Below, one piece after another: positions 1 to 64,000 of a stretch of DNA of 64,000 nucleotides. This DNA comes from Microtetraspora sp. NBRC 13810. GTDB lineage: Bacteria > Actinomycetota > Actinomycetes > Streptosporangiales > Streptosporangiaceae. Numbering within the stretch: the first letter of the stretch is position 1; every line of letters begins with the position of its first letter. The translations under genes were made by a program, and so were the position numbers. The DNA lies in NCBI RefSeq assembly GCF_030268685.1, contig NZ_BSRQ01000007.1, forward strand, positions 248,001-312,000, in the 5' to 3' direction. The notes under the pieces are model-generated. The model did no database searches and had not been told where the DNA came from. It saw only the letters and a program-made list of their open reading frames with translations.

Positions 1-13
1 CCGGCTCGCTCGC

Positions 14-562
14 TCACGCACCCCCCTGGCTGCTTCGGTAACCGTTCAAGCGCACGCAGATGTGCCCCTCGGCGTCGAGCGGCTGGCCGCACAGCGGGCA
101 GGGCGGGCGGCCGGCGGCCACGAGCGCCAGCGCCCGCTGGGTGAAGGCCCGGGCCACGCCCGCGGTGAGCCGCACCCGCAGCACCGCGGGCTCGGGCGCC
201 TCCAGATCATCCTCGTCGGTGATCTCCTGGGCCTCGATCACCACCCGCGAGTCCTCGGGGTCCCAGGCCAGGGCCATGGTGCCGACCCGGAAATCCTCGT
301 CGATCGGCTGTTCGAGCGGGCCGTTGTCGGTGAGGTCGACCGGCGCGACGGCGGGGACGTGGGCCACTCCGCCGCTCCTGCGCAGCACCTCGTCCAACAG
401 CTCGTCGAGGCGATCGGCGAGCGCCGCCACCTGGAACTTCTCGAGCCCGACCGTGGTCAGCCTGCCCTGGGAACGGGCCTGCAGGAAGAAGGCTCGTCCT
501 CCCGGTTGACCTACGGCACCGGCTACAAACCTCTCAGGCGGATCGTAGTCGAAGACCGGCAT
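14..562 (-). CDS. DUF3090 family protein
   Basis: 182 residues, matching the actinobacterial DUF3090 family in its opening (MPVFDYDPPERFVAG) and length. The C-terminus carries a CPLC motif at about residues 155-158 and a further Cys at 169 preceded by His (GHIC), which looks like a small zinc-binding knuckle; the metal is inference. The family has no established biochemical function. It starts 9 bases after the stop of the upstream phosphatase gene on the same strand, so the two are very likely co-transcribed, as is usual for DUF3090 and MSMEG_4193-type phosphatases in actinobacteria. An AAGG about 8 bases upstream supports the ATG. The gene lies at the window edge, so further operon members may lie outside. 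Confidence 0.88.
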   Translation of the reverse strand: MPVFDYDPPERFVAGAVGQPGGRAFFLQARSQGRLTTVGLEKFQVAALADRLDELLDEVLRRSGGVAHVPAVAPVDLTDNGPLEQPIDEDFRVGTMALAWDPEDSRVVIEAQEITDEDDLEAPEPAVLRVRLTAGVARAFTQRALALVAAGRPPCPLCGQPLDAEGHICVRLNGYRSSQGGA

Positions 563-571
563 AGCCCGACC

Positions 572-1270
572 TTACGCGGTTCCGGCTCCGCCGCCGACGG
601 CGGCGTCGCTCTCGGTGGAGTTTTCTGCCCCGTCGCCGTCCGCCGGATCCGGCGGACGGAGCGCCGCGACGTCACCGCCGACGTCGTTGAGCCGCAGCAC
701 GAAGGGGCGCAGGGGGGTGTAGCGGATGGCGGTGAGGGAGGCGGGGTCGGCGACGATCCGCTGGAACTGGTCCAGGTGCAGCCCCAGGGCATCGGCGACG
801 ACCGCCTTGATCACGTCTCCGTGGCTGCACACGAGGTAGACGCCGTTGGGGCCGATCTTGGCGTTCCACTCCCTGACGGCGGCGACGGCGCGGTGCTGGA
901 CGGCGGCGAGCGCCTCCCCACCGGGGAAGACGACGGCGCTCGGATGGGCCTGCACGACGGGCCACAGCGGGTCCTTGGCGAGCTCCTTCAGGGGGCGGCC
1001 GGTCCACTCTCCGTAACCGCACTCGCCGAACCGCTCGTCGGTCAGCACCTCGACGCCGGCGCGGCCCGCCGCGACCGCCTGCGCGGTCTCCTGGCAGCGC
1101 TCCAGCGGGCTCGCGACCACCGCGTCCAGGTCGAGCGGCGCGAGCCGCTCGCCGAGGGCCTTGGCCTGTCTCAGCCCTTCCTCGCTCAGATGCACGCCCG
1201 GGGTCCAGCCGGCGAGGACCGGTCCGGTCAGCTCTGTCAGCCCGTGCCGGGCGAGCAAGAGGGTCGTCAC
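572..1270 (-). CDS. histidine phosphatase family protein (MSMEG_4193-like)
   Basis: 232 residues from a GTG start chosen because the product then opens directly with the beta strand leading to the RHG motif (LLLARHG, about residues 4-10) that carries the catalytic phospho-histidine. The second conserved His lies in VCSHGDVIK near the middle, and an acidic FGECGYGEW segment follows the first half, as in phosphoglycerate-mutase-like phosphatases. Substrate unknown. The last 25 residues are a low-complexity Gly/Ala/Asp tail. A longer open frame continues far upstream antisense to the aldo/keto reductase and is not considered coding. Forms an operon with the DUF3090 gene. Confidence 0.88.
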   Translation of the reverse strand: MTTLLLARHGLTELTGPVLAGWTPGVHLSEEGLRQAKALGERLAPLDLDAVVASPLERCQETAQAVAAGRAGVEVLTDERFGECGYGEWTGRPLKELAKDPLWPVVQAHPSAVVFPGGEALAAVQHRAVAAVREWNAKIGPNGVYLVCSHGDVIKAVVADALGLHLDQFQRIVADPASLTAIRYTPLRPFVLRLNDVGGDVAALRPPDPADGDGAENSTESDAAVGGGAGTA

Positions 1271-1393
1271 ATGCCACAGACTAAGCCCCGAGCGCGAAAC
1301 GACCGCAATCTCCCCTGGAAAGCGATTTCCATCAGGGCCGCTGCCTGGGGCGGCACCACGTCGGATACGTGCGAACGGTAATCTGGCCGGATC

Positions 1394-2338
1394 ATGGAGC
1401 AGCGCTATGCCGGTCGGAGCGGGCTGTCGGTCTCGCGTCTCGGGCTCGGCACGATGACGTGGGGGCGCGACACCGGCGCGGAGGAGGCGGCGGCGCAGCT
1501 GCGCGCGTTCGCCGAGGCCGGCGGCACGCTGATCGACACCGCCGACGTCTACTCCGGCGGCGACGCGGAGCTTCTGCTGGGGCGGCTCATGCGCGACGTG
1601 GTGCCCAGGTCGGAGCTGGTCGTCGCGACGAAGGCGGTGCTCACGCCGGACGGCCCGCGGCCCTGCGACGCCTCCCGCCGGCATCTGATCGCGGCGGCCG
1701 ACGCCTCGCTGGCCCGTCTGGGGGTCAACGACGTGGAGCTGTGGCAGCTGCACGCCTTCGACCCGGACGTGCCGCTGGAGGAGACCCTCGCCGCCGTCGA
1801 CACGATCGTGACCTCCGGCCGCGCGGCCTACGCCGGAGTGTGCAACTACGCCGGCTGGCAGCTCGCCGCCGCGGCCGTGGGCCAGCGCTCGGCCAGGGAC
1901 AGCGCGCCGATCGTGGCCGTCCAGGCGGAATACTCGCTGCTCGCCCGCGACGCCGAGCGCGAGCTGCTGCCGGCCGCGGAGTACGCCGGGGCGGGCCTGC
2001 TGGCCTGGTCGCCGCTCGGCCGGGGGGTGCTGACCGGCAAATACCGCACGGGCATCCCCGCCGACTCCCGCGCCGCCACCCCGCATTTCGCCGACTTCGT
2101 CCGGCCCTACCTCGACGAGCGGTCCCGCCGGGTCGTCGAGTCGGTCGCCACGGCCGCCGAGGGGCTCGGCGTGTCGCCGCTCTCGGTGGCCCTGTCATGG
2201 GTCCGCGACCAGCCGGGCGTCAGCGCCGCGATCGTCGGCGCCCGCACCGGCGCCCAGTTGTCCGGCATCCTCCAGGCCGAGGAGCTGACCCTGCCGCACG
2301 AGATCCGGGAGGCGCTCGACGACGTGTCGGCCGACTGA
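1394..2338 (+). CDS. aldo/keto reductase
   Basis: 314-residue cytosolic NADPH-dependent oxidoreductase of the AKR superfamily, subfamily unknown. The catalytic tetrad is visible: Asp and Tyr in LIDTADVYSGG, Lys in VVATKA and His in ELWQLHAFD. C-terminal blocks WSPLGRGVLTGKY and ALSWVRDQPGVSAAIVGARTGAQ match the cofactor-binding loops. Full length for the family. It is divergent from the phosphatase gene, with about 120 bases between starts. Substrate cannot be read from sequence. Confidence 0.9.
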   Translation: MEQRYAGRSGLSVSRLGLGTMTWGRDTGAEEAAAQLRAFAEAGGTLIDTADVYSGGDAELLLGRLMRDVVPRSELVVATKAVLTPDGPRPCDASRRHLIAAADASLARLGVNDVELWQLHAFDPDVPLEETLAAVDTIVTSGRAAYAGVCNYAGWQLAAAAVGQRSARDSAPIVAVQAEYSLLARDAERELLPAAEYAGAGLLAWSPLGRGVLTGKYRTGIPADSRAATPHFADFVRPYLDERSRRVVESVATAAEGLGVSPLSVALSWVRDQPGVSAAIVGARTGAQLSGILQAEELTLPHEIREALDDVSAD

Positions 2339-2654
2339 CCGCCGACCCGGCGGAGCGCCGGCCCGCCGGGAACCCGCCGGGCGCGGCTCCGGAACCGGGG
2401 GGGTCGCGGCCCACCCGCCCCCGCACGGCAGGCCGCGACCCTGCCCCCTCAGAACGAGAATAGGTCTCGCGTATCACTAATCGATACCGAATCGCAACTT
2501 TGTGTGTAAAACTTCAGCGTTTTCACAAAACTGTCAACCGGGTGGCCAGGAGGGGTGGCCTGGCAGAACGGCGGTCGCACCTGGCAGAGACGCCCGGGGG
2601 GAATGCGAGCGCATGGCCCGTGCCACCCGCGACGACGACGCGGAGGGAGCAGGT
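2339..2654. other. intergenic region with hairpin and AT-rich promoter segment
   Basis: No gene seen. The first part holds an 11-bp inverted repeat (GGGTCGCGGCC at 2401-2411 and its complement at 2431-2441), a possible terminator of the aldo/keto reductase without a T run. From about 2455 to 2540 base composition drops sharply to AT-rich, the likely promoter area for the downstream secreted protein. Confidence 0.5.
2503..2527. promoter_or_regulatory. inverted repeat, possible operator
   Basis: TGTGTAAAAC (2503-2512) and GTTTTCACA (2519-2527) form a near-perfect inverted repeat with a 6-base centre inside the AT-rich stretch about 130 bases before the next start. The outer TGTG/CACA arms recall Crp-type sites, but spacing and context do not prove this. 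Confidence 0.3.
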
Positions 2655-3611
2655 ATGGGGAGGGCTCGCGGAAGACGTGTTGTATCGGCCGGGGCGCTCG
2701 CGCTGGCCATCGGAGGCATACCCATCTCCGGGGCGTCGGCGGCGGCCGGGCCGGACGAGTGCCACGCCGGGCAGGGCGACCCCGTGGCCGGGCTCGCCGA
2801 CGGCCTGTGCCACCTGCTCGGCGACGTCACCAGCGCCGTGGACGGGCTGACCGGCGCCGCGCTGGCGCCGCTCGCCCAGCAGGCCGTCCCCGCACTCGCC
2901 GAGGAGGCCGCGAACGCCGCGGCCTCCTCGCGGCAGCCCCCGCCCCTGAAGGTCGCCGGGGACGAGACGGACGAGGAGGCCGGGGAGCACGAGACGCCCG
3001 TCGAGCGGGACGCCGCCGCCCCCATGCCGCTGGAGGACTGGGAGGCGCCACCGGTGCAGACCGCCGGCGACCTGCTGGCCGACGCGCTGGAGGACATGTG
3101 CCTGCCCGGGTTGGGCGTGCCCGGATGCGAGGCCGCCGAGCCCGGTGACGAAACCGGGCAGCCGGCGCCCGCTCCCCCGGACGAGGCGCGCGGGGAGGAG
3201 CACCTGACCGGCGTGGAGGCCGGCATGGAGGCCGAGGTGGAGGTCGTGGCACTGCCCGCCCGGACGCCGCCCTCGCCGCCGCTGCCGCGCCCGCCGTACC
3301 GGCTCGCCGACACGGCCGTCCCGACCGGCCCTGAGCCGTCCGGCCCCGGGGCGGTCGACGTCGACACGCCCCGGCTGGACCTGTTGTGGCCCTACGTCGA
3401 GCAGTTGCCCGAGCGGCTGCGGGTCGCGCCGGGAAACGTCAGGCAGAAGCGGCCCTCGGACGACTCGCTGGGCACCGCGCTGACCGCCGCGCTGCTGCTG
3501 TCGGCGATCCTCGCGGCCAGGTTCGGCCACACGCGCCGCTCGCGCGCCGCCGACGGCTCCATTCCCTTCGAGCCGCTGCACCCGCGCGGCGGCCGGCACC
3601 GGCTCGCCTGA
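2655..3611 (+). CDS. secreted, C-terminally membrane-anchored protein of unknown function
   Basis: 318 residues from an ATG with an excellent ribosome binding site (GGAGGGAG, about 5 bases away); longer upstream starts lack one. N-terminus is a signal peptide (basic MGRARGRR, hydrophobic core, SGASAAA cleavage region). The mature part is acidic and Pro/Ala-rich, with four Cys (ECHAG, GLCHLL, DMCLPG, GCEAA) that could form disulfides. A single hydrophobic segment near residues 275-292 is followed by basic residues (FGHTRRSRA), giving a type I membrane topology. I do not recognise a named domain. Codon use is ordinary for the window. Confidence 0.72.
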   Translation: MGRARGRRVVSAGALALAIGGIPISGASAAAGPDECHAGQGDPVAGLADGLCHLLGDVTSAVDGLTGAALAPLAQQAVPALAEEAANAAASSRQPPPLKVAGDETDEEAGEHETPVERDAAAPMPLEDWEAPPVQTAGDLLADALEDMCLPGLGVPGCEAAEPGDETGQPAPAPPDEARGEEHLTGVEAGMEAEVEVVALPARTPPSPPLPRPPYRLADTAVPTGPEPSGPGAVDVDTPRLDLLWPYVEQLPERLRVAPGNVRQKRPSDDSLGTALTAALLLSAILAARFGHTRRSRAADGSIPFEPLHPRGGRHRLA

Positions 3612-3638
3612 ACCCCCCGGGCGGCGCCCGCGCGAGGG

Positions 3639-4400
3639 TCAGCCCATCGCGTGGGCGCCGCCGTCCACGTGCAGGATCTCGCCGCTGGTGGCGGGGAACC
3701 AGTCGGACAGCAGGGCCACGCACGCCTTGGCGGTCGGCACCGGGTCCGACAGGTCCCAGCCGAGCGGGGCGCGGGCCGGCCAGCTCTCCTCGAAGTCCTT
3801 GAACCCGGGGATGCTCTTGGCCGCCATCGTGCGCAGCGGCCCGGCGGCCACCAGGTTGACCCGGATGCCGTGCGCGGCCAGGTCGCGGGCGAGGTAACGG
3901 GAGCAGGACTCCAGCCCGGCCTTCGCCACGCCCATCCAGTCGTAGACCGGCCACGCCTTGCTCGCGTCGAAGTCGAGGCCGACGACCGAGCCGCCGCCCT
4001 TCATCAGCGGCAGGCAGGCCACCGCGAGCGACTTGAAGGAGTACGTCGAGACGTGCATGGCGGTCGCGACGTCTTCCCACGAGGTCTGCAGGAAGTTGCC
4101 GCCGAGCGCGGACTGCGGCGCGAAGCCGATCGAGTGGACGACGCCGTCGAGCGCGCCGACGTGCTCCCCCACCCGCTCGGCCAGCGTGTCGAGGTGCTCG
4201 GTGTTCTGCACGTCGAGCTCGACCACCGGAGGAGGCTCCGGCAGCCGCTTGGCGATGCGCTCGACCAGGCTCAGCCGCCCGAACCCGGTCAGCACGACCT
4301 GGGCGCCCTCCTCCTGGGCCAGCTTGGCCACCGCGTAGGCGATGGAGGAGTCGGTGAGCACGCCGGTCACCAGGATGCGCTTGCCTTCGAGGATGCCCAT
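3639..4400 (-). CDS. fabI: enoyl-ACP reductase (NADH), InhA-type FabI
   Basis: 253 residues. Catalyses the last reduction of type II fatty-acid elongation (trans-2-enoyl-ACP to acyl-ACP) in the cytosol. The FabI-type cofactor motif is seen at the N-terminus (GILEGKRILVTGVLTDSSIA), the NADH-binding DVQNTEHLD lies in the first third, and the Tyr-X6-Lys catalytic pair sits in VYDWMGVAKAG. The C-terminal GGAHAMG ending is typical of short-chain FabI/InhA. Its ATG lies one base past the fabG stop codon, so the pair is a translationally coupled operon like mabA-inhA of mycobacteria. Confidence 0.96.
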   Translation of the reverse strand: MGILEGKRILVTGVLTDSSIAYAVAKLAQEEGAQVVLTGFGRLSLVERIAKRLPEPPPVVELDVQNTEHLDTLAERVGEHVGALDGVVHSIGFAPQSALGGNFLQTSWEDVATAMHVSTYSFKSLAVACLPLMKGGGSVVGLDFDASKAWPVYDWMGVAKAGLESCSRYLARDLAAHGIRVNLVAAGPLRTMAAKSIPGFKDFEESWPARAPLGWDLSDPVPTAKACVALLSDWFPATSGEILHVDGGAHAMG

Positions 4401-4401
4401 G

Positions 4402-5106
4402 TCAGTGCCCCATTCCCAGACCGCCGTCGACGGGGATCACGGCGCCGGTGATGTAGCCGGCGTCGTCGCTGGCCAGGAAGCGGACCACCCGGGCGACCTC
4501 CGCGGAGCTGGCGTAGCGCCCCAGCGGGATCTGCTTGCGGATCTGCTCCTGGTAGGCGGCCTCCAGCTCGGCCGTCATGTCGGTCTCCACGAAGCCGGGG
4601 GCGACCACGTTGACCGTGATGCCGCGCGAGCCGAGCTCACGGGCGAGGGAGCGGCCGAAGCCGATGAGCCCCGCCTTGGAGGCGGCGTAGTTGGCCTGCC
4701 CCGCCGAGCCGGCCATGGCCACCACGGAGGAGATCAGGATGATCCGGCCGCGCCGGAGCCTGAGCATGCCGCGGGTGGCGCGCTTGACGACGCGGTAGGC
4801 GCCGGTGAGGTTGGTGTCGATGACGTCGGCGAAGGTCTCCTCCTTCATCATCGCGAGCAGGGTGTCCTTGGTGATGCCCGCGTTGGCGACCACCACCTCG
4901 ACCGGTCCGTGCTCGGCCTCGGCCTTGCCGAACGCGGCGTCGACGTCGGCCGTACTCGTCACGTCGCAGCGGACGCCGAACAGGCCCTCCGGAGGCTCCC
5001 CCGAGCGGTAGGTCACGGCGACGGCGTCGTCGGCCGCGGCGAATTCACGGGCGATCGCGAGGCCGATGCCCCGATTGCCGCCGGTGACGAGAACAGAACG
5101 ACTCAT
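4402..5106 (-). CDS. fabG: 3-oxoacyl-ACP reductase FabG
   Basis: 234-residue short-chain dehydrogenase. Motifs: TGGNRGIG cofactor loop at residues 8-15, NAG in VVANAGIT, Ser in ILISSVVAMAG and Tyr-X3-Lys in ANYAASKAG. The C-terminal YITGAVIPVDGGLGMGH is the FabG signature ending. It performs the first reduction of the elongation cycle, and its product reaches FabI, encoded immediately downstream, after dehydration. It opens the operon, facing tldD across a short divergent promoter region. Confidence 0.95.
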   Translation of the reverse strand: MSRSVLVTGGNRGIGLAIAREFAAADDAVAVTYRSGEPPEGLFGVRCDVTSTADVDAAFGKAEAEHGPVEVVVANAGITKDTLLAMMKEETFADVIDTNLTGAYRVVKRATRGMLRLRRGRIILISSVVAMAGSAGQANYAASKAGLIGFGRSLARELGSRGITVNVVAPGFVETDMTAELEAAYQEQIRKQIPLGRYASSAEVARVVRFLASDDAGYITGAVIPVDGGLGMGH

Positions 5107-5141
5107 ACCTGTGACGCTATCGGCTACCCGCTGGTAAACGT

Positions 5142-5160
5142 CTTGTCCGGGGGGGACAAG
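5142..5160. promoter_or_regulatory. inverted repeat in the fabG-tldD divergent promoter region
   Basis: CTTGTCC (5142-5148) and GGACAAG (5154-5160) form a perfect 7-bp inverted repeat around five G residues, centred between the two divergent start codons. It is placed like an operator for either operon; no T run follows, so a terminator role is unlikely. Confidence 0.4.
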
Positions 5161-5183
5161 ATCACAGGGTTAGGATCGTTGAC

Positions 5184-6677
5184 ATGCGCCAGATCGATTC
5201 CGATTTCCTCGCCCTGCCGCTCCGGCAGCTCGCGGACGCCGCGTTGCAGCGCGCCCGCGACCTCGGGGCCGAGCACGCGGACTTCCGGCTGGAGCGCGTC
5301 CGCGCCGAGACGCTCCGCCTCTATGATGCCCGCCTGGAAGGTTCCATCGACGCCGACGACCTGGGCTACGCCGTGCGCGTGGTCAAGAACGGCACGTGGG
5401 GCTTCGCCGCCGGCATAGAGCTCACGCCCGAGGCCGCCGAGAAGGTCGCGGAACAGGCCGTCGAGGTGGCCGTCGTGGCCGCCCCGGTCAACCGGGAGCC
5501 GATCGAGCTGGCGCCCGAGCCGGTCCACGCGGACGCCACCTGGGTCTCCGCCTACGAGGTCGACCCGTTCGAGGTCGCCCTGAAGGACAAGGTCGCGCTG
5601 CTCGCCGACTGGTCGGGCGGCCTGCTCGGGCACGCCGACCACGTCCAGGCGTCGCTGATGCAGGTCAAGGAGCAGAAGTTCTACGCCGACACGGCCGGCA
5701 CCTCGACCACCCAGCAGCGCGTCCGGCTGCACCCCGTGCTCAACGCGATCAAGATCGCCGACGGCCGGTTCGAGGAGATGCGCACGCTCGCGCCGCCCGC
5801 CGGCCGGGGGTACGAATACCTCACCGGCACCGGGTGGGACTTCCCCGCCGAGCTGGCCCGCATCCCCGGCTACCTGGAGGAGAAGCTCAGGGCGCCCTCC
5901 GTCGAGGCGGGCGCGTACGACCTGGTGATCGACCCGTCCAACCTGTGGCTGACCATTCACGAGTCCATCGGGCACGCCACCGAGCTGGACCGGGCCCTCG
6001 GCTACGAGGCGGCCTACGCGGGCACCAGCTTCGCCACCTTCGACAAGCTGGGCGAGCTGGTCTACGGCTCCCCGGTGATGAACGTCACGGGCGACCGTAC
6101 GGCGGAGCACGGCCTCGCCACGATCGGCTTCGACGACGAGGGCGTGGCGACCCGGCGGTTCGACATCGTCTCCGGCGGCATCCTGGCCGGTTACCAGCTC
6201 GACCGGCGGATGGCGCTGATGAAGGGCCTGGGCCGGTCCAACGGGTGCGCCTTCGCCGACTCCCCCGGCCACATGCCCATCCAGCGGATGGCCAACGTGT
6301 CGCTGCAGCCCGCCGAGAACGGCCCCTCCACCGAGGAGCTGATCGCGGGCGTCGAGCGCGGCATCTACGTCGTGGGTGACAAGAGCTGGTCCATCGACAT
6401 GCAGCGCTACAACTTCCAGTTCACCGGGCAGCGCTTCTACCGGATCACCGGCGGCAGGCTCGACGGCCAGCTCCGCGACGTGGCCTACCAGGCGACCACC
6501 ACCGACTTCTGGCGCTCCATGGAGGCCGTCGGCGGCCCGCAGACCTACGTGCTGGGCGGCGCCTTCAACTGCGGCAAGGGCCAGCCCGGCCAGGTGGCCC
6601 CGGTCAGCCACGGCTGCCCGTCCGCGCTGTTCCGCGGCGTGCGGATCCTCAACACCGTCCAGGAGGGTGGCAAGTGA
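5184..6677 (+). CDS. tldD: TldD-type metalloprotease subunit
   Basis: 497 residues, full length for the TldD/PmbA family. The zinc-protease motif HESIGHATELD, with both His and the Glu, lies near residue 257, so this is the catalytic subunit of the TldD-TldE heterodimer, a cytosolic processive protease acting on unstructured peptides, including RiPP leader peptides and antitoxins in other bacteria. A conserved GGAFNCGKGQPGQVAPVSHGCP block near the C-terminus matches the family. Its stop overlaps the start region of the partner gene. A TTGACA hexamer overlaps the start codon region and is not used as promoter evidence. Confidence 0.94.
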   Translation: MRQIDSDFLALPLRQLADAALQRARDLGAEHADFRLERVRAETLRLYDARLEGSIDADDLGYAVRVVKNGTWGFAAGIELTPEAAEKVAEQAVEVAVVAAPVNREPIELAPEPVHADATWVSAYEVDPFEVALKDKVALLADWSGGLLGHADHVQASLMQVKEQKFYADTAGTSTTQQRVRLHPVLNAIKIADGRFEEMRTLAPPAGRGYEYLTGTGWDFPAELARIPGYLEEKLRAPSVEAGAYDLVIDPSNLWLTIHESIGHATELDRALGYEAAYAGTSFATFDKLGELVYGSPVMNVTGDRTAEHGLATIGFDDEGVATRRFDIVSGGILAGYQLDRRMALMKGLGRSNGCAFADSPGHMPIQRMANVSLQPAENGPSTEELIAGVERGIYVVGDKSWSIDMQRYNFQFTGQRFYRITGGRLDGQLRDVAYQATTTDFWRSMEAVGGPQTYVLGGAFNCGKGQPGQVAPVSHGCPSALFRGVRILNTVQEGGK

Positions 6678-8044
6678 TGACCCCACAGGAGATGGTCGAG
6701 CGGGCCCTCGCCCTGAGCGGCGCCGACGACTGCATCGTGATCGCGGACGAGGGCTCCACCGCGAACCTCCGCTTCGCGGGCAACACGCTGACCACCAACG
6801 GCGTGTCGCGTTCCGCCCAGCTCACCGTGATCTCGGTGGCCGGCCGGGGCGTGGGCGTGGTGTCCCGCGCCTCGGTGCGGCCCGAGCAACTGGCCGACCT
6901 GGTGGCCGCGGCCGACCGGGCCGCGCGTGACGCCCAGCCGTCGGAGGACGCCCGGCCGCTGGTCGGCGACGCGGCCTCGCCCGGCTGGGCCGACCCGGCG
7001 GCGGCCACGTCGATCGGCGTGTTCGCGGACCTCGCGCCCGCTCTCGGCGCGGCGTTCGACGCCGCCGAGAGCGGCGACCGCCGCCTGTACGGCTTCGCCG
7101 AACACTCGGTGACCAGCACCTTCCTCGGCTCGACCAGCGGGCTGCGGCTGCGCCACGACCAGCCGACCGGCCGCTTCGAGCTCAACGCGAAGTCGCCGGA
7201 CATGAAGCGCTCGGCGTGGACCGGGGTCGCCACCCGCGACTTCGCGGACGTCGACGTGGCGGCGCTGGACGCCTCGCTGGCCCAGCGGCTCGGCTGGGCC
7301 GAGGTCCGCGTCGACCTGCCGGCCGGGCGCTACGAGACGCTGATCCCGCCGACCGCGGTCGCCGACCTGATGACCTACATGTACTGGTCCGCCGGGGCGC
7401 GCGACGCGGCCGACGGCAGCACGGTGTTCTCCAGGCCGGGCGGCGGGACGCGGCTGGGCGAGGCGCTCACGGACGTCCCGGTGCGCCTGTACAGCGACCC
7501 GGCGGCCGAGGGCATCCAGTGCGCGCCGTTCGTGGTCGCGCACGCCTCCAGCCGCAACGGCTCGGTCTTCGACAACGGGCTGCCGCTGGCCGGGACCGAC
7601 TGGATCGAGGGCGGCAGGCTGGCCAACCTGCTCTCCACCCGCTACTCCGCCGAGCTGGCCGGACTGTCCCCGGCTCCGCCCATCGACAACCTGATCATGA
7701 CGGGTCCCGAGGGCGGGCGGTCGCTGGCGGAGATGATCGCCGCCACCGAGCGCGGCCTGCTGCTGACCTGCCTGTGGTACATCCGCGAGGTGGATCCGCA
7801 GACGCTGCTGCTCACCGGCCTGACCCGGGACGGCGTCTACCTGGTGGAGCGCGGCGAGGTGGTCGGCGAGGTGAACAACTTCCGGTTCAACGAGAGCCCG
7901 GTCGACCTGCTCGGGCGGATCTCCGAGGTCGGCTCCTCCACCCCGACGCTGCCCAGGGAGTGGGGCGACTACTTCACCCGCGCCATCATGCCCGCGCTGC
8001 GCGTGCCCGACTTCAACATGTCGACGGTCAGCCAGGCCAGCTGA
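6674..8044 (+). CDS. tldE: TldE/PmbA-type subunit
   Basis: 456 residues, homologous to TldD but lacking the HExxxH zinc motif, as expected for the non-catalytic TldE (PmbA) partner. GTG at 6674 and ATG at 6677 are both usable; AGGAGG at 6661-6666 serves either, inside the end of tldD, whose TGA overlaps the GTG. This is clear translational coupling for a heterodimer. The segment EVNNFRFNESPVDLLGRI near the C-terminus is typical of the family. The substrate is not known; the peptide gene at 20.8 kb is one speculative candidate. Confidence 0.93.
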   Translation: MMTPQEMVERALALSGADDCIVIADEGSTANLRFAGNTLTTNGVSRSAQLTVISVAGRGVGVVSRASVRPEQLADLVAAADRAARDAQPSEDARPLVGDAASPGWADPAAATSIGVFADLAPALGAAFDAAESGDRRLYGFAEHSVTSTFLGSTSGLRLRHDQPTGRFELNAKSPDMKRSAWTGVATRDFADVDVAALDASLAQRLGWAEVRVDLPAGRYETLIPPTAVADLMTYMYWSAGARDAADGSTVFSRPGGGTRLGEALTDVPVRLYSDPAAEGIQCAPFVVAHASSRNGSVFDNGLPLAGTDWIEGGRLANLLSTRYSAELAGLSPAPPIDNLIMTGPEGGRSLAEMIAATERGLLLTCLWYIREVDPQTLLLTGLTRDGVYLVERGEVVGEVNNFRFNESPVDLLGRISEVGSSTPTLPREWGDYFTRAIMPALRVPDFNMSTVSQAS

Positions 8045-8056
8045 CCGCGGAGACCG

Positions 8057-8088
8057 ACCGGCCCGCCCGCGTTCCCGGGCGGGCCGGT
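8057..8088. terminator. bidirectional intrinsic-type terminator
   Basis: A perfect 13-bp stem (ACCGGCCCGCCCG at 8057-8069, complement at 8076-8088) with a 6-base loop lies between the convergent tldE and dodecin genes. There is no long T run, common for actinobacterial terminators. Confidence 0.7.
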
Positions 8089-8093
8089 CGCCG

Positions 8094-8306
8094 CTAGGCG
8101 TCCTCCAGCCGGAAGCCGATCTTCATGCCCACCTGGAAGTGCGCTATCTCACCGTCGACGATGTCACCGCGGATCTCGGTGACCTCGAACCAGTCCAGAT
8201 GTCTCAGCGTCTGTGCGGCGCGCCGCACCCCGTTGCGGACCGCCTGGTCCACGCTCTCCCCCGACGTGCCGACAATTTCGGTCACCCGATACGTACGATC
8301 CGGCAT
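8094..8306 (-). CDS. dodecin family flavin-binding protein
   Basis: 70 residues, exactly dodecin size. Dodecins assemble into hollow dodecamers that store or buffer flavins in the cytosol. The family pattern is clear: YRVTEIVGTS at the N-terminus, DQAVRNGVRRAAQTLRHLDWFEV with the flavin-stacking Trp, and the ending HFQVGMKIGFRLEDA. ATG at 8306 is preceded by GGGGGA about 5 bases away; a longer frame upstream is a shadow of the next gene. Monocistronic and convergent to tldE. Confidence 0.93.
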   Translation of the reverse strand: MPDRTYRVTEIVGTSGESVDQAVRNGVRRAAQTLRHLDWFEVTEIRGDIVDGEIAHFQVGMKIGFRLEDA

Positions 8307-8393
8307 CCTGTCCCCCTTAACTGAGCACCAGGATCGCACGATCTCCCGCGAGATCCCCCCGCGCGTTGGCACCCGCTCTTCCCGAGGTCTAAC

Positions 8394-8714
8394 GTGGAGA
8401 ACGTGAAGGTATGGCGCCGCCGTCCACTTGTGCACGCGGTGACCGATGCTCAGCCCTCGCTGAGTGAGGACATCGGCCGCCGGGAGAAGCGCTACCTGAT
8501 TCAGATGGGCATACGCACGCTGTGCCTGATCCTCGCGGTCGTGGTGCCGGCGCCGTGGCCCATCCGGGGGCTCTTCATCGCCGGGGCGATTTTTTTGCCA
8601 TACATTGCCGTGATCGGAGCCAACGAGCGGCAGACGGCCACGCCATCGGCCTTCGAGGCCTCGGATGCTAACCAAAACGAGATACCAAGGCACCGACGCG
8701 AGATCGGGTCGTGA
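8394..8714 (+). CDS. DUF3099 family small membrane protein
   Basis: 106 residues with two predicted membrane segments (MGIRTLCLILAVVVPAPW and GLFIAGAIFLPYIAVIGA) after a basic, cytosolic N-terminus, and a polar tail. Size, position of the two helices and the EDIGRREKRYLIQMG approach to helix 1 match DUF3099. Function unknown. GTG at 8394 is used here; GTG at 8403 would shorten it by three residues. It ends just before the promoter of the structured RNA. Confidence 0.8.
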   Translation: MENVKVWRRRPLVHAVTDAQPSLSEDIGRREKRYLIQMGIRTLCLILAVVVPAPWPIRGLFIAGAIFLPYIAVIGANERQTATPSAFEASDANQNEIPRHRREIGS

Positions 8715-8721
8715 CTAAGTC

Positions 8722-8753
8722 TTGACGCATCCTATGGGTTGTAGGTGTACGCT
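8722..8753 (+). promoter_or_regulatory. putative promoter of the 6C-like RNA
   Basis: TTGACG (8722-8727) and TACGCT (8748-8753) resemble actinobacterial -35 and TANNNT -10 elements and lie directly before the first hairpin. Their 20-base spacing is longer than ideal, so the exact -10 is uncertain. Confidence 0.4.
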
Positions 8754-8760
8754 TTAGCCA

Positions 8761-8876
8761 AGCGCTCTGGTCCCCCGTCAGAGCGCTGGTGCCGGCGTTC
8801 CGGGCCCCCGTCGGAACGCCGATGAAGCGACGCCGGGTGGTTTGCCCCCGTAACCACCCGGCGTCGCCCTTTTTCT
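8761..8876 (+). ncRNA. 6C-type small RNA with three C-loop hairpins
   Basis: Three consecutive perfect hairpins, each with a 9-base loop containing CCCCCGT: stem 8761-8769/8779-8787 (9 bp), stem 8794-8802/8812-8820 (9 bp), and stem 8827-8842/8852-8867 (16 bp). The last is followed by a T run at 8870-8874 and acts as the intrinsic terminator. The actinobacterial 6C RNA class is defined by hairpins with runs of about six cytosines in their loops; here each run is five and the terminator loop carries it too. C-rich loops of this class are thought to pair with G-rich ribosome binding sites of target mRNAs. No ORF spans the region. Assignment to 6C is from structure, not alignment. Confidence 0.82.
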
Positions 8877-8913
8877 CAATTCTGTATTCGACTTACACGC
8901 TTACAGGTAACCC

Positions 8914-9171
8914 TTACCCGTCAGGGTTCCGGTCTTTGCCGGTGCGCTCCCACTCACGCGCCAGGGCGGTCAACCGCTCCAGAGCGTCCGGCGCCGCCGT
9001 CCCCGCCCCCTGGGCCAGGCCGAGCAGATAAGCGGTGAGCGGCGCGGCGGGACGGGCCACGCCGTGGGCGACCTCCTTGGTCAGATCCAGCACGGCGTCG
9101 CGGTCAAGACTCTCGGGGTCGATCCCGAGCTCCGCACACACCAGCGTCGTCCACTCCTGCAACACGTTCAT
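8914..9171 (-). CDS. DUF6457 small protein linked to molybdenum cofactor genes
   Basis: 85 residues, largely helical, no membrane segment. In actinobacteria such proteins (DUF6457) follow mobA-type nucleotidyltransferase genes, sometimes fused to them. Here its ATG overlaps the stop codon (ATGA) of a mobA remnant on the same strand, preserving that arrangement although mobA itself is broken. Upstream GGAGACGGAGCC supplies the ribosome binding site. Function unknown; a role with molybdopterin guanylylation is inferred only from gene context. Confidence 0.7.
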   Translation of the reverse strand: MNVLQEWTTLVCAELGIDPESLDRDAVLDLTKEVAHGVARPAAPLTAYLLGLAQGAGTAAPDALERLTALAREWERTGKDRNPDG

Positions 9172-9690
9172 CGTGGCTCCGTCTCCTCGCGTCCGTCCCG
9201 GGCATCCGCACCGGTGCGCTCCTTGACATGCCTCGCCCGGCGCAGATCATCCATCGTGCCGCAATCAAACCACGCGGCCCGTCCCGTTCGGCGCCGGGCG
9301 CAAAGCTCACTGTCACCGTCTCCAGCCGGTCAGCGGTCCACGCGACGAGCGGCCCTGACAGCCCTCCAGCGCCGCGGCGAGCGCCAGGGTGCCCCCGACA
9401 CGGCAAGCCACCGCAAGCGGCCCTCACCGTCCCCCAGGATCGCGCCGAGACCTTCCGCAGCGGCGACGCCGAGCGCGGCGACGCGCCCGGGGCACAGGAA
9501 GGGCAGATCTCCGGCGAGGAGGGCCGCCACGGGGCGCGCAGCGCGGACAGCCCGACACGGACGGTCCGACGTGGACAGCGCCACACGGGCAGCGCGACGC
9601 GGACAGCGCGGGCAGCGGCCCGCCGCCCGGCGGATCCTCACGGGTGAACACGGCCCGCGCGGGACCGCCGACGCCGGTCACCCGACGCCG
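9168..9690 (-). pseudogene. mobA: mobA remnant (molybdenum cofactor guanylyltransferase), frameshifted
   Basis: Pieces of a MobA protein are readable on this strand but in changing frames. VFTREDPPGGGP (about 9616-9650) is the GTP/Moco-loop motif; LLAGDLPFL with GDGEGRLRWLA (about 9390-9525) is in a second frame; ALAAALEG...GRSSRGPL (about 9340-9390) is in a third; and AWFDCGTMDDLRRARHVKERTG (about 9205-9275), the family C-terminal signature, returns to the second frame after an in-frame stop at 9330. The N-terminal LAGG nucleotide-binding loop is not found; GC-rich repeats occupy its place. Imperfect repeats of the form GGACAGCGCGAC also interrupt the region between the first two motifs. Sequencing error could explain single shifts, but not all of this. 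The intact C-terminal stop still couples to the DUF6457 start. Confidence 0.72.
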
Positions 9691-10037
9691 GGCAGAGGCA
9701 ACCGCCAAGGGCCGGACCGGCGGAAGCCACCGCCAGGAACCGGACGGGGCAACCGCCAAGGACCTGACAGAAGCGACCACAAAGGGTCGAACGGGGCAAC
9801 CGCCGAAGGCCCGGCGGAGGCGGGGAATCGCCGGAGGCCGGGCGGAGGCGGGGAGTCGAAGGCCCGGCGGAGCCGAGGTCAGCCGCCCAGGGCCCGGCGG
9901 AGGCGGAGGGCCGACGAGGGGCTGGGCGGAGCCGAGGTCAGCCGCCGGGGTCGGGTGGAGGCGGGGTGAGCCGTCGCGGGGCAGCTGGAGGCGCGGCGGG
10001 GTGGATGGGGGCGGGGAGTCGCTGGGGGCGGGTGGGG
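9691..10037. repeat. GC-rich degenerate repeats between mobA remnant and moaA
   Basis: About 350 bases of low-complexity sequence with recurring GGCAACCGCCAAGG-like (around 9697-9810) and GGCCCGGCGGAGGCGG-like (around 9808-9965) units. Open frames here have repetitive Arg/Gly/Pro composition and no recognisable protein. It appears to have replaced the 5' half of mobA. Confidence 0.6.
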
Positions 10038-11036
10038 TCAGCCGCCGATGGCGGACATGGGGCGGGCGGGCTGGAGGAAGGTGGGGTCGTCGATGCCGTG
10101 GCCTGGGCGCTTGCGGCGTACGGCCGCCGTCCAGCGCTCGGCCAGCTCCTCGTCGGTGGCGCCGGAGCGCATCGCCGTACGCAGGTCGGACTCCTCGGTG
10201 GCGAAGAGACAGTTGCGGATCTGGCCGTCGGCGGTGAGCCGGACCCGGTCGCAGGCGCCGCAGAACGGGCGGGTCACCGAGCCGATCACGCCGACCCTGG
10301 CGGGGCCGCCGTCCACGAGGAACAGCTCGGCGGGGGCGCTGCCGCGCTCGACGGGATCGTCGGCGACCAGGTCGAAGTGCGCGCTGAGCCGTTCGAGGAT
10401 CTCGTCGGCGGTGATCATGTTCTCCCGGCGCCAGCCGTGCTGGGCGTCCAGCGGCATCTGCTCGATGAACCGCAGCTCGTAGCCCCGCTCCAGGGAGAAG
10501 CGCAGCAGCGGCGCCGCCTCGTGCTCGTTGATCCCGCGCATCAGCACACTGTTGATCTTGACCGGTACCAGACCGGCCCCGGCCGCCGCGGACAGCCCCT
10601 CCAGCACGTCGGGCAGCCGGTCGCGGTGGGCGAGCCGGACGAACACCTCGGCGTCGAGGGTGTCGAGCGAGACGTTGACCCGGTCGAGCCCGGCCTCGGC
10701 GAGCGGCGCCGCCAGCCGGGCGAGCCCGATGCCGTTGGTGGTCAGCGACACCTGCGGGCGCGGGTGAAGGGCGGTGGTGCGGCCGACGATGTCGACCAGC
10801 TCGCGGCGCAGCAGCGGCTCGCCGCCGGTGTAGCGGACCTCGGTGATCCCCAGCCGCTCGACCCCGATCGACACCAGGCGTACGATCTCGTCGGCCGTGA
10901 GGAGCTCGGGCTTGGGCAGCCAGTCGAGCCCTTCGGGAGGCATGCAGTAGGTGCACCGCAGATTACAGCGATCTGTCAGCGACACTCGCAGATCGGTCGC
11001 CACCCGGCCGAAGGAGTCCAGCAGCACGGGCCTCAC
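10038..11036 (-). CDS. moaA: GTP 3',8-cyclase MoaA
   Basis: 332-residue radical-SAM enzyme for the first step of molybdenum cofactor synthesis (GTP to 3',8-cH2GTP). The N-terminal SAM cluster motif CNLRCTYC lies at about residues 24-31, preceded by RVSLTDRCN. The second, substrate-binding cluster is seen in FCGACDRVRLTADGQIRNC near the C-terminus. The essential C-terminal Gly-Gly tail is present (SAIGG). No moaC or other moa genes lie within the window. It is upstream of the mobA remnant on the same strand, so pathway context survives while MobA is lost locally. Confidence 0.96.
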   Translation of the reverse strand: MRPVLLDSFGRVATDLRVSLTDRCNLRCTYCMPPEGLDWLPKPELLTADEIVRLVSIGVERLGITEVRYTGGEPLLRRELVDIVGRTTALHPRPQVSLTTNGIGLARLAAPLAEAGLDRVNVSLDTLDAEVFVRLAHRDRLPDVLEGLSAAAGAGLVPVKINSVLMRGINEHEAAPLLRFSLERGYELRFIEQMPLDAQHGWRRENMITADEILERLSAHFDLVADDPVERGSAPAELFLVDGGPARVGVIGSVTRPFCGACDRVRLTADGQIRNCLFATEESDLRTAMRSGATDEELAERWTAAVRRKRPGHGIDDPTFLQPARPMSAIGG

Positions 11037-11457
11037 CTCCTGACATCCGGGGGAAGATCTAGGGGAAGCCTACGGTGTCGGCGACGGTCGCGCTCCCGCG
11101 GCCCGCCCGCACCGGCGTCGGCCGGCTTCCGGAACACGTTTCCCGCTTATCGGACAACACCGGCCCCGGCCGCGCCGATTCCCCTCCCAGTCAACCGCCG
11201 ACGGCCGGGCCGATTCCCCCTTACGTCAACAGCAGCACCGCCCGCCCATCGGCTATTCCCGCACCGGCCCGCGATCCGCCCGCCGTTCCCACCCCACCCG
11301 GAACGGCGGCCGGGGCGGCGCGCAAGCGGCGCGGGCGGCCCGGGGCGGCCCGGGGCGGCACGGGGCAGCACGGGGCAGCACGGGGCAGCGCGATAATCAG
11401 TGGCCTTTTTCTGGAAGATCGGCAGACTGGATCACGTCCCACCGAAGGAGATCCACT
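11037..11457. other. 421-bp intergenic region between divergent moaA and rtcB
   Basis: No gene supported. The moaA-proximal part is ordinary GC-rich sequence with the AT-richer CGTTTCCCGCTTATCGG around 11138. The rtcB-proximal part holds a short tandem repeat (see next entry) and an AAGGAG ribosome binding site at about 11449. No riboswitch fold recognised. Confidence 0.5.
11331..11390. repeat. 10-bp tandem repeat upstream of rtcB
   Basis: Six contiguous units of the form CGGGGCAGCA/CGGGGCGGCC, ending about 68 bases before the rtcB start. The last four are nearly identical. It lies where a promoter spacer or 5' leader would be expected, so copy number could affect expression; this is inference. 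Confidence 0.75.
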
Positions 11458-12612
11458 ATGCCGAACCAGCCCGCCCCCAACCTGCTGTCCTGGGCCAGCG
11501 AGATCGACGAGGGCGCGATCCAGCAGGCCGCGCGTACCGCCAGGCTGCCGTTCGTGGCCGGCCATGTCGCTCTCATGCCGGACGCGCACGTCGGCATCGG
11601 CGCGACGGTCGGCTCGGTCATCCCCACCGAGGGCGCGATCATCCCCGCCGCGGTCGGCGTCGACATCGGCTGCGGGATGGTGGCCACCGAGACCACGCTG
11701 ACCGCCGCCGACCTGCCGGACACCCTCGACGGGCTGATGCGGGTCGTGGAGCGGCGCATCCCCGCCGGCGTCGGCAAGGGCCACGACGACCCCACGGTGG
11801 ACCGCGCCCTGCACGATCTCGGCCGCCCGCACACCGATCTGACCCCCAAGCAGGACAACATGGTCGGGGTGCAGTTCGGCACCCTCGGGTCGGGCAACCA
11901 CTTCGTCGAGGTCTGCCTCGACGAGCGGGACCGGGTCTGGACGGTGCTGCACTCCGGCTCGCGCGGGATCGGCAACCAGCTCGCCACCAAGCACATCGCC
12001 GGCGCGAAGAAGCTGGTGCGGAGCCAGGCCATCGGCCTGGAGGACCCGGACCTCGCCTACTTCGCACAGGGCACCCCGGAGTTCACCGCCTACGTCGAGG
12101 ACATGCTGTGGGCGCAGCGTTACGCCATGGCCTCGCGCGCCCGGATGGACAGGGTGCTCGGCGCCGCGCTGTTCCGGGTGGCCGGCAAGGGCGCCCGGGT
12201 CCGCACGATCAACTGCCACCACAACTTCACCCAGTTGGAGACGCACGGCGGCAAGGAGCTGTGGATCACCCGCAAGGGGGCCATCAAGGCCGACACCGGT
12301 GACGAGGGCGTCATTCCGGGTTCCATGGGCACCCGTTCCTACATCGTGCGGGGGCGGGGTGCCGCGTCCTCGTACAACTCCTGCTCGCACGGGGCGGGGC
12401 GGCGCATGTCGCGTAGCCGGGCGAAGCGGGAGCTGTCGGCCGCCTCGCTGCGGGAGGCGATGCGCGGGCGCACCTGGAACGCCGACCGGGCCGGGGCGCT
12501 GGTGGACGAGCACCCCGAGGCGTACAAGCCGATCGACCAGGTCATGGCGGACCAGCGGGACCTGGTCGAGGTGCAGCACACGCTGCGCCAGGTCTTCAAC
12601 TACAAGGGCTGA
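11458..12612 (+). CDS. rtcB: RNA-splicing ligase RtcB
   Basis: 384 residues. RtcB joins RNA 2',3'-cyclic phosphate (or 3'-phosphate) ends to 5'-OH ends using GTP and Mn, in RNA repair and tRNA maturation. Visible metal and guanylate-binding motifs: ALMPDAHVGIG, VGVDIGCGM with the metal-binding Cys, GSGNHFVEV, TINCHHNF, and SHGAGRRMSRSRAKRE, which carries the guanylylated His. Full length for the family. AAGGAG precedes the ATG. No archease or RtcA partner lies nearby. Convergent to the MarR gene. Confidence 0.95.
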   Translation: MPNQPAPNLLSWASEIDEGAIQQAARTARLPFVAGHVALMPDAHVGIGATVGSVIPTEGAIIPAAVGVDIGCGMVATETTLTAADLPDTLDGLMRVVERRIPAGVGKGHDDPTVDRALHDLGRPHTDLTPKQDNMVGVQFGTLGSGNHFVEVCLDERDRVWTVLHSGSRGIGNQLATKHIAGAKKLVRSQAIGLEDPDLAYFAQGTPEFTAYVEDMLWAQRYAMASRARMDRVLGAALFRVAGKGARVRTINCHHNFTQLETHGGKELWITRKGAIKADTGDEGVIPGSMGTRSYIVRGRGAASSYNSCSHGAGRRMSRSRAKRELSAASLREAMRGRTWNADRAGALVDEHPEAYKPIDQVMADQRDLVEVQHTLRQVFNYKG

Positions 12613-12614
12613 GC

Positions 12615-12711
12615 CCGGCGGTCACGGGAAAGTGCCGTCTCATCCCCGTGACCGCCGGCGGGTCATGGGAAGGGACCTTCTCATTCCCCGTGACCGCCGG
12701 CGGTCACGGGG
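12615..12711. repeat. palindromic repeat cluster, likely bidirectional terminator
   Basis: Three copies of a CCGGCGGTCACGGG-type sequence in alternating orientation. The first forms a 14-bp stem (12615-12628/12645-12658). The last is a perfect 26-bp palindrome (12686-12698 with 12699-12711) and overlaps the final codons of the MarR gene. A central imperfect copy (12657-12700) pairs with its neighbours. It lies between convergent genes and fits a double terminator, but the three-copy structure is more than that needs. Confidence 0.7.
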
Positions 12712-13154
12712 AGGGGGTCGCGTTTCGGCGCCGTCTCCCGTAAGCGGGCCAGTATCGCGTCCACGCCTTCGGTGAATGCGTCAAATCGGTCTTTCCGCAT
12801 GCCGGAGAACAGCGCGCGGGCGAGTTCCCGCCGGTCGCGGTCCATCTCCTCGGCCATCCTCGCGCCCTTCTCGGTGAGCGTCACGAGAATGACGCGGCGA
12901 TCGGTGGGATGCGGTTCCCTGGTGACGAAACCGGTGGTCACGAGGGCGTCGACGAGCCCGGTGATGTTGCGGGCGCTGACGTCGAGGGCGTGCGCGAGGA
13001 CGCGCTGCCGTACGGGGCCGCGCCGGTGCAGCTCCCGGATCAGGTGGGCGCGGGAGCGGGTCAGCCCTTCGGCGGCCAGGGAGCGGGCGATGTCGTCGTG
13101 CAGGAGCACGGCGAGCTCCAGGGTGCGGCCGAGTGCCAGGTCGTAGCCGCTCAT
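12681..13154 (-). CDS. MarR family transcriptional regulator
   Basis: 157 residues from the ATG preceded by GGAG; a TTG 12 bases upstream is an alternative. The winged helix is clear: RAHLIRELHRRGPVRQRVLAHALDVSARNITGLVDALVTTGFV, then the wing REPHPTDRRVILVTLTEKG with the conserved DxR. Helices at both ends supply the dimer interface. Ligand and regulon unknown. The last residues (GGHGE) are encoded within the palindromic repeat. It is divergent from a methyltransferase gene; a palindrome between them is a candidate operator. Confidence 0.92.
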   Translation of the reverse strand: MSGYDLALGRTLELAVLLHDDIARSLAAEGLTRSRAHLIRELHRRGPVRQRVLAHALDVSARNITGLVDALVTTGFVTREPHPTDRRVILVTLTEKGARMAEEMDRDRRELARALFSGMRKDRFDAFTEGVDAILARLRETAPKRDPLPVTAGGHGE

Positions 13155-13237
13155 CACGCGCTCCAAACATGATGCCGGTTCACTGTGTTATGACTTCACA
13201 GTACCTCATCGATCACGCAGATACGGTCACACAAAAT

Positions 13238-13252
13238 CCCGAAATTTCCGGG
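13238..13252. promoter_or_regulatory. imperfect palindrome between MarR and methyltransferase genes
   Basis: CCCGAAATTTCCGGG, an imperfect dyad around AAATTT, lies in the AT-richer divergent region, about 85 bases from either start. Position fits a MarR-family operator; not proven. Confidence 0.4.
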
Positions 13253-13323
13253 AACCAGCTGTGATGATCTACAATTTCGCCGATTTCCCCTACGATGCGC
13301 GTACACGGCGAAAGGGCGAGGGA

Positions 13324-14130
13324 ATGGCCGAGATCGCACCGGCGGGTATCGACCCGACCGTTCCGAGCGTCGCTCGGATGTACGACTACTTCTTGGGCGG
13401 AAAGGACAATTTCGCCGCCGACCGCGAGGCCGCGGTCAAGATGATGTCCCTGGTGCCGAACATCCGCGAGGTGGCCAGGGACAACCGCGGCTTCCTGGGC
13501 AGGGCGGTGCGGATGCTGGCGGAGGCGGGCGTCCGGCAGTTCCTGGACATCGGGACCGGGCTGCCCACGCAGGACAACGTGCACCAGGTGGCCCGGCGGG
13601 TGGCGCCGGAGGCCCGCACGGTCTACGTGGACAACGACCCCATCGTGCTGGTCCACGGTCAGGCGCTGCTGGCGGGCACGCCCGGCACGGCGGTGGTCCA
13701 GGGCGACGTACGAGACCCGAAGGGCATCCTGGACCATCCGGAGGTGCTCGCCCACCTGGACTTCGACCAGCCGGTCGCGGTCCTGCTGGTGGCGATCCTG
13801 CACTTCGTGCCGGACGACGCCGAGGCGCTGAACATCGTGGCCGGCCTGCGGGAGCGGCTGGCGCCGGGCAGCCACCTGGTGATCTCGCACGGCTACACGG
13901 GCGAGATCGGCGGGAGCACCGACCAGCAGGTGCGCGCGTTGTACAACACCACCGCCTCCGGTGCCGTGGTCCCGCGCGGCCACGACGCCATCCTGGAGTA
14001 CTTCGACGGCCTGGACCTGCTGGAGCCGGGACTGGTCCCGGTCGACGCCTGGCGGCCGGCCATCGCCTCCGACGCGCCGATCGACCTGTCCCGGCCCACC
14101 ATCCTCGGCGGGGTCGCCCGGGTGCCCTGA
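13324..14130 (+). CDS. SAM-dependent methyltransferase, DUF574/SAV2177-like
   Basis: 268 residues from an ATG with GGGCGAGGGA just upstream (longer GTG frame possible from 13261). Family hallmarks: PSVARMYDYFLGGKDNF at the N-terminus, FLDIGTGLPTQDNVHQVA as the SAM-binding loop, VYVDNDPIVLVHGQALL, and HFVPDDAEALNIV. This family is greatly expanded in actinomycetes and its members are largely uncharacterised; target unknown. Adjacent, convergent gene encodes a DUF3224 protein. Confidence 0.92.
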   Translation: MAEIAPAGIDPTVPSVARMYDYFLGGKDNFAADREAAVKMMSLVPNIREVARDNRGFLGRAVRMLAEAGVRQFLDIGTGLPTQDNVHQVARRVAPEARTVYVDNDPIVLVHGQALLAGTPGTAVVQGDVRDPKGILDHPEVLAHLDFDQPVAVLLVAILHFVPDDAEALNIVAGLRERLAPGSHLVISHGYTGEIGGSTDQQVRALYNTTASGAVVPRGHDAILEYFDGLDLLEPGLVPVDAWRPAIASDAPIDLSRPTILGGVARVP

Positions 14131-14141
14131 CCGCGGGCCGG

Positions 14142-14534
14142 TCAGGCGAGCTCGTAGTCCAGGTGCCAGGAGTGCACGCCGGCGTCGTTCACGATGCCGC
14201 CCGCGCCTCGGAGGCCGCGCAGCTCGCCGGTGCCGGAGTCGGGCAGGACACACCAGACGAGTGAGCCGTCCCCGTCGGACGGGCCGGCGAAGTGGCACAG
14301 CACGAAGGTGCCCTCGCGCCCGTCCAGGGAGCCGGTGAACCGCTCGAAGCCGGAGTAGGCCATCGACTTCTCCCCCTGCGCGACCGCGGTGATGATGTCG
14401 GCCGTGCTGGTACCGGTCAGGCCGCCGTGGAACGTCTTGGTGATGTGCACGCGGGCCAGCTTGGCGCCCTCGCGCTCGTCGTACTCCTGCGCGTCCCACA
14501 CGTTGATGTCGAACGTGCCGCTTGCACGCGTCAT
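14142..14534 (-). CDS. DUF3224 family protein
   Basis: 130 residues, beta-rich, with the DUF3224 pattern: FDINVWDAQEYDE opening, LARVHITKTFHGGLTGTSTAD, YSGFERFTGSLDGREGTFVL, and LPDSGTGELRGLRGAGGI near the end. The fold resembles small antiparallel barrels of the allene-oxide-cyclase type; enzymatic activity is unknown. ATG at 14534 has GGGAGA upstream; a longer frame is not needed. It lies just after the STAS gene on the same strand and might be co-transcribed. Confidence 0.88.
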   Translation of the reverse strand: MTRASGTFDINVWDAQEYDEREGAKLARVHITKTFHGGLTGTSTADIITAVAQGEKSMAYSGFERFTGSLDGREGTFVLCHFAGPSDGDGSLVWCVLPDSGTGELRGLRGAGGIVNDAGVHSWHLDYELA

Positions 14535-14596
14535 GCGCGGTGTCTCCCTTACCTCGATGTGAGGTCCACCCTGCCGGGCGAACCTGACATCCTCCG

Positions 14597-14959
14597 TCAG
14601 GTAGCGGACGGGACCTCGAGCGCGGCCCGTGCGGCGTCGGCCGCGTCGTGGATGGGGATGATCCGGTGCGCGCACACCAGGTTGAGCGCGTAGCGGGCGC
14701 AGGATCCGACGGGGGCGACCAGGTGCAGCCGGATGCCGAGCTGGTCGAGGTGGCGGTGGACCCGGAAGAGCGTGTTGATCCCGGCGCTGTCCAGGTAACT
14801 GGTCTGGCTCAGGTCGACGACGCAGGTCCGGCCGCCGCGCACCACGTCGCTGATGGCGTCGTGCAGTGCCGCGGTGTTGGACGCGTCGATCTCACCGTGT
14901 ACGGCGAGCTCGGCGCGGTCGGCCATGCTGTGCGAGACGAAACTGACGAGGGTGGTCAC
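14597..14959 (-). CDS. STAS-domain anti-sigma factor antagonist
   Basis: 120 residues, single STAS domain. The loop DLSQTSYLDSAGINTLF contains the Ser that an anti-sigma kinase phosphorylates and a PP2C phosphatase restores. Its ATG overlaps the stop of the large sensor gene (ATGA), so it is made in step with a protein that carries both an anti-sigma-type ATPase and a SpoIIE phosphatase. This makes it the natural partner in a partner-switching circuit. No sigma-B-type sigma gene is adjacent, so the final target is unknown. Confidence 0.93.
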   Translation of the reverse strand: MTTLVSFVSHSMADRAELAVHGEIDASNTAALHDAISDVVRGGRTCVVDLSQTSYLDSAGINTLFRVHRHLDQLGIRLHLVAPVGSCARYALNLVCAHRIIPIHDAADAARAALEVPSAT

Positions 14960-17900
14960 GACAACTCCTTACGGCGAAGTCTGCGGCGCATCTCCACCGT
15001 GGTGCCCGTCTCGTTGGCGTCGATGGTCACGACGTCCATGACGGCGCGCATCAGGGGGATCCCCCTGCCACGATCGGTGAAGCACTGGTCCTGCCAGCCA
15101 CCCTGGTCGGCGACCCGGATCATCACCTGGCCCGCGGTGATCCGTCCGTCGACGGTGATGGTCCCGGGGGCGAAGGCGTAACCGTGCTCGGCGGCGTTGG
15201 ACACCGCCTCGCTGCAGGCGAGCAGGAACTCGAACTCCTCCAGGTCGCTGAGATGCGCGGTCCTGAGCCAGTCGGCCAGGGTACGGCGCAGCTCGGCGAG
15301 GCTGCCGCTGTCGGCGGGGTAGTCGATGTGCAGGGTGAGCGGCGCGCCGCTGGTCCGCACGAGCAGCAGCGCGGTGTCGTCGTTGCGCTCCGAGCCGACG
15401 AACGCCAGCAGCAGCTGCCCGAGCTGGGGCAGGCACATGTCGAACTCGCCGAGCCGCTCGGCCAGCCGTTGCAGGCCGGTGTCGATGGGCTCGCCCCTGC
15501 GCTCCACGAGGCCGTCGGTGTAGAGCACGAGCGTCGAGCCAGGTGCCAGCCGCTCCTCGCAGGCGGTGTAGCTGTCGGGCGCGGTGATGCCCAGCGGCGG
15601 CGAGGTCGCGGGGCTCAGGTAGCCGACGGTGCCGTCGGGGTGGCGGACGATGGGCGGCGGATGGCCGGCGTTGGCGTACATCAGCGTGCCGGTCTCCAGG
15701 TGGAGCACCGCGCAGCACGCGGTGACCATGAGCTCGGGCTCCAGGGCCTCGGCCATCCGGGCCGTCCTGGCCAGCGCCTGGCCGGGGTCGTGTCCTTCCA
15801 GCAGGTAGGCGGACAGGCCGCTGCGGATCTGGCCCATCACCGCGGCGGCGGCGACGCCGTGCCCGGACACGTCGCCGATCACCAGGGCGACCCGGTCGTC
15901 CTCCAGCGGGATCAGGTCGTACCAGTCGCCGCCGATGGTGGTCTCGGAGGTGGCCGAGCAGTAGGTGGCCCAGCTGCTGATGCCCGGGACGTTGGGCAGC
16001 CGGTCGGGCAGCAGGCTGCGCTGGAGGGTCGCGGCGAGCTGGTGCTCGATGTCGAACCGGCCCGCCCGCTGCAGCGCGCACGCGCCGAGCCCGGCGATGG
16101 CGGCGAGCTCCTCCTGTTCCTCCGGGGTGAGCAGGCGGTCGCCGGGCAGGCGCACGACCAGCACGCCGAGGGAGTCGCTGCCGACCGCCATCGGCAGCAC
16201 GGCCACGCCGCGCCCGCCGGGCTCCTCGGGGACCTCGACCTGCCACAGCGGCTGGCGGTCGGCCATGACCTGGCCGGCCTCGGCGGGCGAGCGCTCGGCC
16301 CACCCGTCTCCCCTGGCCGGCCCGGCCACCGCGATCGGTTTGAGCACCCGGCCCGAGTCGGGCATGGCGACCAGGGTCGCGGCGCCGAGCACCCGCTCGG
16401 CGTGCCCGACGATGACGTCCGCCACCTGCTCGGCGGTGAGGGCGCCGGACAGCCCGGCGGTGATCTCCTGGAGCCGGGAGGTGCGCGCGGCGGCCAGCTC
16501 GACCGACCTGCGCGCCACCCGCTCGACGTGGAGCAGCCTGGCGTAGTCGAGGTGCAGTGCGAGCCGCCTGGCCAGCTCGGCGGACATGACCCGGTCCTCG
16601 CGGTCGTAGGCGGGCCGGCCCGCGGTGCCGACCAGGGTGAGGGCGCCGAGCACCCGGCCCTGCACGGTGATCGGGCTGATGATCGCGTTGGGCACGGTGC
16701 CGCACACGGGGGGCCGCGCGGCCTCGGCGGACCTGCTGTCGGCCTCCAGCCACCGGTCGAGCACCTCGTCCGGCACCTCGACCTCGGCCCGCCCGCCGTC
16801 CGCGCGGGCGTGCAGCAACTGCCACGGCCGTCCGTCGGGCCCGGCCACCTCCAGGGTGCACCGGTCGGCGAAGGCGGGGACCAGGATCGCGCCGGTACGG
16901 CTGAGCCGCTCGGCGAGCGAGTCTCCGGCGTCGAGCCCGGCGGTGACCTCGCCGAGGATGCGGTGACGCGCTTCGTTCTTCTTGCGCTCGGTGATGTCGG
17001 TGCAGGCTCCGATGAACCCGCAGAACACGCCGTCGCCGTTGACCCGGGGGACGCCCCTGGCGTGCAGCCAGCCGTAGGAGCCGTCGGCGCGCCGGTGCCG
17101 GTATTCGACGTCGAACGGCCGGCGCTGCGCGAACCCCTCCTGGTAGAGCTCGCAGGCGGCGTCCTTGTCGTCGGGGTGCACGCCGTCCGCCCAGCCGTCC
17201 GCGAGCTCCTCGTGGAAGAGCCGCCCGGTGTAGTCGAGCCAGGCCCGGTTGACGAAGTCGCAGCCGCCGGTGGTGTCGGTGGCCCACATGAGCACCGGGG
17301 CGGCGTCGGACATGAGCCGGAAGCGCTGCTCGCTCGCGTCGAGCTGGATGGCGGCCGTGCGCCGCAGCTTCGCCATGACGAGGTGCGAGCCGATCCGGGC
17401 GAGCAGCTCGGCGCTGGAGAACGGTTTGATCAGGTAGTCGTCGGCGCCGCAGGACAGGCCCTCCACCGCGGCCTCCTCACCGGCCCGGGCGGACAGCAGG
17501 ACGACGGGCAGCGTCTCGGTGAGCGGGTCGGCGCGCAGCTCCCTGACCAGGTCCAGGCCGTCCATCCCGGGCAGCGTCACGTCGACGAGCACCAGGCAGA
17601 AGTCGCCCGCCCTGATCAGGTCGAGGGCCTCCCTGGCGCCGCCGACCGCACTGGTCCTCCAGTGCTCGCCGAGGATGCGCTGCAGGTAGGAGCACATGTC
17701 GGCGCTGTCGTCCACGATCAGGATGTGCTCCTCGCCGGGGCCCTCCAGCGCGGGCTGCGGCGTCATGCCGGCCATCCGCTCCTCAAGGATCGGCAGCCCC
17801 TCGTCGGCGAGCCAGCGCCTGATCTCGGCGACGAAGAGCGGCGCGGACATCGCCTTGAAGGAGACCCGGGAGGTGTGCTCGCGCACCTGGCCGGGCGGCA

Positions 17901-19632
17901 GGTGGGCGTGACCGCGGGGCAGGGTGACGGTGAAGGTGCTGCCGCGGCCGAGCGCGCTGGCCACGACCACCTCGCCGCCGTGCAGCTCGACGAGGTCGCG
18001 GACCAGGGCCAGCCCGATCCCGGAGCCCTCCGCGGCGCGCCCGGCGGGGTTGCGCACCTGGTGGAAGCGCTCGAAGACGTGCGGCACCTCCTCCGGCGGG
18101 ATGCCCGCGCCGGTGTCGGCGACGACCAGCCGGCAGTGCCGGTCGGTCAGCCGGACGCTGACCGAGACGCGGCCGGCCCCGGTGTGCTTGAGCGCGTTGG
18201 AGAGCAGGTTGAGGATGATCTTCTCCCACAGGCCCGGGTCGACGTAGACGTCGGGGGGCAGCGCGGGACAGTCGACGACGAGGTCGAGGCCGGCCTCCTC
18301 GGCCGCGGAGCGGAACATCCCGGCCAGCTCGGCGGTGACGGTGGACACGTCGACGGGCTCGAAGGACGCCGACATCCGGCCGGCCTCGATGCGGGAGAAG
18401 TCGAGCAGCGTGTTGACCAGCCGCAGCATGCGCAGCGCGCTGTGCTCGACCACCTCGAGGTCGGAGCGGTCGGGGTCGTCCTCCGCCATCCTGGCGAGGA
18501 CCTGCTGCAACGGGCCGAGCATCAGCGTGAGCGGGGTGCGGAACTCGTGGCTGATGTCGCTGAAGAACACGGTCTTCGCGTGGTCGATCTGGGACAGCGC
18601 CTCGGCCCGCCCGACCGCGTCCCTGCGCGCCTGGGCCTTGGCCGCCGCGGCGGCGACGGTCTCGGCGAACAGGTCGACGAAGCCACGGTAGTCGGCGTCG
18701 AACGCCGCGTTGGGGCTCAGGCCGGCCACCATGACGAGGGGGCCGTCGTCCCCCTGGCCGGGCAGCGGCAGCACGCGGGCGCGTTTCGGGTCGCCGACGA
18801 CGCCGGGCGCGACCCAGCCCCTCGTCCTGCGGCCGAGCCGGTCCACCGTACGGCCGGCCTGGGCGGCGGCCACCTCGGCCAGCGGCCACCCGGCCGGGTC
18901 GCACAGCGCCTGCGGGTCACCGGCGCACTCGACGCCGGAGGCGGCGATCAGCTCGGACGGCGCCGAGTCGTCGGCGGACACCCGGAAGAGCAGCACGAAG
19001 GGCAGGTCGGGGCTGTCCTCCACCACGTGGACCGCGCTCAGGCAGGCGTCCTGCGGCGTCTCGCCCTCTCCCGCGCGCTCGGCGACGTCGCGCACGAGTT
19101 GCAGCCTGCGCCTCGCCTGCACCCGGCGGGTGGTCTCGAAGCAGGCGCAGAAGACGCCGCCCACGGTGCCGTCGTCGTCGGGCGCGGGACTGTGGGAGAA
19201 GGTGAAGAACGTCTCCTCGACGAAGCCGCCGCGCCGCAGCCACAGGAGATGGTCCTCGACGTAGTTGGCCCGGCCCGTGGCGAGGACGCCGGTGAACATC
19301 GGGCCCACGACGTCCCAGATCTCGGACCAGCACTCGGCGGCGGGCTGGACCAGCGCCTGGGGATGCTTGTTCTCACCCAGGATCGGGCGGTAGGCGTCGT
19401 TGTAGAACTGGTAGAGCTCTTTGCCCCAGAACACGAACATGGGGACCCGCGAGCCGAGGACGATCCTCACCGCGATCTTCAGACTGTCCGGCCATCCCTC
19501 CGGAGGGCCGAGGGGCGTGCCCGTCCAGTCGTGCTCGCGCATATAACGCGCCATCTCGCCCTCTCCGGCGAACAACGCGTCGCGAAGCACGTGATCCTCT
19601 TGGGCGCGGCTTGAGAGCGGTCGTGCGAACAT
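14956..19632 (-). CDS. multi-domain hybrid sensor: PAS, histidine kinase, receiver, PAS, GAF, SpoIIE phosphatase, anti-sigma ATPase
   Basis: 1558 residues, no membrane segment, so a soluble integrator. In order: PAS-like sensor (about 30-170), GAF-like region (180-335), HisKA with SHEFRTP and phospho-acceptor His362, HATPase (450-575; NLLSNALKHT, DTGAGIPP, GSGIGLAL), receiver (636-755; IVDDSAD, phospho-Asp684 in LVDVTLPGMDG, IKPF), PAS with PAC (765-885), GAF (890-1035), second GAF (1050-1190), SpoIIE/PP2C phosphatase (1200-1428; GGDWYD at 1234-1239, GDVSGHG at 1253-1259), and RsbW-like ATPase (1430-1550; EAVSNAAEHGY, DRGRGIPLM). It can phosphorylate and dephosphorylate proteins by two chemistries. 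The STAS gene overlaps its end. The long upstream region may hold its promoter. Confidence 0.95.
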   Translation of the reverse strand: MFARPLSSRAQEDHVLRDALFAGEGEMARYMREHDWTGTPLGPPEGWPDSLKIAVRIVLGSRVPMFVFWGKELYQFYNDAYRPILGENKHPQALVQPAAECWSEIWDVVGPMFTGVLATGRANYVEDHLLWLRRGGFVEETFFTFSHSPAPDDDGTVGGVFCACFETTRRVQARRRLQLVRDVAERAGEGETPQDACLSAVHVVEDSPDLPFVLLFRVSADDSAPSELIAASGVECAGDPQALCDPAGWPLAEVAAAQAGRTVDRLGRRTRGWVAPGVVGDPKRARVLPLPGQGDDGPLVMVAGLSPNAAFDADYRGFVDLFAETVAAAAAKAQARRDAVGRAEALSQIDHAKTVFFSDISHEFRTPLTLMLGPLQQVLARMAEDDPDRSDLEVVEHSALRMLRLVNTLLDFSRIEAGRMSASFEPVDVSTVTAELAGMFRSAAEEAGLDLVVDCPALPPDVYVDPGLWEKIILNLLSNALKHTGAGRVSVSVRLTDRHCRLVVADTGAGIPPEEVPHVFERFHQVRNPAGRAAEGSGIGLALVRDLVELHGGEVVVASALGRGSTFTVTLPRGHAHLPPGQVREHTSRVSFKAMSAPLFVAEIRRWLADEGLPILEERMAGMTPQPALEGPGEEHILIVDDSADMCSYLQRILGEHWRTSAVGGAREALDLIRAGDFCLVLVDVTLPGMDGLDLVRELRADPLTETLPVVLLSARAGEEAAVEGLSCGADDYLIKPFSSAELLARIGSHLVMAKLRRTAAIQLDASEQRFRLMSDAAPVLMWATDTTGGCDFVNRAWLDYTGRLFHEELADGWADGVHPDDKDAACELYQEGFAQRRPFDVEYRHRRADGSYGWLHARGVPRVNGDGVFCGFIGACTDITERKKNEARHRILGEVTAGLDAGDSLAERLSRTGAILVPAFADRCTLEVAGPDGRPWQLLHARADGGRAEVEVPDEVLDRWLEADSRSAEAARPPVCGTVPNAIISPITVQGRVLGALTLVGTAGRPAYDREDRVMSAELARRLALHLDYARLLHVERVARRSVELAAARTSRLQEITAGLSGALTAEQVADVIVGHAERVLGAATLVAMPDSGRVLKPIAVAGPARGDGWAERSPAEAGQVMADRQPLWQVEVPEEPGGRGVAVLPMAVGSDSLGVLVVRLPGDRLLTPEEQEELAAIAGLGACALQRAGRFDIEHQLAATLQRSLLPDRLPNVPGISSWATYCSATSETTIGGDWYDLIPLEDDRVALVIGDVSGHGVAAAAVMGQIRSGLSAYLLEGHDPGQALARTARMAEALEPELMVTACCAVLHLETGTLMYANAGHPPPIVRHPDGTVGYLSPATSPPLGITAPDSYTACEERLAPGSTLVLYTDGLVERRGEPIDTGLQRLAERLGEFDMCLPQLGQLLLAFVGSERNDDTALLLVRTSGAPLTLHIDYPADSGSLAELRRTLADWLRTAHLSDLEEFEFLLACSEAVSNAAEHGYAFAPGTITVDGRITAGQVMIRVADQGGWQDQCFTDRGRGIPLMRAVMDVVTIDANETGTTVEMRRRLRRKELS

Positions 19633-19990
19633 CCCCCGGCCTTCCCCTCGGTAGAGGGATCGACTGCCCGAATAAACGACGGGACGACGATAACACCGAA
19701 GGCCAGGTCCGAGTTCTTTACTTGCGGAATCTATCGAACTGGCATCCCCGCCACCGACCGGAGCGAAAAGCGGCGAAGATCGGGGCAGGCTTTTAGGTTT
19801 CCACCCCCATCACCGCCACTTATCCGCATTTATCGCGATAAATGCGGATACGCCAGAAAATGCGCGGCGCGTGGGTCGATCGTCACCCCCGCCACAGCCG
19901 CGCCAGGAGCCGCCACCGGAGCCGACGGGACAACAGCACGTTGGCTTCAGCTTGTTGACAACAAGTTGTTCAAACGGCCATCATGGCGGC
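19633..19990. other. 358-bp divergent intergenic region
   Basis: Lies between the large sensor gene and the HTH gene. It contains an AT-rich portion around 19800-19860 with the near-palindrome TTATCGCGATAA (19831-19842 area), and a distinct operator-like element close to the HTH start (next entry). No gene seen. Confidence 0.5.
19952..19970. promoter_or_regulatory. overlapping palindromes TTGTTG-A-CAACAA-G-TTGTT
   Basis: TTGTTGACAACAA (19952-19964) is a perfect dyad and overlaps a second dyad, AACAAGTTGTT (19960-19970). TTGACA at 19955-19960 could serve as a -35. The element ends 20 bases before the ATG of an HTH-like gene, so auto-regulation is likely. Similar TTGTCAAC-type repeats stand before small HTH genes in other actinomycetes. 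Confidence 0.6.
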
Positions 19991-20509
19991 ATGTCGACTC
20001 ACGCGGATCCACCGGCCGATCCCTTCACCCCGCCGGACCCGGCCCAGGCGCGGGCGCACCGCGCGTACGCCGCCCTCTTCCGGATCGCCGAGCGCCACGC
20101 GGCGAGCCAGGAGCAGCGCCTGCGGCAGATCCATCCCGCGATGCTCGGGGCACACGAGGCCGTCAGGCTGGTGACGTTCCTGGCGGCGGGGAGCGCGTCG
20201 CTCGACGCCGGAGAGGCGGAGGTGGACGACGCCGACCTCACCGCGGCGCTGTCCCTCATGCCGCTGGCGCGGGGCGAGATGGACGACCTGGAGGCGGCCC
20301 TGCTGCGGATGGCGCGGGGCCGCGGCCTCACCTGGCAGCAGATCGCGTTCGGTCTCGGCCTCGGCACCCCGCAGGCGGCCCGGCAGCGCTACGAGCGCCT
20401 GGCCGCCCGCGCCACGGCGGAACCGGACGGCACCACGGCGGAGCAGGACGGCGCCACAGCGGAGCAGGACCACCCCGCGCCGGAACAGGGCGGTCCCGCG
20501 CCGGAATGA
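19991..20509 (+). CDS. HTH-type DNA-binding protein, putative auto-regulator
   Basis: 172 residues. After a Pro-rich start come helices, then MDDLEAALLRMARGRGLTWQQIAFGLGLGTPQAARQRYERL (about 95-137), which reads as a helix-turn-helix of the type WxxIAxxLGLGTxQAAxxRYxRL. The last 35 residues are a degenerate repeat of AEQDG-like units with Pro and Gly, likely disordered. The ATG at 19991 places the operator-like palindrome just upstream. Function is inferred as a transcription factor; no ligand domain is recognisable. A slightly earlier ATG exists only in another frame. Confidence 0.68.
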   Translation: MSTHADPPADPFTPPDPAQARAHRAYAALFRIAERHAASQEQRLRQIHPAMLGAHEAVRLVTFLAAGSASLDAGEAEVDDADLTAALSLMPLARGEMDDLEAALLRMARGRGLTWQQIAFGLGLGTPQAARQRYERLAARATAEPDGTTAEQDGATAEQDHPAPEQGGPAPE

Positions 20510-20820
20510 GCGGGCCGGAATGAGCGGCCCGGCCGGGCCCCGGGGCTCGGGGTCTCGGGACGGGCGGATTTTCTCCGTCAAGGCCGGAGGTGGGGATGAC
20601 GCGGGGCCCGCTTGACGAAAAGTGGCCCCGGGTAAAGCGGCGATGATCCAACCAGAGGTGCCTTTTAGAAGTATTTAACCGGCTATGCCGGAATAACGGT
20701 TTAGTAAGACCCCCCAAAGGTCGGACAGAATCCGTTGAAGCCACTTTTACCGATATGTCTGCCCTCAGGTGGTATTGTCCGAATTGGCAGTTCAAGAAAG
20801 CCATCCAAGGGGGGATTCCA
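20510..20820. other. 311-bp leader region before the CGC peptide gene
   Basis: No ORF of note. After about 20640 the sequence becomes unusually AT-rich for the window. TTGACG at 20613-20618 with TAAAGC 15 bases on, and TATTGT near 20774, are weak promoter candidates. A small CCGGCTATGCCGG hairpin lies near 20681. The region likely holds the promoter and a long 5' leader of the peptide gene. Confidence 0.45.
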
Positions 20821-20952
20821 ATGACTGTCAACAAGCTCTTCCCGACCAGCTTCGATTCTTGGGGTTGGGGCGGCTGCGGTTGCCGCCGTCGCCGGTGCGG
20901 TTGTCGTCGTCGCTGGTGTGGCTGCGGCGGCTGGGGCGGCGGCTGGTGGTAA
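20821..20952 (+). CDS. 43-residue Cys/Arg/Gly/Trp-rich peptide with three CGC heptads (putative RiPP precursor or metal-binding peptide)
   Basis: Starts at ATG behind a very strong site (AAGGGGGGA, 5 bases). Residues 1-18 look like a leader (MTVNKLFPTSFDSWGWGG). From residue 19 come three heptads, each opening with CGC: CGCRRRR, CGCRRRW, CGCGGWG, then GGWW at the end. Six Cys (19, 21, 26, 28, 33, 35), seven Arg and six Trp in 43 residues. The 21-bp DNA units differ mostly at synonymous third positions (TGC/TGT, CGC/CGT), which points to selection on the protein. An intrinsic terminator follows, then an ABC exporter gene. No modification enzyme is adjacent. Alternatives are a secreted cationic antimicrobial peptide or a metallothionein-like peptide. 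I know of no named family. Confidence 0.72.
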   Translation: MTVNKLFPTSFDSWGWGGCGCRRRRCGCRRRWCGCGGWGGGWW

Positions 20953-20961
20953 CCAACTGAG

Positions 20962-21000
20962 GAGAGCCGGCGGGCTGCGAGCCCGCCGGCTCTCTTCTTT
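20962..21000 (+). terminator. strong intrinsic terminator or attenuator after the peptide gene
   Basis: Perfect 15-bp stem (20962-20976 with 20980-20994), GCG loop, then TTCTTT. It starts ten bases after the peptide stop codon. Partial read-through would give a high peptide-to-exporter ratio, as in many precursor-exporter operons. Confidence 0.88.
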
Positions 21001-21068
21001 CCCCGGCCCGGTACGCCCGGGCCGGGGCCGCCTGGAACACCTGAGGAAGCCGACTGAGAGGAACCATC

Positions 21069-22850
21069 GTGCGACCGCTAGAAGGAGAAGCCCCCGAATC
21101 CACAGAGCCCCCCGTCGCCCCCATCGTGTCCCTGCGGACCACCGTGAAGCGATTCTGGCCGGACACCCGCGGCAGCCGCCTGCTCTTCGCGGCGGGCGTG
21201 GCGTTCGCCCTCGTCGCGGCCGTCTGCGAGGTCGCGGCCATCGGATTGTTCGGCGTCATCACCGACAGGGTCCTGGCGAGTAAGGACCTGGGCGCCTTCT
21301 GGACCCCCGCCGGCTTCTGGCTGGCGCTGACGATGATCGCCGCGCTCGTGGCCTTCTGCGGCGCCTACGTCACGGCGCTGGGCGGCGAGCGTTTCGTACT
21401 CGGCCTGCGGGACAAGGTGTTCGCGCACATCCAGCGGCTGACCCCGGACTCCCTGGACAACCGCAAGCTCGGCGACCTCATGGCGAGGCTCACCGACGAC
21501 GTCGAGGCGATCGAGAACCTCGTCGGGTCCGGCCTGGTCAAGCTGATCACCACGCTCGCCAGCGTGGTCTTCTTCGCGGGCGCGGCCTTCTACATCCGCT
21601 GGGACCTCGCCCTGGTGACGCTGGCCCTGCTGCCCGCCTTCCTGGTGGTCTCCAAGCTGTTCGCGGCGAAGTTCCGGTTCGCGGCGGCGCGCGAGCGGGC
21701 CAGCAACGGCAACATGAACAGCGTCATCGAGCAGAGCCTGTCCAACCAGTACCTCGTCCAGGCGCACAACCGGCAGGACACCGAGGCCGAGCGGCTGCAC
21801 GCCGAAGGACGCACCTGGCTGCGCGCGAACATGGCCCAGGCCAAGCTGTCGTCGATGTACGGCCCCGCCATGCAGGTCATCGAGACCGTCTGCCTGCTCG
21901 TCATCCTCGGCGTCGGCGCCTGGGAGATCGCGGCCGGGCGGCTGACCATCGGCGGACTGCTCGCCTTCGCGGCCTACCTCGCCTACCTCTACCCCGCCGT
22001 GCAGAACCTCGGCGAGCTGGCGCTCGTCGTGTCGGAGGCGGCGGCGGGCTCGGACCGGGTGATCGAGATGCTGCGCGCGCAGCCGGCCGTGACCGACCGG
22101 GAAGGGGCGAAGCCGCCCGCCACCGGGACGTGCCGGGGGCGTATCGAGTTCGAGGGGGTCGGGTTCACGTATCCGGACAGGTCGGTGCCGACGCTGGCGG
22201 ACCTGACCTTCGCCGCGGGCACCGGCGACCTCGTCACCTGCACCGGCCCGAGCGGGGCGGGCAAGTCGACCGTCGCCAAGCTGCTGCTGCGGTTCTACGA
22301 CCCGTCCGCCGGGCGGATCCTGCTCGACGGGGTGGACATCAGGGACGTGCCGCGCTGGTGGCTGCGCGAGAACATCACCGTGCTCCAGCAGGAGAACCTG
22401 CTCTTCTCCGGCACCGTGCGGGACAACATCGCCTACGGCCGCAGGGACGCGAGCATGGAGGACGTCGTCCGGGCCGCCGTCATGGCCGACGCGCACGATT
22501 TCGTCAGCGCGCTGCCCCAGGGCTACGACACGCCCGTCGGGCAGCGCGGCCGGCTGCTCTCCGGCGGCCAGCGCCAGCGTCTCGCCATCGCCCGCGCCCT
22601 GCTGCGGAACGCGCCCGTGCTGGTCCTGGACGAGCCCATGACCGGGCTCGACGCCCGCTCGGCGGCGCGCATCATGGAGCCGCTGCGCCGGCTGATGGAC
22701 GGGCGCACCACCTTCCTGATCACGCACGACCTGAGCGCGATGCCCGAGGCCGCGCACACCCTGGTGCTCCCTGGACCCGCCGCGACCGAGGCCCGCCGGC
22801 AGGAGGCCGCCGCGTCGCAGCCGTCGGGCGCGGGCGCGAACTCGCTGTGA
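21069..22850 (+). CDS. ABC transporter, fused permease-ATPase (exporter type)
   Basis: 593 residues, GTG start with GAGAGGA upstream. Six membrane segments in the first 330 residues (such as LLFAAGVAFALVAAVCEVAA, FWLALTMIAALVAFCGAYVT, LLVILGVGAWEIAA). The ATPase domain has Walker A GPSGAGKST near residue 392, Q-loop VLQQENLLFSG, signature LSGGQRQRLAIARALL near 496, Walker B VLVLDEPMTGLD near 517 and H-loop ITHDL. Half-transporter type, so it works as a dimer. There is no N-terminal C39 peptidase domain, so leader removal, if any, must be by another protease. Placement directly after the CGC peptide gene suggests peptide export; substrate unproven. Confidence 0.93.
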   Translation: MRPLEGEAPESTEPPVAPIVSLRTTVKRFWPDTRGSRLLFAAGVAFALVAAVCEVAAIGLFGVITDRVLASKDLGAFWTPAGFWLALTMIAALVAFCGAYVTALGGERFVLGLRDKVFAHIQRLTPDSLDNRKLGDLMARLTDDVEAIENLVGSGLVKLITTLASVVFFAGAAFYIRWDLALVTLALLPAFLVVSKLFAAKFRFAAARERASNGNMNSVIEQSLSNQYLVQAHNRQDTEAERLHAEGRTWLRANMAQAKLSSMYGPAMQVIETVCLLVILGVGAWEIAAGRLTIGGLLAFAAYLAYLYPAVQNLGELALVVSEAAAGSDRVIEMLRAQPAVTDREGAKPPATGTCRGRIEFEGVGFTYPDRSVPTLADLTFAAGTGDLVTCTGPSGAGKSTVAKLLLRFYDPSAGRILLDGVDIRDVPRWWLRENITVLQQENLLFSGTVRDNIAYGRRDASMEDVVRAAVMADAHDFVSALPQGYDTPVGQRGRLLSGGQRQRLAIARALLRNAPVLVLDEPMTGLDARSAARIMEPLRRLMDGRTTFLITHDLSAMPEAAHTLVLPGPAATEARRQEAAASQPSGAGANSL

Positions 22851-22913
22851 GGTGAGCTTCCCGGCCCGGCGCCGGCAGGTCGCGCCGTGAGGCGGCGGCG
22901 CGGGCCCGGGAGC

Positions 22914-22924
22914 TGAAAGTTTCA
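22914..22924. promoter_or_regulatory. 11-bp palindrome TGAAAGTTTCA
   Basis: Perfect dyad in the 249-bp gap between the ABC exporter and the cellulase gene. LacI-family operators can have GAAA-TTTC arms, but this may be chance. Confidence 0.25.
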
Positions 22925-23050
22925 CCTCGCGGGGAGGCGTTCCGTGCGTGGCGCGGGCGCTCCGGCCTGCGGCTGGCCGTACCGGTACCGCCGCGGGCGA
23001 GGGCGGCGGCTTCCGCGGGCCGTGGCGCGGCGCGTAGAGTCCGCGACAGG

Positions 23051-23064
23051 TGGGAGCGCTCCCA
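23051..23064. promoter_or_regulatory. CebR-type operator (TGGGAGCGCTCCCA)
   Basis: Exact match to the 14-bp palindrome recognised by CebR, the LacI-family cello-oligosaccharide repressor of actinomycetes, 36 bases before the start of the GH6 cellulase. With the flanking G and C it extends to 16 bp. The cellulase is therefore very likely repressed until cello-oligosaccharides appear. Confidence 0.9.
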
Positions 23065-23087
23065 CCCATCGACGGCCCCCCGTCTGA

Positions 23088-24455
<1,368 letters not shown>

Positions 24456-24466
24456 CCGTCCCCGGA

Positions 24467-24514
24467 GACACGGGACGCCCGGCCCCGGACGGGGGCCGGG
24501 CGTCCCGCCGTGTC
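24467..24514. terminator. bidirectional terminator after the cellulase gene
   Basis: GGGACGCCCGGCCCC (24472-24486) pairs perfectly with 24492-24506 around a 5-base loop, with further GACAC/GTGTC pairing outside. It lies between convergent genes and touches the last codon of the opposite one. Confidence 0.85.
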
Positions 24515-24977
24515 AGCGGACGACCGCGACGTAGTCGGTCGCCCGCGCCGGGCCGAGGCCCCGGGCGCCGTCGAACTCGGCCTTCCAGGTGCCCGACCAG
24601 CGGGCCTGGACCTTGGCGGAGAACGACCCGTCACCCCGGGTCCGCACCGAGTCGACGTACTGCCAGCGGTGACCGCCCTTGGGCAGGAAGAAGAGATCGA
24701 TCTCCTTCCAGCCCAGCCGGTGCCGCTTGACCTGGTCCTCGCACGAGTCGGCGTAGTGGACCGAGGCGAAGCCCTCGATGTAGTCCTCCTCGCACTCCGA
24801 CTGCAGCTTCCCGCCGAGGTACAGCGTCCGGTACTTGTGCGCCGGCTCGGGACCGGCGTCGAACGAGAGCTCCGTACGGCTCACGTCCGTGCCGGGGTCC
24901 GCCATCGCCGGTGCGGCGGTCACGAGCACCGAAGCGCCCGCGGCCACCGCCAGCAGAGCGGCGATACGACGTGTCAT
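24513..24977 (-). CDS. small secreted protein of unknown function
   Basis: 154 residues with a clear signal peptide (MTRRIAALLAVAAGASVLVTAAPAMA, cleavage about residue 26). The mature part has two Cys (SECEEDY and DSCEDQ) likely disulfide-bonded, an aromatic-rich region (LGWKEIDLFFLPKGGHRWQYV) and a beta-rich C-terminus (FSAKVQARWSGTWKAEF) that resembles small secreted Ig-like domains in composition. No family recognised. Convergent to the cellulase. Confidence 0.78.
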   Translation of the reverse strand: MTRRIAALLAVAAGASVLVTAAPAMADPGTDVSRTELSFDAGPEPAHKYRTLYLGGKLQSECEEDYIEGFASVHYADSCEDQVKRHRLGWKEIDLFFLPKGGHRWQYVDSVRTRGDGSFSAKVQARWSGTWKAEFDGARGLGPARATDYVAVVR

Positions 24978-25334
24978 GCGAACTTCCTCTCCCCGTGGAA
25001 ACGCGCCCCACCACTGGAGCGCGCCTTACTCGGCATAGACGCTTAACCATGGGAAAAGGTTGAGATAAACATGATCACAGTCTGATCACGATGGCGGGAA
25101 GGCCGACCCTGCAAGGACTCCGCAACCGGCCCGCATCCGGAACCCGTAGACTGTCAGACATGGCCGAGAGCCCCGTCCGGCCATTCCGTCACGCCTTTCA
25201 CCGGCACGGCAGTCGATTCAGCGTCAGCTATTCACGCCATTCCGGAAATGGGTGTGCGTGAATTCAGGGGCGCTTTCCGCGCGCCTTGCCGCGTGCGGAC
25301 GCGAAATGAAGACGAGCAGGAGGTAGCCCGGCGA
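24978..25334. other. 357-bp divergent intergenic region
   Basis: Between the small secreted protein and a LacI gene. Contains ATGATCACAG...TGATCA inverted elements near 25070-25090 and an AT-richer stretch near 25225-25260. No gene is supported, though the LacI frame stays open back to 25248. Confidence 0.45.
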
Positions 25335-26375
25335 ATGGCGAACCAGGTTGTCCAAGCGTCTCCCCCGCGGCTGGTCGACGTGGCCCGTGCCGCCGGGGTC
25401 TCCCTGGCGACCGCGTCCCGCGCCATGTCCGGGAGCTCGGGGGTGAGCGCCGTCCTCGCCGCGCACGTGCAGGCCGTCGCCTCACGGGTGGGATACGTGC
25501 CGAACACGCACGCCCGGGTGCTGGCGGGCGGCCGGACGACCCTGGTCGGCCTGGTCGTGCACGACGTCGGCGACCCGTACTTCGCGGAGATCGCCCGGGG
25601 CGTCCTTCAGGAGACCGACCGCCGCGGGTACATGACGCTGATCAGCCAGACCGAGCGCGACCCGCAGGCCGAGCTTGCCAGGATCCGCGGCCTGCGCGCC
25701 CAGCGGGTCACCTCGATCATGCTGGCCGGGTCGGGGTACGTCGAGCCGGGGGCGGAGACGGGCACCGGCGCCGAGCTGAGGTCGTTCGCCGCGGGCGGCG
25801 GCCGGGTCGCGGTGATCGGCCGCCACCACCTGCCGGCCGACGCGGTGCTGCCCGACAACCGGGAGGGCGCCGCGACCCTCATGCGCCACCTGCTGGGGCT
25901 CGGACACCGCCGGATCGGCGTGGTGTCCGGGCCGGAACGGCTCACCACGGTGGAGGACCGGCTGGCCGGGCTGCGCGACGCGCTGGCGGAGCGCGGCATG
26001 CCCTGGTCCGGGGTCCCGCTGGCGCAGGGCGGCTTCACCCGGGAGGGCGGCGCGCGGGCGGTGGCCCGGCTGCTGGACGCCCGGCCCGACCTGACCGCCG
26101 TCGTGGCGCTGAACGACCCGATGGCGGCCGGCGCGCTCGCCTGGCTGCTGCACAGGGGCCGCCGGGTGCCCGGGGAGATCTCGGTGGCCGGCTTCGACGA
26201 CGTCCCGGCCGCGGCCGACGTCTATCCGGCGCTGACCACGGTACGGCTGCCGATGGTGGAGATGGGCAGGCAGGCCCTCGACCTGGTGCTCCAGCCGGCC
26301 GCCGAGCGCCCGCGCCGCCTCCGCACCGGCCACGAGCTCGTCACCCGCGCCTCCACCGGCCCCGCTCCCACCTGA
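25335..26375 (+). CDS. LacI family transcriptional regulator
   Basis: 346 residues from the ATG preceded by AGGAGGT (10 bases); the frame is open upstream but lacks better starts. N-terminal HTH: PRLVDVARAAGVSLATASRAMSGSSGVS, then the hinge region YVPNTHARVLAGGRTTLVGL. Periplasmic-binding-protein-like effector domain follows (VVHDVGDPYFAEIARGV, HRRIGVVSGP, VVALNDPMAAGALAWL, ISVAGFDDVPAA). A sugar ligand is expected. It lies near the cellulase, but the intervening convergent gene and lack of a CebR box here leave its regulon open. Confidence 0.93.
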   Translation: MANQVVQASPPRLVDVARAAGVSLATASRAMSGSSGVSAVLAAHVQAVASRVGYVPNTHARVLAGGRTTLVGLVVHDVGDPYFAEIARGVLQETDRRGYMTLISQTERDPQAELARIRGLRAQRVTSIMLAGSGYVEPGAETGTGAELRSFAAGGGRVAVIGRHHLPADAVLPDNREGAATLMRHLLGLGHRRIGVVSGPERLTTVEDRLAGLRDALAERGMPWSGVPLAQGGFTREGGARAVARLLDARPDLTAVVALNDPMAAGALAWLLHRGRRVPGEISVAGFDDVPAAADVYPALTTVRLPMVEMGRQALDLVLQPAAERPRRLRTGHELVTRASTGPAPT

Positions 26376-26391
26376 CCCCCTCCCCAGCACG

Positions 26392-26453
26392 CCCGGCGAG
26401 GGCCGTCCGGCGAGGGCCGTCCGGCGAGGGCCGTCCGGCGAGGGCCCGTCCGG
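26392..26453. repeat. 14-bp tandem repeat after the LacI gene
   Basis: About four units of CCGGCGAGGGCCGT (the last with an extra C) directly downstream of the LacI stop codon and ahead of a terminator. Likely slipped-strand expansion. Confidence 0.8.
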
Positions 26454-26484
26454 TGGGGGGAGGGTCGGGTCATGGAGCGGCGAA

Positions 26485-26509
26485 GGGACGCCTCCCGAGG
26501 AGGCGTCCC
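26485..26509. terminator. bidirectional terminator
   Basis: Perfect 11-bp stem GGGACGCCTCC (26485-26495) with its complement at 26499-26509 and a CGA loop, between convergent genes. Confidence 0.8.
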
Positions 26510-26535
26510 GTGTGCTTTCGTGCCGGGCGCTGCGG

Positions 26536-28221
26536 CTAGGCCACGCGGCGGGGTGTGCTGAAGGAGGGGGCGTGCCCGGCCGAGCCGGGGTAGCGGAACC
26601 GCCACATGCCGCCGGGACCGCCGGGGACCTCGCGGGTGAAGCGGCCCGTGCGGCCGGTGACGGCGAGGCCCGCCCGGCTCCACGCCTGGCCGCCCGGCTC
26701 GCGGTAGAGGATCTCCACCCGCTGGCCGGGGAAGGGCGCGTAGTCCGTGACCCCCTTGGGGTCCACCCGGTTCAGCACGCCTTCGACGCGCACCATCCCG
26801 AACGGCGTGCCGCGGGCGGCCCCGATGCGCGCGGCCCTGACCGCCCCGAAGGTCGTCTCCCGCTTGAGGAAGAAGATCGTCCTGCGGACTACGGTCCCTC
26901 CCTCCGCGCTCCTGGCGGTCGCGGTCACCGTCCACCGTCCGGCCGGGTACCAGCGGTCGAGCGCCTTCTCCGGCACGAAGCGCCACGTCTGCCAGTCGGC
27001 GCTGTACGGCTCCGCCCGGGCCACCGGGCAGTAGGCGGGCGCGGTCCGGTAGGCGCCGGCCGGGGCCGTCCCGGCGCCGGCGGCGGCCCCGCGGCCCCGG
27101 CCGACGTGTTCGACGGTCGTCTCCGTCTCCCCCGCGGAGCCGGTGCAGGACCGGGCGTCGGGAGCGGTCAGCGCGGCGGTGAGCTCGGTTCTGCCGCCGG
27201 TGGAACCCGGGACGGCGTCCTTCGCCGCGGCCTCCGCGGAGGCGGGCCGGGCGCCCGTGGCCGCCTGACCGTCCGCGAGCGCGTCCGTGATCGTCAGCGG
27301 AGTGTCCTCGGCCGCCTGCGCGGCCGTGAAAGCCGGTGCGGCGCTCTGGGCGTGCACGGAGGCCAGCGAGGCGCTCCAGCCGTCCGCGGAGGCCGGCGAA
27401 ACGCTCTGAACGTCCGATGAAGCGCCCTGAACGTCCGGTGAAGCGCTCCGAACGTCCGCGGGGGCCTGTGAGGCGCTCTGGGCGTCCGCGGGCGCCGACG
27501 GGCCGCTGGAGGCGTCCGGAGCGGAGCGGTCGGCGGCGTGGGCGGAGGTCGCGGGGCGGTTCGGCGGGGCGCCGGTGGAGATGAGAGGGGTGTTGCCGGC
27601 GGCGGGAAGGGTGACGGCGGTGAGCGGGGTGTCCTGCGCGGCCGGGTGGGCGGCCTCCGGCTCGACGGGGCGGCGGGGTGACCCGTAGGACCGCCCGCCC
27701 TCGCCGAACGGCATGGCCCCGGCCGCCGGCCGGACCTGCTTGATCTGCCGGTGCCGGTGCTTCGCCTGCTTGACCTGCTTGGACGAGGCGACCGGCGGGG
27801 CGAACGGCGAGACGGCCGGCGGGGTCCCCGGCGGGGCGACCAGCGGGGCGGGCGGCTGCTGCGAGCCGGACGGGAACCGGCCGGAGGCGTACTGTGCGGG
27901 ATCGGCCCCGTCGTCGGCCACCCCGGGCCGGACCGGGACGCCCTGCGCCTCCTCGGGAGCCGGGGCCGGGGGGGCGGTGCCCTGCCCGGGCCGGCCGGCC
28001 GGCTCGACCTCCAGGGTGACCCCGTCCGGCCCCGACGCGCCGCGCACGACGACGTCGATCACCATGCGGACGGAGTTGGACGGGCCGACGACCGGCGTCG
28101 CCGGACGCATCGTGACGGAGCGGATCTCCAGCATGTCGGCCTCGGCGGCCGGGACCTGGACCAGGAGCGGTGCGACGAGCGTGCCCGTCGCGAGCGACGT
28201 GAGAAGAATCTTCTTACTCAT
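26536..28221 (-). CDS. secreted repeat-containing protein, function unknown
   Basis: 561 residues from ATG (MSKKILLTSLATG); ATG a few codons upstream is also possible and neither has a strong ribosome binding site. Signal peptide ends near AEA. The N-terminal beta domain (LEIRSVTMRPATPVVGPSNSVRMVIDVVVRG) looks Ig-like. The centre is low-complexity Ala/Ser/Pro/Asp with imperfect repeats (PADVRSASPDVQGASSDVQS), likely disordered or cell-wall spanning. The C-terminal 170 residues form a second conserved part (WRFVPEKALDRWYPAGRWTVTATA, FGAVRAARIGA, VEILYREPG, WRFRYPG), suggesting two or three further beta-sandwich domains. Surface or secreted role inferred. Confidence 0.7.
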   Translation of the reverse strand: MSKKILLTSLATGTLVAPLLVQVPAAEADMLEIRSVTMRPATPVVGPSNSVRMVIDVVVRGASGPDGVTLEVEPAGRPGQGTAPPAPAPEEAQGVPVRPGVADDGADPAQYASGRFPSGSQQPPAPLVAPPGTPPAVSPFAPPVASSKQVKQAKHRHRQIKQVRPAAGAMPFGEGGRSYGSPRRPVEPEAAHPAAQDTPLTAVTLPAAGNTPLISTGAPPNRPATSAHAADRSAPDASSGPSAPADAQSASQAPADVRSASPDVQGASSDVQSVSPASADGWSASLASVHAQSAAPAFTAAQAAEDTPLTITDALADGQAATGARPASAEAAAKDAVPGSTGGRTELTAALTAPDARSCTGSAGETETTVEHVGRGRGAAAGAGTAPAGAYRTAPAYCPVARAEPYSADWQTWRFVPEKALDRWYPAGRWTVTATARSAEGGTVVRRTIFFLKRETTFGAVRAARIGAARGTPFGMVRVEGVLNRVDPKGVTDYAPFPGQRVEILYREPGGQAWSRAGLAVTGRTGRFTREVPGGPGGMWRFRYPGSAGHAPSFSTPRRVA

Positions 28222-28329
28222 GATCGGGAACATAGGAAGCGCCAGGTAAACCTCGACGCCCCGACACACACCCCACTAGGCAAAACCGGCCTCCCGCGAG
28301 GGGCCCCGCGGCCGCGCGGGAGGCGCCGG

Positions 28330-30168
28330 TCAGCTCTCGTAGAGGGAGTCGATGATCTCCGCGTACTTGGCGTGCACGATCCGCCGCTTGAGTTTGAGAC
28401 TGGGCGTGAGCTCCTCGGTCTCGGCGGTCCACTCCACCGGGAGCAGCCGCCAGCGCTTGACCTGCTGCACCCGGGCCAGCTTGTCGTTGGCGGCGCTCAC
28501 CGCGGCCTCGACCTCCTTGAGCACGTCCGGGTGCTCGGCCAGCTCGGCGAGGGAGTCCCCGGCGATGCCACGGGACCTCGCCCAGCCGAAGGCCACGTCC
28601 CCGTCCAGGGTGAGGAGGGCGACGGGGTGCGGGCGGCGGTCGCCGAAGGCCAGGGCCTGGCCGATGAGCGGGTGCTCCTTGAGGTGGTTCTCGATGTTGG
28701 CCGGGGAGATGTTCTCGCCGCCCGCGGTGATGATGAGCTCCTTCTTGCGGTCGAGGATGCGCACGAAGCCGTCGTCGTCGATGGAGCCGACGTCCCCGGT
28801 GTGCAGCCAGCCGTCCTCGTCCAGCAGGGCGGCCGTCTCCTCGGGGCGGTTGAGGTAGCCGCCGGTGTTGAGCGGGCTGCGGGTGAGGATCTCGCCGTCC
28901 TCCGCGATCCGGACCTCCACTCCGGGCTCCGCCCTGCCGACCGAGCCCAGTTTGTAGTCGTCCACGCTGTTCGCGGTGAAGGCGCCGGTCGTCTCCGTCA
29001 TGCCGTACACGTCGAGGACCTTGAGGCCGAGCCCGGCGAAGAAGCGCTGCACCTCGGCCGGCATCGGGGCGGCGGCGGTGGCGATCCAGCTGGCGTTGTC
29101 AAAGCCGATCATGGAGCGGATGATCGAGAGCAGGGCGGCGTCCGCGGCCTCGTAGGCGGCCTTGACCTCGGGCGACGGGCTCCGGCCGAACTGCCCGGCC
29201 TCGATGTAGGCGAGGCCGGCGGCCATGGCCTGGCGCACGGCTTCCTGCTGCTCGGCCGGCTGGGTGGCGAGCAGCGCCTGGAGGCGGGCCATCATCTTCT
29301 CCCAGACCCGCGGCACGCCGAAGAACAGCACCGGCCTGACCTGGCCGAGGGTGGCTCCCAGCTGGTCGAGATCGGGGCAGAAGTGGACGTGGCCGGCCTT
29401 GAACAGCGGCAGGTAGAGGCTGAGCACCCGTTCGGCGATGTGCGCGTAGGTCAGGTAGGAGATCTGGGTGCCCTGGGCGGGCAGCGCGGTCATCCGGTCG
29501 GTGGCGCCCACCTCGTAGAGCACGTTGGCGTGGGTGAGCGGAACGCCCTTGGGGTTGCCGGTGGTGCCGGAGGTGTAGAGCACGGTCAGCACGTCGCCGG
29601 GGGCGACGGCCCGCCAGCGCTCCTCGACGGCGGCGGGGTCGGCGGCGAGGCGTTCCGCGCCGAGCGCGAGGAAGTCGGCCCAGCCGAGGTACCGGTCGCC
29701 GGCGGGCGCGCCCTCCAGCATGATGACCTTCTCCAGCGCCGGGAGGTCGGCCAGCACGGGTTCCCAGCGGGCGAGGTCCTGCGGGCCGCCGAGCACCGCG
29801 ACCTTGGCGCCGACGTCCGCGGCGACGAAGGCGACCTGCGCGGGCGTGAAGGTCGGGTAGACCGAGCAGGGGGTGGCGCCGGCGTGCACCGCGCCGAGGT
29901 CGGCGAGGACGTGCTCGCTGCGGTTGACCATCATCAGCGCGACCGAGTCGCCGGGGCCGACGCCGAGCGCGGCGAACCCGGCGGCGATCTCCAGCACCCG
30001 CCGGCGCGCCTCGCCGTAGCCGATCGTGGACCAGCCGCCCTCCACGGGATCGGAGTAGGCGGGCGCGTCCGGATGCTCCTCCGCCGTGCGCCGCAGTTGT
30101 TCGCATACGGTACGGCCGGCGATGTCCTCCTCGATCGCGGTCCGTAACGAGAGCAGGGAATCACCCAT
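28330..30168 (-). CDS. long-chain fatty acid--CoA ligase (AMP-forming)
   Basis: 612 residues from the ATG with GGAGG close upstream. ANL-superfamily motifs: LTVLYTSGTTGNPKGVPLTH (P-loop), VYGMTETTG, LHTGDVG and KELIITAGGENISP. The FadD15-like form has long inserts between P-loop and A5 motif, as here (LPLFKAGHVHFCPDLDQL, FGVPRVWEKMMARL). It activates fatty acids to acyl-CoA via acyl-AMP, for beta-oxidation or lipid synthesis. Cytosolic or membrane associated. Divergent from the POT transporter gene; a longer upstream frame has no support. Confidence 0.94.
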   Translation of the reverse strand: MGDSLLSLRTAIEEDIAGRTVCEQLRRTAEEHPDAPAYSDPVEGGWSTIGYGEARRRVLEIAAGFAALGVGPGDSVALMMVNRSEHVLADLGAVHAGATPCSVYPTFTPAQVAFVAADVGAKVAVLGGPQDLARWEPVLADLPALEKVIMLEGAPAGDRYLGWADFLALGAERLAADPAAVEERWRAVAPGDVLTVLYTSGTTGNPKGVPLTHANVLYEVGATDRMTALPAQGTQISYLTYAHIAERVLSLYLPLFKAGHVHFCPDLDQLGATLGQVRPVLFFGVPRVWEKMMARLQALLATQPAEQQEAVRQAMAAGLAYIEAGQFGRSPSPEVKAAYEAADAALLSIIRSMIGFDNASWIATAAAPMPAEVQRFFAGLGLKVLDVYGMTETTGAFTANSVDDYKLGSVGRAEPGVEVRIAEDGEILTRSPLNTGGYLNRPEETAALLDEDGWLHTGDVGSIDDDGFVRILDRKKELIITAGGENISPANIENHLKEHPLIGQALAFGDRRPHPVALLTLDGDVAFGWARSRGIAGDSLAELAEHPDVLKEVEAAVSAANDKLARVQQVKRWRLLPVEWTAETEELTPSLKLKRRIVHAKYAEIIDSLYES

Positions 30169-30341
30169 GCCGCCTCCGATCGTGAGCACTTGCAGGGAGT
30201 GGCTGCATCGCACCACAGCCCCACCCGGCCGACAAGACCTCCGGGGGCCGCCCTTCGCGCCAGGGCCGAGCACGGCGGCGGGCACCGTATGCTTCGAGCA
30301 GCCATCAGAGGGTGACGAACCGCTGCTCACGGGGGGTGCGC

Positions 30342-31823
30342 ATGACGTCAAGGCCCGCTACGGCCGAGCCGGAGACGACCGTGCTCGGCCATCCTCGCGG
30401 CCTCGCCACGCTCTTCGGCACCGAGATGTGGGAGCGGTTCAGCTTCTACGGCATGCGCGCGATCCTGGCGTTCTTCCTCATCGCCTCGCCGGCCGCCAAC
30501 GGGCTGGGCCTGCCGCAGCAGACGGCCTACGCGGTGGTCGGCGTCTACGGCTCGCTGATCTATCTGGTCGCGCTGCCCGGCGGCTGGCTGGCCGACCGGG
30601 TGCTCGGCGCGCGCAGGGCGGTGCTGGCGGGCGGGATCGTCATCATGGCGGGGCACATCAGCATGGCCGTCCCGGTGCGCACGCCGGCGTTCGTCTGGCT
30701 CGGCCTGCTGCTGATCATCGTGGGCACCGGGCTGGTCAAGCCCAACCTGTCGTCGATGGTGGGCAGGCTCTACCCGCGCGACGACAACGCCCGCCGCGAC
30801 GCGGGTTTCTCGATCTTCTACTTCGGCGTCAACATCGGCGCCTTCGCCGCGCCCTACGTGGTGGGTGACTGGCTGGCCAGGGACGGCCGGTGGCATCTGG
30901 GCTTCGGGGCGGCGGCGGTCGGCATGGCGCTCGGCCTGATCCAGTACGTGCGCGGGTGGCGGAACCTCGACGGGGCGGGGATGGAGCCGGGGCACCGGCT
31001 CACGGCCGCGGAGCGGGCGAGGTTCACCCGGCTGGCCGGCGTCGGTTGCGCGGGCACGGCGGTCGTGGCGGCGCTGTGGGCGGTGTCGGGCACGTTCACC
31101 CTCGACCGGCTGACCGTGGTGCTGACCGTGGTGGCGATCGCGATCCCCACCGGTTACTTCGGGTACATCCTGCGCGGCGACCACGACCTGACCGAGTTCG
31201 AGCGGTCCCGGGTGCGGGCCTACATCTGGCTGTTCGTCGCCGCCGCGATCTTCTGGATGATCTACGACCTGGCGCCGAGCGTGCTCAACGTCTTCGCCAG
31301 GGACCGGACCGACCTGTCGCTCTTCGGGATGCGCATGGAGGCGGCCACCACGCAGGCGATCAACCCGCTGTTCGTGCTGATCCTGTGCCCGGTCTTCGCG
31401 GTGCTGTGGGTGCGGCTGGGCGACCGGGTGAGCGCGTCGCAGAAGTTCGCCCTCGGCCTGGTGCTGTGCGGGCTGAGCTTCGTCGTCATGGCGCTGGCCG
31501 CCCATCTGGCGGCCGGCGGGCGGGTCTCGCTGTGGTGGCTGGTGCTGGTCTACCTGGTCCAGGTGTTCGGCGAGCTGTCGCTGAGCCCGGTGGGGCTGTC
31601 GGTGACCACCCATCTGGCGCCGAAGTCCTTCCAGAGCCAGATGCTCGGGGTGTGGTTCCTGTCCTTCGCGGTGGGCGACGCGGTGGGCGGGCAGACGGCG
31701 AGGCTGCTCGGCTACATGTCCGAGCCGATGTACTTCCTGACGCTGGCGCTGATCGCGGTGGCGGCGGGGCTGGTGCTGCTGATGTTCGCCCGCCGGTTGA
31801 CGCATCTCATGCGCGATGACTGA
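30342..31823 (+). CDS. POT/PTR family proton-coupled peptide transporter
   Basis: 493 residues, about 14 membrane segments in the MFS fold. POT signatures: the proton-coupling E-x-x-E-R motif in GTEMWERFSFYGMRA at the start of helix 1, GGWLADRVLGARRAV, and the PTR2 signature DAGFSIFYFGVNIGAF. The ending (SFQSQMLGVWFLSFAVGDAVGG) also matches. Imports di- and tripeptides. ATG at 30342 is preceded by GGGGGG; a GTG at 30312 would add ten residues. Confidence 0.94.
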   Translation: MTSRPATAEPETTVLGHPRGLATLFGTEMWERFSFYGMRAILAFFLIASPAANGLGLPQQTAYAVVGVYGSLIYLVALPGGWLADRVLGARRAVLAGGIVIMAGHISMAVPVRTPAFVWLGLLLIIVGTGLVKPNLSSMVGRLYPRDDNARRDAGFSIFYFGVNIGAFAAPYVVGDWLARDGRWHLGFGAAAVGMALGLIQYVRGWRNLDGAGMEPGHRLTAAERARFTRLAGVGCAGTAVVAALWAVSGTFTLDRLTVVLTVVAIAIPTGYFGYILRGDHDLTEFERSRVRAYIWLFVAAAIFWMIYDLAPSVLNVFARDRTDLSLFGMRMEAATTQAINPLFVLILCPVFAVLWVRLGDRVSASQKFALGLVLCGLSFVVMALAAHLAAGGRVSLWWLVLVYLVQVFGELSLSPVGLSVTTHLAPKSFQSQMLGVWFLSFAVGDAVGGQTARLLGYMSEPMYFLTLALIAVAAGLVLLMFARRLTHLMRDD

Positions 31824-31838
31824 TTTGCCCCTTATGGC

Positions 31839-32465
31839 ATGATCTTCGACGTGAACGAGCTGCTGGATCTGGCGGGAATCTTCGTCTTCGCCCTCTCCGG
31901 GGCGCTGCTGGGCGTCCGCAAACGGCTCGACGTGGTCGGCATGGCGGTGCTCGGCGAGATGACCGCGCTGGGCGGCGGCATCCTGCGCGACCTCATCCTC
32001 AACCTGCGTCCCGCGGCCTTCGAGGACATCGGCTACGTGCTCGTCCCGCTGGCCGCCACCGTGATCGTCTTCTTCTGGCACCCGCAGGTCGAGCGCGTGA
32101 TGCCCGCCGTCCTGGTCTTCGACGCCGCCGGGCTCGGGCTGTTCTGCGCCGTCGGCACCGAGAAGGCCCTGACGTACGGCCTGAGCCCGGTGCACGCGGC
32201 CCTGCTCGGCGTGACCACGGCGGTCGGCGGCGGCATCCTGCGCGACATCCTGGCCGGGGAGATCCCCCGGCTGCTCTACGACCGGCAGCTCTACGCGCTG
32301 CCCGCCCTGCTCGGCGCCGCGACGATGGCCGCGCTGTCCACGATGGGCCTGCACGGCTGGCCCGCCGTCCTGTCCTCCGCCGTGCTCGCCTTCGCGCTGC
32401 GCATCCTCGCCGTGCGGCTGCGGCTGCGCGCCCCGCTGGCCCGTGGGGTCAGGCCGCCCGGCTGA
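31839..32465 (+). CDS. TRIC family (UPF0126) cation channel
   Basis: 208 residues with seven membrane segments in two homologous halves, each carrying the glycine signature: ALGGGILRDLI in the first and AVGGGILRDILAGEIP in the second. Prokaryotic TRIC proteins are trimeric potassium-selective channels; the physiological role in bacteria is poorly known. It follows the POT gene by 15 bases on the same strand, so co-transcription is likely. Almost abuts the convergent MocR gene. Confidence 0.9.
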   Translation: MIFDVNELLDLAGIFVFALSGALLGVRKRLDVVGMAVLGEMTALGGGILRDLILNLRPAAFEDIGYVLVPLAATVIVFFWHPQVERVMPAVLVFDAAGLGLFCAVGTEKALTYGLSPVHAALLGVTTAVGGGILRDILAGEIPRLLYDRQLYALPALLGAATMAALSTMGLHGWPAVLSSAVLAFALRILAVRLRLRAPLARGVRPPG

Positions 32466-32471
32466 GCGCGC

Positions 32472-33905
32472 TCACAGCGCCGGCGTGAGGGACGCGGCCG
32501 GGCGCGGGCCGTACGGGCCCGCCGTGCGGGCGGTCGCGACGCGGGACACGGCCTCGGTCAGGACCCGGGGCGGCTGGGTGAAGGGCAGCCGCAGATGGTT
32601 CTCCAGCGTGCCGTCGACGCCGAACCAGGGGCCGGGGGCGAGCCGTACGCCGTGGCAGGCGGCGGCCTCGGCCAGCGGGGTCGCGGTGGGCGAGTCGAGC
32701 CGGACCCACAGCGAGCCGCCGCCCGCGGGCACGGTGAAGCTCCACGAAGGCAGCTCGGCGCGCAGCGCTCCGACCAGGGCGTCGCGCGCGGCGCCGAGCG
32801 TGCGGCGGCGTTCGGCGCGGGCCTCCTCGATGCGCTCGAACAGCCGCGCCACGACGAGCTGCTCGAAGATCGGGCTCGCGATCTCCACCGACGCGCGCAG
32901 CGCGGCCAGCCGCCGCACCAGCGCCGCCGTCGCCCTGACCCATCCGATGCGCAGGCCGCCCCACCACAGCTTGGACGCCGAGCCGATGGTGATCACCTGG
33001 GCGTCGGTGCCGAAGGCGGCCAGCGGCGCGGCGCCGGGCACGTCGTCCACCGCCAGCTCCGCCCAGGACTCGTCGGCGACCAGCAGGGTGCCGTTGCGCC
33101 GGGCCGCGCCGGCCAGGGCCGCCCTGGTGGCGTCGTCCATCAGCCACCCGGTGGGATTGTGGAAGTCGGGGACGACGTAGGCGAGCCGGGCCGAGGACTG
33201 GCGCATGGCGCTGGTCAGCAGGTCGAGGTTCCAGCCCTCGTCGGTCATGCCGGCCGGGACCGTCCGGGCGCCGCGCTGCCGTACGACGTCGAGCGCGTGC
33301 GGGTAGGTGGGCGACTCGACCAGCACCGGGTCCCCCGCGCCGGTCAGCAGGTTCAGCACCAGGTGGATGCCGTGCTGGGCGCCCGCGGTGACGAGGATCT
33401 GGCCGGGCCGGGTGGCGAGCCCGCGCGCGGTGTAGCGGGCGGCGATCGCCTCGCGCAGCACGGCCAGGCCGAGCGGGTCGTAGCCGGCGCCCAGGGTGTG
33501 CCTGGGCAGGTCGCGGGCGGCCTGCGCGAGCGCGCCGGGAAGCTGGGCGGTGGCGGCGGGCGCGGCGCTGTGCAGTTGCAGCATCCCCTCGTCCGAGGCG
33601 GCCAGCCACGGGTTGTCCGCGCTGAGCGAGGAGGGGTCGGGCAGCGCGGTCCAGCTTCCCGCCCCGCGCCGGGTGTCCAGGTAGCCCTGCTCGCGCAGCA
33701 GGTCGTAGGCGGCGGTGACGGTGGTGCGGGACACGCCGAGCGCGTGGGCGAGGTGCCGCTCGGCGGGCAGCCGTACCCGTACGGCGAGCCGCCCGTCCAG
33801 GACCAGCGAGCGCACGGCCAGGGCCAGCGCCCGGTAGTAGGGGCGCGCCGCCGGGTCCACGCTCACCAGGCGGGCGAGTTGCGGTCCGCTCAGATACCGA
33901 TCCAC
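32472..33905 (-). CDS. MocR/PdxR-type regulator (GntR HTH fused to aminotransferase fold)
   Basis: 477 residues. GntR winged helix at about 15-75 (ALAVRSLVLDGRL...LPAERHLAHALGVSRTTVTAAYDLL), then a class I aminotransferase-fold domain binding PLP through Lys near residue 310 in TIGSASKLWWGG; ADESWAEL and PTYPHALDVV are cofactor-site blocks. Such proteins sense PLP or amine ligands. GTG at 33905 is used; GTG at 33914 adds three codons. It diverges from a YczE membrane protein gene, a recurring MocR neighbour, and a direct repeat lies between them. Confidence 0.92.
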   Translation of the reverse strand: MDRYLSGPQLARLVSVDPAARPYYRALALAVRSLVLDGRLAVRVRLPAERHLAHALGVSRTTVTAAYDLLREQGYLDTRRGAGSWTALPDPSSLSADNPWLAASDEGMLQLHSAAPAATAQLPGALAQAARDLPRHTLGAGYDPLGLAVLREAIAARYTARGLATRPGQILVTAGAQHGIHLVLNLLTGAGDPVLVESPTYPHALDVVRQRGARTVPAGMTDEGWNLDLLTSAMRQSSARLAYVVPDFHNPTGWLMDDATRAALAGAARRNGTLLVADESWAELAVDDVPGAAPLAAFGTDAQVITIGSASKLWWGGLRIGWVRATAALVRRLAALRASVEIASPIFEQLVVARLFERIEEARAERRRTLGAARDALVGALRAELPSWSFTVPAGGGSLWVRLDSPTATPLAEAAACHGVRLAPGPWFGVDGTLENHLRLPFTQPPRVLTEAVSRVATARTAGPYGPRPAASLTPAL

Positions 33906-33910
33906 CTCCC

Positions 33911-33928
33911 CCACTTTAAGGCCACTTT
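33911..33928. promoter_or_regulatory. direct repeat CCACTTT x2, candidate MocR operator
   Basis: CCACTTT at 33911-33917 and 33922-33928, offset by 11 bp or about one helical turn, between the divergent MocR and YczE genes. MocR proteins characteristically bind direct repeats. It overlaps the MocR start codon region, which suits auto-repression. Confidence 0.55.
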
Positions 33929-33980
33929 TCGGGATTGGCTCTTTATCGCCCGGCCAGCCGACCGGGACGATCGGAGCATC

Positions 33981-34586
33981 ATGAGCGAAATCCCTCTCAC
34001 CACTCTCGGCTCGCTGCCCTCCCGGCTCGTGCGCCTCTACACCGGGCTGGCCCTCTACGGGCTGGGCATCGGCATCCAGGTGGAGTCCCACCTCGGCGTG
34101 GACCCCTGGGACGTCTTCCACCAGGGCCTCGCCGTCCTGACCGGCTGGTCGATCGGCACCTGGATCATCATCGTGGGCGCGGCCGTGATGGTCTTCTGGA
34201 TCCCGCTGCGGCAGCGGCCCGGCCTGGGCACGATCAGCAACGTGATCCTCGTCGGGCTGTTCGCGGACGCGGCCATCTGGGCGCTGCCCACCCCGGAGAA
34301 CCTCGCGGCGCGCTGGGCCTTCCTGCTGGTCGCGGTGGTCGTCGTCGGCGCCGCCACCGCGCTCTACATCGGCGCGGGGATGGGTCCGGGCCCGCGCGAC
34401 GGGCTGATGACCGGCCTGCACCGCCTCGGCCTGTCCATCCGGGCCGCCCGCTTCCTGATCGAGGTCTGCGTGCTCGCCGTCGGCTGGCTGCTGGGCGGCA
34501 CCGTCGGGATCGGCACCGTCGTCTTCGCCCTCGCCATCGGCCCGGTCACGCAGTTCTTCATGACGCGTCCCGCCGCCAGGGGCTGA
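33981..34586 (+). CDS. YczE-type membrane protein
   Basis: 201 residues, about five hydrophobic segments. Family signatures: GLALYGLGIGIQVESHLGVDPWDVFHQGL at the start, and ALYIGAGMGPGPRDGLMTGL in the middle. YczE/YyaS-like proteins are of unknown function and often stand divergent to MocR regulators, as here, which suggests transport of, or response to, the regulator's ligand. ATG at 33981 has CGGAG five bases upstream. Confidence 0.9.
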   Translation: MSEIPLTTLGSLPSRLVRLYTGLALYGLGIGIQVESHLGVDPWDVFHQGLAVLTGWSIGTWIIIVGAAVMVFWIPLRQRPGLGTISNVILVGLFADAAIWALPTPENLAARWAFLLVAVVVVGAATALYIGAGMGPGPRDGLMTGLHRLGLSIRAARFLIEVCVLAVGWLLGGTVGIGTVVFALAIGPVTQFFMTRPAARG

Positions 34587-34616
34587 TCCGGCCGCGGATC
34601 ACGCTAGCGTCGGAGC

Positions 34617-36425
34617 ATGCGGATCGAGGACTACGCCATGATCGGGGACATGCAGTCGGCCGCGCTGGTCGGTCGGGACGGCTCCATCGACTGGCTCTGC
34701 CTGCCCAGGTTCGACTCCCCCGCGTGCTTCGCCTCCATGCTGGGGAGCGACGGCAACGGCCACTGGTGGATCGGCCCGACCGGCCGCCCACCCGCCACCC
34801 GGCGGCGCTACCGCGACGACACGCTCATCCTGGAGAGCGAGTGGGACACCGAGGGCGGCACCGTCCGGCTGATCGACTTCATGCCGCCCCGCCATCCGCA
34901 CCCCGACGTGGTCCGCATCGTCGAGGGCGTGTCGGGCACGGTGGAGATGACCGTGCAGATCCGGGTCAGGTTCGACTACGGCCGCATCGTGCCCTGGGTG
35001 CGCAGGAGCAACGGCAGCCTCCAGGCCATCGGCGGTCCGGACTCGGTGTGGCTGCACTCCCCGGTGCCGTTGAGGGGCGGCGACTACGCGCACCGGGCGA
35101 CCTTCCGGGTGTCCGAGGGCGAGCGGCTGGCGTTCGTCTTCACCTGGCACCCCTCGCACGAGCCGATGCCGACGCTGATCGACGCCGAGGAGCAGCTCAG
35201 GGAGACCGCGAACCACTGGACCGAGTGGGTCGGGCGCTGCTCCTACGACGGCCCGTGGCGGGCGGCCGTGGTCCGCTCGCTGATCACCCTGAAGGCGCTC
35301 ACCTACGCGCCCACCGGCGGCATCGTGGCCGCCCCCACCACCTCGCTGCCCGAGGACCTCGGCGGCACCCGCAACTGGGACTACCGCTACTGCTGGCTGC
35401 GCGACGCCACGATGACGCTCGACGCGCTCATCGGGTCCGGTTACCTCGACGAGGCCCAGGACTGGCGCGCCTGGCTGCTGCGCGCCATCGCCGGCCGCGC
35501 CCAGGACCTGCAGATCATGTACGGCGTGGCGGGCGAGCGGCGGCTGCCGGAGATGGAGGTCGAGTGGCTGGCCGGCTACGAGGGCTCCCGGCCGGTCCGG
35601 ATCGGCAACGGCGCGGTCAGCCAGCTCCAGCTCGACGTCTACGGCGAGGTGCTGAACTCCCTCTACCTGTCCGAGGTCTCCGGTCTGTCCCCGGACAAGC
35701 GGGCCTGGTCCATCCAGCGCGAGCTGCTCGGCTACCTGGAGAACCACTGGGACGAGCCGGACGAGGGGCTGTGGGAGGTGCGCGGGCCGCGCCGCCACTT
35801 CGTGCACTCCAAGGTGATGTGCTGGGTGGCGCTGGACCGGGCGATCAGCCAGGTGGAGCGGTTCGGCCGGAGCGGCCCGGTGGACCGCTGGCGGGCGCTG
35901 AGAGACCGGATCCACGCCGAGATCTGTGAGAAGGGCTTCGACCCGGCCCGCAACACCTTCACCCAGTCCTACGGCTCCGCCGAGCTGGACGCCGCGCTGC
36001 TGCTCATCCCGATCGTCGGATTCCTGCCGCCGGAGGACTCCCGGGTGCGCGGCACCGTGGAGGCGGTCGAGCGGGAGCTGACGGTGGACGGCTTCGTCAT
36101 GCGCTACCCGGTGGCCGAGGAGAACGCCGTGGACGGGCTGCCGGGCGGGGAGGGCGCCTTCCTGGCATGCAGCTTCTGGATGGCCGAGGCGCTGGCGATG
36201 ATCGGCAGGCGGGACGACGCGGCCACGATGTTCGAGCGGCTGCTCTCGCTGCGCAACGACGTGGGACTGCTGGCCGAGGAGTACGACCCGCGTTACGGCC
36301 GGCTGGTGGGCAACTTCCCGCAGGCGTTCAGCCACGTGCCGCTGATCCACGTGGCCGGGCTGCTGAGCGAGCCTGCCCCGGCGGCCAGGCCGCTGACCGG
36401 GGAGGGCCTGCAGGAAGGCGCCTGA
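34617..36425 (+). CDS. glycoside hydrolase family 15 protein (glucoamylase/trehalase-like)
   Basis: 602 residues without signal peptide, so cytosolic. N-terminal beta-sandwich begins RIEDYAMIGDMQSAALVGRDGSIDWLCLPRFDS, hallmark of bacterial GH15. The catalytic (alpha/alpha)6 barrel starts near residue 215 with TSLPEDLGGTRNWDYRYCWLRD, holding substrate-binding residues, and includes QLQLDVYGEVL and SKVMCWVALDRA. Actinobacterial members of this soluble class have been shown to act as trehalases or glucan hydrolases; substrate here not determined. C-terminal EEYDPRYGRLVGNFPQAFSH matches the second catalytic region. Confidence 0.93.
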   Translation: MRIEDYAMIGDMQSAALVGRDGSIDWLCLPRFDSPACFASMLGSDGNGHWWIGPTGRPPATRRRYRDDTLILESEWDTEGGTVRLIDFMPPRHPHPDVVRIVEGVSGTVEMTVQIRVRFDYGRIVPWVRRSNGSLQAIGGPDSVWLHSPVPLRGGDYAHRATFRVSEGERLAFVFTWHPSHEPMPTLIDAEEQLRETANHWTEWVGRCSYDGPWRAAVVRSLITLKALTYAPTGGIVAAPTTSLPEDLGGTRNWDYRYCWLRDATMTLDALIGSGYLDEAQDWRAWLLRAIAGRAQDLQIMYGVAGERRLPEMEVEWLAGYEGSRPVRIGNGAVSQLQLDVYGEVLNSLYLSEVSGLSPDKRAWSIQRELLGYLENHWDEPDEGLWEVRGPRRHFVHSKVMCWVALDRAISQVERFGRSGPVDRWRALRDRIHAEICEKGFDPARNTFTQSYGSAELDAALLLIPIVGFLPPEDSRVRGTVEAVERELTVDGFVMRYPVAEENAVDGLPGGEGAFLACSFWMAEALAMIGRRDDAATMFERLLSLRNDVGLLAEEYDPRYGRLVGNFPQAFSHVPLIHVAGLLSEPAPAARPLTGEGLQEGA

Positions 36426-36469
36426 CAGCCCGGCGCGCCGTCGGGAGCGGTGTCGTCTCGCGTGGGGCG

Positions 36470-37210
36470 TCACATGGTGGAGGTGAGCCCTTCCCCGATC
36501 TTCTTCAGCTCGGCGTCGACGGCCTCGGCACCGGAGAACTCCTCCGCGTACACAGGGCTGAACGCGATCTCGGCCCACTGCCTGCCGCCCGTTCTGAGGA
36601 ACAGGGTCGGGGTGCCCTTCATGCCGTCCTCACCGACGTTCCGCACGACCAGGTAGCCGCTCCGGCCGCCGACGGTCACCTCCTCGCCGTCCTGCTCGTC
36701 GCGATACGCCCGGATCTGGTCGTCGACCTCCTGGACGGCCGCCTCCTCGTACATGCGAATCTGCACCCGGTAGGAGCCCTCGCCGTCGCCCTCGCGGTTG
36801 TACGACGTCATGTACCGGTCACCGAGGTCCACCGACCATCGGGACCACTGCAGCCCCTCGGGCAGGTATCCCACCCTGACATGCCCGAACTCCCTGCCAT
36901 CGCCCAGGTCGCCCAGGTCCGGCGGCGCGGAACGCGCGGGCGGGGTGTCGTCGATGGCAGGCGGCTCCGGCGCCGGGGAGACGGTGCTCCACTCGTCCGT
37001 CGTGGTCGCCGGGCCGGCGGTCAGGTAGGCGACGGGCGGGGCGGCGACCACGACGGACGCGACCACGGACGCGACCACCGCCGCGGCCTTGGCCCTCCTC
37101 CTCCGGTCCCGGTGGGAGCGCAACACCCGGACCAGCAGGTCAGGCGCGGCCTGCAAGCTCGCCGTCTCGTCCGCCATGAGCCGGCGGATCTCGTCCTCAA
37201 GCGTGGGCAT
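36470..37210 (-). CDS. membrane-anchored protein, putative anti-sigma partner
   Basis: 246 residues. A cytosolic N-terminus (about 1-40) of acidic-then-basic helices leads to one membrane segment (AAAVVASVVASVVVAAPPVAYL) and an extracytoplasmic domain of about 180 residues with a Pro-rich stalk. Its start overlaps the end of the sigma-factor gene by 14 bases, the usual arrangement for a sigma factor and its membrane-bound regulator. No zinc-binding HxxxCxxC anti-sigma motif is seen, so the anti-sigma role is inference from context and topology. Confidence 0.72.
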   Translation of the reverse strand: MPTLEDEIRRLMADETASLQAAPDLLVRVLRSHRDRRRRAKAAAVVASVVASVVVAAPPVAYLTAGPATTTDEWSTVSPAPEPPAIDDTPPARSAPPDLGDLGDGREFGHVRVGYLPEGLQWSRWSVDLGDRYMTSYNREGDGEGSYRVQIRMYEEAAVQEVDDQIRAYRDEQDGEEVTVGGRSGYLVVRNVGEDGMKGTPTLFLRTGGRQWAEIAFSPVYAEEFSGAEAVDAELKKIGEGLTSTM

Positions 37211-37712
37211 CCTTGATCACTCCTTCCAGTGTTTCCCGGCCAAGCGCCGAACGGAGCTTGGCCATGGCCTTCGACGTCTGGCTCTTGACCGTGCCGACCG
37301 CGCATCCGAGCACCTCGGCGGTCTGCGGCTCGGTGAGGTCCTCCCAGTACCGCAGGACGATCACTGCCCGCTGCCGGGGCGGCAGGGCGCGCAGCGCCTC
37401 CATCAGCACATGGAGCAGGTCGGGGTCGCCCGCGCGGGCCGACGTCTCCGGCGGGCTGTGCATGGGGATGATGCGGAGGAGCGCCCGGCGGCGGGCACGG
37501 CTGATGGCGGCGTTGATGATGACGCGCCGCACGTAGGGCTCGGGGTCGTCGTGGCGGACCGTCCGGTCCCAGTTCCGGTAGGTGCGCTCGAGTGCCGTCT
37601 GCAGCAGGTCCTCGGCCTCCGTCCTGTCGCCGCAGGCGAGATAGGCGACCCGGAGGAGGCTCGTGGCACGCGCGGCCACGAAGGCGCCGAAGTCATGTTC
37701 CTCGCCGCTCAC
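37197..37712 (-). CDS. SigE-type ECF sigma factor
   Basis: 171 residues from GTG (MSGEEHDFGAFVAARATSLLRVAYL), which fits the short N-terminus of this sigma subfamily. An ATG at 37742 would add ten residues, but it lies inside the proposed -10 element. Region 2: LLRVAYLACGDRTEAEDLLQTALERTYRNW. Region 4: LRALPPRQRAVIVLRYWEDLTEPQTAEVLGCAVGTVKSQTSKAMAKL, a clear HTH. The ribosome binding site for GTG is weak. Expected to transcribe its own gene and the divergent secreted-protein gene. Confidence 0.9.
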   Translation of the reverse strand: MSGEEHDFGAFVAARATSLLRVAYLACGDRTEAEDLLQTALERTYRNWDRTVRHDDPEPYVRRVIINAAISRARRRALLRIIPMHSPPETSARAGDPDLLHVLMEALRALPPRQRAVIVLRYWEDLTEPQTAEVLGCAVGTVKSQTSKAMAKLRSALGRETLEGVIKDAHA

Positions 37713-37739
37713 GGCTGTCTGTCCGATATCACGCCTCCT

Positions 37740-37768
37740 CATACGCCTCGGCCTTCGCGACCGTTGCC
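37740..37768 (-). promoter_or_regulatory. predicted autoregulated sigma promoter (leftward)
   Basis: Read on this strand: GGCAAC, 15 bases, GGCGTATG. The same two boxes at exactly the same spacing occur in the divergent promoter at 37792-37820. The -10-like box would start transcription about 15-20 bases before the GTG start of the sigma gene. Confidence 0.65.
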
Positions 37769-37791
37769 CTGCCGCGCCGGATATTTTCACA

Positions 37792-37820
37792 GGCAACCCT
37801 TCAGGCGGCCCAGGCGTATG
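37792..37820 (+). promoter_or_regulatory. predicted sigma-dependent promoter (rightward)
   Basis: GGCAAC at 37792-37797, 15 bases, GGCGTATG at 37813-37820, upstream of the secreted protein gene. Identical in both boxes and spacing to the leftward copy, although the spacer sequences differ. Confidence 0.65.
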
Positions 37821-37854
37821 GATGGTCATGACTTCCGAACCATGGAGTGACTCG

Positions 37855-38742
37855 ATGGCTCTCCCGACCGCGCCGGCCCGGCGGCTGACCGTTCTCGGCG
37901 TCGCCGTGGCCGTGGGCGCGACCCTCCTGAGCGCGCAGCCGGCCGCCGCGGCCGCTCCCCCCGAAGGGGCCTACTGGCACACCAGGACGATTTCGACGTC
38001 CACCCATCCCTTGCGATTCGGCACCAGGGCGCACCCCTATTCGCTGGTCCAGCAGGAGATCGAGGAGCGGTGGAGCGCCCCTGACGGCAGAGCCTGGGTC
38101 GGACGCCGCGAGCTGGCGACGCTGCCGGGGACCGCGGCCGACAGGAAGGCATGGCGGCGCGACGGCTCCCCTTCCAGGTGGAGCGAGTCGATCGACGGCA
38201 AGACCGTGAAGCTGTCCGCCCACCCCGCCCAAGGCCGTGTGGACCCTGTGCCGGGTAAAACCCAGTTCTGGTTCGCGGAGCAGTGGCTGACCTACGACGA
38301 GGTCCAGCGCCTGCCCGCCGACCCGGGACGGCTGAAGGACTGGATCACCAAGGCGGGCCGGACCAACCGGGAGAGCGACATCCCCGGCTGGGTCCGGTAC
38401 ACCCTGCCCGCGGTGCTGCACGACGTCCCCGCCCCGAAGGAGGTCCGCACCGCGGCCTACCGGGCCCTGCTGACGCTGCCGGGGGTCCGCGCCGGCGGCG
38501 CCGCGAAGGACGACCTGGGCAGGCCGGGCACCGTCGTCGTGATCGACAGTACGAGCGGGAAGGGGAAGGAGGCGACCGTGTTCAAGGAGAGGCTGATCGT
38601 CGACACCGGCAGGATGGTGCTGCTGTCACAGGACCAGAAGGCCACGCGCGACGGCAAGGCGGTCCCGGACATGTCCTCGGACGAGACGCTGATCCAGGTC
38701 GGCTGGACCGACTCCCGGCCTGCCGTACCGGCCCTGCCCTGA
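37855..38742 (+). CDS. secreted protein resembling the CU044_5270 family ectodomain
   Basis: 295 residues from ATG with GGAG seven bases upstream; an in-frame ATG at 37828 is an alternative. Signal peptide about 1-30 (LTVLGVAVAVGATLLSAQPAAAA). The mature domain pattern is YWHTRTIS, YSLVQQEIEERWSAPDGRAWVGRRELA, LPADPGRLKDWI, AYRALLTLPGVR and GTVVVIDSTS, as seen in CU044_5270-type proteins encoded next to SigE-type sigma genes. Function unknown. It shares a matching promoter with the divergent sigma gene, so it is likely part of that sigma factor's regulon. Confidence 0.8.
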   Translation: MALPTAPARRLTVLGVAVAVGATLLSAQPAAAAAPPEGAYWHTRTISTSTHPLRFGTRAHPYSLVQQEIEERWSAPDGRAWVGRRELATLPGTAADRKAWRRDGSPSRWSESIDGKTVKLSAHPAQGRVDPVPGKTQFWFAEQWLTYDEVQRLPADPGRLKDWITKAGRTNRESDIPGWVRYTLPAVLHDVPAPKEVRTAAYRALLTLPGVRAGGAAKDDLGRPGTVVVIDSTSGKGKEATVFKERLIVDTGRMVLLSQDQKATRDGKAVPDMSSDETLIQVGWTDSRPAVPALP

Positions 38743-38811
38743 CGCGCCGCGGCCAGAAGATCGGCCCCCGGCCCGGACATCCGACTCACCGGCGGATTCC
38801 GGCGCATGACC

Positions 38812-39729
38812 CTAGCGGGGCGGGCGGGCGGCGAGGGCGGCCAGCACGGACGCGAACTCCGGCGGCGGGGCGACGACGAGCCGCACCTGGCCGTCCTGGG
38901 CGACCAGGTCGGCCCTGATCAGGGTGAGCCTGCCCGCCCGCCACCAGTAGACCTGCGGGCTGAGGCCGTCCTCCCGCTCCTCGACCTGCCGCTGGGCGAA
39001 GACGCGCAGCCGTTCGATCGCCCGGACCACGCCGATCCCCTCGACGGGATGCGCGAGGAGCACGCCGGGGGCGGGCAGTGCCACCAGGGCGCCGTCCTGC
39101 GGGACCGGCAGGTAGTCCTCCAGGCACCGCAGGTGGGCGGGGACGCCGCTGGTGGAGCCGGTGAGCCGCCAGACCGTCACGCCGCCGAGGTCGCTTCTCG
39201 ACACGGTCAGCCGCTCGTCGTCGCGGGCGTTGCGCAGGGCCAGGTCGAGCGCCTGGGCGGCCGGGATGGGCCAGCAGCCCGCCTCCTCCGGGCGGACCGC
39301 GCGGCCGGTGCCGCCGTACCCGACGGTGAGCACCTCGACGAGGTCGGCGGCGAGGTGGCGGCCGACGACGCGGTCGCCCTCGATCTCGTCGGCGGGACGG
39401 ATCCGGGTGCGCAGCAACGGGCGGATCTGGGCGAGGTCGCAGGCGTCGAGCGGCTCACCGGCCACGGCGAGCGCGTGGGCGAGGTGCTCGGAGACCAGCT
39501 TGGGCCAGTCTTCCCTGGCGCTCCTGGCCGCCTCCCTGCGCAACCCTCTCAGCCTGACGGCGTGGCGTTCGGGCCCGGTGAGGAGCAGCGTGTCGCCGTC
39601 CGCGGCGAAGGAGCACGCGTAGCCGAGCGAGTCGGCCACCAGTGCCAGCAGCGAATCCAGGTCCACGTCCCCGGCCGGGCGCCTGGGCGGCATGCCCTGC
39701 GGCTCACGACTGCGCCGGAACAACCCCAC
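38812..39729 (-). CDS. conserved hypothetical protein
   Basis: 305 residues from GTG (MGLFRRSREPQG), chosen because AGAGGGGA stands five bases upstream; an earlier in-frame start adds eight residues. Soluble, no signal. The N-terminal part (LDSLLALVADSLGYACSFAADGDTLLLTG) and a later GLSPQVYWWRAGRLTLI segment are the most structured-looking. I do not recognise a family. It sits between a convergent secreted-protein gene and the LD-carboxypeptidase gene on the same strand. Confidence 0.65.
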   Translation of the reverse strand: MGLFRRSREPQGMPPRRPAGDVDLDSLLALVADSLGYACSFAADGDTLLLTGPERHAVRLRGLRREAARSAREDWPKLVSEHLAHALAVAGEPLDACDLAQIRPLLRTRIRPADEIEGDRVVGRHLAADLVEVLTVGYGGTGRAVRPEEAGCWPIPAAQALDLALRNARDDERLTVSRSDLGGVTVWRLTGSTSGVPAHLRCLEDYLPVPQDGALVALPAPGVLLAHPVEGIGVVRAIERLRVFAQRQVEEREDGLSPQVYWWRAGRLTLIRADLVAQDGQVRLVVAPPPEFASVLAALAARPPR

Positions 39730-39764
39730 GTCCGTCCCCTCTGCCACTTTCACCAGGCTTCGCT

Positions 39765-40682
39765 CTACATTGTCTTCTCCCTGTCACCCAACAGACCGGT
39801 CAGGGAGCACGATTCTGTATCGATAACACCAAGTCCCCCCAGCCACACGCTCTGCTGCGGTGATCCGTGCCCGACCGGCAGACCTGCGAGAACGGGGACG
39901 CCGAGCGGGACGAGCCGGTCGGCGAGGACCGGCATCGGGTCGCCGCAGTCCACCCACGAGCCGAGGGCGACGCCGGCCACGCCGTCGAAGGCGCCGGCCT
40001 GGAGAAGCTGGGTGAGCATCCTGTCGATCCGGTAGGGCTGCTCGCCCACGTCCTCCAGGAACGCGATCCGCCCGGCGAACCGCGGCGCGTACGGCGTGCC
40101 GCACAGCGCGGCGAGCAGCGACAGGTTGCCGCCGGTCAGCGGGGCCCGCGCCCGGCCGGGCACGAGCACCCGGTCGCCGGTGACCGGCTCGGGGCCGGCG
40201 GTCAGCGCGGCCCGCAGGCTCGCGAGGGAGCGCGGCTCCGGCCCGCCCGCGCCGCCCAGCACGTCGTTCCCCGGCATCGGCCCGAAGCAGCTCGCCACGC
40301 CCAGCCGGAGCGCGAACGCCTGGTGCAGCGCGGTGATGTCGCTGGAGCCGAGCAGGATCTTCGGCTCGGCGGCGGCCATCGCGTCCCAGTCGAGCAGGCC
40401 GAGCAGCCGGCTCGCACCGTAGCCGCCCCTGGCGCAGACCACCGCGGCCACCGACGGGTCGCACCACGCGCCGGCGAGGTCGGCGGCCCGCTCGGCGTCG
40501 AAGCCCGCGAGGTAGCCCTCCCGGCGCATCACGTGCGCGCCGAGGCTCACCTCCAGCCCCATCCCGGTGAGAACGGCGACGCCGCGTTCCAGCGTGTCGG
40601 GCTCGACCGGTCCCGAGGGCGCCACCACGGCCACCCTGTCTCCCGGCTTCAGCGATCTGGGCGTGCGCAGCCCCTCGTCCAT
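39765..40682 (-). CDS. LD-carboxypeptidase, peptidase family S66
   Basis: 305 residues. S66 enzymes cut the L,D bond of the tetrapeptide in recycled peptidoglycan. Signature blocks: LKPGDRVAVVAPSGPVEPDTLERGV at the N-terminus, ARGGYGASRLLGLLDWD, then ILLGSSDITALHQA with the nucleophile Ser, TGGNLSLLAALCGTPY, and IAFLEDVGEQPYRIDRMLTQL with the Glu. His of the triad is in LPVGHGSPQ. ATG at 40682 has GGGGAG upstream. No signal peptide, consistent with a cytosolic recycling enzyme. Confidence 0.94.
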   Translation of the reverse strand: MDEGLRTPRSLKPGDRVAVVAPSGPVEPDTLERGVAVLTGMGLEVSLGAHVMRREGYLAGFDAERAADLAGAWCDPSVAAVVCARGGYGASRLLGLLDWDAMAAAEPKILLGSSDITALHQAFALRLGVASCFGPMPGNDVLGGAGGPEPRSLASLRAALTAGPEPVTGDRVLVPGRARAPLTGGNLSLLAALCGTPYAPRFAGRIAFLEDVGEQPYRIDRMLTQLLQAGAFDGVAGVALGSWVDCGDPMPVLADRLVPLGVPVLAGLPVGHGSPQQSVWLGGLGVIDTESCSLTGLLGDREKTM

Positions 40683-40941
40683 CGTCGGCTCCCCGCTCAC
40701 GTGACTCCTCCGGACCTCCATCCTGCCCTTTCACACCTGCCACGCGGGACCGGGGGCGCCCCCGCCCGGGGGCCGTGTCGCGGCCGGGACCGGTCCGAGG
40801 CGTTCGGCTGCGGAAGATCGCGGATATCTGATGGGATGGGAGCGTAGATCAGGAAATTTCCGCTGGTGGGGTATATGTTCGCGTCGGTGGGGGCGTGATC
40901 GGTAGGTGTACTCGGCAAACGGTGGCACACTGTCCACACCT

Positions 40942-41844
40942 ATGCGACCTCCGCCCCACATCCTCGTGGTCAACGGCATCAAGGTCCGCCGGCCGGTGTT
41001 CGTGCTCGCCGCCCCGCACTCCGGCGCGGACCTGGTTGCCCGCGCGCTCAAGCGCTCGCCGGGCTTCCACGTCACGGTGGGCAGGCCGGCCGTGACCAAC
41101 GTCGTCTACGCCTTCGCTCGCAGGCCGTCCATCGTCGTCAGGAACGAGGGCGCCGGCGCCTCCCGCGTGCTGCGGGACGCGCTGGCTGAGGCGTGGCAGA
41201 TCGTGCCCGGCGCGTGCCAGGAGTGCGCCGACGCCTGCCGGGCGGCGGCCGGCCTGACCGGCATCGGCCCGTGCGCCCCGGCGGACACGGTGGCGCGGTA
41301 CGGCGACGCCAGCCCCGACCTGCTCTACAGCGCTCCGCTGCTGCTGCGGGCCTTCCCCGACGCGCGGTTCGTCCAGCTGATCAGGGACGGGCGCGACGTG
41401 ACCGCGGACATGATGGCCGACCCCGCCTGCATGGCGTGGTTCAAGCCGGTGATGCTGAGCGAGGGGACGGAGTTCCCCAACGCCTTCCTGGGAATCAACC
41501 GGGACGAGCACGTCCAGCGCTGGAAGGACATGCCTGCGGCCGGCAAGTGCGCCCTGCGCTGGCGCAGCGCGGTCCGGCTGAACGCCACGCTGCGCCGGCA
41601 GCTGCCGCACGAGCAGCTGCTCACCCTCCGCTACGAGGAGCTGACCGCCTCCCCCGCGGGCGCGGCGCGGAAGCTGTCGGAGTTCCTGGAGAGCCGGGTG
41701 TCCAAGGTCGCGCTCTACTCCGCGACCGCCGCCCGCCCCGGCTCAGCCCGCCCGCGGCTGGGCGCGCAGGACACCAGGCTGGTGGAGAAGGTCGCCCGCG
41801 AGGAGCTGGCCCGGCTCGGCTACGTGCCCGCGGCCCAGCCCTGA
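40942..41844 (+). CDS. sulfotransferase family protein
   Basis: 300 residues. PAPS-binding 5'-phosphosulfate loop is RRPVFVLAAPHSGADLVARAL, and the 3'-phosphate site is in FPDARFVQLIRDGRDVTADMM, both typical. The C-terminal RYEELTASPAGAARKLSEFL is a standard sulfotransferase block. Four clustered Cys near 95-115 (GACQECADAC, GPC) are unusual. The ATG used has no clear ribosome binding site; GTG at 40906 would add 12 residues. Acceptor unknown. Nearly abuts the convergent ABC transporter. Confidence 0.87.
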   Translation: MRPPPHILVVNGIKVRRPVFVLAAPHSGADLVARALKRSPGFHVTVGRPAVTNVVYAFARRPSIVVRNEGAGASRVLRDALAEAWQIVPGACQECADACRAAAGLTGIGPCAPADTVARYGDASPDLLYSAPLLLRAFPDARFVQLIRDGRDVTADMMADPACMAWFKPVMLSEGTEFPNAFLGINRDEHVQRWKDMPAAGKCALRWRSAVRLNATLRRQLPHEQLLTLRYEELTASPAGAARKLSEFLESRVSKVALYSATAARPGSARPRLGAQDTRLVEKVAREELARLGYVPAAQP

Positions 41845-41849
41845 GCGGC

Positions 41850-43721
41850 TCACACGCCGCTGAACTGCGTGCGGTAGAGCTCGGCGTAGACCTTGCCGCC
41901 GGCCAGCAGCTCCTCGTGCCTGCCCCGCTCGACGACCCGGCCGTCCTGCACCACGAGGATCTGGTCGGCGTCGCGGATGGTGGACAGCCGGTGGGCGATC
42001 ACCAGCGAGGTGCGGCCGGCCAGCGCCGTCTTCAGCGCCTGCTGAACGGCGGCCTCCGACTCCGAGTCCAGGTGGGCGGTGGCCTCGTCGAGCACGACCA
42101 CCCTGGGCGCCTTGAGCAGCAGCCTGGCCAGGGCCAGCCGCTGCTTCTCCCCGCCGGACAGCCGGTAGCCCCGGTCGCCGACGACGGTCTCCAGTCCCTC
42201 GGGCAGCGCCTCCACCAGGTCACCGATCTGGGCCGCCCGCAGCGCCTCCCAGATCTCCTCGTCGGTGGCCTCCGGCCGGGCGTAACGCAGGTTGGCGCCG
42301 ATCGTGTCGTGGAAGAGGTGGGCGTCCTGGGTGACGACGCCGACCGTGTCGCGCAGGGCGGCCATCGTCGCGTCGCGCACGTCGAGCCCGTTGATCCGGA
42401 CCGCGCCCTCGGTGACGTCGTAGAGCCGGGAGACCAGGGACGTGATCGTGGTCTTGCCGGCGCCGGAGTGGCCGACCAGGGCGACCAGTTCGCCGGGCGC
42501 GGCGGTGAAGCTCACCCCGCTCAGCACCTCCTGGGCGGGGGCGGAGTCGGGCCGCGCCACGGACTCGAGGGAGGCCAGCGACACCTCCGACGCCGCCGGG
42601 TAGCGGAACCGCACGTCGTCGAACTCGACGAGCGCGGGCCCGCCGGGCACCGGCCGCGCGTCCGGCCGCTCGGCCACCATCGGCTTGAGGTCGAGCACCT
42701 CGAAGACCCGGTCGAAGCTCACCAGCGCCGTCATGACGTCCACGTGCACGTTGGACAGGCCGGTCAGCGGGCCGTACAGGCGCATGAGCAGGGCCGCGAG
42801 GGCGACCAGGGTGCCGAGCTCGAAGGCGCCGTTCACGGCGAGCACGCCGCCGACGCCGTAGACCAGAGCGGTGGCCAGTGCCGCGACCAGGCCGAGCGCG
42901 AGCCGGAACACCGTGCCGAACATCGCGACCGTGATGCCCACGTCGCGCACCCTGGCGGCCCGGCCGGCGAAGGTGACCGCCTCCTCGTCGGGCCTGCCGT
43001 ACAGCTTGGCGACCATGGCGCCCGCGACGTTGAACCGCTCGGTCATCACCGAGCTCATCTCCGCGTCGAGCTGCATCTGCTCGCGGGTCAGCTTCGACAG
43101 CCGCCTGGCGAAGTACTTGGCGGGCAGCAGGAAGATCGGCAGCAGCACCAGGGCCGCGAGGGTGATCTGCCAGGAGAGCACCAGCATGGCGCCGAGCACG
43201 AGCACCAGGCTGATCACGTTGGACACCACGGAGGACAGCGTGGTGGTCAGGGCGCGTTGGGCGCCGATCACGTCGGTGTTGAGCCGGGAGACCAGCGCGC
43301 CGGTCTGCGCCCGCATGAAGAACGCCACCGGCATCCGCTGCACGTGGTCGAAGACCTCGGTGCGCAGGTCGTAGATGAGGCCCTCGCCCAGGCGCGCGGA
43401 ATACCACCGCTGGGCCAGCCCGAGCAGCGCGTCGACGACGGCCAGCGCGGCGATGGCCACGGCCAGCCCGGCGACGAGCCCGGTACGGTGCTGCGCCACC
43501 CCGTCGTCGATGATCGACTTGATCAGCAGCGGGTTGGCGATCACGATCCCCGCGTCGAGGACGACCAGCACCAGGAAGGCGGCGATCTGTGCCGCGTAGG
43601 GCCGCCCGTAGCCGGCGATGCGGCGGACCGTGCCGGGCGCAACGCGCTCACGGACCACCGACTCGTCGCGCCGCATGGAGCGCAACGCCTGGCCGTAGCC
43701 TCCGCCGTTCATCATGGTCAT
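41850..43721 (-). CDS. ABC transporter, fused permease-ATPase (multidrug/lipid exporter type)
   Basis: 623 residues. Six membrane segments in the first 340 residues ([41 protein letters not shown] and others), then an ATPase domain: Walker [10 protein letters not shown], signature [16 protein letters not shown], Walker [15 protein letters not shown], and H-loop IAHRL. Half-transporter acting as a dimer. A charged insert ([17 protein letters not shown]) sits before the NBD core. No partner half-transporter is adjacent, so a homodimer is likely; substrate unknown. Confidence 0.93.
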
Positions 43722-43869
43722 GACGCCGTCGTGCCCGTCCTTCCCGGTCGGGGGGTGTGCTTTGCCGGGGTGCGGGCCGGATGCCTCTCCCGTGTGTGCC
43801 GTACAGCACGGGGGGACTCTCCGGCCATTCCCCGATCAGCTCGCGGCGAACAGCGTGCTCCCGTCGTGC

Positions 43870-44688
43870 TCACGAACGGGCGGACATGATCTTCAACCGG
43901 GCGATCTGCTCCTGCCGCTCGGCCGCGCTCTGCTCCTCCAGCGAGCGCTGCCCGGCGCCCTGGAGAAGCCGTTTGGTGGCGGTCGCCGCTCCCCGCTCGG
44001 TCGCGAGCAGCGCGCCCGCCAGATCGCGTACGGCCTGCCTGAGCTCTCCCCTGGGCACCACCAGCTCGCCCAGGCGCAGGTCGTACGCCTCCTTGGCGTC
44101 CACCGTGCGCGCCGTCAGGCACAGCTCGATGGCTCTGGGCAGTCCGACGAGCTCGACCAGCGGCTTGGTGCCTGTCAGGTCGGGCACCAGCCCGAGCGCC
44201 GGCTCCTTCATGCAGAACTTGGCGTCGTCGGCGAGGATCCGCAGGTCACACGCGAGCGCCAGCTGGAAACCGGCGCCGATCGCATGCCCCTGGACCGCGG
44301 CGATCGACACGATGTCCGGTCGCCGCAACCACAGGAATCCCCGCTGTGCCTTGGCTATCGTCTGCCCCAGGGACTCGTCGTCCCGTTGCCCGTTCGATGC
44401 GAACGAGCCCTGCCCCGGTACCCCATCCGGGGTGAACATCCGCAAATCGATTCCAGCCGAGAAGGACGGCCCCTCACCTTCAATCACGACGATGCGCACC
44501 TGGCCTGGCAGGTTGTCACCGATCCTGGCCAGTGCGGCCCAGGTCGCGAACGTCTGCGCGTTCCGCTTCTCCGGCCTGTCCAGTGTGATCGTCGCGATCT
44601 CGCCGTCCACCTCGAATCGCAGGCCGATCTCGGCAAGCTCGCTCGCCTCGATCGTCTCCGCGCTCCCCCCAACAGTCGCTTCCGCCAT
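43870..44688 (-). CDS. enoyl-CoA hydratase/isomerase (crotonase) family protein
   Basis: 272 residues. Crotonase fold: ITLDRPEKRNAQTF, the oxyanion-hole segments GPSFSAGIDLRMF and AAVQGHAIGAGFQLALACDLRI, then FCMKEPALGLVPDLTGT with the Glu-containing helix. Acts on enoyl-CoA thioesters in fatty-acid or ring degradation; exact reaction cannot be told. The N-terminus has an acidic extension of about 20 residues. Some lower-GC patches compared with neighbours. Confidence 0.91.
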   Translation of the reverse strand: MAEATVGGSAETIEASELAEIGLRFEVDGEIATITLDRPEKRNAQTFATWAALARIGDNLPGQVRIVVIEGEGPSFSAGIDLRMFTPDGVPGQGSFASNGQRDDESLGQTIAKAQRGFLWLRRPDIVSIAAVQGHAIGAGFQLALACDLRILADDAKFCMKEPALGLVPDLTGTKPLVELVGLPRAIELCLTARTVDAKEAYDLRLGELVVPRGELRQAVRDLAGALLATERGAATATKRLLQGAGQRSLEEQSAAERQEQIARLKIMSARS

Positions 44689-44820
44689 CGCCTCTCCCCT
44701 TCACTGATCCGTCACGCCCGAGCCTATCCACAAGGCAGAACGTCGTTCTGCTGGCCCGGGCGCGACGACACCGACTGACGGGGACGAGCGGCTGCGGTCG
44801 CGCGTTTTCCGAGGCGGTCG

Positions 44821-45036
44821 CTAGCGCTTCGACTTGCCCCGGGTGGCTCCGCCGCGTCCCCGTAGAGTCACGCCGGACTCGCTGAGAATGCGGTGGATGA
44901 ACCCGTACGACCGGCCGGTAGAAGCGGCCAGCGCGCGGATGCTTTCGCCCGCGGCATAGCGCTTCTTGAGATCGGCGGCCAGTTTTTCACGGTCGGCCCC
45001 GGTCACCCGGGTGCCCTTCTTCAGAGTCTCGGCCAC
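44821..45036 (-). CDS. small helix-turn-helix protein
   Basis: 71 residues. Opening MAETLKKGTRVTGADREKLAADLKKRYAAGESIRALAASTGRSYGFIHRILSESGV is a resolvase-like HTH followed by a basic Arg/Lys/Gly-rich tail (LRGRGGATRGKSKR). GTG start with AGGAGG upstream. This tiny conserved actinobacterial protein resembles HTH_13-type DNA-binding proteins. It stands downstream of ABC-F on the same strand and a link with translation genes is possible. DNA or RNA binding is inferred. Confidence 0.85.
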   Translation of the reverse strand: MAETLKKGTRVTGADREKLAADLKKRYAAGESIRALAASTGRSYGFIHRILSESGVTLRGRGGATRGKSKR

Positions 45037-45150
45037 GAGTACCTCCTGTAGTGCCAGACTTCCGCAGCGTTACTCACGCCATGATCAGTCATTTCAGCCG
45101 GATCGGCTACCTACTCCATGGGAAAAGATCCGTACCCGCTCAAATTAAGA

Positions 45151-46749
45151 TCAGGCAAGTGCCACAAGATCGGAAAATTCATCGCTCCAAGCGTCTTCTA
45201 CTCCGTCTGGTAGCAAGATCACCCTATCCGGTTGTAGTGCCTCAACGGCGCCCTCATCATGCGTGACGAGGACGATCGCCCCAGAATAGGACCTAAGTGC
45301 CGAAAGTACCTGATCGCGGCTGGCAGGATCGAGGTTGTTCGTAGGCTCGTCGAGCAACAGCACATTCGCACTGGAAAGCACCAGCGTCGCCAGCGCCAGG
45401 CGGGTCTTCTCACCGCCGGACAGCACTCCGGCGGGCTTGTCCACGTCGTCGCCGGAGAAGAGGAACGAGCCCAGGACCTTCCGCAGCTCGACCTCGGGCA
45501 CGTCGGAACCGGCCGAGCGCATGTTGTCGATGACCGTGCGCGCCGGGTCCAGAGTCTCGTGCTCCTGGGCGTAATAGCCCAGCTTGAGGCCGTGACCGGG
45601 GCGGATCTCGCCGCTGTCGGGCCGCTCGACGCCGCCCAGCAGCCGTAGCAGCGTGGTCTTGCCCGCGCCGTTGAGGCCCAGGATGACCACCCTGCTCCCC
45701 CGGTCCACCGCCATGTCCACGTCGGTGAAGACCTCCAGCGAGCCATACGCCTTGGACAGCCCCGCCGCGGTCAGCGGCGTGCGCCCGCACGGCGCCGGGC
45801 TGGGGAAGCGCAGCTTGGCCACCTTGTCGGCCCTGCGCTCCTCGGAGACGCCGCTGAGCAGGCGTTTCGCCCGGCGCTCCATGTCCTGCGCCGCCTTGGC
45901 CTTGGTGGCCTTGGCCCGCATGCGGTCGGCCTGCGACAACAGCACCGACGCCTGCTTCTCCGCGTTGGCCCGCTCCCTCTTCCTGCGCCGCTCGTCGGAC
46001 TCGCGCTGCGCGAGATACGTGGTCCAGCCGACGTTGTACGTATCGATCACGCAACGATTGGCGTCCAGGTGAAGAACGCGGTTTACCGTCGCTTCAAGAA
46101 GGCCGACGTCATGGCTGATGACGATCAAACCGCCCTGATGGGATCGTAAAAAATCACGAAGCCACCCGATTGAGTCTGCGTCGAGGTGGTTTGTCGGCTC
46201 GTCCAGGAGGAGAGTCTCCGCTCCGGAGAACAGAATTCTGGCGAGTTCGACCCGTCGGCGCTGGCCGCCGGAAAGCGTCTCCAGCGGCTGGCCCAGCACC
46301 CGGTCGGGCAGGCCGAGGCTGGAGGCGATGGAGGCCGCCTCCGCCTCCGCCGCGTAGCCGCCGAGCACGTGCAGCCGGTCCTCCAGCCGCCCGTAGGCGC
46401 GCACCGCCCTGTCCCGGACCCGGTCGTCGTCGGAGGCCATGCCCTGCTCGGCGGCGCGCAGGTCGCGCAGCACCTCGTCCAGGCCGCGCGCGGAGAGGAT
46501 GCGGTCGCGGGCGAGCACGTGCAGGTCGCCGGTGCGCGGGTCCTGCGGCAGATAGCCGACGTTGCCGTTCTTCGTCACCGAGCCGGCCGCGGGCAGGGCC
46601 TCGCCGGCGAGCACTTTGGTGAGCGTGGTCTTGCCCGCCCCGTTGCGGCCGACGAGCCCGATCTTGTCGCCGGGGTTGACACGGAAGGAGGCGCCCTCGA
46701 TGAGCAGCCGCGAGCCCGCGCGCAGTTCGATGTCAGTAGCTATGATCAT
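45151..46749 (-). CDS. ABC-F family ATPase
   Basis: 532 residues, two ATPase domains and no membrane segment, so a ribosome-associated ABC-F protein. NBD1: Walker A GRNGAGKTT, signature LSGGQRRRVELARILF, Walker B LLLDEPTNHLD. A charged linker (about 240-310; RRRKRERANAEKQASVLLSQADRMRAKATKAK) corresponds to the P-site tRNA-interacting motif. NBD2: GLNGAGKTTLL, LSGGEKTRLALATLVL, LLLDEPTNNLD. A roles in resolving stalled ribosomes or antibiotic protection fits its neighbour acVLRF1. Both ends of the coding sequence contain lower-GC patches. Confidence 0.94.
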   Translation of the reverse strand: MIIATDIELRAGSRLLIEGASFRVNPGDKIGLVGRNGAGKTTLTKVLAGEALPAAGSVTKNGNVGYLPQDPRTGDLHVLARDRILSARGLDEVLRDLRAAEQGMASDDDRVRDRAVRAYGRLEDRLHVLGGYAAEAEAASIASSLGLPDRVLGQPLETLSGGQRRRVELARILFSGAETLLLDEPTNHLDADSIGWLRDFLRSHQGGLIVISHDVGLLEATVNRVLHLDANRCVIDTYNVGWTTYLAQRESDERRRKRERANAEKQASVLLSQADRMRAKATKAKAAQDMERRAKRLLSGVSEERRADKVAKLRFPSPAPCGRTPLTAAGLSKAYGSLEVFTDVDMAVDRGSRVVILGLNGAGKTTLLRLLGGVERPDSGEIRPGHGLKLGYYAQEHETLDPARTVIDNMRSAGSDVPEVELRKVLGSFLFSGDDVDKPAGVLSGGEKTRLALATLVLSSANVLLLDEPTNNLDPASRDQVLSALRSYSGAIVLVTHDEGAVEALQPDRVILLPDGVEDAWSDEFSDLVALA

Positions 46750-46891
46750 GGTCGGAGAAACACTCCCAGCCGGAGGTCGAAGGAAGGAACTGTGGCCGGG
46801 GGGCCGTCAGTCGGGAGTGGGCATAGGGATCAGTGTACGGCGGTTCGCGGCCTCACCTGGGCGCGCGCATCGCCGGGGGGCGGTCAGGTGG

Positions 46892-47590
46892 TCAGCCCGC
46901 CGTACCCTCGACCGGGTCCACGACCCTGATCCGGACCGCGAGGAAGGTCCTGGGCGTCTCCTTCAGCACCGCCAGCCGGGGGTCCGGGACGGCCAGGAAC
47001 GGCGCGGCCTCCAGGGCGAAGACCGGCGCCATCCTCCTGTCGCCTCTCAGCGCGTCCACCGAGCGCCGGTCGCCGCCGAACACCACCGCGTCCAGCTCCG
47101 CCAGCCGGGGCCCGAGCACCCGCAGGGCGGTTTCGGCGGCGGCGTCCTGCGCCTGTCCCGCCTGGTTCTCCCTCCTGCGCGCGAACCTGCGCTGTGACCA
47201 CCCCCCTGCCGCCGTGCGGCCCTGGACCAGCCGCGACCCGACCTTCGAGGCGACCAGCGAGCCGCCTTCGAACACCCCCGCGGCGTACCCGCCCAGCCTG
47301 ACCAGCACGACCCCCACCCGGCGCGGCAGCGCCGCGTGCCCGGCCAGCCCGCGCACCGGGTCCCCGTGCCCGCCGGGGGCCAGCGGCGGGAAGGGCACGT
47401 GGCACTCGGCCACGGCGCCGTCGGCCGCGGTGAGCACGACCGCCTCTCCCGCCATCCCGTCACCCGCCCCGGTCACCACGGTCGCCGTCACCGGCCCGTG
47501 CCGCTCGCCGAACCCCTCGATCCACCCGCCGAGCCGGTCGGGAGCGACCGAGACCCAGCGGCCCCCGCCTCGCGCCGGTCGTCCGCCCAT
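46892..47590 (-). CDS. acVLRF1 family peptidyl-tRNA hydrolase
   Basis: 232 residues. The release-factor core motif GGWSQRRFARRRENQA carries the catalytic Gln loop typical of Vms1-like release factors; the actinobacterial acVLRF1 family is defined by this and by KVGSRLVQGRTAAGGWSQ. It is expected to free nascent chains from peptidyl-tRNA on rescued ribosomal subunits. It lies upstream of ABC-F on the same strand, a shared translation-quality-control context. Confidence 0.92.
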   Translation of the reverse strand: MGGRPARGGGRWVSVAPDRLGGWIEGFGERHGPVTATVVTGAGDGMAGEAVVLTAADGAVAECHVPFPPLAPGGHGDPVRGLAGHAALPRRVGVVLVRLGGYAAGVFEGGSLVASKVGSRLVQGRTAAGGWSQRRFARRRENQAGQAQDAAAETALRVLGPRLAELDAVVFGGDRRSVDALRGDRRMAPVFALEAAPFLAVPDPRLAVLKETPRTFLAVRIRVVDPVEGTAG

Positions 47591-47669
47591 CCCGCGAGGC
47601 TACCGCTCCGCGGCCGGACGCACGATCACACAGGATGTCAAAGCCGCAGGTCAGAGGGGGAGTCCACGC

Positions 47670-47721
47670 ATGCAACAAGAGGAGAAAAATGGGTGAATTT
47701 CATCTCATGCGCCTTTTGTGA
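47670..47721 (+). promoter_or_regulatory. two overlapping short upstream ORFs before the EAL-CBS gene
   Basis: ATG at 47670 gives MQQEEKNG (stop at 47696) after AGAGGGGGAG. ATG at 47689 gives MGEFHLMRLL (stop at 47721) after GGAG. The second ends seven bases before a GTG start of the EAL-CBS gene. This could be a translational coupling leader; evidence is position and ribosome binding sites only. Confidence 0.4.
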
Positions 47722-47727
47722 CAGCGT

Positions 47728-48882
47728 GTGCGGCGACATCATCTGTACGTGTCGAGCAGCATCAACATCATGCCGCCATCAGCGACCGGAGCGCGGCCGG
47801 TCATCACACCGATCGTCGATCTCGACACCGGTGGCGTGATCGCTCTCAGCGCTTCCGCGGAGCACGATATCGCGATGCCGGCCACTCCGCAGTCCGGCGC
47901 GGGCGCGGTACGCGCCGCACTGGACGCGGCCCGCAGGGAAACGCTCCTGCCCATCGTCCTCACCGTGCCCACCACCACCGTGATCGGCGGTTCGGCGAGC
48001 CTGGCGCCGCTGCACGAGGCGCTGCGGTCGTCCGGACGCCGGCCGGGCGAGGTGATCCTCACGGTCGAGGGCGGCTTCCCCGCAGAACGGCGCAGGGCGC
48101 TGCTGACCGGCCTCGACGGGCTGCGCGCGATCGGCTACCTGATCGCCATCGGCGACCTCGGCTCCGGTCACCTCCCGCTCGACCTGCTCACCGACGCCGC
48201 GCCGTACCTCGTCGTGCTCTCCGCCGGCCTGATCGCGCGGGTCCCGCGCGACCCCCGGCGGGCGACCCTCGGGGAGTCGGTGTCGTCCCTGGCCAGAGGC
48301 ACCGGCGCGCACGTGCTCGCGCCGAACATCACCCACGAGGCGCAACTCGCCGCCGTGCGCGGCTGGGGGGTACGGCTGGCGCAGGGGCCGCTGCTGGCCC
48401 CCGGGCCCTCAGGGCGGGTGCGCGTGCCGCTGCCGGTGCCGCAGGAGTCCGCGGTCGGCGCGCTGCTCGGCCCGCGGGTGCAGGAGATGCTGCTGCCCGC
48501 CGTCACGCTGGACATCGAGGCGACCGCGGAGGACGCGGTCGAGGCGTTCAGCAGCGAGCCGTCCATCACCAGCGTGATCCTGGTGGACGAGTACCAGCGC
48601 CCGCGCGGCAGCCTGGACCGCAGCCGTTTCATGCTGTCCTTCGCCGGCCGGTACGGCCACGCGCTGCACGGCAAGAAGCCCGCCATCCGCCTCGCCGACC
48701 CGCCGCGCACGGTGCCCAAGACCACCCCGGCCATCGCCGCGATGCAGGTGGCCGGCAAGGCGAACGAGCGGGTCTACGACGACCTGGTGGTCATCGACGA
48801 GGTGGGCAGGTGCATGGGCATCCTGCGGGTCAGCGACCTGATCCGGCAGGTGGCCGACCATGACAGCTCCTTTACCAAGTAG
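47728..48882 (+). CDS. degenerate EAL domain plus CBS pair protein
   Basis: 384 residues from GTG at 47728 (ATG at 47770 would give 370). N-terminal half has the EAL fold pattern: TPIVDLDTGGVIAL, GYLIAIGDLGSGHLPLDLL and HVLAPNITHEAQLAAVRGWGVRLAQGPLLA. The catalytic residues are lost: no EAL motif, DDFG-type is GDLG, and the E of the AEGxE type site is N. C-terminal half is a CBS pair (VTLDIEATAEDAVEAF, GRYGHALHGKKPAIRL, VVIDEVGRCMGILRVSDLIRQV), as in GGDEF-linked regulators, but without GGDEF. Probably a c-di-GMP or nucleotide-sensing regulator rather than a phosphodiesterase. Confidence 0.82.
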   Translation: MRRHHLYVSSSINIMPPSATGARPVITPIVDLDTGGVIALSASAEHDIAMPATPQSGAGAVRAALDAARRETLLPIVLTVPTTTVIGGSASLAPLHEALRSSGRRPGEVILTVEGGFPAERRRALLTGLDGLRAIGYLIAIGDLGSGHLPLDLLTDAAPYLVVLSAGLIARVPRDPRRATLGESVSSLARGTGAHVLAPNITHEAQLAAVRGWGVRLAQGPLLAPGPSGRVRVPLPVPQESAVGALLGPRVQEMLLPAVTLDIEATAEDAVEAFSSEPSITSVILVDEYQRPRGSLDRSRFMLSFAGRYGHALHGKKPAIRLADPPRTVPKTTPAIAAMQVAGKANERVYDDLVVIDEVGRCMGILRVSDLIRQVADHDSSFTK

Positions 48883-49005
48883 ATCACGATAAGTCCTGAC
48901 ATCAGATCGGTCACGACTTGCCAACGCCTCGTGGTCATGCCCTGTTGATCAGGATAAGAAGGGATACCGGAAGCTGACACGGGGGCGGGCGACGGGGAGT
49001 GCGCC

Positions 49006-50313
49006 ATGCGCGATCACGACGGCGAGACGGGACCGGGCCGGCGGCGGTTCCTCGGCGCGGGCCTGGCCGCGGGCGCCGCGCTGGCCCTCGCCGGATGCAC
49101 GCCGGAACGGGAGCCGGCCACGCCCGCGTTCGACCCGGCTGACTGGGAGTCGGTGCGGGCGCAGTTCCCGCTGCGGACCGACCACGCGCACTTCGCCGCC
49201 TTCGTCCTCGCGGCCCACCCCGACCAGGTACGGCGGGCCATCGAGCGACACCGCCGGGGGCTCGACGCCGACACCGACGCCTACCTGCACGAGGACCGCG
49301 AAACGCCGGTGCTCCGGGCCGCCGCCTCCTACCTCGGGACACCCGAGTCGGAGATCGCCCTCACCGACAGCACCACGATGGGACTCGGCATCCTGTTCGG
49401 CGGCCTGCGGCTGCGCCCCGGGCAGGACGTCGTCACCACCGAGCACGACTTCTACGCCACCCACGAGGGCCTGCGGCTGCTCGCCGCGCGCACCGGCGCC
49501 GAGGTGCGGCGGGCCAGGCTCTACGACGATCCCGCCGCCGCCGGCGTCGACGAGATCGTGTCCCGGCTGAGGGCCGCGATCCGGCCCGCGACCAGGGTGG
49601 TCGCGATCACCTGGGTGCACTCGGGCACGGGCGTGCGGCTGCCGGTCAAGGAGATCTCCGGCATGATCGCCGAAATCAACTCGGGGCGGGACACGGAGGA
49701 CCGGGCGCTGCTGTGCGTGGACGGCGTGCACGGGTTCGGTGCGGTCGCCGACCGGGTCGGCGACCTGGGCTGCGACTTCCTGGCCACCGGCACGCACAAG
49801 TGGCTGTTCGGCCCGCGCGGCACCGGCGTCCTGTGGGGCCGCGCCTGGGACGCGGTCGCGCCCGTGATCCCGAGCTTCACCGGGGACGGCATCGCGGCCT
49901 GGATCGGCGGCTATCCCCCGGCGGGGAACAACGCCGCCATGGGCACGCCCGGCGGATACCACTCCTTCGAGCACCGCTGGGCGCTGGACGAGGCGTTCGC
50001 CTTCCACGGGGCGATCGGCCGGGACCGCATCGCCGCCAGGACCGCCGAGCTGGCCACCCGGCTGAAGCAGGGGCTCGCCGGCATCCCCTCCCTGCGCCTG
50101 GTCACCCCGGCCTCCCCCGAGTTGTCCGCCGGCCTGGTCTGCTGCTCCATCGCCGGCCAGAACCCCGGCGCCGTCGCCGCCCGGCTGCGCGAACAGCACC
50201 GGATCGTCGCCGGCGTGACCCCCTACAGCGACGCCTACCTGCGCTTCGGCACCAGCATCGTCACCAGCCCCGAGGACGTCGACCGGGCCGTCAAGGCCGT
50301 CGCAGCCCTCTGA
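49006..50313 (+). CDS. Tat-exported lipoprotein-type class V aminotransferase/cysteine desulfurase-like enzyme
   Basis: 435 residues. N-terminus has RRRFLGAGLAAGAALALAGC: a twin-Arg motif and a lipobox with Cys32, so it should be folded in the cytosol with its cofactor and exported by Tat to the membrane surface. The rest is a class V PLP fold: LTDSTTMGLGILFGG, TTEHDFYATHEGLRLLA, VVAITWVHSGTGVRLPVKEI, LLCVDGVHGFGAV, and CDFLATGTHKWLFGPRGTGVLWG with the PLP Lys. An extracytoplasmic PLP enzyme is rare. Similar to isopenicillin-N-epimerase-like and EgtE-like proteins; reaction unknown. Confidence 0.88.
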   Translation: MRDHDGETGPGRRRFLGAGLAAGAALALAGCTPEREPATPAFDPADWESVRAQFPLRTDHAHFAAFVLAAHPDQVRRAIERHRRGLDADTDAYLHEDRETPVLRAAASYLGTPESEIALTDSTTMGLGILFGGLRLRPGQDVVTTEHDFYATHEGLRLLAARTGAEVRRARLYDDPAAAGVDEIVSRLRAAIRPATRVVAITWVHSGTGVRLPVKEISGMIAEINSGRDTEDRALLCVDGVHGFGAVADRVGDLGCDFLATGTHKWLFGPRGTGVLWGRAWDAVAPVIPSFTGDGIAAWIGGYPPAGNNAAMGTPGGYHSFEHRWALDEAFAFHGAIGRDRIAARTAELATRLKQGLAGIPSLRLVTPASPELSAGLVCCSIAGQNPGAVAARLREQHRIVAGVTPYSDAYLRFGTSIVTSPEDVDRAVKAVAAL

Positions 50314-50396
50314 GCGCGGCTCGGAGCCGCCCGCCGGGGCCGGGCGCGACGGACGGCGCCCTGCCCCGGCGGACGGCCACGGCCGGCGTCACGCGC

Positions 50397-51242
50397 TCAC
50401 AGGCGGCAGGCGTAGATATCGGTGACGAAGATGGCGCGGGCGCCGATCTCCCAGAGCTGGTCCATGACCTGCTGGTGGCCCTTGCGACGGACCATGGCGC
50501 GGACCGCGACCCAGCCCTCGCGGTGCAGCGGCGAGACGGTGGGGCCCTCGATGCCGGGGGTGATGGCGATGGCCTTCTCGATCTGCTCGGCCCGCATGTC
50601 GTAGTCGATCATGACGTAGTCGCGGGCGACGAGCACCCCCTCCAGGCGGCGGACGAGCTGCTCCAGGCCGTTCGCCTGGGGCGCGCCCGCCTGCTTGATC
50701 AGCACGGCCTCCGAGCGCATGATCGGCTCACCGAAGACCTCCAGGCCGACGTTGCGCAGCGTGGTGCCGGTCTCCACCACGTCGGCGACGGCGTCGGCGA
50801 CGCCGAGCCGGATCGCGGTCTCCACCGCGCCGTCCAGCTTGATGACCCGGGCGTCGACGCCCGCGTCGGCCAGGTGCTTCTCCAGCAGCCCGGCGTAGGA
50901 GGAGGCGATCCGCAGGCCCTTGAGGTCCTGGACGGAGGCGAACTCGCCGGGCTTGGCGGCGAAGCGGAAGGTGGATCCGCCGAAGCCGAGCGGCAGGATC
51001 TCCTCGGCCGGCGCGCCGGAGTCGTAGAGCATGTCGCGGCCGGTGATGCCGCCGTCGAGGGTGCCCTCGCCGACGTAGACGGCGATGTCGCGGGGACGCA
51101 GGAAGAACAGCTCGCAGGAGTTGTCCGGGTCGACGACCACGAGCTCCTTGCTGTCCTTGCGGTGCCGGTAGCCGGCTTCTTTGAGCAGGGTCTGGGCGGC
51201 TTCGGCGAGCGCGCCCTTGTTCGGGACGGCGAGACGCAGCAT
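50397..51242 (-). CDS. hisG: ATP phosphoribosyltransferase HisG
   Basis: 281 residues, the long, self-regulated form with the C-terminal ACT-like domain that binds histidine. First committed step of histidine biosynthesis (ATP + PRPP). Motifs: RLAVPNKGALAEAA at the start, PRDIAVYVGEGTLDGGITGRD, LGVADAVADVVETGTTLRNVGL at the PRPP loop. Lies just downstream of hisE on the same strand. Confidence 0.97.
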   Translation of the reverse strand: MLRLAVPNKGALAEAAQTLLKEAGYRHRKDSKELVVVDPDNSCELFFLRPRDIAVYVGEGTLDGGITGRDMLYDSGAPAEEILPLGFGGSTFRFAAKPGEFASVQDLKGLRIASSYAGLLEKHLADAGVDARVIKLDGAVETAIRLGVADAVADVVETGTTLRNVGLEVFGEPIMRSEAVLIKQAGAPQANGLEQLVRRLEGVLVARDYVMIDYDMRAEQIEKAIAITPGIEGPTVSPLHREGWVAVRAMVRRKGHQQVMDQLWEIGARAIFVTDIYACRL

Positions 51243-51308
51243 GGCGTGAATTCCTCTGATCGAGAGAACGAACGGGACGGTGAGCGGGCCCGGCCGGGCG
51301 AACCCGGC

Positions 51309-51572
51309 CTACAGATGCTTGTAGACCTGCTCCAGCCCGATCCCACGGGCCAGCATGAGCACCTGCACGTGGTAGAGGAGCTGGGAGATCTCCTCGGCGG
51401 CGCGCTCGTCCGACTCGTGCTCGGCGGCCATCCAGCTCTCGGCGGCCTCCTCGACGACCTTCTTGCCGATGGCATGGACGCCGGCGTCCAGCGCGGCGAC
51501 CGTGCCCGACCCGGCGGGTCGGGTGCGCGCCTTCTCGGACAGCTCGGCGAACAGCTCTTCGAAGGTCTTCAT
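51309..51572 (-). CDS. hisE: phosphoribosyl-ATP pyrophosphatase HisE
   Basis: 87 residues, standard size. Catalyses the second step of histidine biosynthesis. The MazG-like metal-binding helices are seen in [32 protein letters not shown]. hisE-hisG order is the usual actinobacterial one. AGAGAGAT-type purine-rich sequence lies just before the ATG. Confidence 0.96.
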
Positions 51573-51609
51573 GATCTCTCTCGGCGGTCGGTGAGTGTGT
51601 CACCTCAGC

Positions 51610-51894
51610 CTAACCGGGCGAACCCGGCGGCGATGCGCCTGCTCCCTCCGCGGCGTTCCGCGTGTCGCACGCCTGGCCGAACTGGGCGATCCGGCGTTCC
51701 CGGGTGTCCAGCACGTTCCCGGCGGCGTCGGTCAGCTCGACGCGGAGCGGGTACAACGGCTGGTCGCCGTGCCCGCGCGGCCACCACAGCGCGAGACCGG
51801 GCACCTCCAGCTCCAGCACGGTGGCCGAGACACCTCCTAGGAGCGCTCCCAGAACGGCGTGCCCGGTGCCGGCGGACACCGTGACATATTCCAC
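51610..51894 (-). pseudogene. fragment of a GH2 beta-mannosidase-type gene
   Basis: A 94-codon frame (GTG, AGGAGCTCAC upstream) whose middle, ATVLELEVPGLALWWPRGHGDQPLYPLRVELTDA followed by GNVLDTRERRI, is the beta-sandwich segment just before the catalytic barrel in GH2 beta-mannosidases. The match ends abruptly at RERRI; the following residues are unrelated. The N-terminal domain and the whole catalytic barrel are absent. It could still be translated. A LacI-type regulator is divergent, as expected for a sugar-hydrolase gene that has been lost. Confidence 0.75.
51837..51850. promoter_or_regulatory. CebR-like box (one mismatch) inside the GH2 fragment
   Basis: TAGGAGCGCTCCCA differs from the CebR palindrome at one base. 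It lies within the coding remnant (Leu-Gly-Ala-Leu-Leu-Gly codons), so it may be coincidental. Confidence 0.3.
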
Positions 51895-51956
51895 GTGAGC
51901 TCCTAGCGGCTGAACCGGATAAGTAACGCGACGGTGAGCGCCTTTGTCCAGATATA

Positions 51957-51976
51957 TCAACGTATTGTTGGCTATT
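51957..51976. promoter_or_regulatory. inverted repeat CAAC-GTATT-GTTG near the GH2 fragment
   Basis: CAAC and GTTG arms around a 5-base centre, in the AT-rich patch between the GH2 fragment and the LacI gene. Possible operator or promoter element. Confidence 0.3.
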
Positions 51977-52089
51977 GGCTGACGTGCTGTGCCAGGTGGA
52001 CCGGCCATTCACCGGCCGAGCGACGGGGCGCCTGCCGGGGGCGTAGTAACGTACCCGGGTGCCGGTGCGGGCAGGCCGAGAGCGCATGC

Positions 52090-52110
52090 CGCTCAACCGG
52101 TTCAAGGGGA
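52090..52110. promoter_or_regulatory. LacI-type operator candidate around AACCGGTT
   Basis: CCGCTCAACCGGTTCAAGGG, an interrupted palindrome with the perfect centre AACCGGTT, lies directly before the LacI ribosome binding site. The central CG and size suit LacI-family auto-regulation. Confidence 0.5.
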
Positions 52111-52117
52111 GGGGCCC

Positions 52118-53137
52118 GTGAACAGACCGACGATCGCCGACATCGCCCGGCGGGCCGGAGTCTCCAAAGGAGCGGTTTCCTACGCGCTCAACGGGCAGCC
52201 CGGCGTGTCGGAGACGACCCGAGCGCGGATCCGGGCCATCGCCGAGGAGATCGGCTGGCGGCCCAACAGGGCGGCCCTCGCCCTGAACGGCGCCCGCGCC
52301 GACGCCGTCGCCCTGGCAGTGTGCCGCCCGGCCCGCATCCTGGGCGCCGAGCCGTTCTTCATGGAGCTGATCAGCGGTATCGAGGCCGAGTTGTCGGCCC
52401 GGTCCTGCGCGCTGATGCTCCAGGTCGTCGCCGACCACGACGCGGAGGTCGCGGTCTACCGCCAATGGTGGGGCGAGGGCCGCGTCGACGGGGCGATCAT
52501 GGTGGACCTGCACGTCGCCGATCCGCGGGTGGCCGCGCTGTCCGCGCTGGGCATGCCGGTGGTGGTCATCGGTCACCCCTCGGAGGCGGGCGACCTGGTG
52601 CCGGTCTGGTCCGACGACGGCGCCGCCGTACGGGAGACCGTGGAGTATCTCGCGGCCCTCGGCCACCGGCGGGTCGCCCGGGTCGCCGGCCTGCCCCGGC
52701 TGGTGCACACGGTGATCAGGGACCGCGCGTTCGACGCCGTGTGCGCGGAGCTGGGACTGGACGGCCAGGTGACCGTGCACACCGACTACACCGGTGAGCA
52801 GGGCGCGCGGGCCACCCGCAGGCTGCTCAGCTCGCCCCGGCGGCCCACCGCGATCGTCTACGACAACGACATCATGGCGGTGGCCGGGTTGTCGGTCGCG
52901 CAGGAGATGGGGTTGTCCGTGCCCGCCGGCCTGTCGGTCGTCGCCTGGGACGACTCCCCGCTCTCCCAGGTCGTACGGCCCGCCCTCACCGCGCTGACCC
53001 GCGACATCGCCGCCTACGGCGGCCACGCGGCCAGGCTCCTGCTCTCCCTCGTCGCCGGCGAGCAGGCCACCGCCTACGAGGACACGGCCGCCCGCCTCAT
53101 CCCCCGCGGCAGCACCGCTCCCCCACCCACCACGTGA
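52118..53137 (+). CDS. LacI family transcriptional regulator
   Basis: 339 residues from GTG with AAGGGGAGG upstream; the open frame extends earlier without better starts. HTH: RPTIADIARRAGVSKGAVSYALNGQPGVSETTRARI, hinge WRPNRAALALNGARADAVALAV. Effector domain includes PFFMELISGIEAELSA, LGHRRVARVAGLPR, AIVYDNDIMAVAGLSVAQEMG and LSVVAWDDSPLSQVVRPALT. Likely responds to a sugar; the divergent GH2 fragment suggests mannosides once. Followed by the heptanucleotide repeat. Confidence 0.94.
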   Translation: MNRPTIADIARRAGVSKGAVSYALNGQPGVSETTRARIRAIAEEIGWRPNRAALALNGARADAVALAVCRPARILGAEPFFMELISGIEAELSARSCALMLQVVADHDAEVAVYRQWWGEGRVDGAIMVDLHVADPRVAALSALGMPVVVIGHPSEAGDLVPVWSDDGAAVRETVEYLAALGHRRVARVAGLPRLVHTVIRDRAFDAVCAELGLDGQVTVHTDYTGEQGARATRRLLSSPRRPTAIVYDNDIMAVAGLSVAQEMGLSVPAGLSVVAWDDSPLSQVVRPALTALTRDIAAYGGHAARLLLSLVAGEQATAYEDTAARLIPRGSTAPPPTT

Positions 53138-53213
53138 CCCGCCCCCACCCGGCCCGCCCTCACGCGGGCGCGCGCCACCCTCGGGCCCGCCGATTAGCAC
53201 GGCCCGCCCCTCC

Positions 53214-53311
53214 GCCGACAGCGGACAGCGGACAGCCGACAGCCGACAGCCGACAGCCGACAGCCGACAGCCGACAGCCGACAGCGGACAGCGGACAGCG
53301 GACAGCGGACA
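53214..53311. repeat. 7-bp tandem repeat, 14 units (GCCGACA/GCGGACA)
   Basis: Fourteen contiguous heptamers: one GCCGACA, two GCGGACA, seven GCCGACA, four GCGGACA. The two variants are arranged in blocks, as produced by slipped-strand expansion. It lies between the LacI gene and the helicase terminator; non-coding, since units shift frame (7 bp). Confidence 0.97.
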
Positions 53312-53331
53312 GCGGCGGGATGATATGCGGA

Positions 53332-53362
53332 ACGGGCGCCCGGTCATGTGCCGGGCGCCCGT
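53332..53362. terminator. bidirectional terminator
   Basis: Perfect 12-bp stem ACGGGCGCCCGG (53332-53343) with 53351-53362 and a 7-base loop, between the convergent LacI and DEAD-box genes. Confidence 0.8.
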
Positions 53363-53509
53363 CATCGTCCTGCCTTAACCGCTCTCAGCGGCCACCTCGC
53401 GGCACGCGACCCCTGGGGCCGCGATGCCGGACCGGCGCCGAGCGGCGTTCTCACGGCCTGCCGGGGCGGGCGGGCGGGTGAGACGCCGGTGGTGCCGGTA
53501 CGCCGGAGG

Positions 53510-55558
53510 TCAGCGGCCGAAGCGGCGCTCCGGCCTGCCGCGGTCGGCGCGGAAGCCGCTGCGGGTGTCCCTGTCGTCGGTGCGGAAACCGGCCCGGTTG
53601 CCGGGGCCGTCGGAGCGGAAACCGCCACGCCGGGCCCGGTCGCCGGAGCGGTGGGCCCCGTTGTCACGCTCACCCGCCCGGAAACCGCCGTCCCGGTCGT
53701 TCCGGAACCCGTTGTCGGCGCGGAAGCCGTTGTCGTTCCGGAAGCCGTTGTCACCGCGGAACCCGTTGTCCCGGTCGGTACGGAAACCGCCGCGGTCGCC
53801 CCGGTTGTCGAAGCGGGAGTCGCGCCCCCGGAAGCCGTCGCCTCCGCGAGGAGCGTCACCACGGGAGGCGTCACCACGGGGGGCGTCACCACGGGGAGCG
53901 TCACCCCCGCGTGGGGCGTCACCCCCACGGAAGCCCGCGTCGGAACGCCCACCATAGGACCCGCGGTCGTCGGAACGGGCGGCGCCGTACGACCCGCGGT
54001 CGTCGCGGCGGCCGGACCGGAACGGACGCCCGGCGCCGCCGTCGCGGCGGGGGCGGTCCTCGCCGTCCTGGCGGCGGGGGTAGGACTCCCCGTCCTGGCG
54101 GCGCGGGTAGGAGTCGCCGTCGCGCCCGCGGGGGTGCGCGGCGTCCTCGCCGGAGTCACGGCGCGGGCGGCGGTCGCCGTCGAAGCCTTCGTGCCGGCGG
54201 CGCGGACGGCGGTCGGACTGGCCGTCGCGGCGCTGGCGGCGGTTGCCGGTGGGGGCCACCGGCGGCTCCCAGACGGGGATCTCGACGCCGCTCGGCTGCT
54301 GGGCTCCGGCGGCCTCGGCCAGCCGGGGGTGGCCCGGGGTGGCCTTGAGGCGGAACGGCCGGATGCCGGCCTGCCGGGTGAGCTGCTCGGTGGAGCGGCG
54401 CTCGTTCGGCAGCACCAGCGTCATCACGGTGCCGCGCTCGCCGGCGCGGGCCGTACGGCCGCCGCGGTGCAGGTAGCTCTTGGGGTCCTGCGGCGGGTCG
54501 ACGTGCAGCACCAGGCTGACGTCGTCCACGTGGATGCCGCGGGCGGCGACGTCGGTGCAGACCAGGACGTTGATCGCGCCCTCGCGGAACTCCGCCAGGA
54601 TGCGGGTGCGCTGGTTCTGCCGCTTGCCGCCGTGCAGGCCGCCGGCCCGGACGCCGACCCGGGCGAGCTGCTTGACCAGGCGGTCCACGCCGTGCTGGGT
54701 GCGGACGAACAGGATCGTCCTGCCCTCACGGTTGGCGATCTCCGCCGTGATCGGGAACTTGTCGTCCCGGGTGACCTGGAGCACGTGGTGCTCCATGGTC
54801 TCCACCGGCGAGGTGGCCGGGGCGATGGAGTGCGTGACCGGGTCCTGCAGGAAGCGCTTGACCAGCTTGTCCACGTCGCCGTCGAGGGTCGCGGAGAACA
54901 GCAGCCGCTGACCGTCGGTCGGGGTCTGCTCAAGCAGCGCGGTGACGACCGGGAAGAATCCCAGGTCGCACATGTGGTCGGCCTCGTCGAGCACGGTGAC
55001 CCGGACCTCTTCGAGCGAGCACTCGCCCTGCTGGACGAGGTCGGTCAGGCGGCCCGGCGTGGCCACCACGACCTCGACGCCGCGGCGCAGCGCCTCGATC
55101 TGCCGGCCCATCGACATGCCGCCGACGACGGTCTTCATCCGCAGCGACAGTCCCCTGCCGAGCGGTTCGAGCGCGTCGTGCACCTGGAGTGCCAGCTCGC
55201 GGGTGGGCACGAGGATGACGGCCAGCGGGCGGCCGGGCCTGGCCCGGACCCCGGAGATGCGGGCCATGGTGGGCAGGCCGAACGCGAGGGTCTTGCCGGA
55301 GCCCGTCTGGCCGCGGCCGAGGACGTCGGTGCCGGCGAGGATGTCGGGGATGGTGGCACGCTGGATCTCGAAGGGGGCCGTGATGCCCTGCCGCGCGAGG
55401 GCGGCGACCAGCGGCCGGGGCAGGCCCAGCAGGCTGAACTCCGAGGGCCCGGAGCCGCCGGCGTCCGCGGTCCCCTCGGAGGGCTGGGAGGTCTCGGAGA
55501 TCTGCGGCGCGTCGATCGTCTCGGGGGTTTCGGGCAGGACGGCGTCGAGCATCGTCAC
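53510..55558 (-). CDS. DEAD-box RNA helicase with long RG-rich tail
   Basis: 682 residues. RecA core about 40-410: FEIQRATIPDIL (Q motif), GRGQTGSGKT (I), PTRELALQ (Ia), ATPGRL (Ib), VLDEADHM (II), LFSATL (III), then FVRTQHGVDRL, DVAARGIHVDDVSLVLH, HRGGRTARAG (VI). The last 230 residues are Arg/Gly/Asp-rich with short repeats (RGDAPRG, DNGFRGDNGFRND, RRQDGESYP), as in RNA-binding or condensate-forming tails. Likely roles are cold adaptation, ribosome assembly and RNA decay. A 5' region of over 200 bases without genes precedes it, suggesting a regulated leader. Confidence 0.95.
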   Translation of the reverse strand: MTMLDAVLPETPETIDAPQISETSQPSEGTADAGGSGPSEFSLLGLPRPLVAALARQGITAPFEIQRATIPDILAGTDVLGRGQTGSGKTLAFGLPTMARISGVRARPGRPLAVILVPTRELALQVHDALEPLGRGLSLRMKTVVGGMSMGRQIEALRRGVEVVVATPGRLTDLVQQGECSLEEVRVTVLDEADHMCDLGFFPVVTALLEQTPTDGQRLLFSATLDGDVDKLVKRFLQDPVTHSIAPATSPVETMEHHVLQVTRDDKFPITAEIANREGRTILFVRTQHGVDRLVKQLARVGVRAGGLHGGKRQNQRTRILAEFREGAINVLVCTDVAARGIHVDDVSLVLHVDPPQDPKSYLHRGGRTARAGERGTVMTLVLPNERRSTEQLTRQAGIRPFRLKATPGHPRLAEAAGAQQPSGVEIPVWEPPVAPTGNRRQRRDGQSDRRPRRRHEGFDGDRRPRRDSGEDAAHPRGRDGDSYPRRQDGESYPRRQDGEDRPRRDGGAGRPFRSGRRDDRGSYGAARSDDRGSYGGRSDAGFRGGDAPRGGDAPRGDAPRGDASRGDAPRGGDGFRGRDSRFDNRGDRGGFRTDRDNGFRGDNGFRNDNGFRADNGFRNDRDGGFRAGERDNGAHRSGDRARRGGFRSDGPGNRAGFRTDDRDTRSGFRADRGRPERRFGR

Positions 55559-55999
55559 GAAGATTCGTGCCTTTCGATAGAAGTACGCGGCACGTCACTT
55601 CTGCGAAAGGACGAGCCTGGGGCGTGCGGCATCGGGCCGCACTCCTGGAGCACCCACTTGATCGGGTACCGTGCAGCGCCTGCCGGGTATGGCGTCCGGG
55701 CGCTGCGCAAGGCGGGCGACAGCAGTCTACCCGCACAGAGCCAAACTGTGATCAAACCGGCCCGGCCTTCGCAGGGCCGACACCGAGACCGCGCACGTAC
55801 GGTCCCCGCCGGGACCTGATGTGCGGTCAAAGGGAGACAACACTCCCAACCGGACCTTTCTTCCCGGCGAGCACAAGTCTCTCACAGATCATCGTCGCCC
55901 ACTCCCGGGATGGCGGGGTGCCGGGAGTCGCGAGGGCGCGGTGAGCTGGGAACACGGTGAACCCCCGGCTCCAGGGCCGGGGGCTCGCCTGGGCGGCAC
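55559..55999. other. 441-bp intergenic region before the helicase gene
   Basis: No gene supported. The helicase-proximal part is a likely long 5' leader (region 55559-55830), with TTGACC (minus strand) near 55830. A CCCCCGGC stem (55962-55969/55976-55983) just after the sufT end is a possible terminator for the SUF operon. Confidence 0.5.
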
Positions 56000-56392
56000 T
56001 CAGACGTTGAACCCGAGCATGCGGAGCTGCTCGCGGCCGTCGTCGGTGATCTTGTCAGGACCCCACGGCGGCAGCCACACCCAGTTGATCTTCACATCGG
56101 AGACCATCCCGCTCAGCGCGGAGTGCGCCTGGTCCTCGATCACGTCGGTGAGCGGGCAGGCGGCACTGGTCAACGTCATGTCGATGGTCGCGACCGTGCC
56201 GTTCTCCCCCGGGTCGAGGTTGAGGCCGTAGATGAGGCCAAGGTCCACGACGTTGACGCCCAGCTCGGGGTCCACGACGTCCTTGAGCGCCTCCATGACG
56301 TCGTCGGTGCTCATCTCGCCGTCGTAAGCCGTGCCGGAGGCCGGATCGCCGGCCACCGTGGCCGTCGTGGGGGTCTCGACGGGCTTGCTCAT
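56000..56392 (-). CDS. sufT: SufT-type (DUF59/MIP18) iron-sulfur assembly factor
   Basis: 130 residues from ATG with GAGGAG upstream. Core DVMEALKDVVDPELGVNVVDLGLIYGLNLD and MTLTSAACPLTDVIEDQAHSAL, with the reactive Cys in AACPLTD, and WVWLPPWGPDKITDDGREQLRMLGF at the end. Aids late delivery of Fe-S clusters. Last gene of the SUF operon; its start overlaps the sufU end by four bases. Confidence 0.93.
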   Translation of the reverse strand: MSKPVETPTTATVAGDPASGTAYDGEMSTDDVMEALKDVVDPELGVNVVDLGLIYGLNLDPGENGTVATIDMTLTSAACPLTDVIEDQAHSALSGMVSDVKINWVWLPPWGPDKITDDGREQLRMLGFNV

Positions 56393-56826
56393 GCCGTGCT
56401 CCTCACCAAAGCGTCCTTGTAGGCCATCCAGGCCAGCAGCGCGCATTTCACCCGGGCGGGGTACTTGGCCACGCCGGCGAACGCCACCGCGTCGCCCAGC
56501 ACGTCCTCGTCCGGCTCGACCTGACCCCTGCCCTGCAGGAGCCGGGTGAACTCGTCGACCACGCCCAGCGTCTCCTCGACGCTGGAACCGCTGGCCAGCT
56601 CGTACAGTACCGAGGCGGCGGCCTGGCTGATCGAACAGCCCTGACCGTCGTAGGAGACGTCCTCCACCTTGCCGCCGTCACCGAGTTTCACCCGCATGGT
56701 GATCTCGTCACCGCAGGTGGGGTTGACGTGGTGCACCTCGGCGTCGAACGGCTCACGCAGCCCGCGCCCCTGCGGGTGCTTGTAGTGCTCCAGGATCAGC
56801 TCCTGGTACATGGACTCGGTGATCAT
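56389..56826 (-). CDS. sufU: SufU zinc-dependent sulfurtransferase / scaffold
   Basis: 145 residues. Three conserved Cys in NPTCGDEITMRV, YDGQGCSISQAAASVL, and RVKCALLAWMAYKDAL, with the Asp in GDEI, form the zinc site. Receives sulfur from SufS. Downstream of sufS by two bases; overlaps sufT. Confidence 0.95.
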   Translation of the reverse strand: MITESMYQELILEHYKHPQGRGLREPFDAEVHHVNPTCGDEITMRVKLGDGGKVEDVSYDGQGCSISQAAASVLYELASGSSVEETLGVVDEFTRLLQGRGQVEPDEDVLGDAVAFAGVAKYPARVKCALLAWMAYKDALVRSTA

Positions 56827-56828
56827 GG

Positions 56829-58091
56829 TTAGGAGAACACCTTCTGAACATGGTGGAGGCCGCGCACGAGGGCGTCGATCTCGCTCGTGGTGTTGTACAG
56901 ATAGAACGACGCCCTCGTGGTCGCGGGTATTCCGAACCGCAGGTGCAGCGGCCGGGCGCAGTGGTGCCCGACCCGCACCGCGATGCCGAAGGCGTCATCC
57001 AGGATCTGCCCGACATCGTGCGGATGAATCCCGTCCAGCGTGAAGGAGACCGTGGCGCCCCGCTCGTGGGTGTCGCCGGGGCCGATGACCCGCAGGGTGG
57101 GCACCTCGCGCAGGGCGTCCAGCGCGTACGCGGTGAGCTCGCGCTCGTGCGCCTCCACCGCCTCCAGGCCGACCGAGGTCAGGTAGTCGGCCGCGGCGCC
57201 GAGGCCGATGGCCTCCACGATCGGCGGCGTCCCCGCCTCGAACTTGTGCGGCGGCGGGGCGTAGGTCGAGTGGTCCATCCAGACCGCCTCGATCATCTCG
57301 CCGCCGCCGAGGAACGGCGGCATGGCCTCCAGCAGCTCGCCGCGCCCCCACAGCACGCCGATCCCCGAGGGGCCGACCATCTTGTGGCCGGTGAAGGCGA
57401 CGAAGTCGACGCCGAGCGCCGCCACGTCCACCGGGTGGTGCGGGACCGACTGGGAGGCGTCGAGCATCATCAGCGCGCCCACCTCGCGTGCCCGGGCGAG
57501 CACGGCGGCGACCGGGTTGACGGTGCCCAGCACGTTGGACTGGTGGGCGATCGAGACGATCTTCGTCCGCTCGTTGACCAGGTCGCCGATGCCGGACAGG
57601 TCGAGCCTGCCCTCGTCGGTGACCGGGAACCAGCGCAGCGTGGCGCCGGTGCGCCGGGCCAGCAGCTGCCAGGGGACGATGTTGGAGTGGTGCTCCATCT
57701 CGGAGATGACGATCTCGTCGCCGGGCCCCATCCGGAACCGCGGGTCCTCGCCCGCCGGGTTGCCGAAGGCGTAGGCGACGAGGTTGAGCCCCTCCGAGGC
57801 GTTCTTGGTGAAGACCACCTCGTCGCGCGAGGGCGCACCGATGAAGTCGGCCAGCTTGTCCCTGGCCGTCTCGAACGCCTCGGTCGACTCCGAGCCGAGC
57901 GCGTGCATGGCCCTGCCCACGTTGCTGTAGTGCTGGGCGAAGTGCTCGCGCATGGTCTCGATCACCTGCGCCGGCTTCTGCGAGGAGTTGCCGGAGTCGA
58001 GGTAGACGAGCGGGCGGCCGCCGGGCAGCTCGCGGGAGAGGATCGGGAAGTCCTTCCTGATCCTCTCCACGTCGAAGGCGGCCGAGGTCAT
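56829..58091 (-). CDS. sufS: SufS cysteine desulfurase
   Basis: 420 residues, class V PLP enzyme of group II. PLP Lys in FVAFTGHKMVGPSGIGVLWG; catalytic Cys in VRVGHHCARPLHLRF; HHSNIVPWQ and DGIHPHDVGQILDDAFGIA blocks match. Provides persulfide sulfur to SufU. Start overlaps sufC end by four bases (ATGA). Confidence 0.97.
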   Translation of the reverse strand: MTSAAFDVERIRKDFPILSRELPGGRPLVYLDSGNSSQKPAQVIETMREHFAQHYSNVGRAMHALGSESTEAFETARDKLADFIGAPSRDEVVFTKNASEGLNLVAYAFGNPAGEDPRFRMGPGDEIVISEMEHHSNIVPWQLLARRTGATLRWFPVTDEGRLDLSGIGDLVNERTKIVSIAHQSNVLGTVNPVAAVLARAREVGALMMLDASQSVPHHPVDVAALGVDFVAFTGHKMVGPSGIGVLWGRGELLEAMPPFLGGGEMIEAVWMDHSTYAPPPHKFEAGTPPIVEAIGLGAAADYLTSVGLEAVEAHERELTAYALDALREVPTLRVIGPGDTHERGATVSFTLDGIHPHDVGQILDDAFGIAVRVGHHCARPLHLRFGIPATTRASFYLYNTTSEIDALVRGLHHVQKVFS

Positions 58092-58834
58092 GCCGACGCC
58101 TTGACGAAGCGCTCGTAGCCTTCGGACTCGAGCCGGTCCGCGAGTTCGGGCCCACCCTCCTCAACGATCTTGCCGGCGGCGAAGACGTGCACGAACTCCG
58201 GCTTCACGTAGCGCAGGATGCGGGTGTAGTGGGTGATCAGCAGGACGCCGGTGTCGCCGCTCTCCCGGAACCGGTTGATCCCCTCGGAGACGACGCGCAG
58301 GGCGTCGACGTCGAGGCCGGAGTCGGTCTCGTCGAGCACCGCGATCTTCGGCTTGAGCAGCTCGAGCTGGAGGATCTCGTGCCGCTTCTTCTCACCGCCG
58401 GAGAAGCCCTCGTTCAGGTTGCGCTGGGCGAAGGCGGCGTCGATGGCGAGGTTGTCCATGCCGCCCTTCAGCTCCTTGGTGAACTCCCGGAGCTTGGGGG
58501 CCTCGCCGCGCACGGCGGTCACCGCGCTGCGCAGGAAGTTGGACACCGACACGCCGGGCACCTCGACGGGGTACTGCATGGCGAGGAACAGGCCGGCCCT
58601 GGCCCGCTCGTCCACCGGCATGTCCAGCAGGTCCTCACCGTCGAGCAGCACCTGGCCGCCGGTGATGGTGTACTTGGGGTGACCCGCGATGGCGTAGGCG
58701 AGCGTCGACTTGCCCGAGCCGTTCGGGCCCATGATGGCGTGCGTCTCGCCCGACCGGACGGTCAGGTTGACGCCCTTCAAAATCGCCTTGTCGCCGACGG
58801 CGACCTGCAGATCGCGGATCTCAAGGGTGGACAC
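58088..58834 (-). CDS. sufC: SufC ATPase
   Basis: 248 residues from GTG (MSTLEIRDLQVAVGD), with GAAGGAG nine bases upstream; the longer frame upstream overlaps the Rieske gene and is not used. Walker A GPNGSGKST, SufC-type FLAMQYPVEVPGVSVSNFL, signature FSGGEKKRHEILQL, Walker B IAVLDETDSGLD. Drives the SufBCD scaffold complex. Confidence 0.97.
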   Translation of the reverse strand: MSTLEIRDLQVAVGDKAILKGVNLTVRSGETHAIMGPNGSGKSTLAYAIAGHPKYTITGGQVLLDGEDLLDMPVDERARAGLFLAMQYPVEVPGVSVSNFLRSAVTAVRGEAPKLREFTKELKGGMDNLAIDAAFAQRNLNEGFSGGEKKRHEILQLELLKPKIAVLDETDSGLDVDALRVVSEGINRFRESGDTGVLLITHYTRILRYVKPEFVHVFAAGKIVEEGGPELADRLESEGYERFVKASA

Positions 58835-58836
58835 GG

Positions 58837-59169
58837 TTATGACTCCTTCGAGAGCGAGACGTAGACGTCGTCGCCGTCGATCTTCACTTGGTATACGGGC
58901 ACGGGCTTGGTGGCGGGCGGCCCCGTGGGCTTGCCGGTGCGCACGTCGAAGCACGAACCGTGCAGCCAGCACTCCAGGGTGCCGTCGTACACGTCGCCCT
59001 CGCTGAGCTTCACCTCGGCGTGCGAGCACACGTCGTACAGGGCGTGGACGCCGTCGCCGGAGCGGACCAGGGCGACCTGGGTGTCGCCGACCTCCACTCC
59101 GATCACACCCCCCTCGGGGATGTCGCTGACCTTGCAGACCTTCTCGAAGGTCACCTCGGCCTCGCTCAC
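58837..59169 (-). CDS. Rieske [2Fe-2S] ferredoxin-type protein in the SUF operon
   Basis: 110 residues from GTG, overlapping the sufD stop (GTGA). Rieske ligands are visible: CSHAEVKLSEG (C-x-H) and LECWLHGSCFD (C-x2-H). It resembles dioxygenase ferredoxin subunits but its stable place between sufD and sufC in actinobacteria suggests an electron donor or client in cluster assembly. Confidence 0.93.
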   Translation of the reverse strand: MSEAEVTFEKVCKVSDIPEGGVIGVEVGDTQVALVRSGDGVHALYDVCSHAEVKLSEGDVYDGTLECWLHGSCFDVRTGKPTGPPATKPVPVYQVKIDGDDVYVSLSKES

Positions 59170-60299
59170 TTCTCCAGCTCCGCCTCGACCGCGCGGGCGA
59201 CCCGCTCGCGGATCTCCTCGACCTCGATCTTCTCGAGCATCTGGCCGAAGAAGCCCTGGATGACCAGGCGGCGCGCCTCGTCGAAGGGGATGCCGCGGGC
59301 CTGGAGGTAGAAGATGTGCTCGTCCTCCAGCCGGCCGGACGCCGAGGCGTGACCGGCGCCGGCCACCTCGCCGGTGAGGATCTCCAGGTTGGGCACCGAG
59401 TCGGCGCGGGCGCCGTCGGTCAGGAGCAGGTTGCGGTTGAGCTCGTAGGTGTCGGTGCCCTCGGCCTCGACCCTGATGACCACGTCGCCGATCCACACGG
59501 CGTGCGCCCCGTCGCCCTGCAGCGCGCCCTTGTAGGTGACGTTGCTGCGGCAGTTGGGCACGCTGTGGTCGACCAGCAGCCGGTGCTCCAGGTGCTGCCC
59601 GCCGTCCACGAAGTAGATGCCGTTGAGGTCGGCGTCGCCGCCGGGGCCGGTGTAGGAGACCGACGGCGAGAGCCGTACGAGGTCGCCGCCGAGGGTGACC
59701 ACGAAGCTGCGGAAGGTCGCGTCGCGGCCGAGCTGGGCGTGGTGGTGGGAGACGTGCACGGCGTCGTCGGCCCAGTCCTGCAGGCTGACGACCCTGAGCG
59801 TGGCGCCGTCGCCGACGACGAACTCGACGTTGTCGGCGTAGACCGCGCTGCCCTGGTGGTCCAGGACGAGGACCAGCTCGGCCAGCGGCTCCAGCTTGAC
59901 CACGATGTGGCCGTAGGCGGCGCCCTCGCCGGAGCCCTCGGCCTGGCCGCGCAGCGTGACCGTGGTCGGCCTGGACGCGACGGCCTGGGCGGGCACCGTG
60001 ATGACGGTGGCCTTCTCGAAGGAGGCGTAGGCCTGGGCGCTCACCCGGTCGCGCGGCACGTAGGCGGCGCCGACCCGGGGGTCGTCGCGGCCGACGGTCT
60101 CGACGACGACCTCGGGGGCGGGGTCGACCTCCACCACCACGTGGCCGGACCCGGCCGCGGTGCCGTCGTGCAGGCCCTTGAGCCTGCGCAGCGGGGTGAA
60201 CCGCCAGGCTTCCTCGCGGCCGGTCGGCACCTCGAAGTCCGCCGGCTCGTAGGAGGCCCGCTCGTGCAGGGTGGAGAGGGGCTTGGTCTCGAGGCCCAT
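59166..60299 (-). CDS. sufD: SufD scaffold subunit
   Basis: 377 residues. Beta-helix scaffold protein paralogous to SufB. Motifs: FEVPTGREEAWRFTPLRRLKGL at the N-terminus, and NLEILTGEVAGAGHASASGRLEDEHIFYLQARGIPFDEARRLVIQGFF at the C-terminus. ATG is two bases after sufB. Confidence 0.96.
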   Translation of the reverse strand: MGLETKPLSTLHERASYEPADFEVPTGREEAWRFTPLRRLKGLHDGTAAGSGHVVVEVDPAPEVVVETVGRDDPRVGAAYVPRDRVSAQAYASFEKATVITVPAQAVASRPTTVTLRGQAEGSGEGAAYGHIVVKLEPLAELVLVLDHQGSAVYADNVEFVVGDGATLRVVSLQDWADDAVHVSHHHAQLGRDATFRSFVVTLGGDLVRLSPSVSYTGPGGDADLNGIYFVDGGQHLEHRLLVDHSVPNCRSNVTYKGALQGDGAHAVWIGDVVIRVEAEGTDTYELNRNLLLTDGARADSVPNLEILTGEVAGAGHASASGRLEDEHIFYLQARGIPFDEARRLVIQGFFGQMLEKIEVEEIRERVARAVEAELEK

Positions 60300-60301
60300 C
60301 G

Positions 60302-61710
<1,409 letters not shown>

Positions 61711-61714
<4 letters not shown>

Positions 61715-62487
61715 CTTCCGGTCTCCTTGCTCGAATCTTCATTCGAATCGTCGATCGTCATATTCCCGGCTCCGGCCTCCGAACGCGCCCGCCCCGGCGC
61801 CTCGTGAACCGGCCCGCTCTCCCTCACGCCCACCAGCTCGTGAGGGCTCACATGTGTCGTGCACACGCCGTCGCCGTGGGCGATGGTGGCCAGCCGTTGC
61901 ACCGGCGTGCCCAGGATCTCGGCGAACGCCTCGGTCTCGGCCTCGCAGAGCTGCGGGAACGCGACCGCCACGTGCGCCACCGGGCAGTGGTGCTGGCACA
62001 GCTGCTCCCCGCCCAGGTGGGCCTTGCTTGCCGACGCGGCGTAACCGTCGGCGGACAGGGCCTCGGCGAGGACCCGCACCCGCTCGTCGGCCGGCACCTC
62101 GCGCATCGCGGGCATGAGGCGCTCGACCAGCCCCGCGACCTGCGACCGGGCGAACTCCGCGACCGCCTCCTCGCCCAGGCGTCCCGCGAGGAAGCGCAGC
62201 GCGCTGCCCGCGAGGTCGTCGTAGGCGTGCTCGAAGGCGCTGCGCCCGGCGTCGGTGATGGCGAACAGCTTCGCCGGCCGCCCGCGCCCGCGCTGGGCAC
62301 GGGGCCGCGCCGCGCGATGCTCGATCATCTCGTCGGCGAGCAGCGCGTCAAGGTGGCGGCGCACCGCCGCCGGTGTCAGCCCCAGCCGCTCCCCGAGCGC
62401 GGCTGCGGTGACGGGGCCGTGCTCCAGGATCAGCCGGGCGACGCGCGCGCGAGTGCTCTGCTCGGCGCCCGTCTCGGCGTTTCTCAT
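61711..62487 (-). CDS. sufR: SufR, Fe-S-sensing repressor of the SUF operon
   Basis: 258 residues from ATG (GTG at 62505 would add six). Winged helix at about 15-85: [34 protein letters not shown]. The C-terminal Cys set lies in [18 protein letters not shown] and GDGVC, matching SufR cluster ligands. Represses suf when its cluster is intact. Leads the eight-gene operon by overlap with sufB. Confidence 0.95.
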
Positions 62488-62576
62488 CCCGGCCACGTTT
62501 TTCACAACATCAGTGTGACGTATTTCCTTCCCGGCGCACAAACGGTTCTGCGCGATCGGGGAATGTCTTTGCTCAC

Positions 62577-62595
62577 GCAGGTAAGCCTTACCTAA
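62577..62595. promoter_or_regulatory. IdeR/DmdR-type iron box upstream of sufR
   Basis: On the minus strand TTAGGTAAGGCTTACCTGC, 15 of 19 matches to the DtxR-family consensus TTAGGTTAGGCTAACCTAA. It lies about 90 bases ahead of sufR and overlaps the stop codon of the MFS gene. Suggests iron-dependent control of the SUF operon besides SufR. Confidence 0.65.
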
Positions 62596-63872
62596 CCTGC
62601 GGAGACAGGTTCCGCGCGGACCGCCGGGCGGGTGCCGCCGAGGGCCAGGAAGGCGGCCAGCGATCCCGCCGCGAGCACCGTCATGACGACCGCCATCGGC
62701 GCCGCCGTACCGGTGCCGGCCAGCCCGACGAGGGGGGCCGACAGTGCGCCGAAGGCGAACTGCAGCACGCCGAGCAGGGCGGAGGCGCTGCCCGCGACCT
62801 GCGGCGGCTGGTTCATCAGGGCCAGCGCGCCGGTGCCCGGCAGCACCAGGCCCGCCCCGCACATCATGACGAACAGCGAGCCCGCCACCACCGGCAGGCC
62901 CAGCCCCGCGGCCACGCCCGCGAGCAGCGACAGCGCCCCCGCCAGCGTCACGAACAGGCCGACGAGGACGAGCCGCGCCGGGGACACCCGCCCGGCCAGC
63001 CGCCCGCCGAGCTGGGACAGCGCGATGAGCCCGACGGCGTTGGCGGCGAAGAGCAGCGAGTAGGTCTGCGGGGTCACCTCGTAGACCCCCTGGAGCACGA
63101 ACGGCGAGCCGGAGATGTAGGCGAACATCGCGCCGAACCCGAGACCGGCGGAGATCGCGCACGCCATGAACGGGCGGTCGCGCAGCAGCACCCAGAAGGT
63201 CCTCCCGGTACGGCGCAGCCCGCCCGCCTCCCGCTGACCGGCGGGCAGCGTCTCGCGCACGCGGAACACCACTGCGGCGAGCAGTCCCAGCCCGGCGACG
63301 GTGAGCGCGACGAAGACGCCGCGCCAGGAGGTGACGGAGAGCAGTTGGGCGCCCGCGATCGGCGCGAGGATCGGGGCGAGGCCGCTGACCAGCATGAGGC
63401 TGGCGAAGATGCGGGCGATCGCGGGGCCGTCGTACAGGTCGCGGACGACCGCGCGGACGATCACCAGGACGGCGCCGCCGGCGAAGCCCTGCACCAGGCG
63501 CAGCGCGACCAGCGCGTAGACCGAGGGTGCGAAGGCGCACAGCAGCGAGGCCAGCACGTAGCCGGCGAGGCCGGCGAGGAGCGGGGTCCTGCGCCCGCGC
63601 ACGTCGCTGAGCGGGCCCGCGACCACCTGGCCGAGCGACACGCCGATCAGGCAGGCGGTCAGGCTCAGCTGCACCTCCGCCGCCCCCGCGGCCATCTCCG
63701 AGGAGATCGAGGGCAGCGCGGGCAGGTACATGTCGATGGACAGGGGGCCGATGGCGGACAGCGCCCCCAGGACCAGGAGCCCTCCCCTGCGGCGGGGGGC
63801 GGGTGAGCCGGATTCCGCATCCGGTTCTGCGTCGATGCCGGGCGACTTCCTGGCGTCGGCGGGGGCGGTCAT
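62592..63872 (-). CDS. Bcr/CflA-type MFS multidrug efflux transporter
   Basis: 426 residues, about 12 membrane segments. Family blocks: LGALSAIGPLSIDMYLPALPSI in helix 1, GQVVAGPLSDVRGRRTPLLAG (MFS motif A), LRLVQGFAGGAVLVIVRAVVRDLYDG, and MLVSGLAPILAPIAGAQLL. Drug:proton antiporter. ATG at 63872 has AAAGGAT upstream. Transcription may run on toward suf, as the iron box lies at its very end. Confidence 0.92.
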   Translation of the reverse strand: MTAPADARKSPGIDAEPDAESGSPAPRRRGGLLVLGALSAIGPLSIDMYLPALPSISSEMAAGAAEVQLSLTACLIGVSLGQVVAGPLSDVRGRRTPLLAGLAGYVLASLLCAFAPSVYALVALRLVQGFAGGAVLVIVRAVVRDLYDGPAIARIFASLMLVSGLAPILAPIAGAQLLSVTSWRGVFVALTVAGLGLLAAVVFRVRETLPAGQREAGGLRRTGRTFWVLLRDRPFMACAISAGLGFGAMFAYISGSPFVLQGVYEVTPQTYSLLFAANAVGLIALSQLGGRLAGRVSPARLVLVGLFVTLAGALSLLAGVAAGLGLPVVAGSLFVMMCGAGLVLPGTGALALMNQPPQVAGSASALLGVLQFAFGALSAPLVGLAGTGTAAPMAVVMTVLAAGSLAAFLALGGTRPAVRAEPVSAG

Positions 63873-64000
63873 ATGCGGATCCTTTTCCCGTACTGCGGCG
63901 GCGGAGAGCGAGAGGTGCAAACGGCATAGAAGCACCAGAAATTCCCAAATTTCACCCTATTTTCGGGTGATCGGTCGTGACCGGCGCAGCCGCCGTGCCG
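63873..64000. other. upstream region of the efflux gene (window edge)
   Basis: AT-rich around 63935-63965 (TTCCCAAATTTCACC), probable promoter of the efflux gene. No coding feature seen to the window end. Confidence 0.4.

Follow-up and report, generated by a model that had tools for sequence, protein, structure and literature searches.

Leaderless bacteriocins, such as aureocin A53 and lacticin Q and the examples from actinomycetes (PMC11580447), are short, highly cationic, Trp-containing peptides made without a leader, with ABC transporter genes located nearby; a compact helical (saposin-like) fold is expected of aureocin A53-like members. In the BmrB-BmrC/BmrD system of Bacillus subtilis, a small ORF, an intrinsic-terminator-like hairpin, and an ABC exporter follow each other in one operon, the hairpin being located inside the bmrB ORF (PMC4191407). 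Exporters of double-glycine leader systems carry a C39 peptidase domain. Indolicidin and proline-rich antimicrobial peptides are eukaryotic host-defense peptides, R/W-rich and P/K-rich, respectively, and are unrelated to the family described below.

Here, we describe a gene pair from Microtetraspora sp. NBRC 13810. It is contained in the window, by which we mean the whole stretch of 64,000 nucleotides that was analyzed and to which all coordinates refer. The pair and the sequence elements around it are the following:

20770-20779, + strand: extended −10-like promoter element TGGTATTGTC, 51 nt upstream of the peptide ATG, based on a family motif count
20807-20814, + strand: Shine-Dalgarno sequence AAGGGGGG of the peptide gene, seen in the sequence; strong Shine-Dalgarno sequences are found family-wide
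20821-20952, + strand: gene of a polycationic R/W/G/C-rich peptide, 43 amino acids plus stop, based on the sequence, homologues located 5' of orthologous exporters, and pN/pS
20959-20997, + strand: RNA hairpin with an 18-bp stem and a 3-nt loop, based on folding, conservation in the family, and compensatory changes
21056-21063, + strand: Shine-Dalgarno sequence GAGAGGAA of the exporter gene, seen in the sequence, the gene being classed as having its own start with a Shine-Dalgarno sequence
21069-22850, + strand: half-size ABC exporter (transmembrane and nucleotide-binding domains) without a peptidase domain, based on matches to PF00664 (9e-46) and PF00005 (9e-30) and on orthologues

The peptide gene starts with an ATG at 20821 and ends with a TAA at 20950-20952; its product, MTVNKLFPTSFDSWGWGGCGCRRRRCGCRRRWCGCGGWGGGWW, contains 6 Cys, 7 Arg, and 6 Trp residues. 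An earlier note, made from the letters of this DNA, had described a 43-codon gene with a strong ribosome binding site, and this is borne out, as are the CGC motifs that it placed at residues 19, 26, and 33. Its further statement that the CGC heptads differ mainly at synonymous positions holds for units 1 and 2 (two synonymous changes and one Arg-to-Trp change), but fails for unit 3, in which most of the last four residues are different. No named family was found for the peptide, in line with the note: neither Pfam nor NCBIfam gave a match for it or for 31 other members of the family, and literature searches returned no description of such a peptide-exporter family. AlphaFold predicts the window peptide to be unstructured (pLDDT 51, no secondary structure), at a confidence that is low and for a low-complexity peptide.

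The product of the exporter gene matches PF00664 and PF00005 only (plus generic AAA overlaps), without a C39 peptidase domain, which agrees with the half-size ABC exporter that had been noted next to the peptide gene. The gene starts with GTG, and the protein presumably works as a homodimer. Directly 3' of it, at 23100-24455, lies a gene for a glycoside hydrolase of family 6 that looks secreted and has a CBM2 module as well as a (TPTV)n linker. On the other side, the minus strand at 14956-19632 encodes a 1558 aa protein that appears by eye to be a hybrid sensor kinase/response regulator with PAS-GAF and SpoIIE-type phosphatase parts.

When 151 genomes from this bacterial family were scanned with the peptide, two further full-length homologues came up, each directly 5' of an exporter that shares 75% identity with the window exporter over the transmembrane part; several low-scoring matches (L010-L014) are located in unrelated frames and were discarded. 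With the exporter as bait, 77 named orthologous loci were collected from Streptosporangium, Nonomuraea, Microtetraspora, Planotetraspora, Sinosporangium, Spongiactinospora, Thermocatellispora, Thermoactinospora, and Actinomadura. (The 11.85-Mb Nonomuraea gerenzanensis record NZ_LT559118.1, locus L161, is listed as "plasmid I" in a plasmid collection, but its size suggests a chromosome.) In whole-genome searches, 99 of the 343 genomes available for the bacterial family contained an exporter orthologue at E < 1e-130, with just one more between 1e-130 and 1e-95; the orthologues therefore form a discrete group, the exact counts varying with the E-value cut-offs and the score distribution within the family being clearly bimodal. 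At the class level, seven genomes of one genus with 8-11 Mb genomes, for which "Streptomyces-like" is a tentative label, and one other genome were found at E values of 1e-90 to 1e-110. Upstream of the most distant exporter relative, L160 (G504:C166), there is a divergent small ORF on the opposite strand with a His/Arg/Lys-rich start, MSHHHGRRHRRPKKKP..., which may be a rearranged version of the module.

A small ORF, nearly always cationic, is located directly 5' of the exporter in all 94 loci inspected (87 from the family and 7 Streptomyces-like), as the earlier pairing of the peptide gene with a dedicated exporter had led one to expect. The set comprises 76 named loci and the window, inspected by script, L085, inspected by eye, 9 additional family genomes, and the 7 Streptomyces-like ones, and some of the named loci and additional genomes may represent the same species. 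By a fixed criterion, 75 of 77 family exporter regions pass, versus none of 441 control upstream regions, so the pairing is not due to chance; both controls and criteria were picked after the first homologues were known. Other neighbors of the peptide gene are genus-specific. Within ~5 kb in 79 loci, no modification-enzyme cluster recurs and only the exporter is shared across genera, which extends to the family the observation that no modification enzyme is adjacent in the window. No immunity gene other than the exporter was found.

Two peptide genes have no full exporter beside them. In G329, a second peptide gene with its promoter element and hairpin, the latter containing a compensated pair, stands alone and is followed by a truncated exporter remnant, while in G063 a diverged second copy, which also has its promoter element and hairpin, precedes an unrelated regulator gene. 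Tandem peptide genes with one exporter occur in G153 and in the Streptomyces-like genome G461 (L153), where the two genes have no hairpin between them.

The 94 peptides are 30-66 aa long, with a median net charge of +10; Streptomyces-like peptides reach 68 aa, with charges of +8 to +15. Most of the family have R/W/G/C-rich cores (29% Arg, 24% Gly, 19% Trp, 13% Cys), but K/P-rich cores are found in Actinomadura and its relatives and a G/F/H/R-rich one in G065, and the Streptomyces-like genus has cores rich in K/P/A, R/Y, or RGG/Y. Three members, two from Sinosporangium and the one from G065, have almost zero net charge. The two Sinosporangium peptides (L061 and L073) contain a DDDD stretch and are the main exceptions to the polycationic composition. 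The pattern MSFxKhxP/MTFxKLFP is present at the N-terminus of 49 of 87 family members, of 7 of 8 Streptomyces-like peptides, and of both orphans. In one large Nonomuraea clade, the N-terminus is of another type (e.g., MANTQLSQxGYQ). Since the part common to distant peptide types is only about the first 8 residues, the leader-like region that the note had extended to residue 18 is not upheld. The CGC heptad, likewise, is not a conserved unit: the three-unit array occurs in the window peptide only (1 of 94), CGC-x4-CGC was seen in one other family peptide, and the heptad was ruled out on these grounds. Nor do cysteines in general qualify as the functional unit, as 13 of 94 members lack Cys and 52 of 94 have an odd number of them, so a general metal-binding or thioether RiPP role is unsupported.

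Within-clade comparisons gave pN/pS values of 0-0.35 in 11 of 12 informative clades, values that depend on amino-acid-guided alignment of low-complexity sequence; the remaining clade, from Actinomadura, gave 1.31 based on very few synonymous changes. Selection at the protein level, which had been suspected from the window alone, is thereby corroborated. Exporter ratios of ~1 in the same analysis are an artefact of ungapped comparison of shifted sequences and should be disregarded. Codon usage of the peptide genes was considered as a sign of high expression: CGT and GGT are raised, while CGG and GGG are lowered, but an increase is seen for A/T-ending codons in general. Judged from the sequences, the family retains a positive charge, low complexity, and purifying selection, and many of its members share the N-terminal MSFxKhxP-like motif as well.

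Upstream of the peptide genes, TGNTANNGTC is present within 130 nt in 52 of 79 family loci, compared to ~1% of shuffles. A GTCAA/GTTAAA box lies exactly 51-52 nt upstream of TGNTANNGTC in 34 of the 36 loci that have both and looks like a putative binding site of a shared regulator. At this fixed spacing the box is found in most Nonomuraea loci, e.g., L034 and L047. The window retains the TGNTANNGTC-type element at 20770-20779 and is missing a clear box; a standard promoter scan of the window found no promoter.

The hairpin between the two genes had been taken for a 15-bp intrinsic terminator. A strong hairpin is indeed there (−38.5 kcal/mol, z −7.9), but its stem has 18 rather than 15 bp and its U-tract is weak (tail TTTCCCC). 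Within the 9-Mb genome of the window, the exact stem pattern is found a single time, and the stem shows compensatory changes over 30 distinct versions. An Rfam search with the hairpin gave sub-threshold matches only. Actinomadura hairpins have a good U-tract, and those of Planotetraspora and Microtetraspora a poor one; the element is probably a terminator or an mRNA 3' end.

The layout of two genes separated by a terminator applies to the window, which is of a minority type with an independent exporter start, but not to most relatives. For 62 of 77 loci, no start with a Shine-Dalgarno sequence is present in the exporter frame from the hairpin up to the first transmembrane region; the frame is open through the hairpin, and the plausible starts are GTG codons that lie, in the −1 frame, within the final codons of the peptide gene. 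Because these overlapping GTG codons are the sole plausible starts, the exporter appears to be translationally coupled to the peptide gene, and the hairpin usually lies inside the exporter coding sequence, where it may cause partial termination or form an mRNA 3' end. If the penultimate codon of the peptide gene specifies Gly, GGG is used in 18 of 19 cases, compared to 40 of 590 Gly codons elsewhere, and the overlapping GTG is thereby kept; only Sinosporangium L061, judged by codon pattern, deviates, and its exporter start is located far downstream. A programmed −1 frameshift fusing peptide and exporter was considered and judged less likely: inspection by eye showed no slippery motif, and preservation of the GTG accounts better for the GGG bias.

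The reading that we favor, with moderate confidence, is that of an undescribed two-gene module in which a polycationic, disordered, leaderless, and probably unmodified peptide is exported by a dedicated half-size ABC transporter, an antimicrobial role being plausible. The peptide would have a promoter of its own and would probably be expressed more strongly than the exporter, and the conserved hairpin would end or protect the short peptide mRNA and limit read-through. In most relatives, where the GTG overlaps the last Trp/Gly codons, the exporter would be made only by ribosomes just finishing the peptide. The exporter would then move the peptide out without a cleaved double-Gly leader and probably without modification, with the short N-terminus as the likely recognition signal. 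As there is no peptidase domain and no recurring tailoring enzyme, and as disorder is predicted, an unmodified or lightly modified polycation exported whole is the simplest reading. Outside the cell, the peptide may act as a membrane- or polyanion-active cation, most plausibly as an antimicrobial comparable to leaderless bacteriocins and to antimicrobial peptides of the R/W- or P/K-rich kind; the producer would at the same time be protected by the export. Antimicrobial activity, polyanion surface binding, and signaling would look the same in these sequences, and the variability of the cores makes one shared target hard to specify. We also put forward, more tentatively, the possibility that unmodified disordered polycations of this kind are widespread, with charge and a short N-terminal export tag conserved while the cores switch freely (R/W/C, K/P/A, R/Y, RGG/Y); the ABC exporter would recognize its substrate by composition, and its translation would be slaved to the substrate by the overlapping start.

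By analogy with BmrB-BmrC/BmrD (PMC4191407), the small ORF might instead be the leader peptide of a ribosome-mediated attenuator, in which stalling on the Arg/Trp/Pro-rich chain relieves the terminator and turns on a multidrug exporter. The order of small ORF, hairpin, and ABC exporter in one operon is the same, the composition of the peptides is prone to stalling, and translational coupling of the two genes is compatible with such control. A leader would, however, always be found upstream of the regulated gene, and the two orphan units of G329 and G063 are intact and have no exporter, the first retaining a compensated stem pair next to an exporter remnant; tandem peptide genes served by a single exporter are also at odds with it. 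Moreover, complementarity between the peptide gene and the 5' arm of the hairpin, the one antiterminator pairing evaluated, stayed at the level of synonymous shuffles (z −0.10 ± 0.12), the hairpin follows the stop codon, unlike that of bmrB, and the U-tract is poor in many members. The lack of an antiterminator signal, the orphan units, and the tandem peptides favor a gene product over a cis-acting leader. We consider the attenuator unlikely, and grant it what probability it has because there are just two orphan copies, which could be in decay.

Overlapping starts and near-universal pairing would equally suit a stoichiometric complex in which the peptide, like AcrZ or CydX in their membrane complexes, stays with the exporter as a small regulatory subunit and the substrate is another molecule. 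This is quite improbable, given that the peptides are hydrophilic polycations without a membrane helix, that their cores are hypervariable while the exporter membrane domain is ~70-75% identical, and that orphan peptide copies exist. Cys- and Trp-rich cores, a short conserved N-terminus, and a dedicated exporter could also belong to a RiPP precursor that is modified, e.g., on its Cys/Trp-rich core, by enzymes encoded elsewhere and then exported. To this we assign very little weight: a conserved modification gene is absent from the ~5-kb surroundings of the 79 loci, 13 of 94 members are free of Cys, the K/P types have no typical modifiable core, and a leader-like extension is absent.

If the peptide is exported, as we favor, the family would represent a hidden class of actinomycete secreted peptides, devoid of the enzymes and domain matches used for RiPP and bacteriocin mining, and would provide ~100 natural R/W- and K/P-rich cationic variants, each with its own exporter and presumed self-protection. 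It would also make it possible to test how an ABC exporter handles substrates in which charge, and not sequence, is conserved. If the peptide is not exported, control of a transporter through a small overlapping ORF with so strict a linkage to it would be unusual in itself.

Compared to known systems, the module differs from double-glycine exporters in that the C39 domain is theirs and is not carried by the window exporter. Its likeness to R/W- and P/K-rich host-defense peptides is one of composition only (Arg/Trp-rich ends, Lys/Pro-rich chains, disordered polycations). From leaderless bacteriocins, whose published account in actinomycetes (PMC11580447) mentions neither "Streptosporang" nor "Nonomuraea" in its text, the family is set apart by a hypervariable low-complexity core, a disorder predicted, at low confidence, in place of a fold, and one half-size exporter as the only companion; since the peptide matches no known bacteriocin family, membership is not claimed. 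What is shared is a short, highly cationic, leaderless, and Trp-containing product, and an ABC-type transporter that adjoins the peptide gene everywhere inspected except at the two orphan copies. Leaderless bacteriocins offer the closest functional analogy to the module described here.
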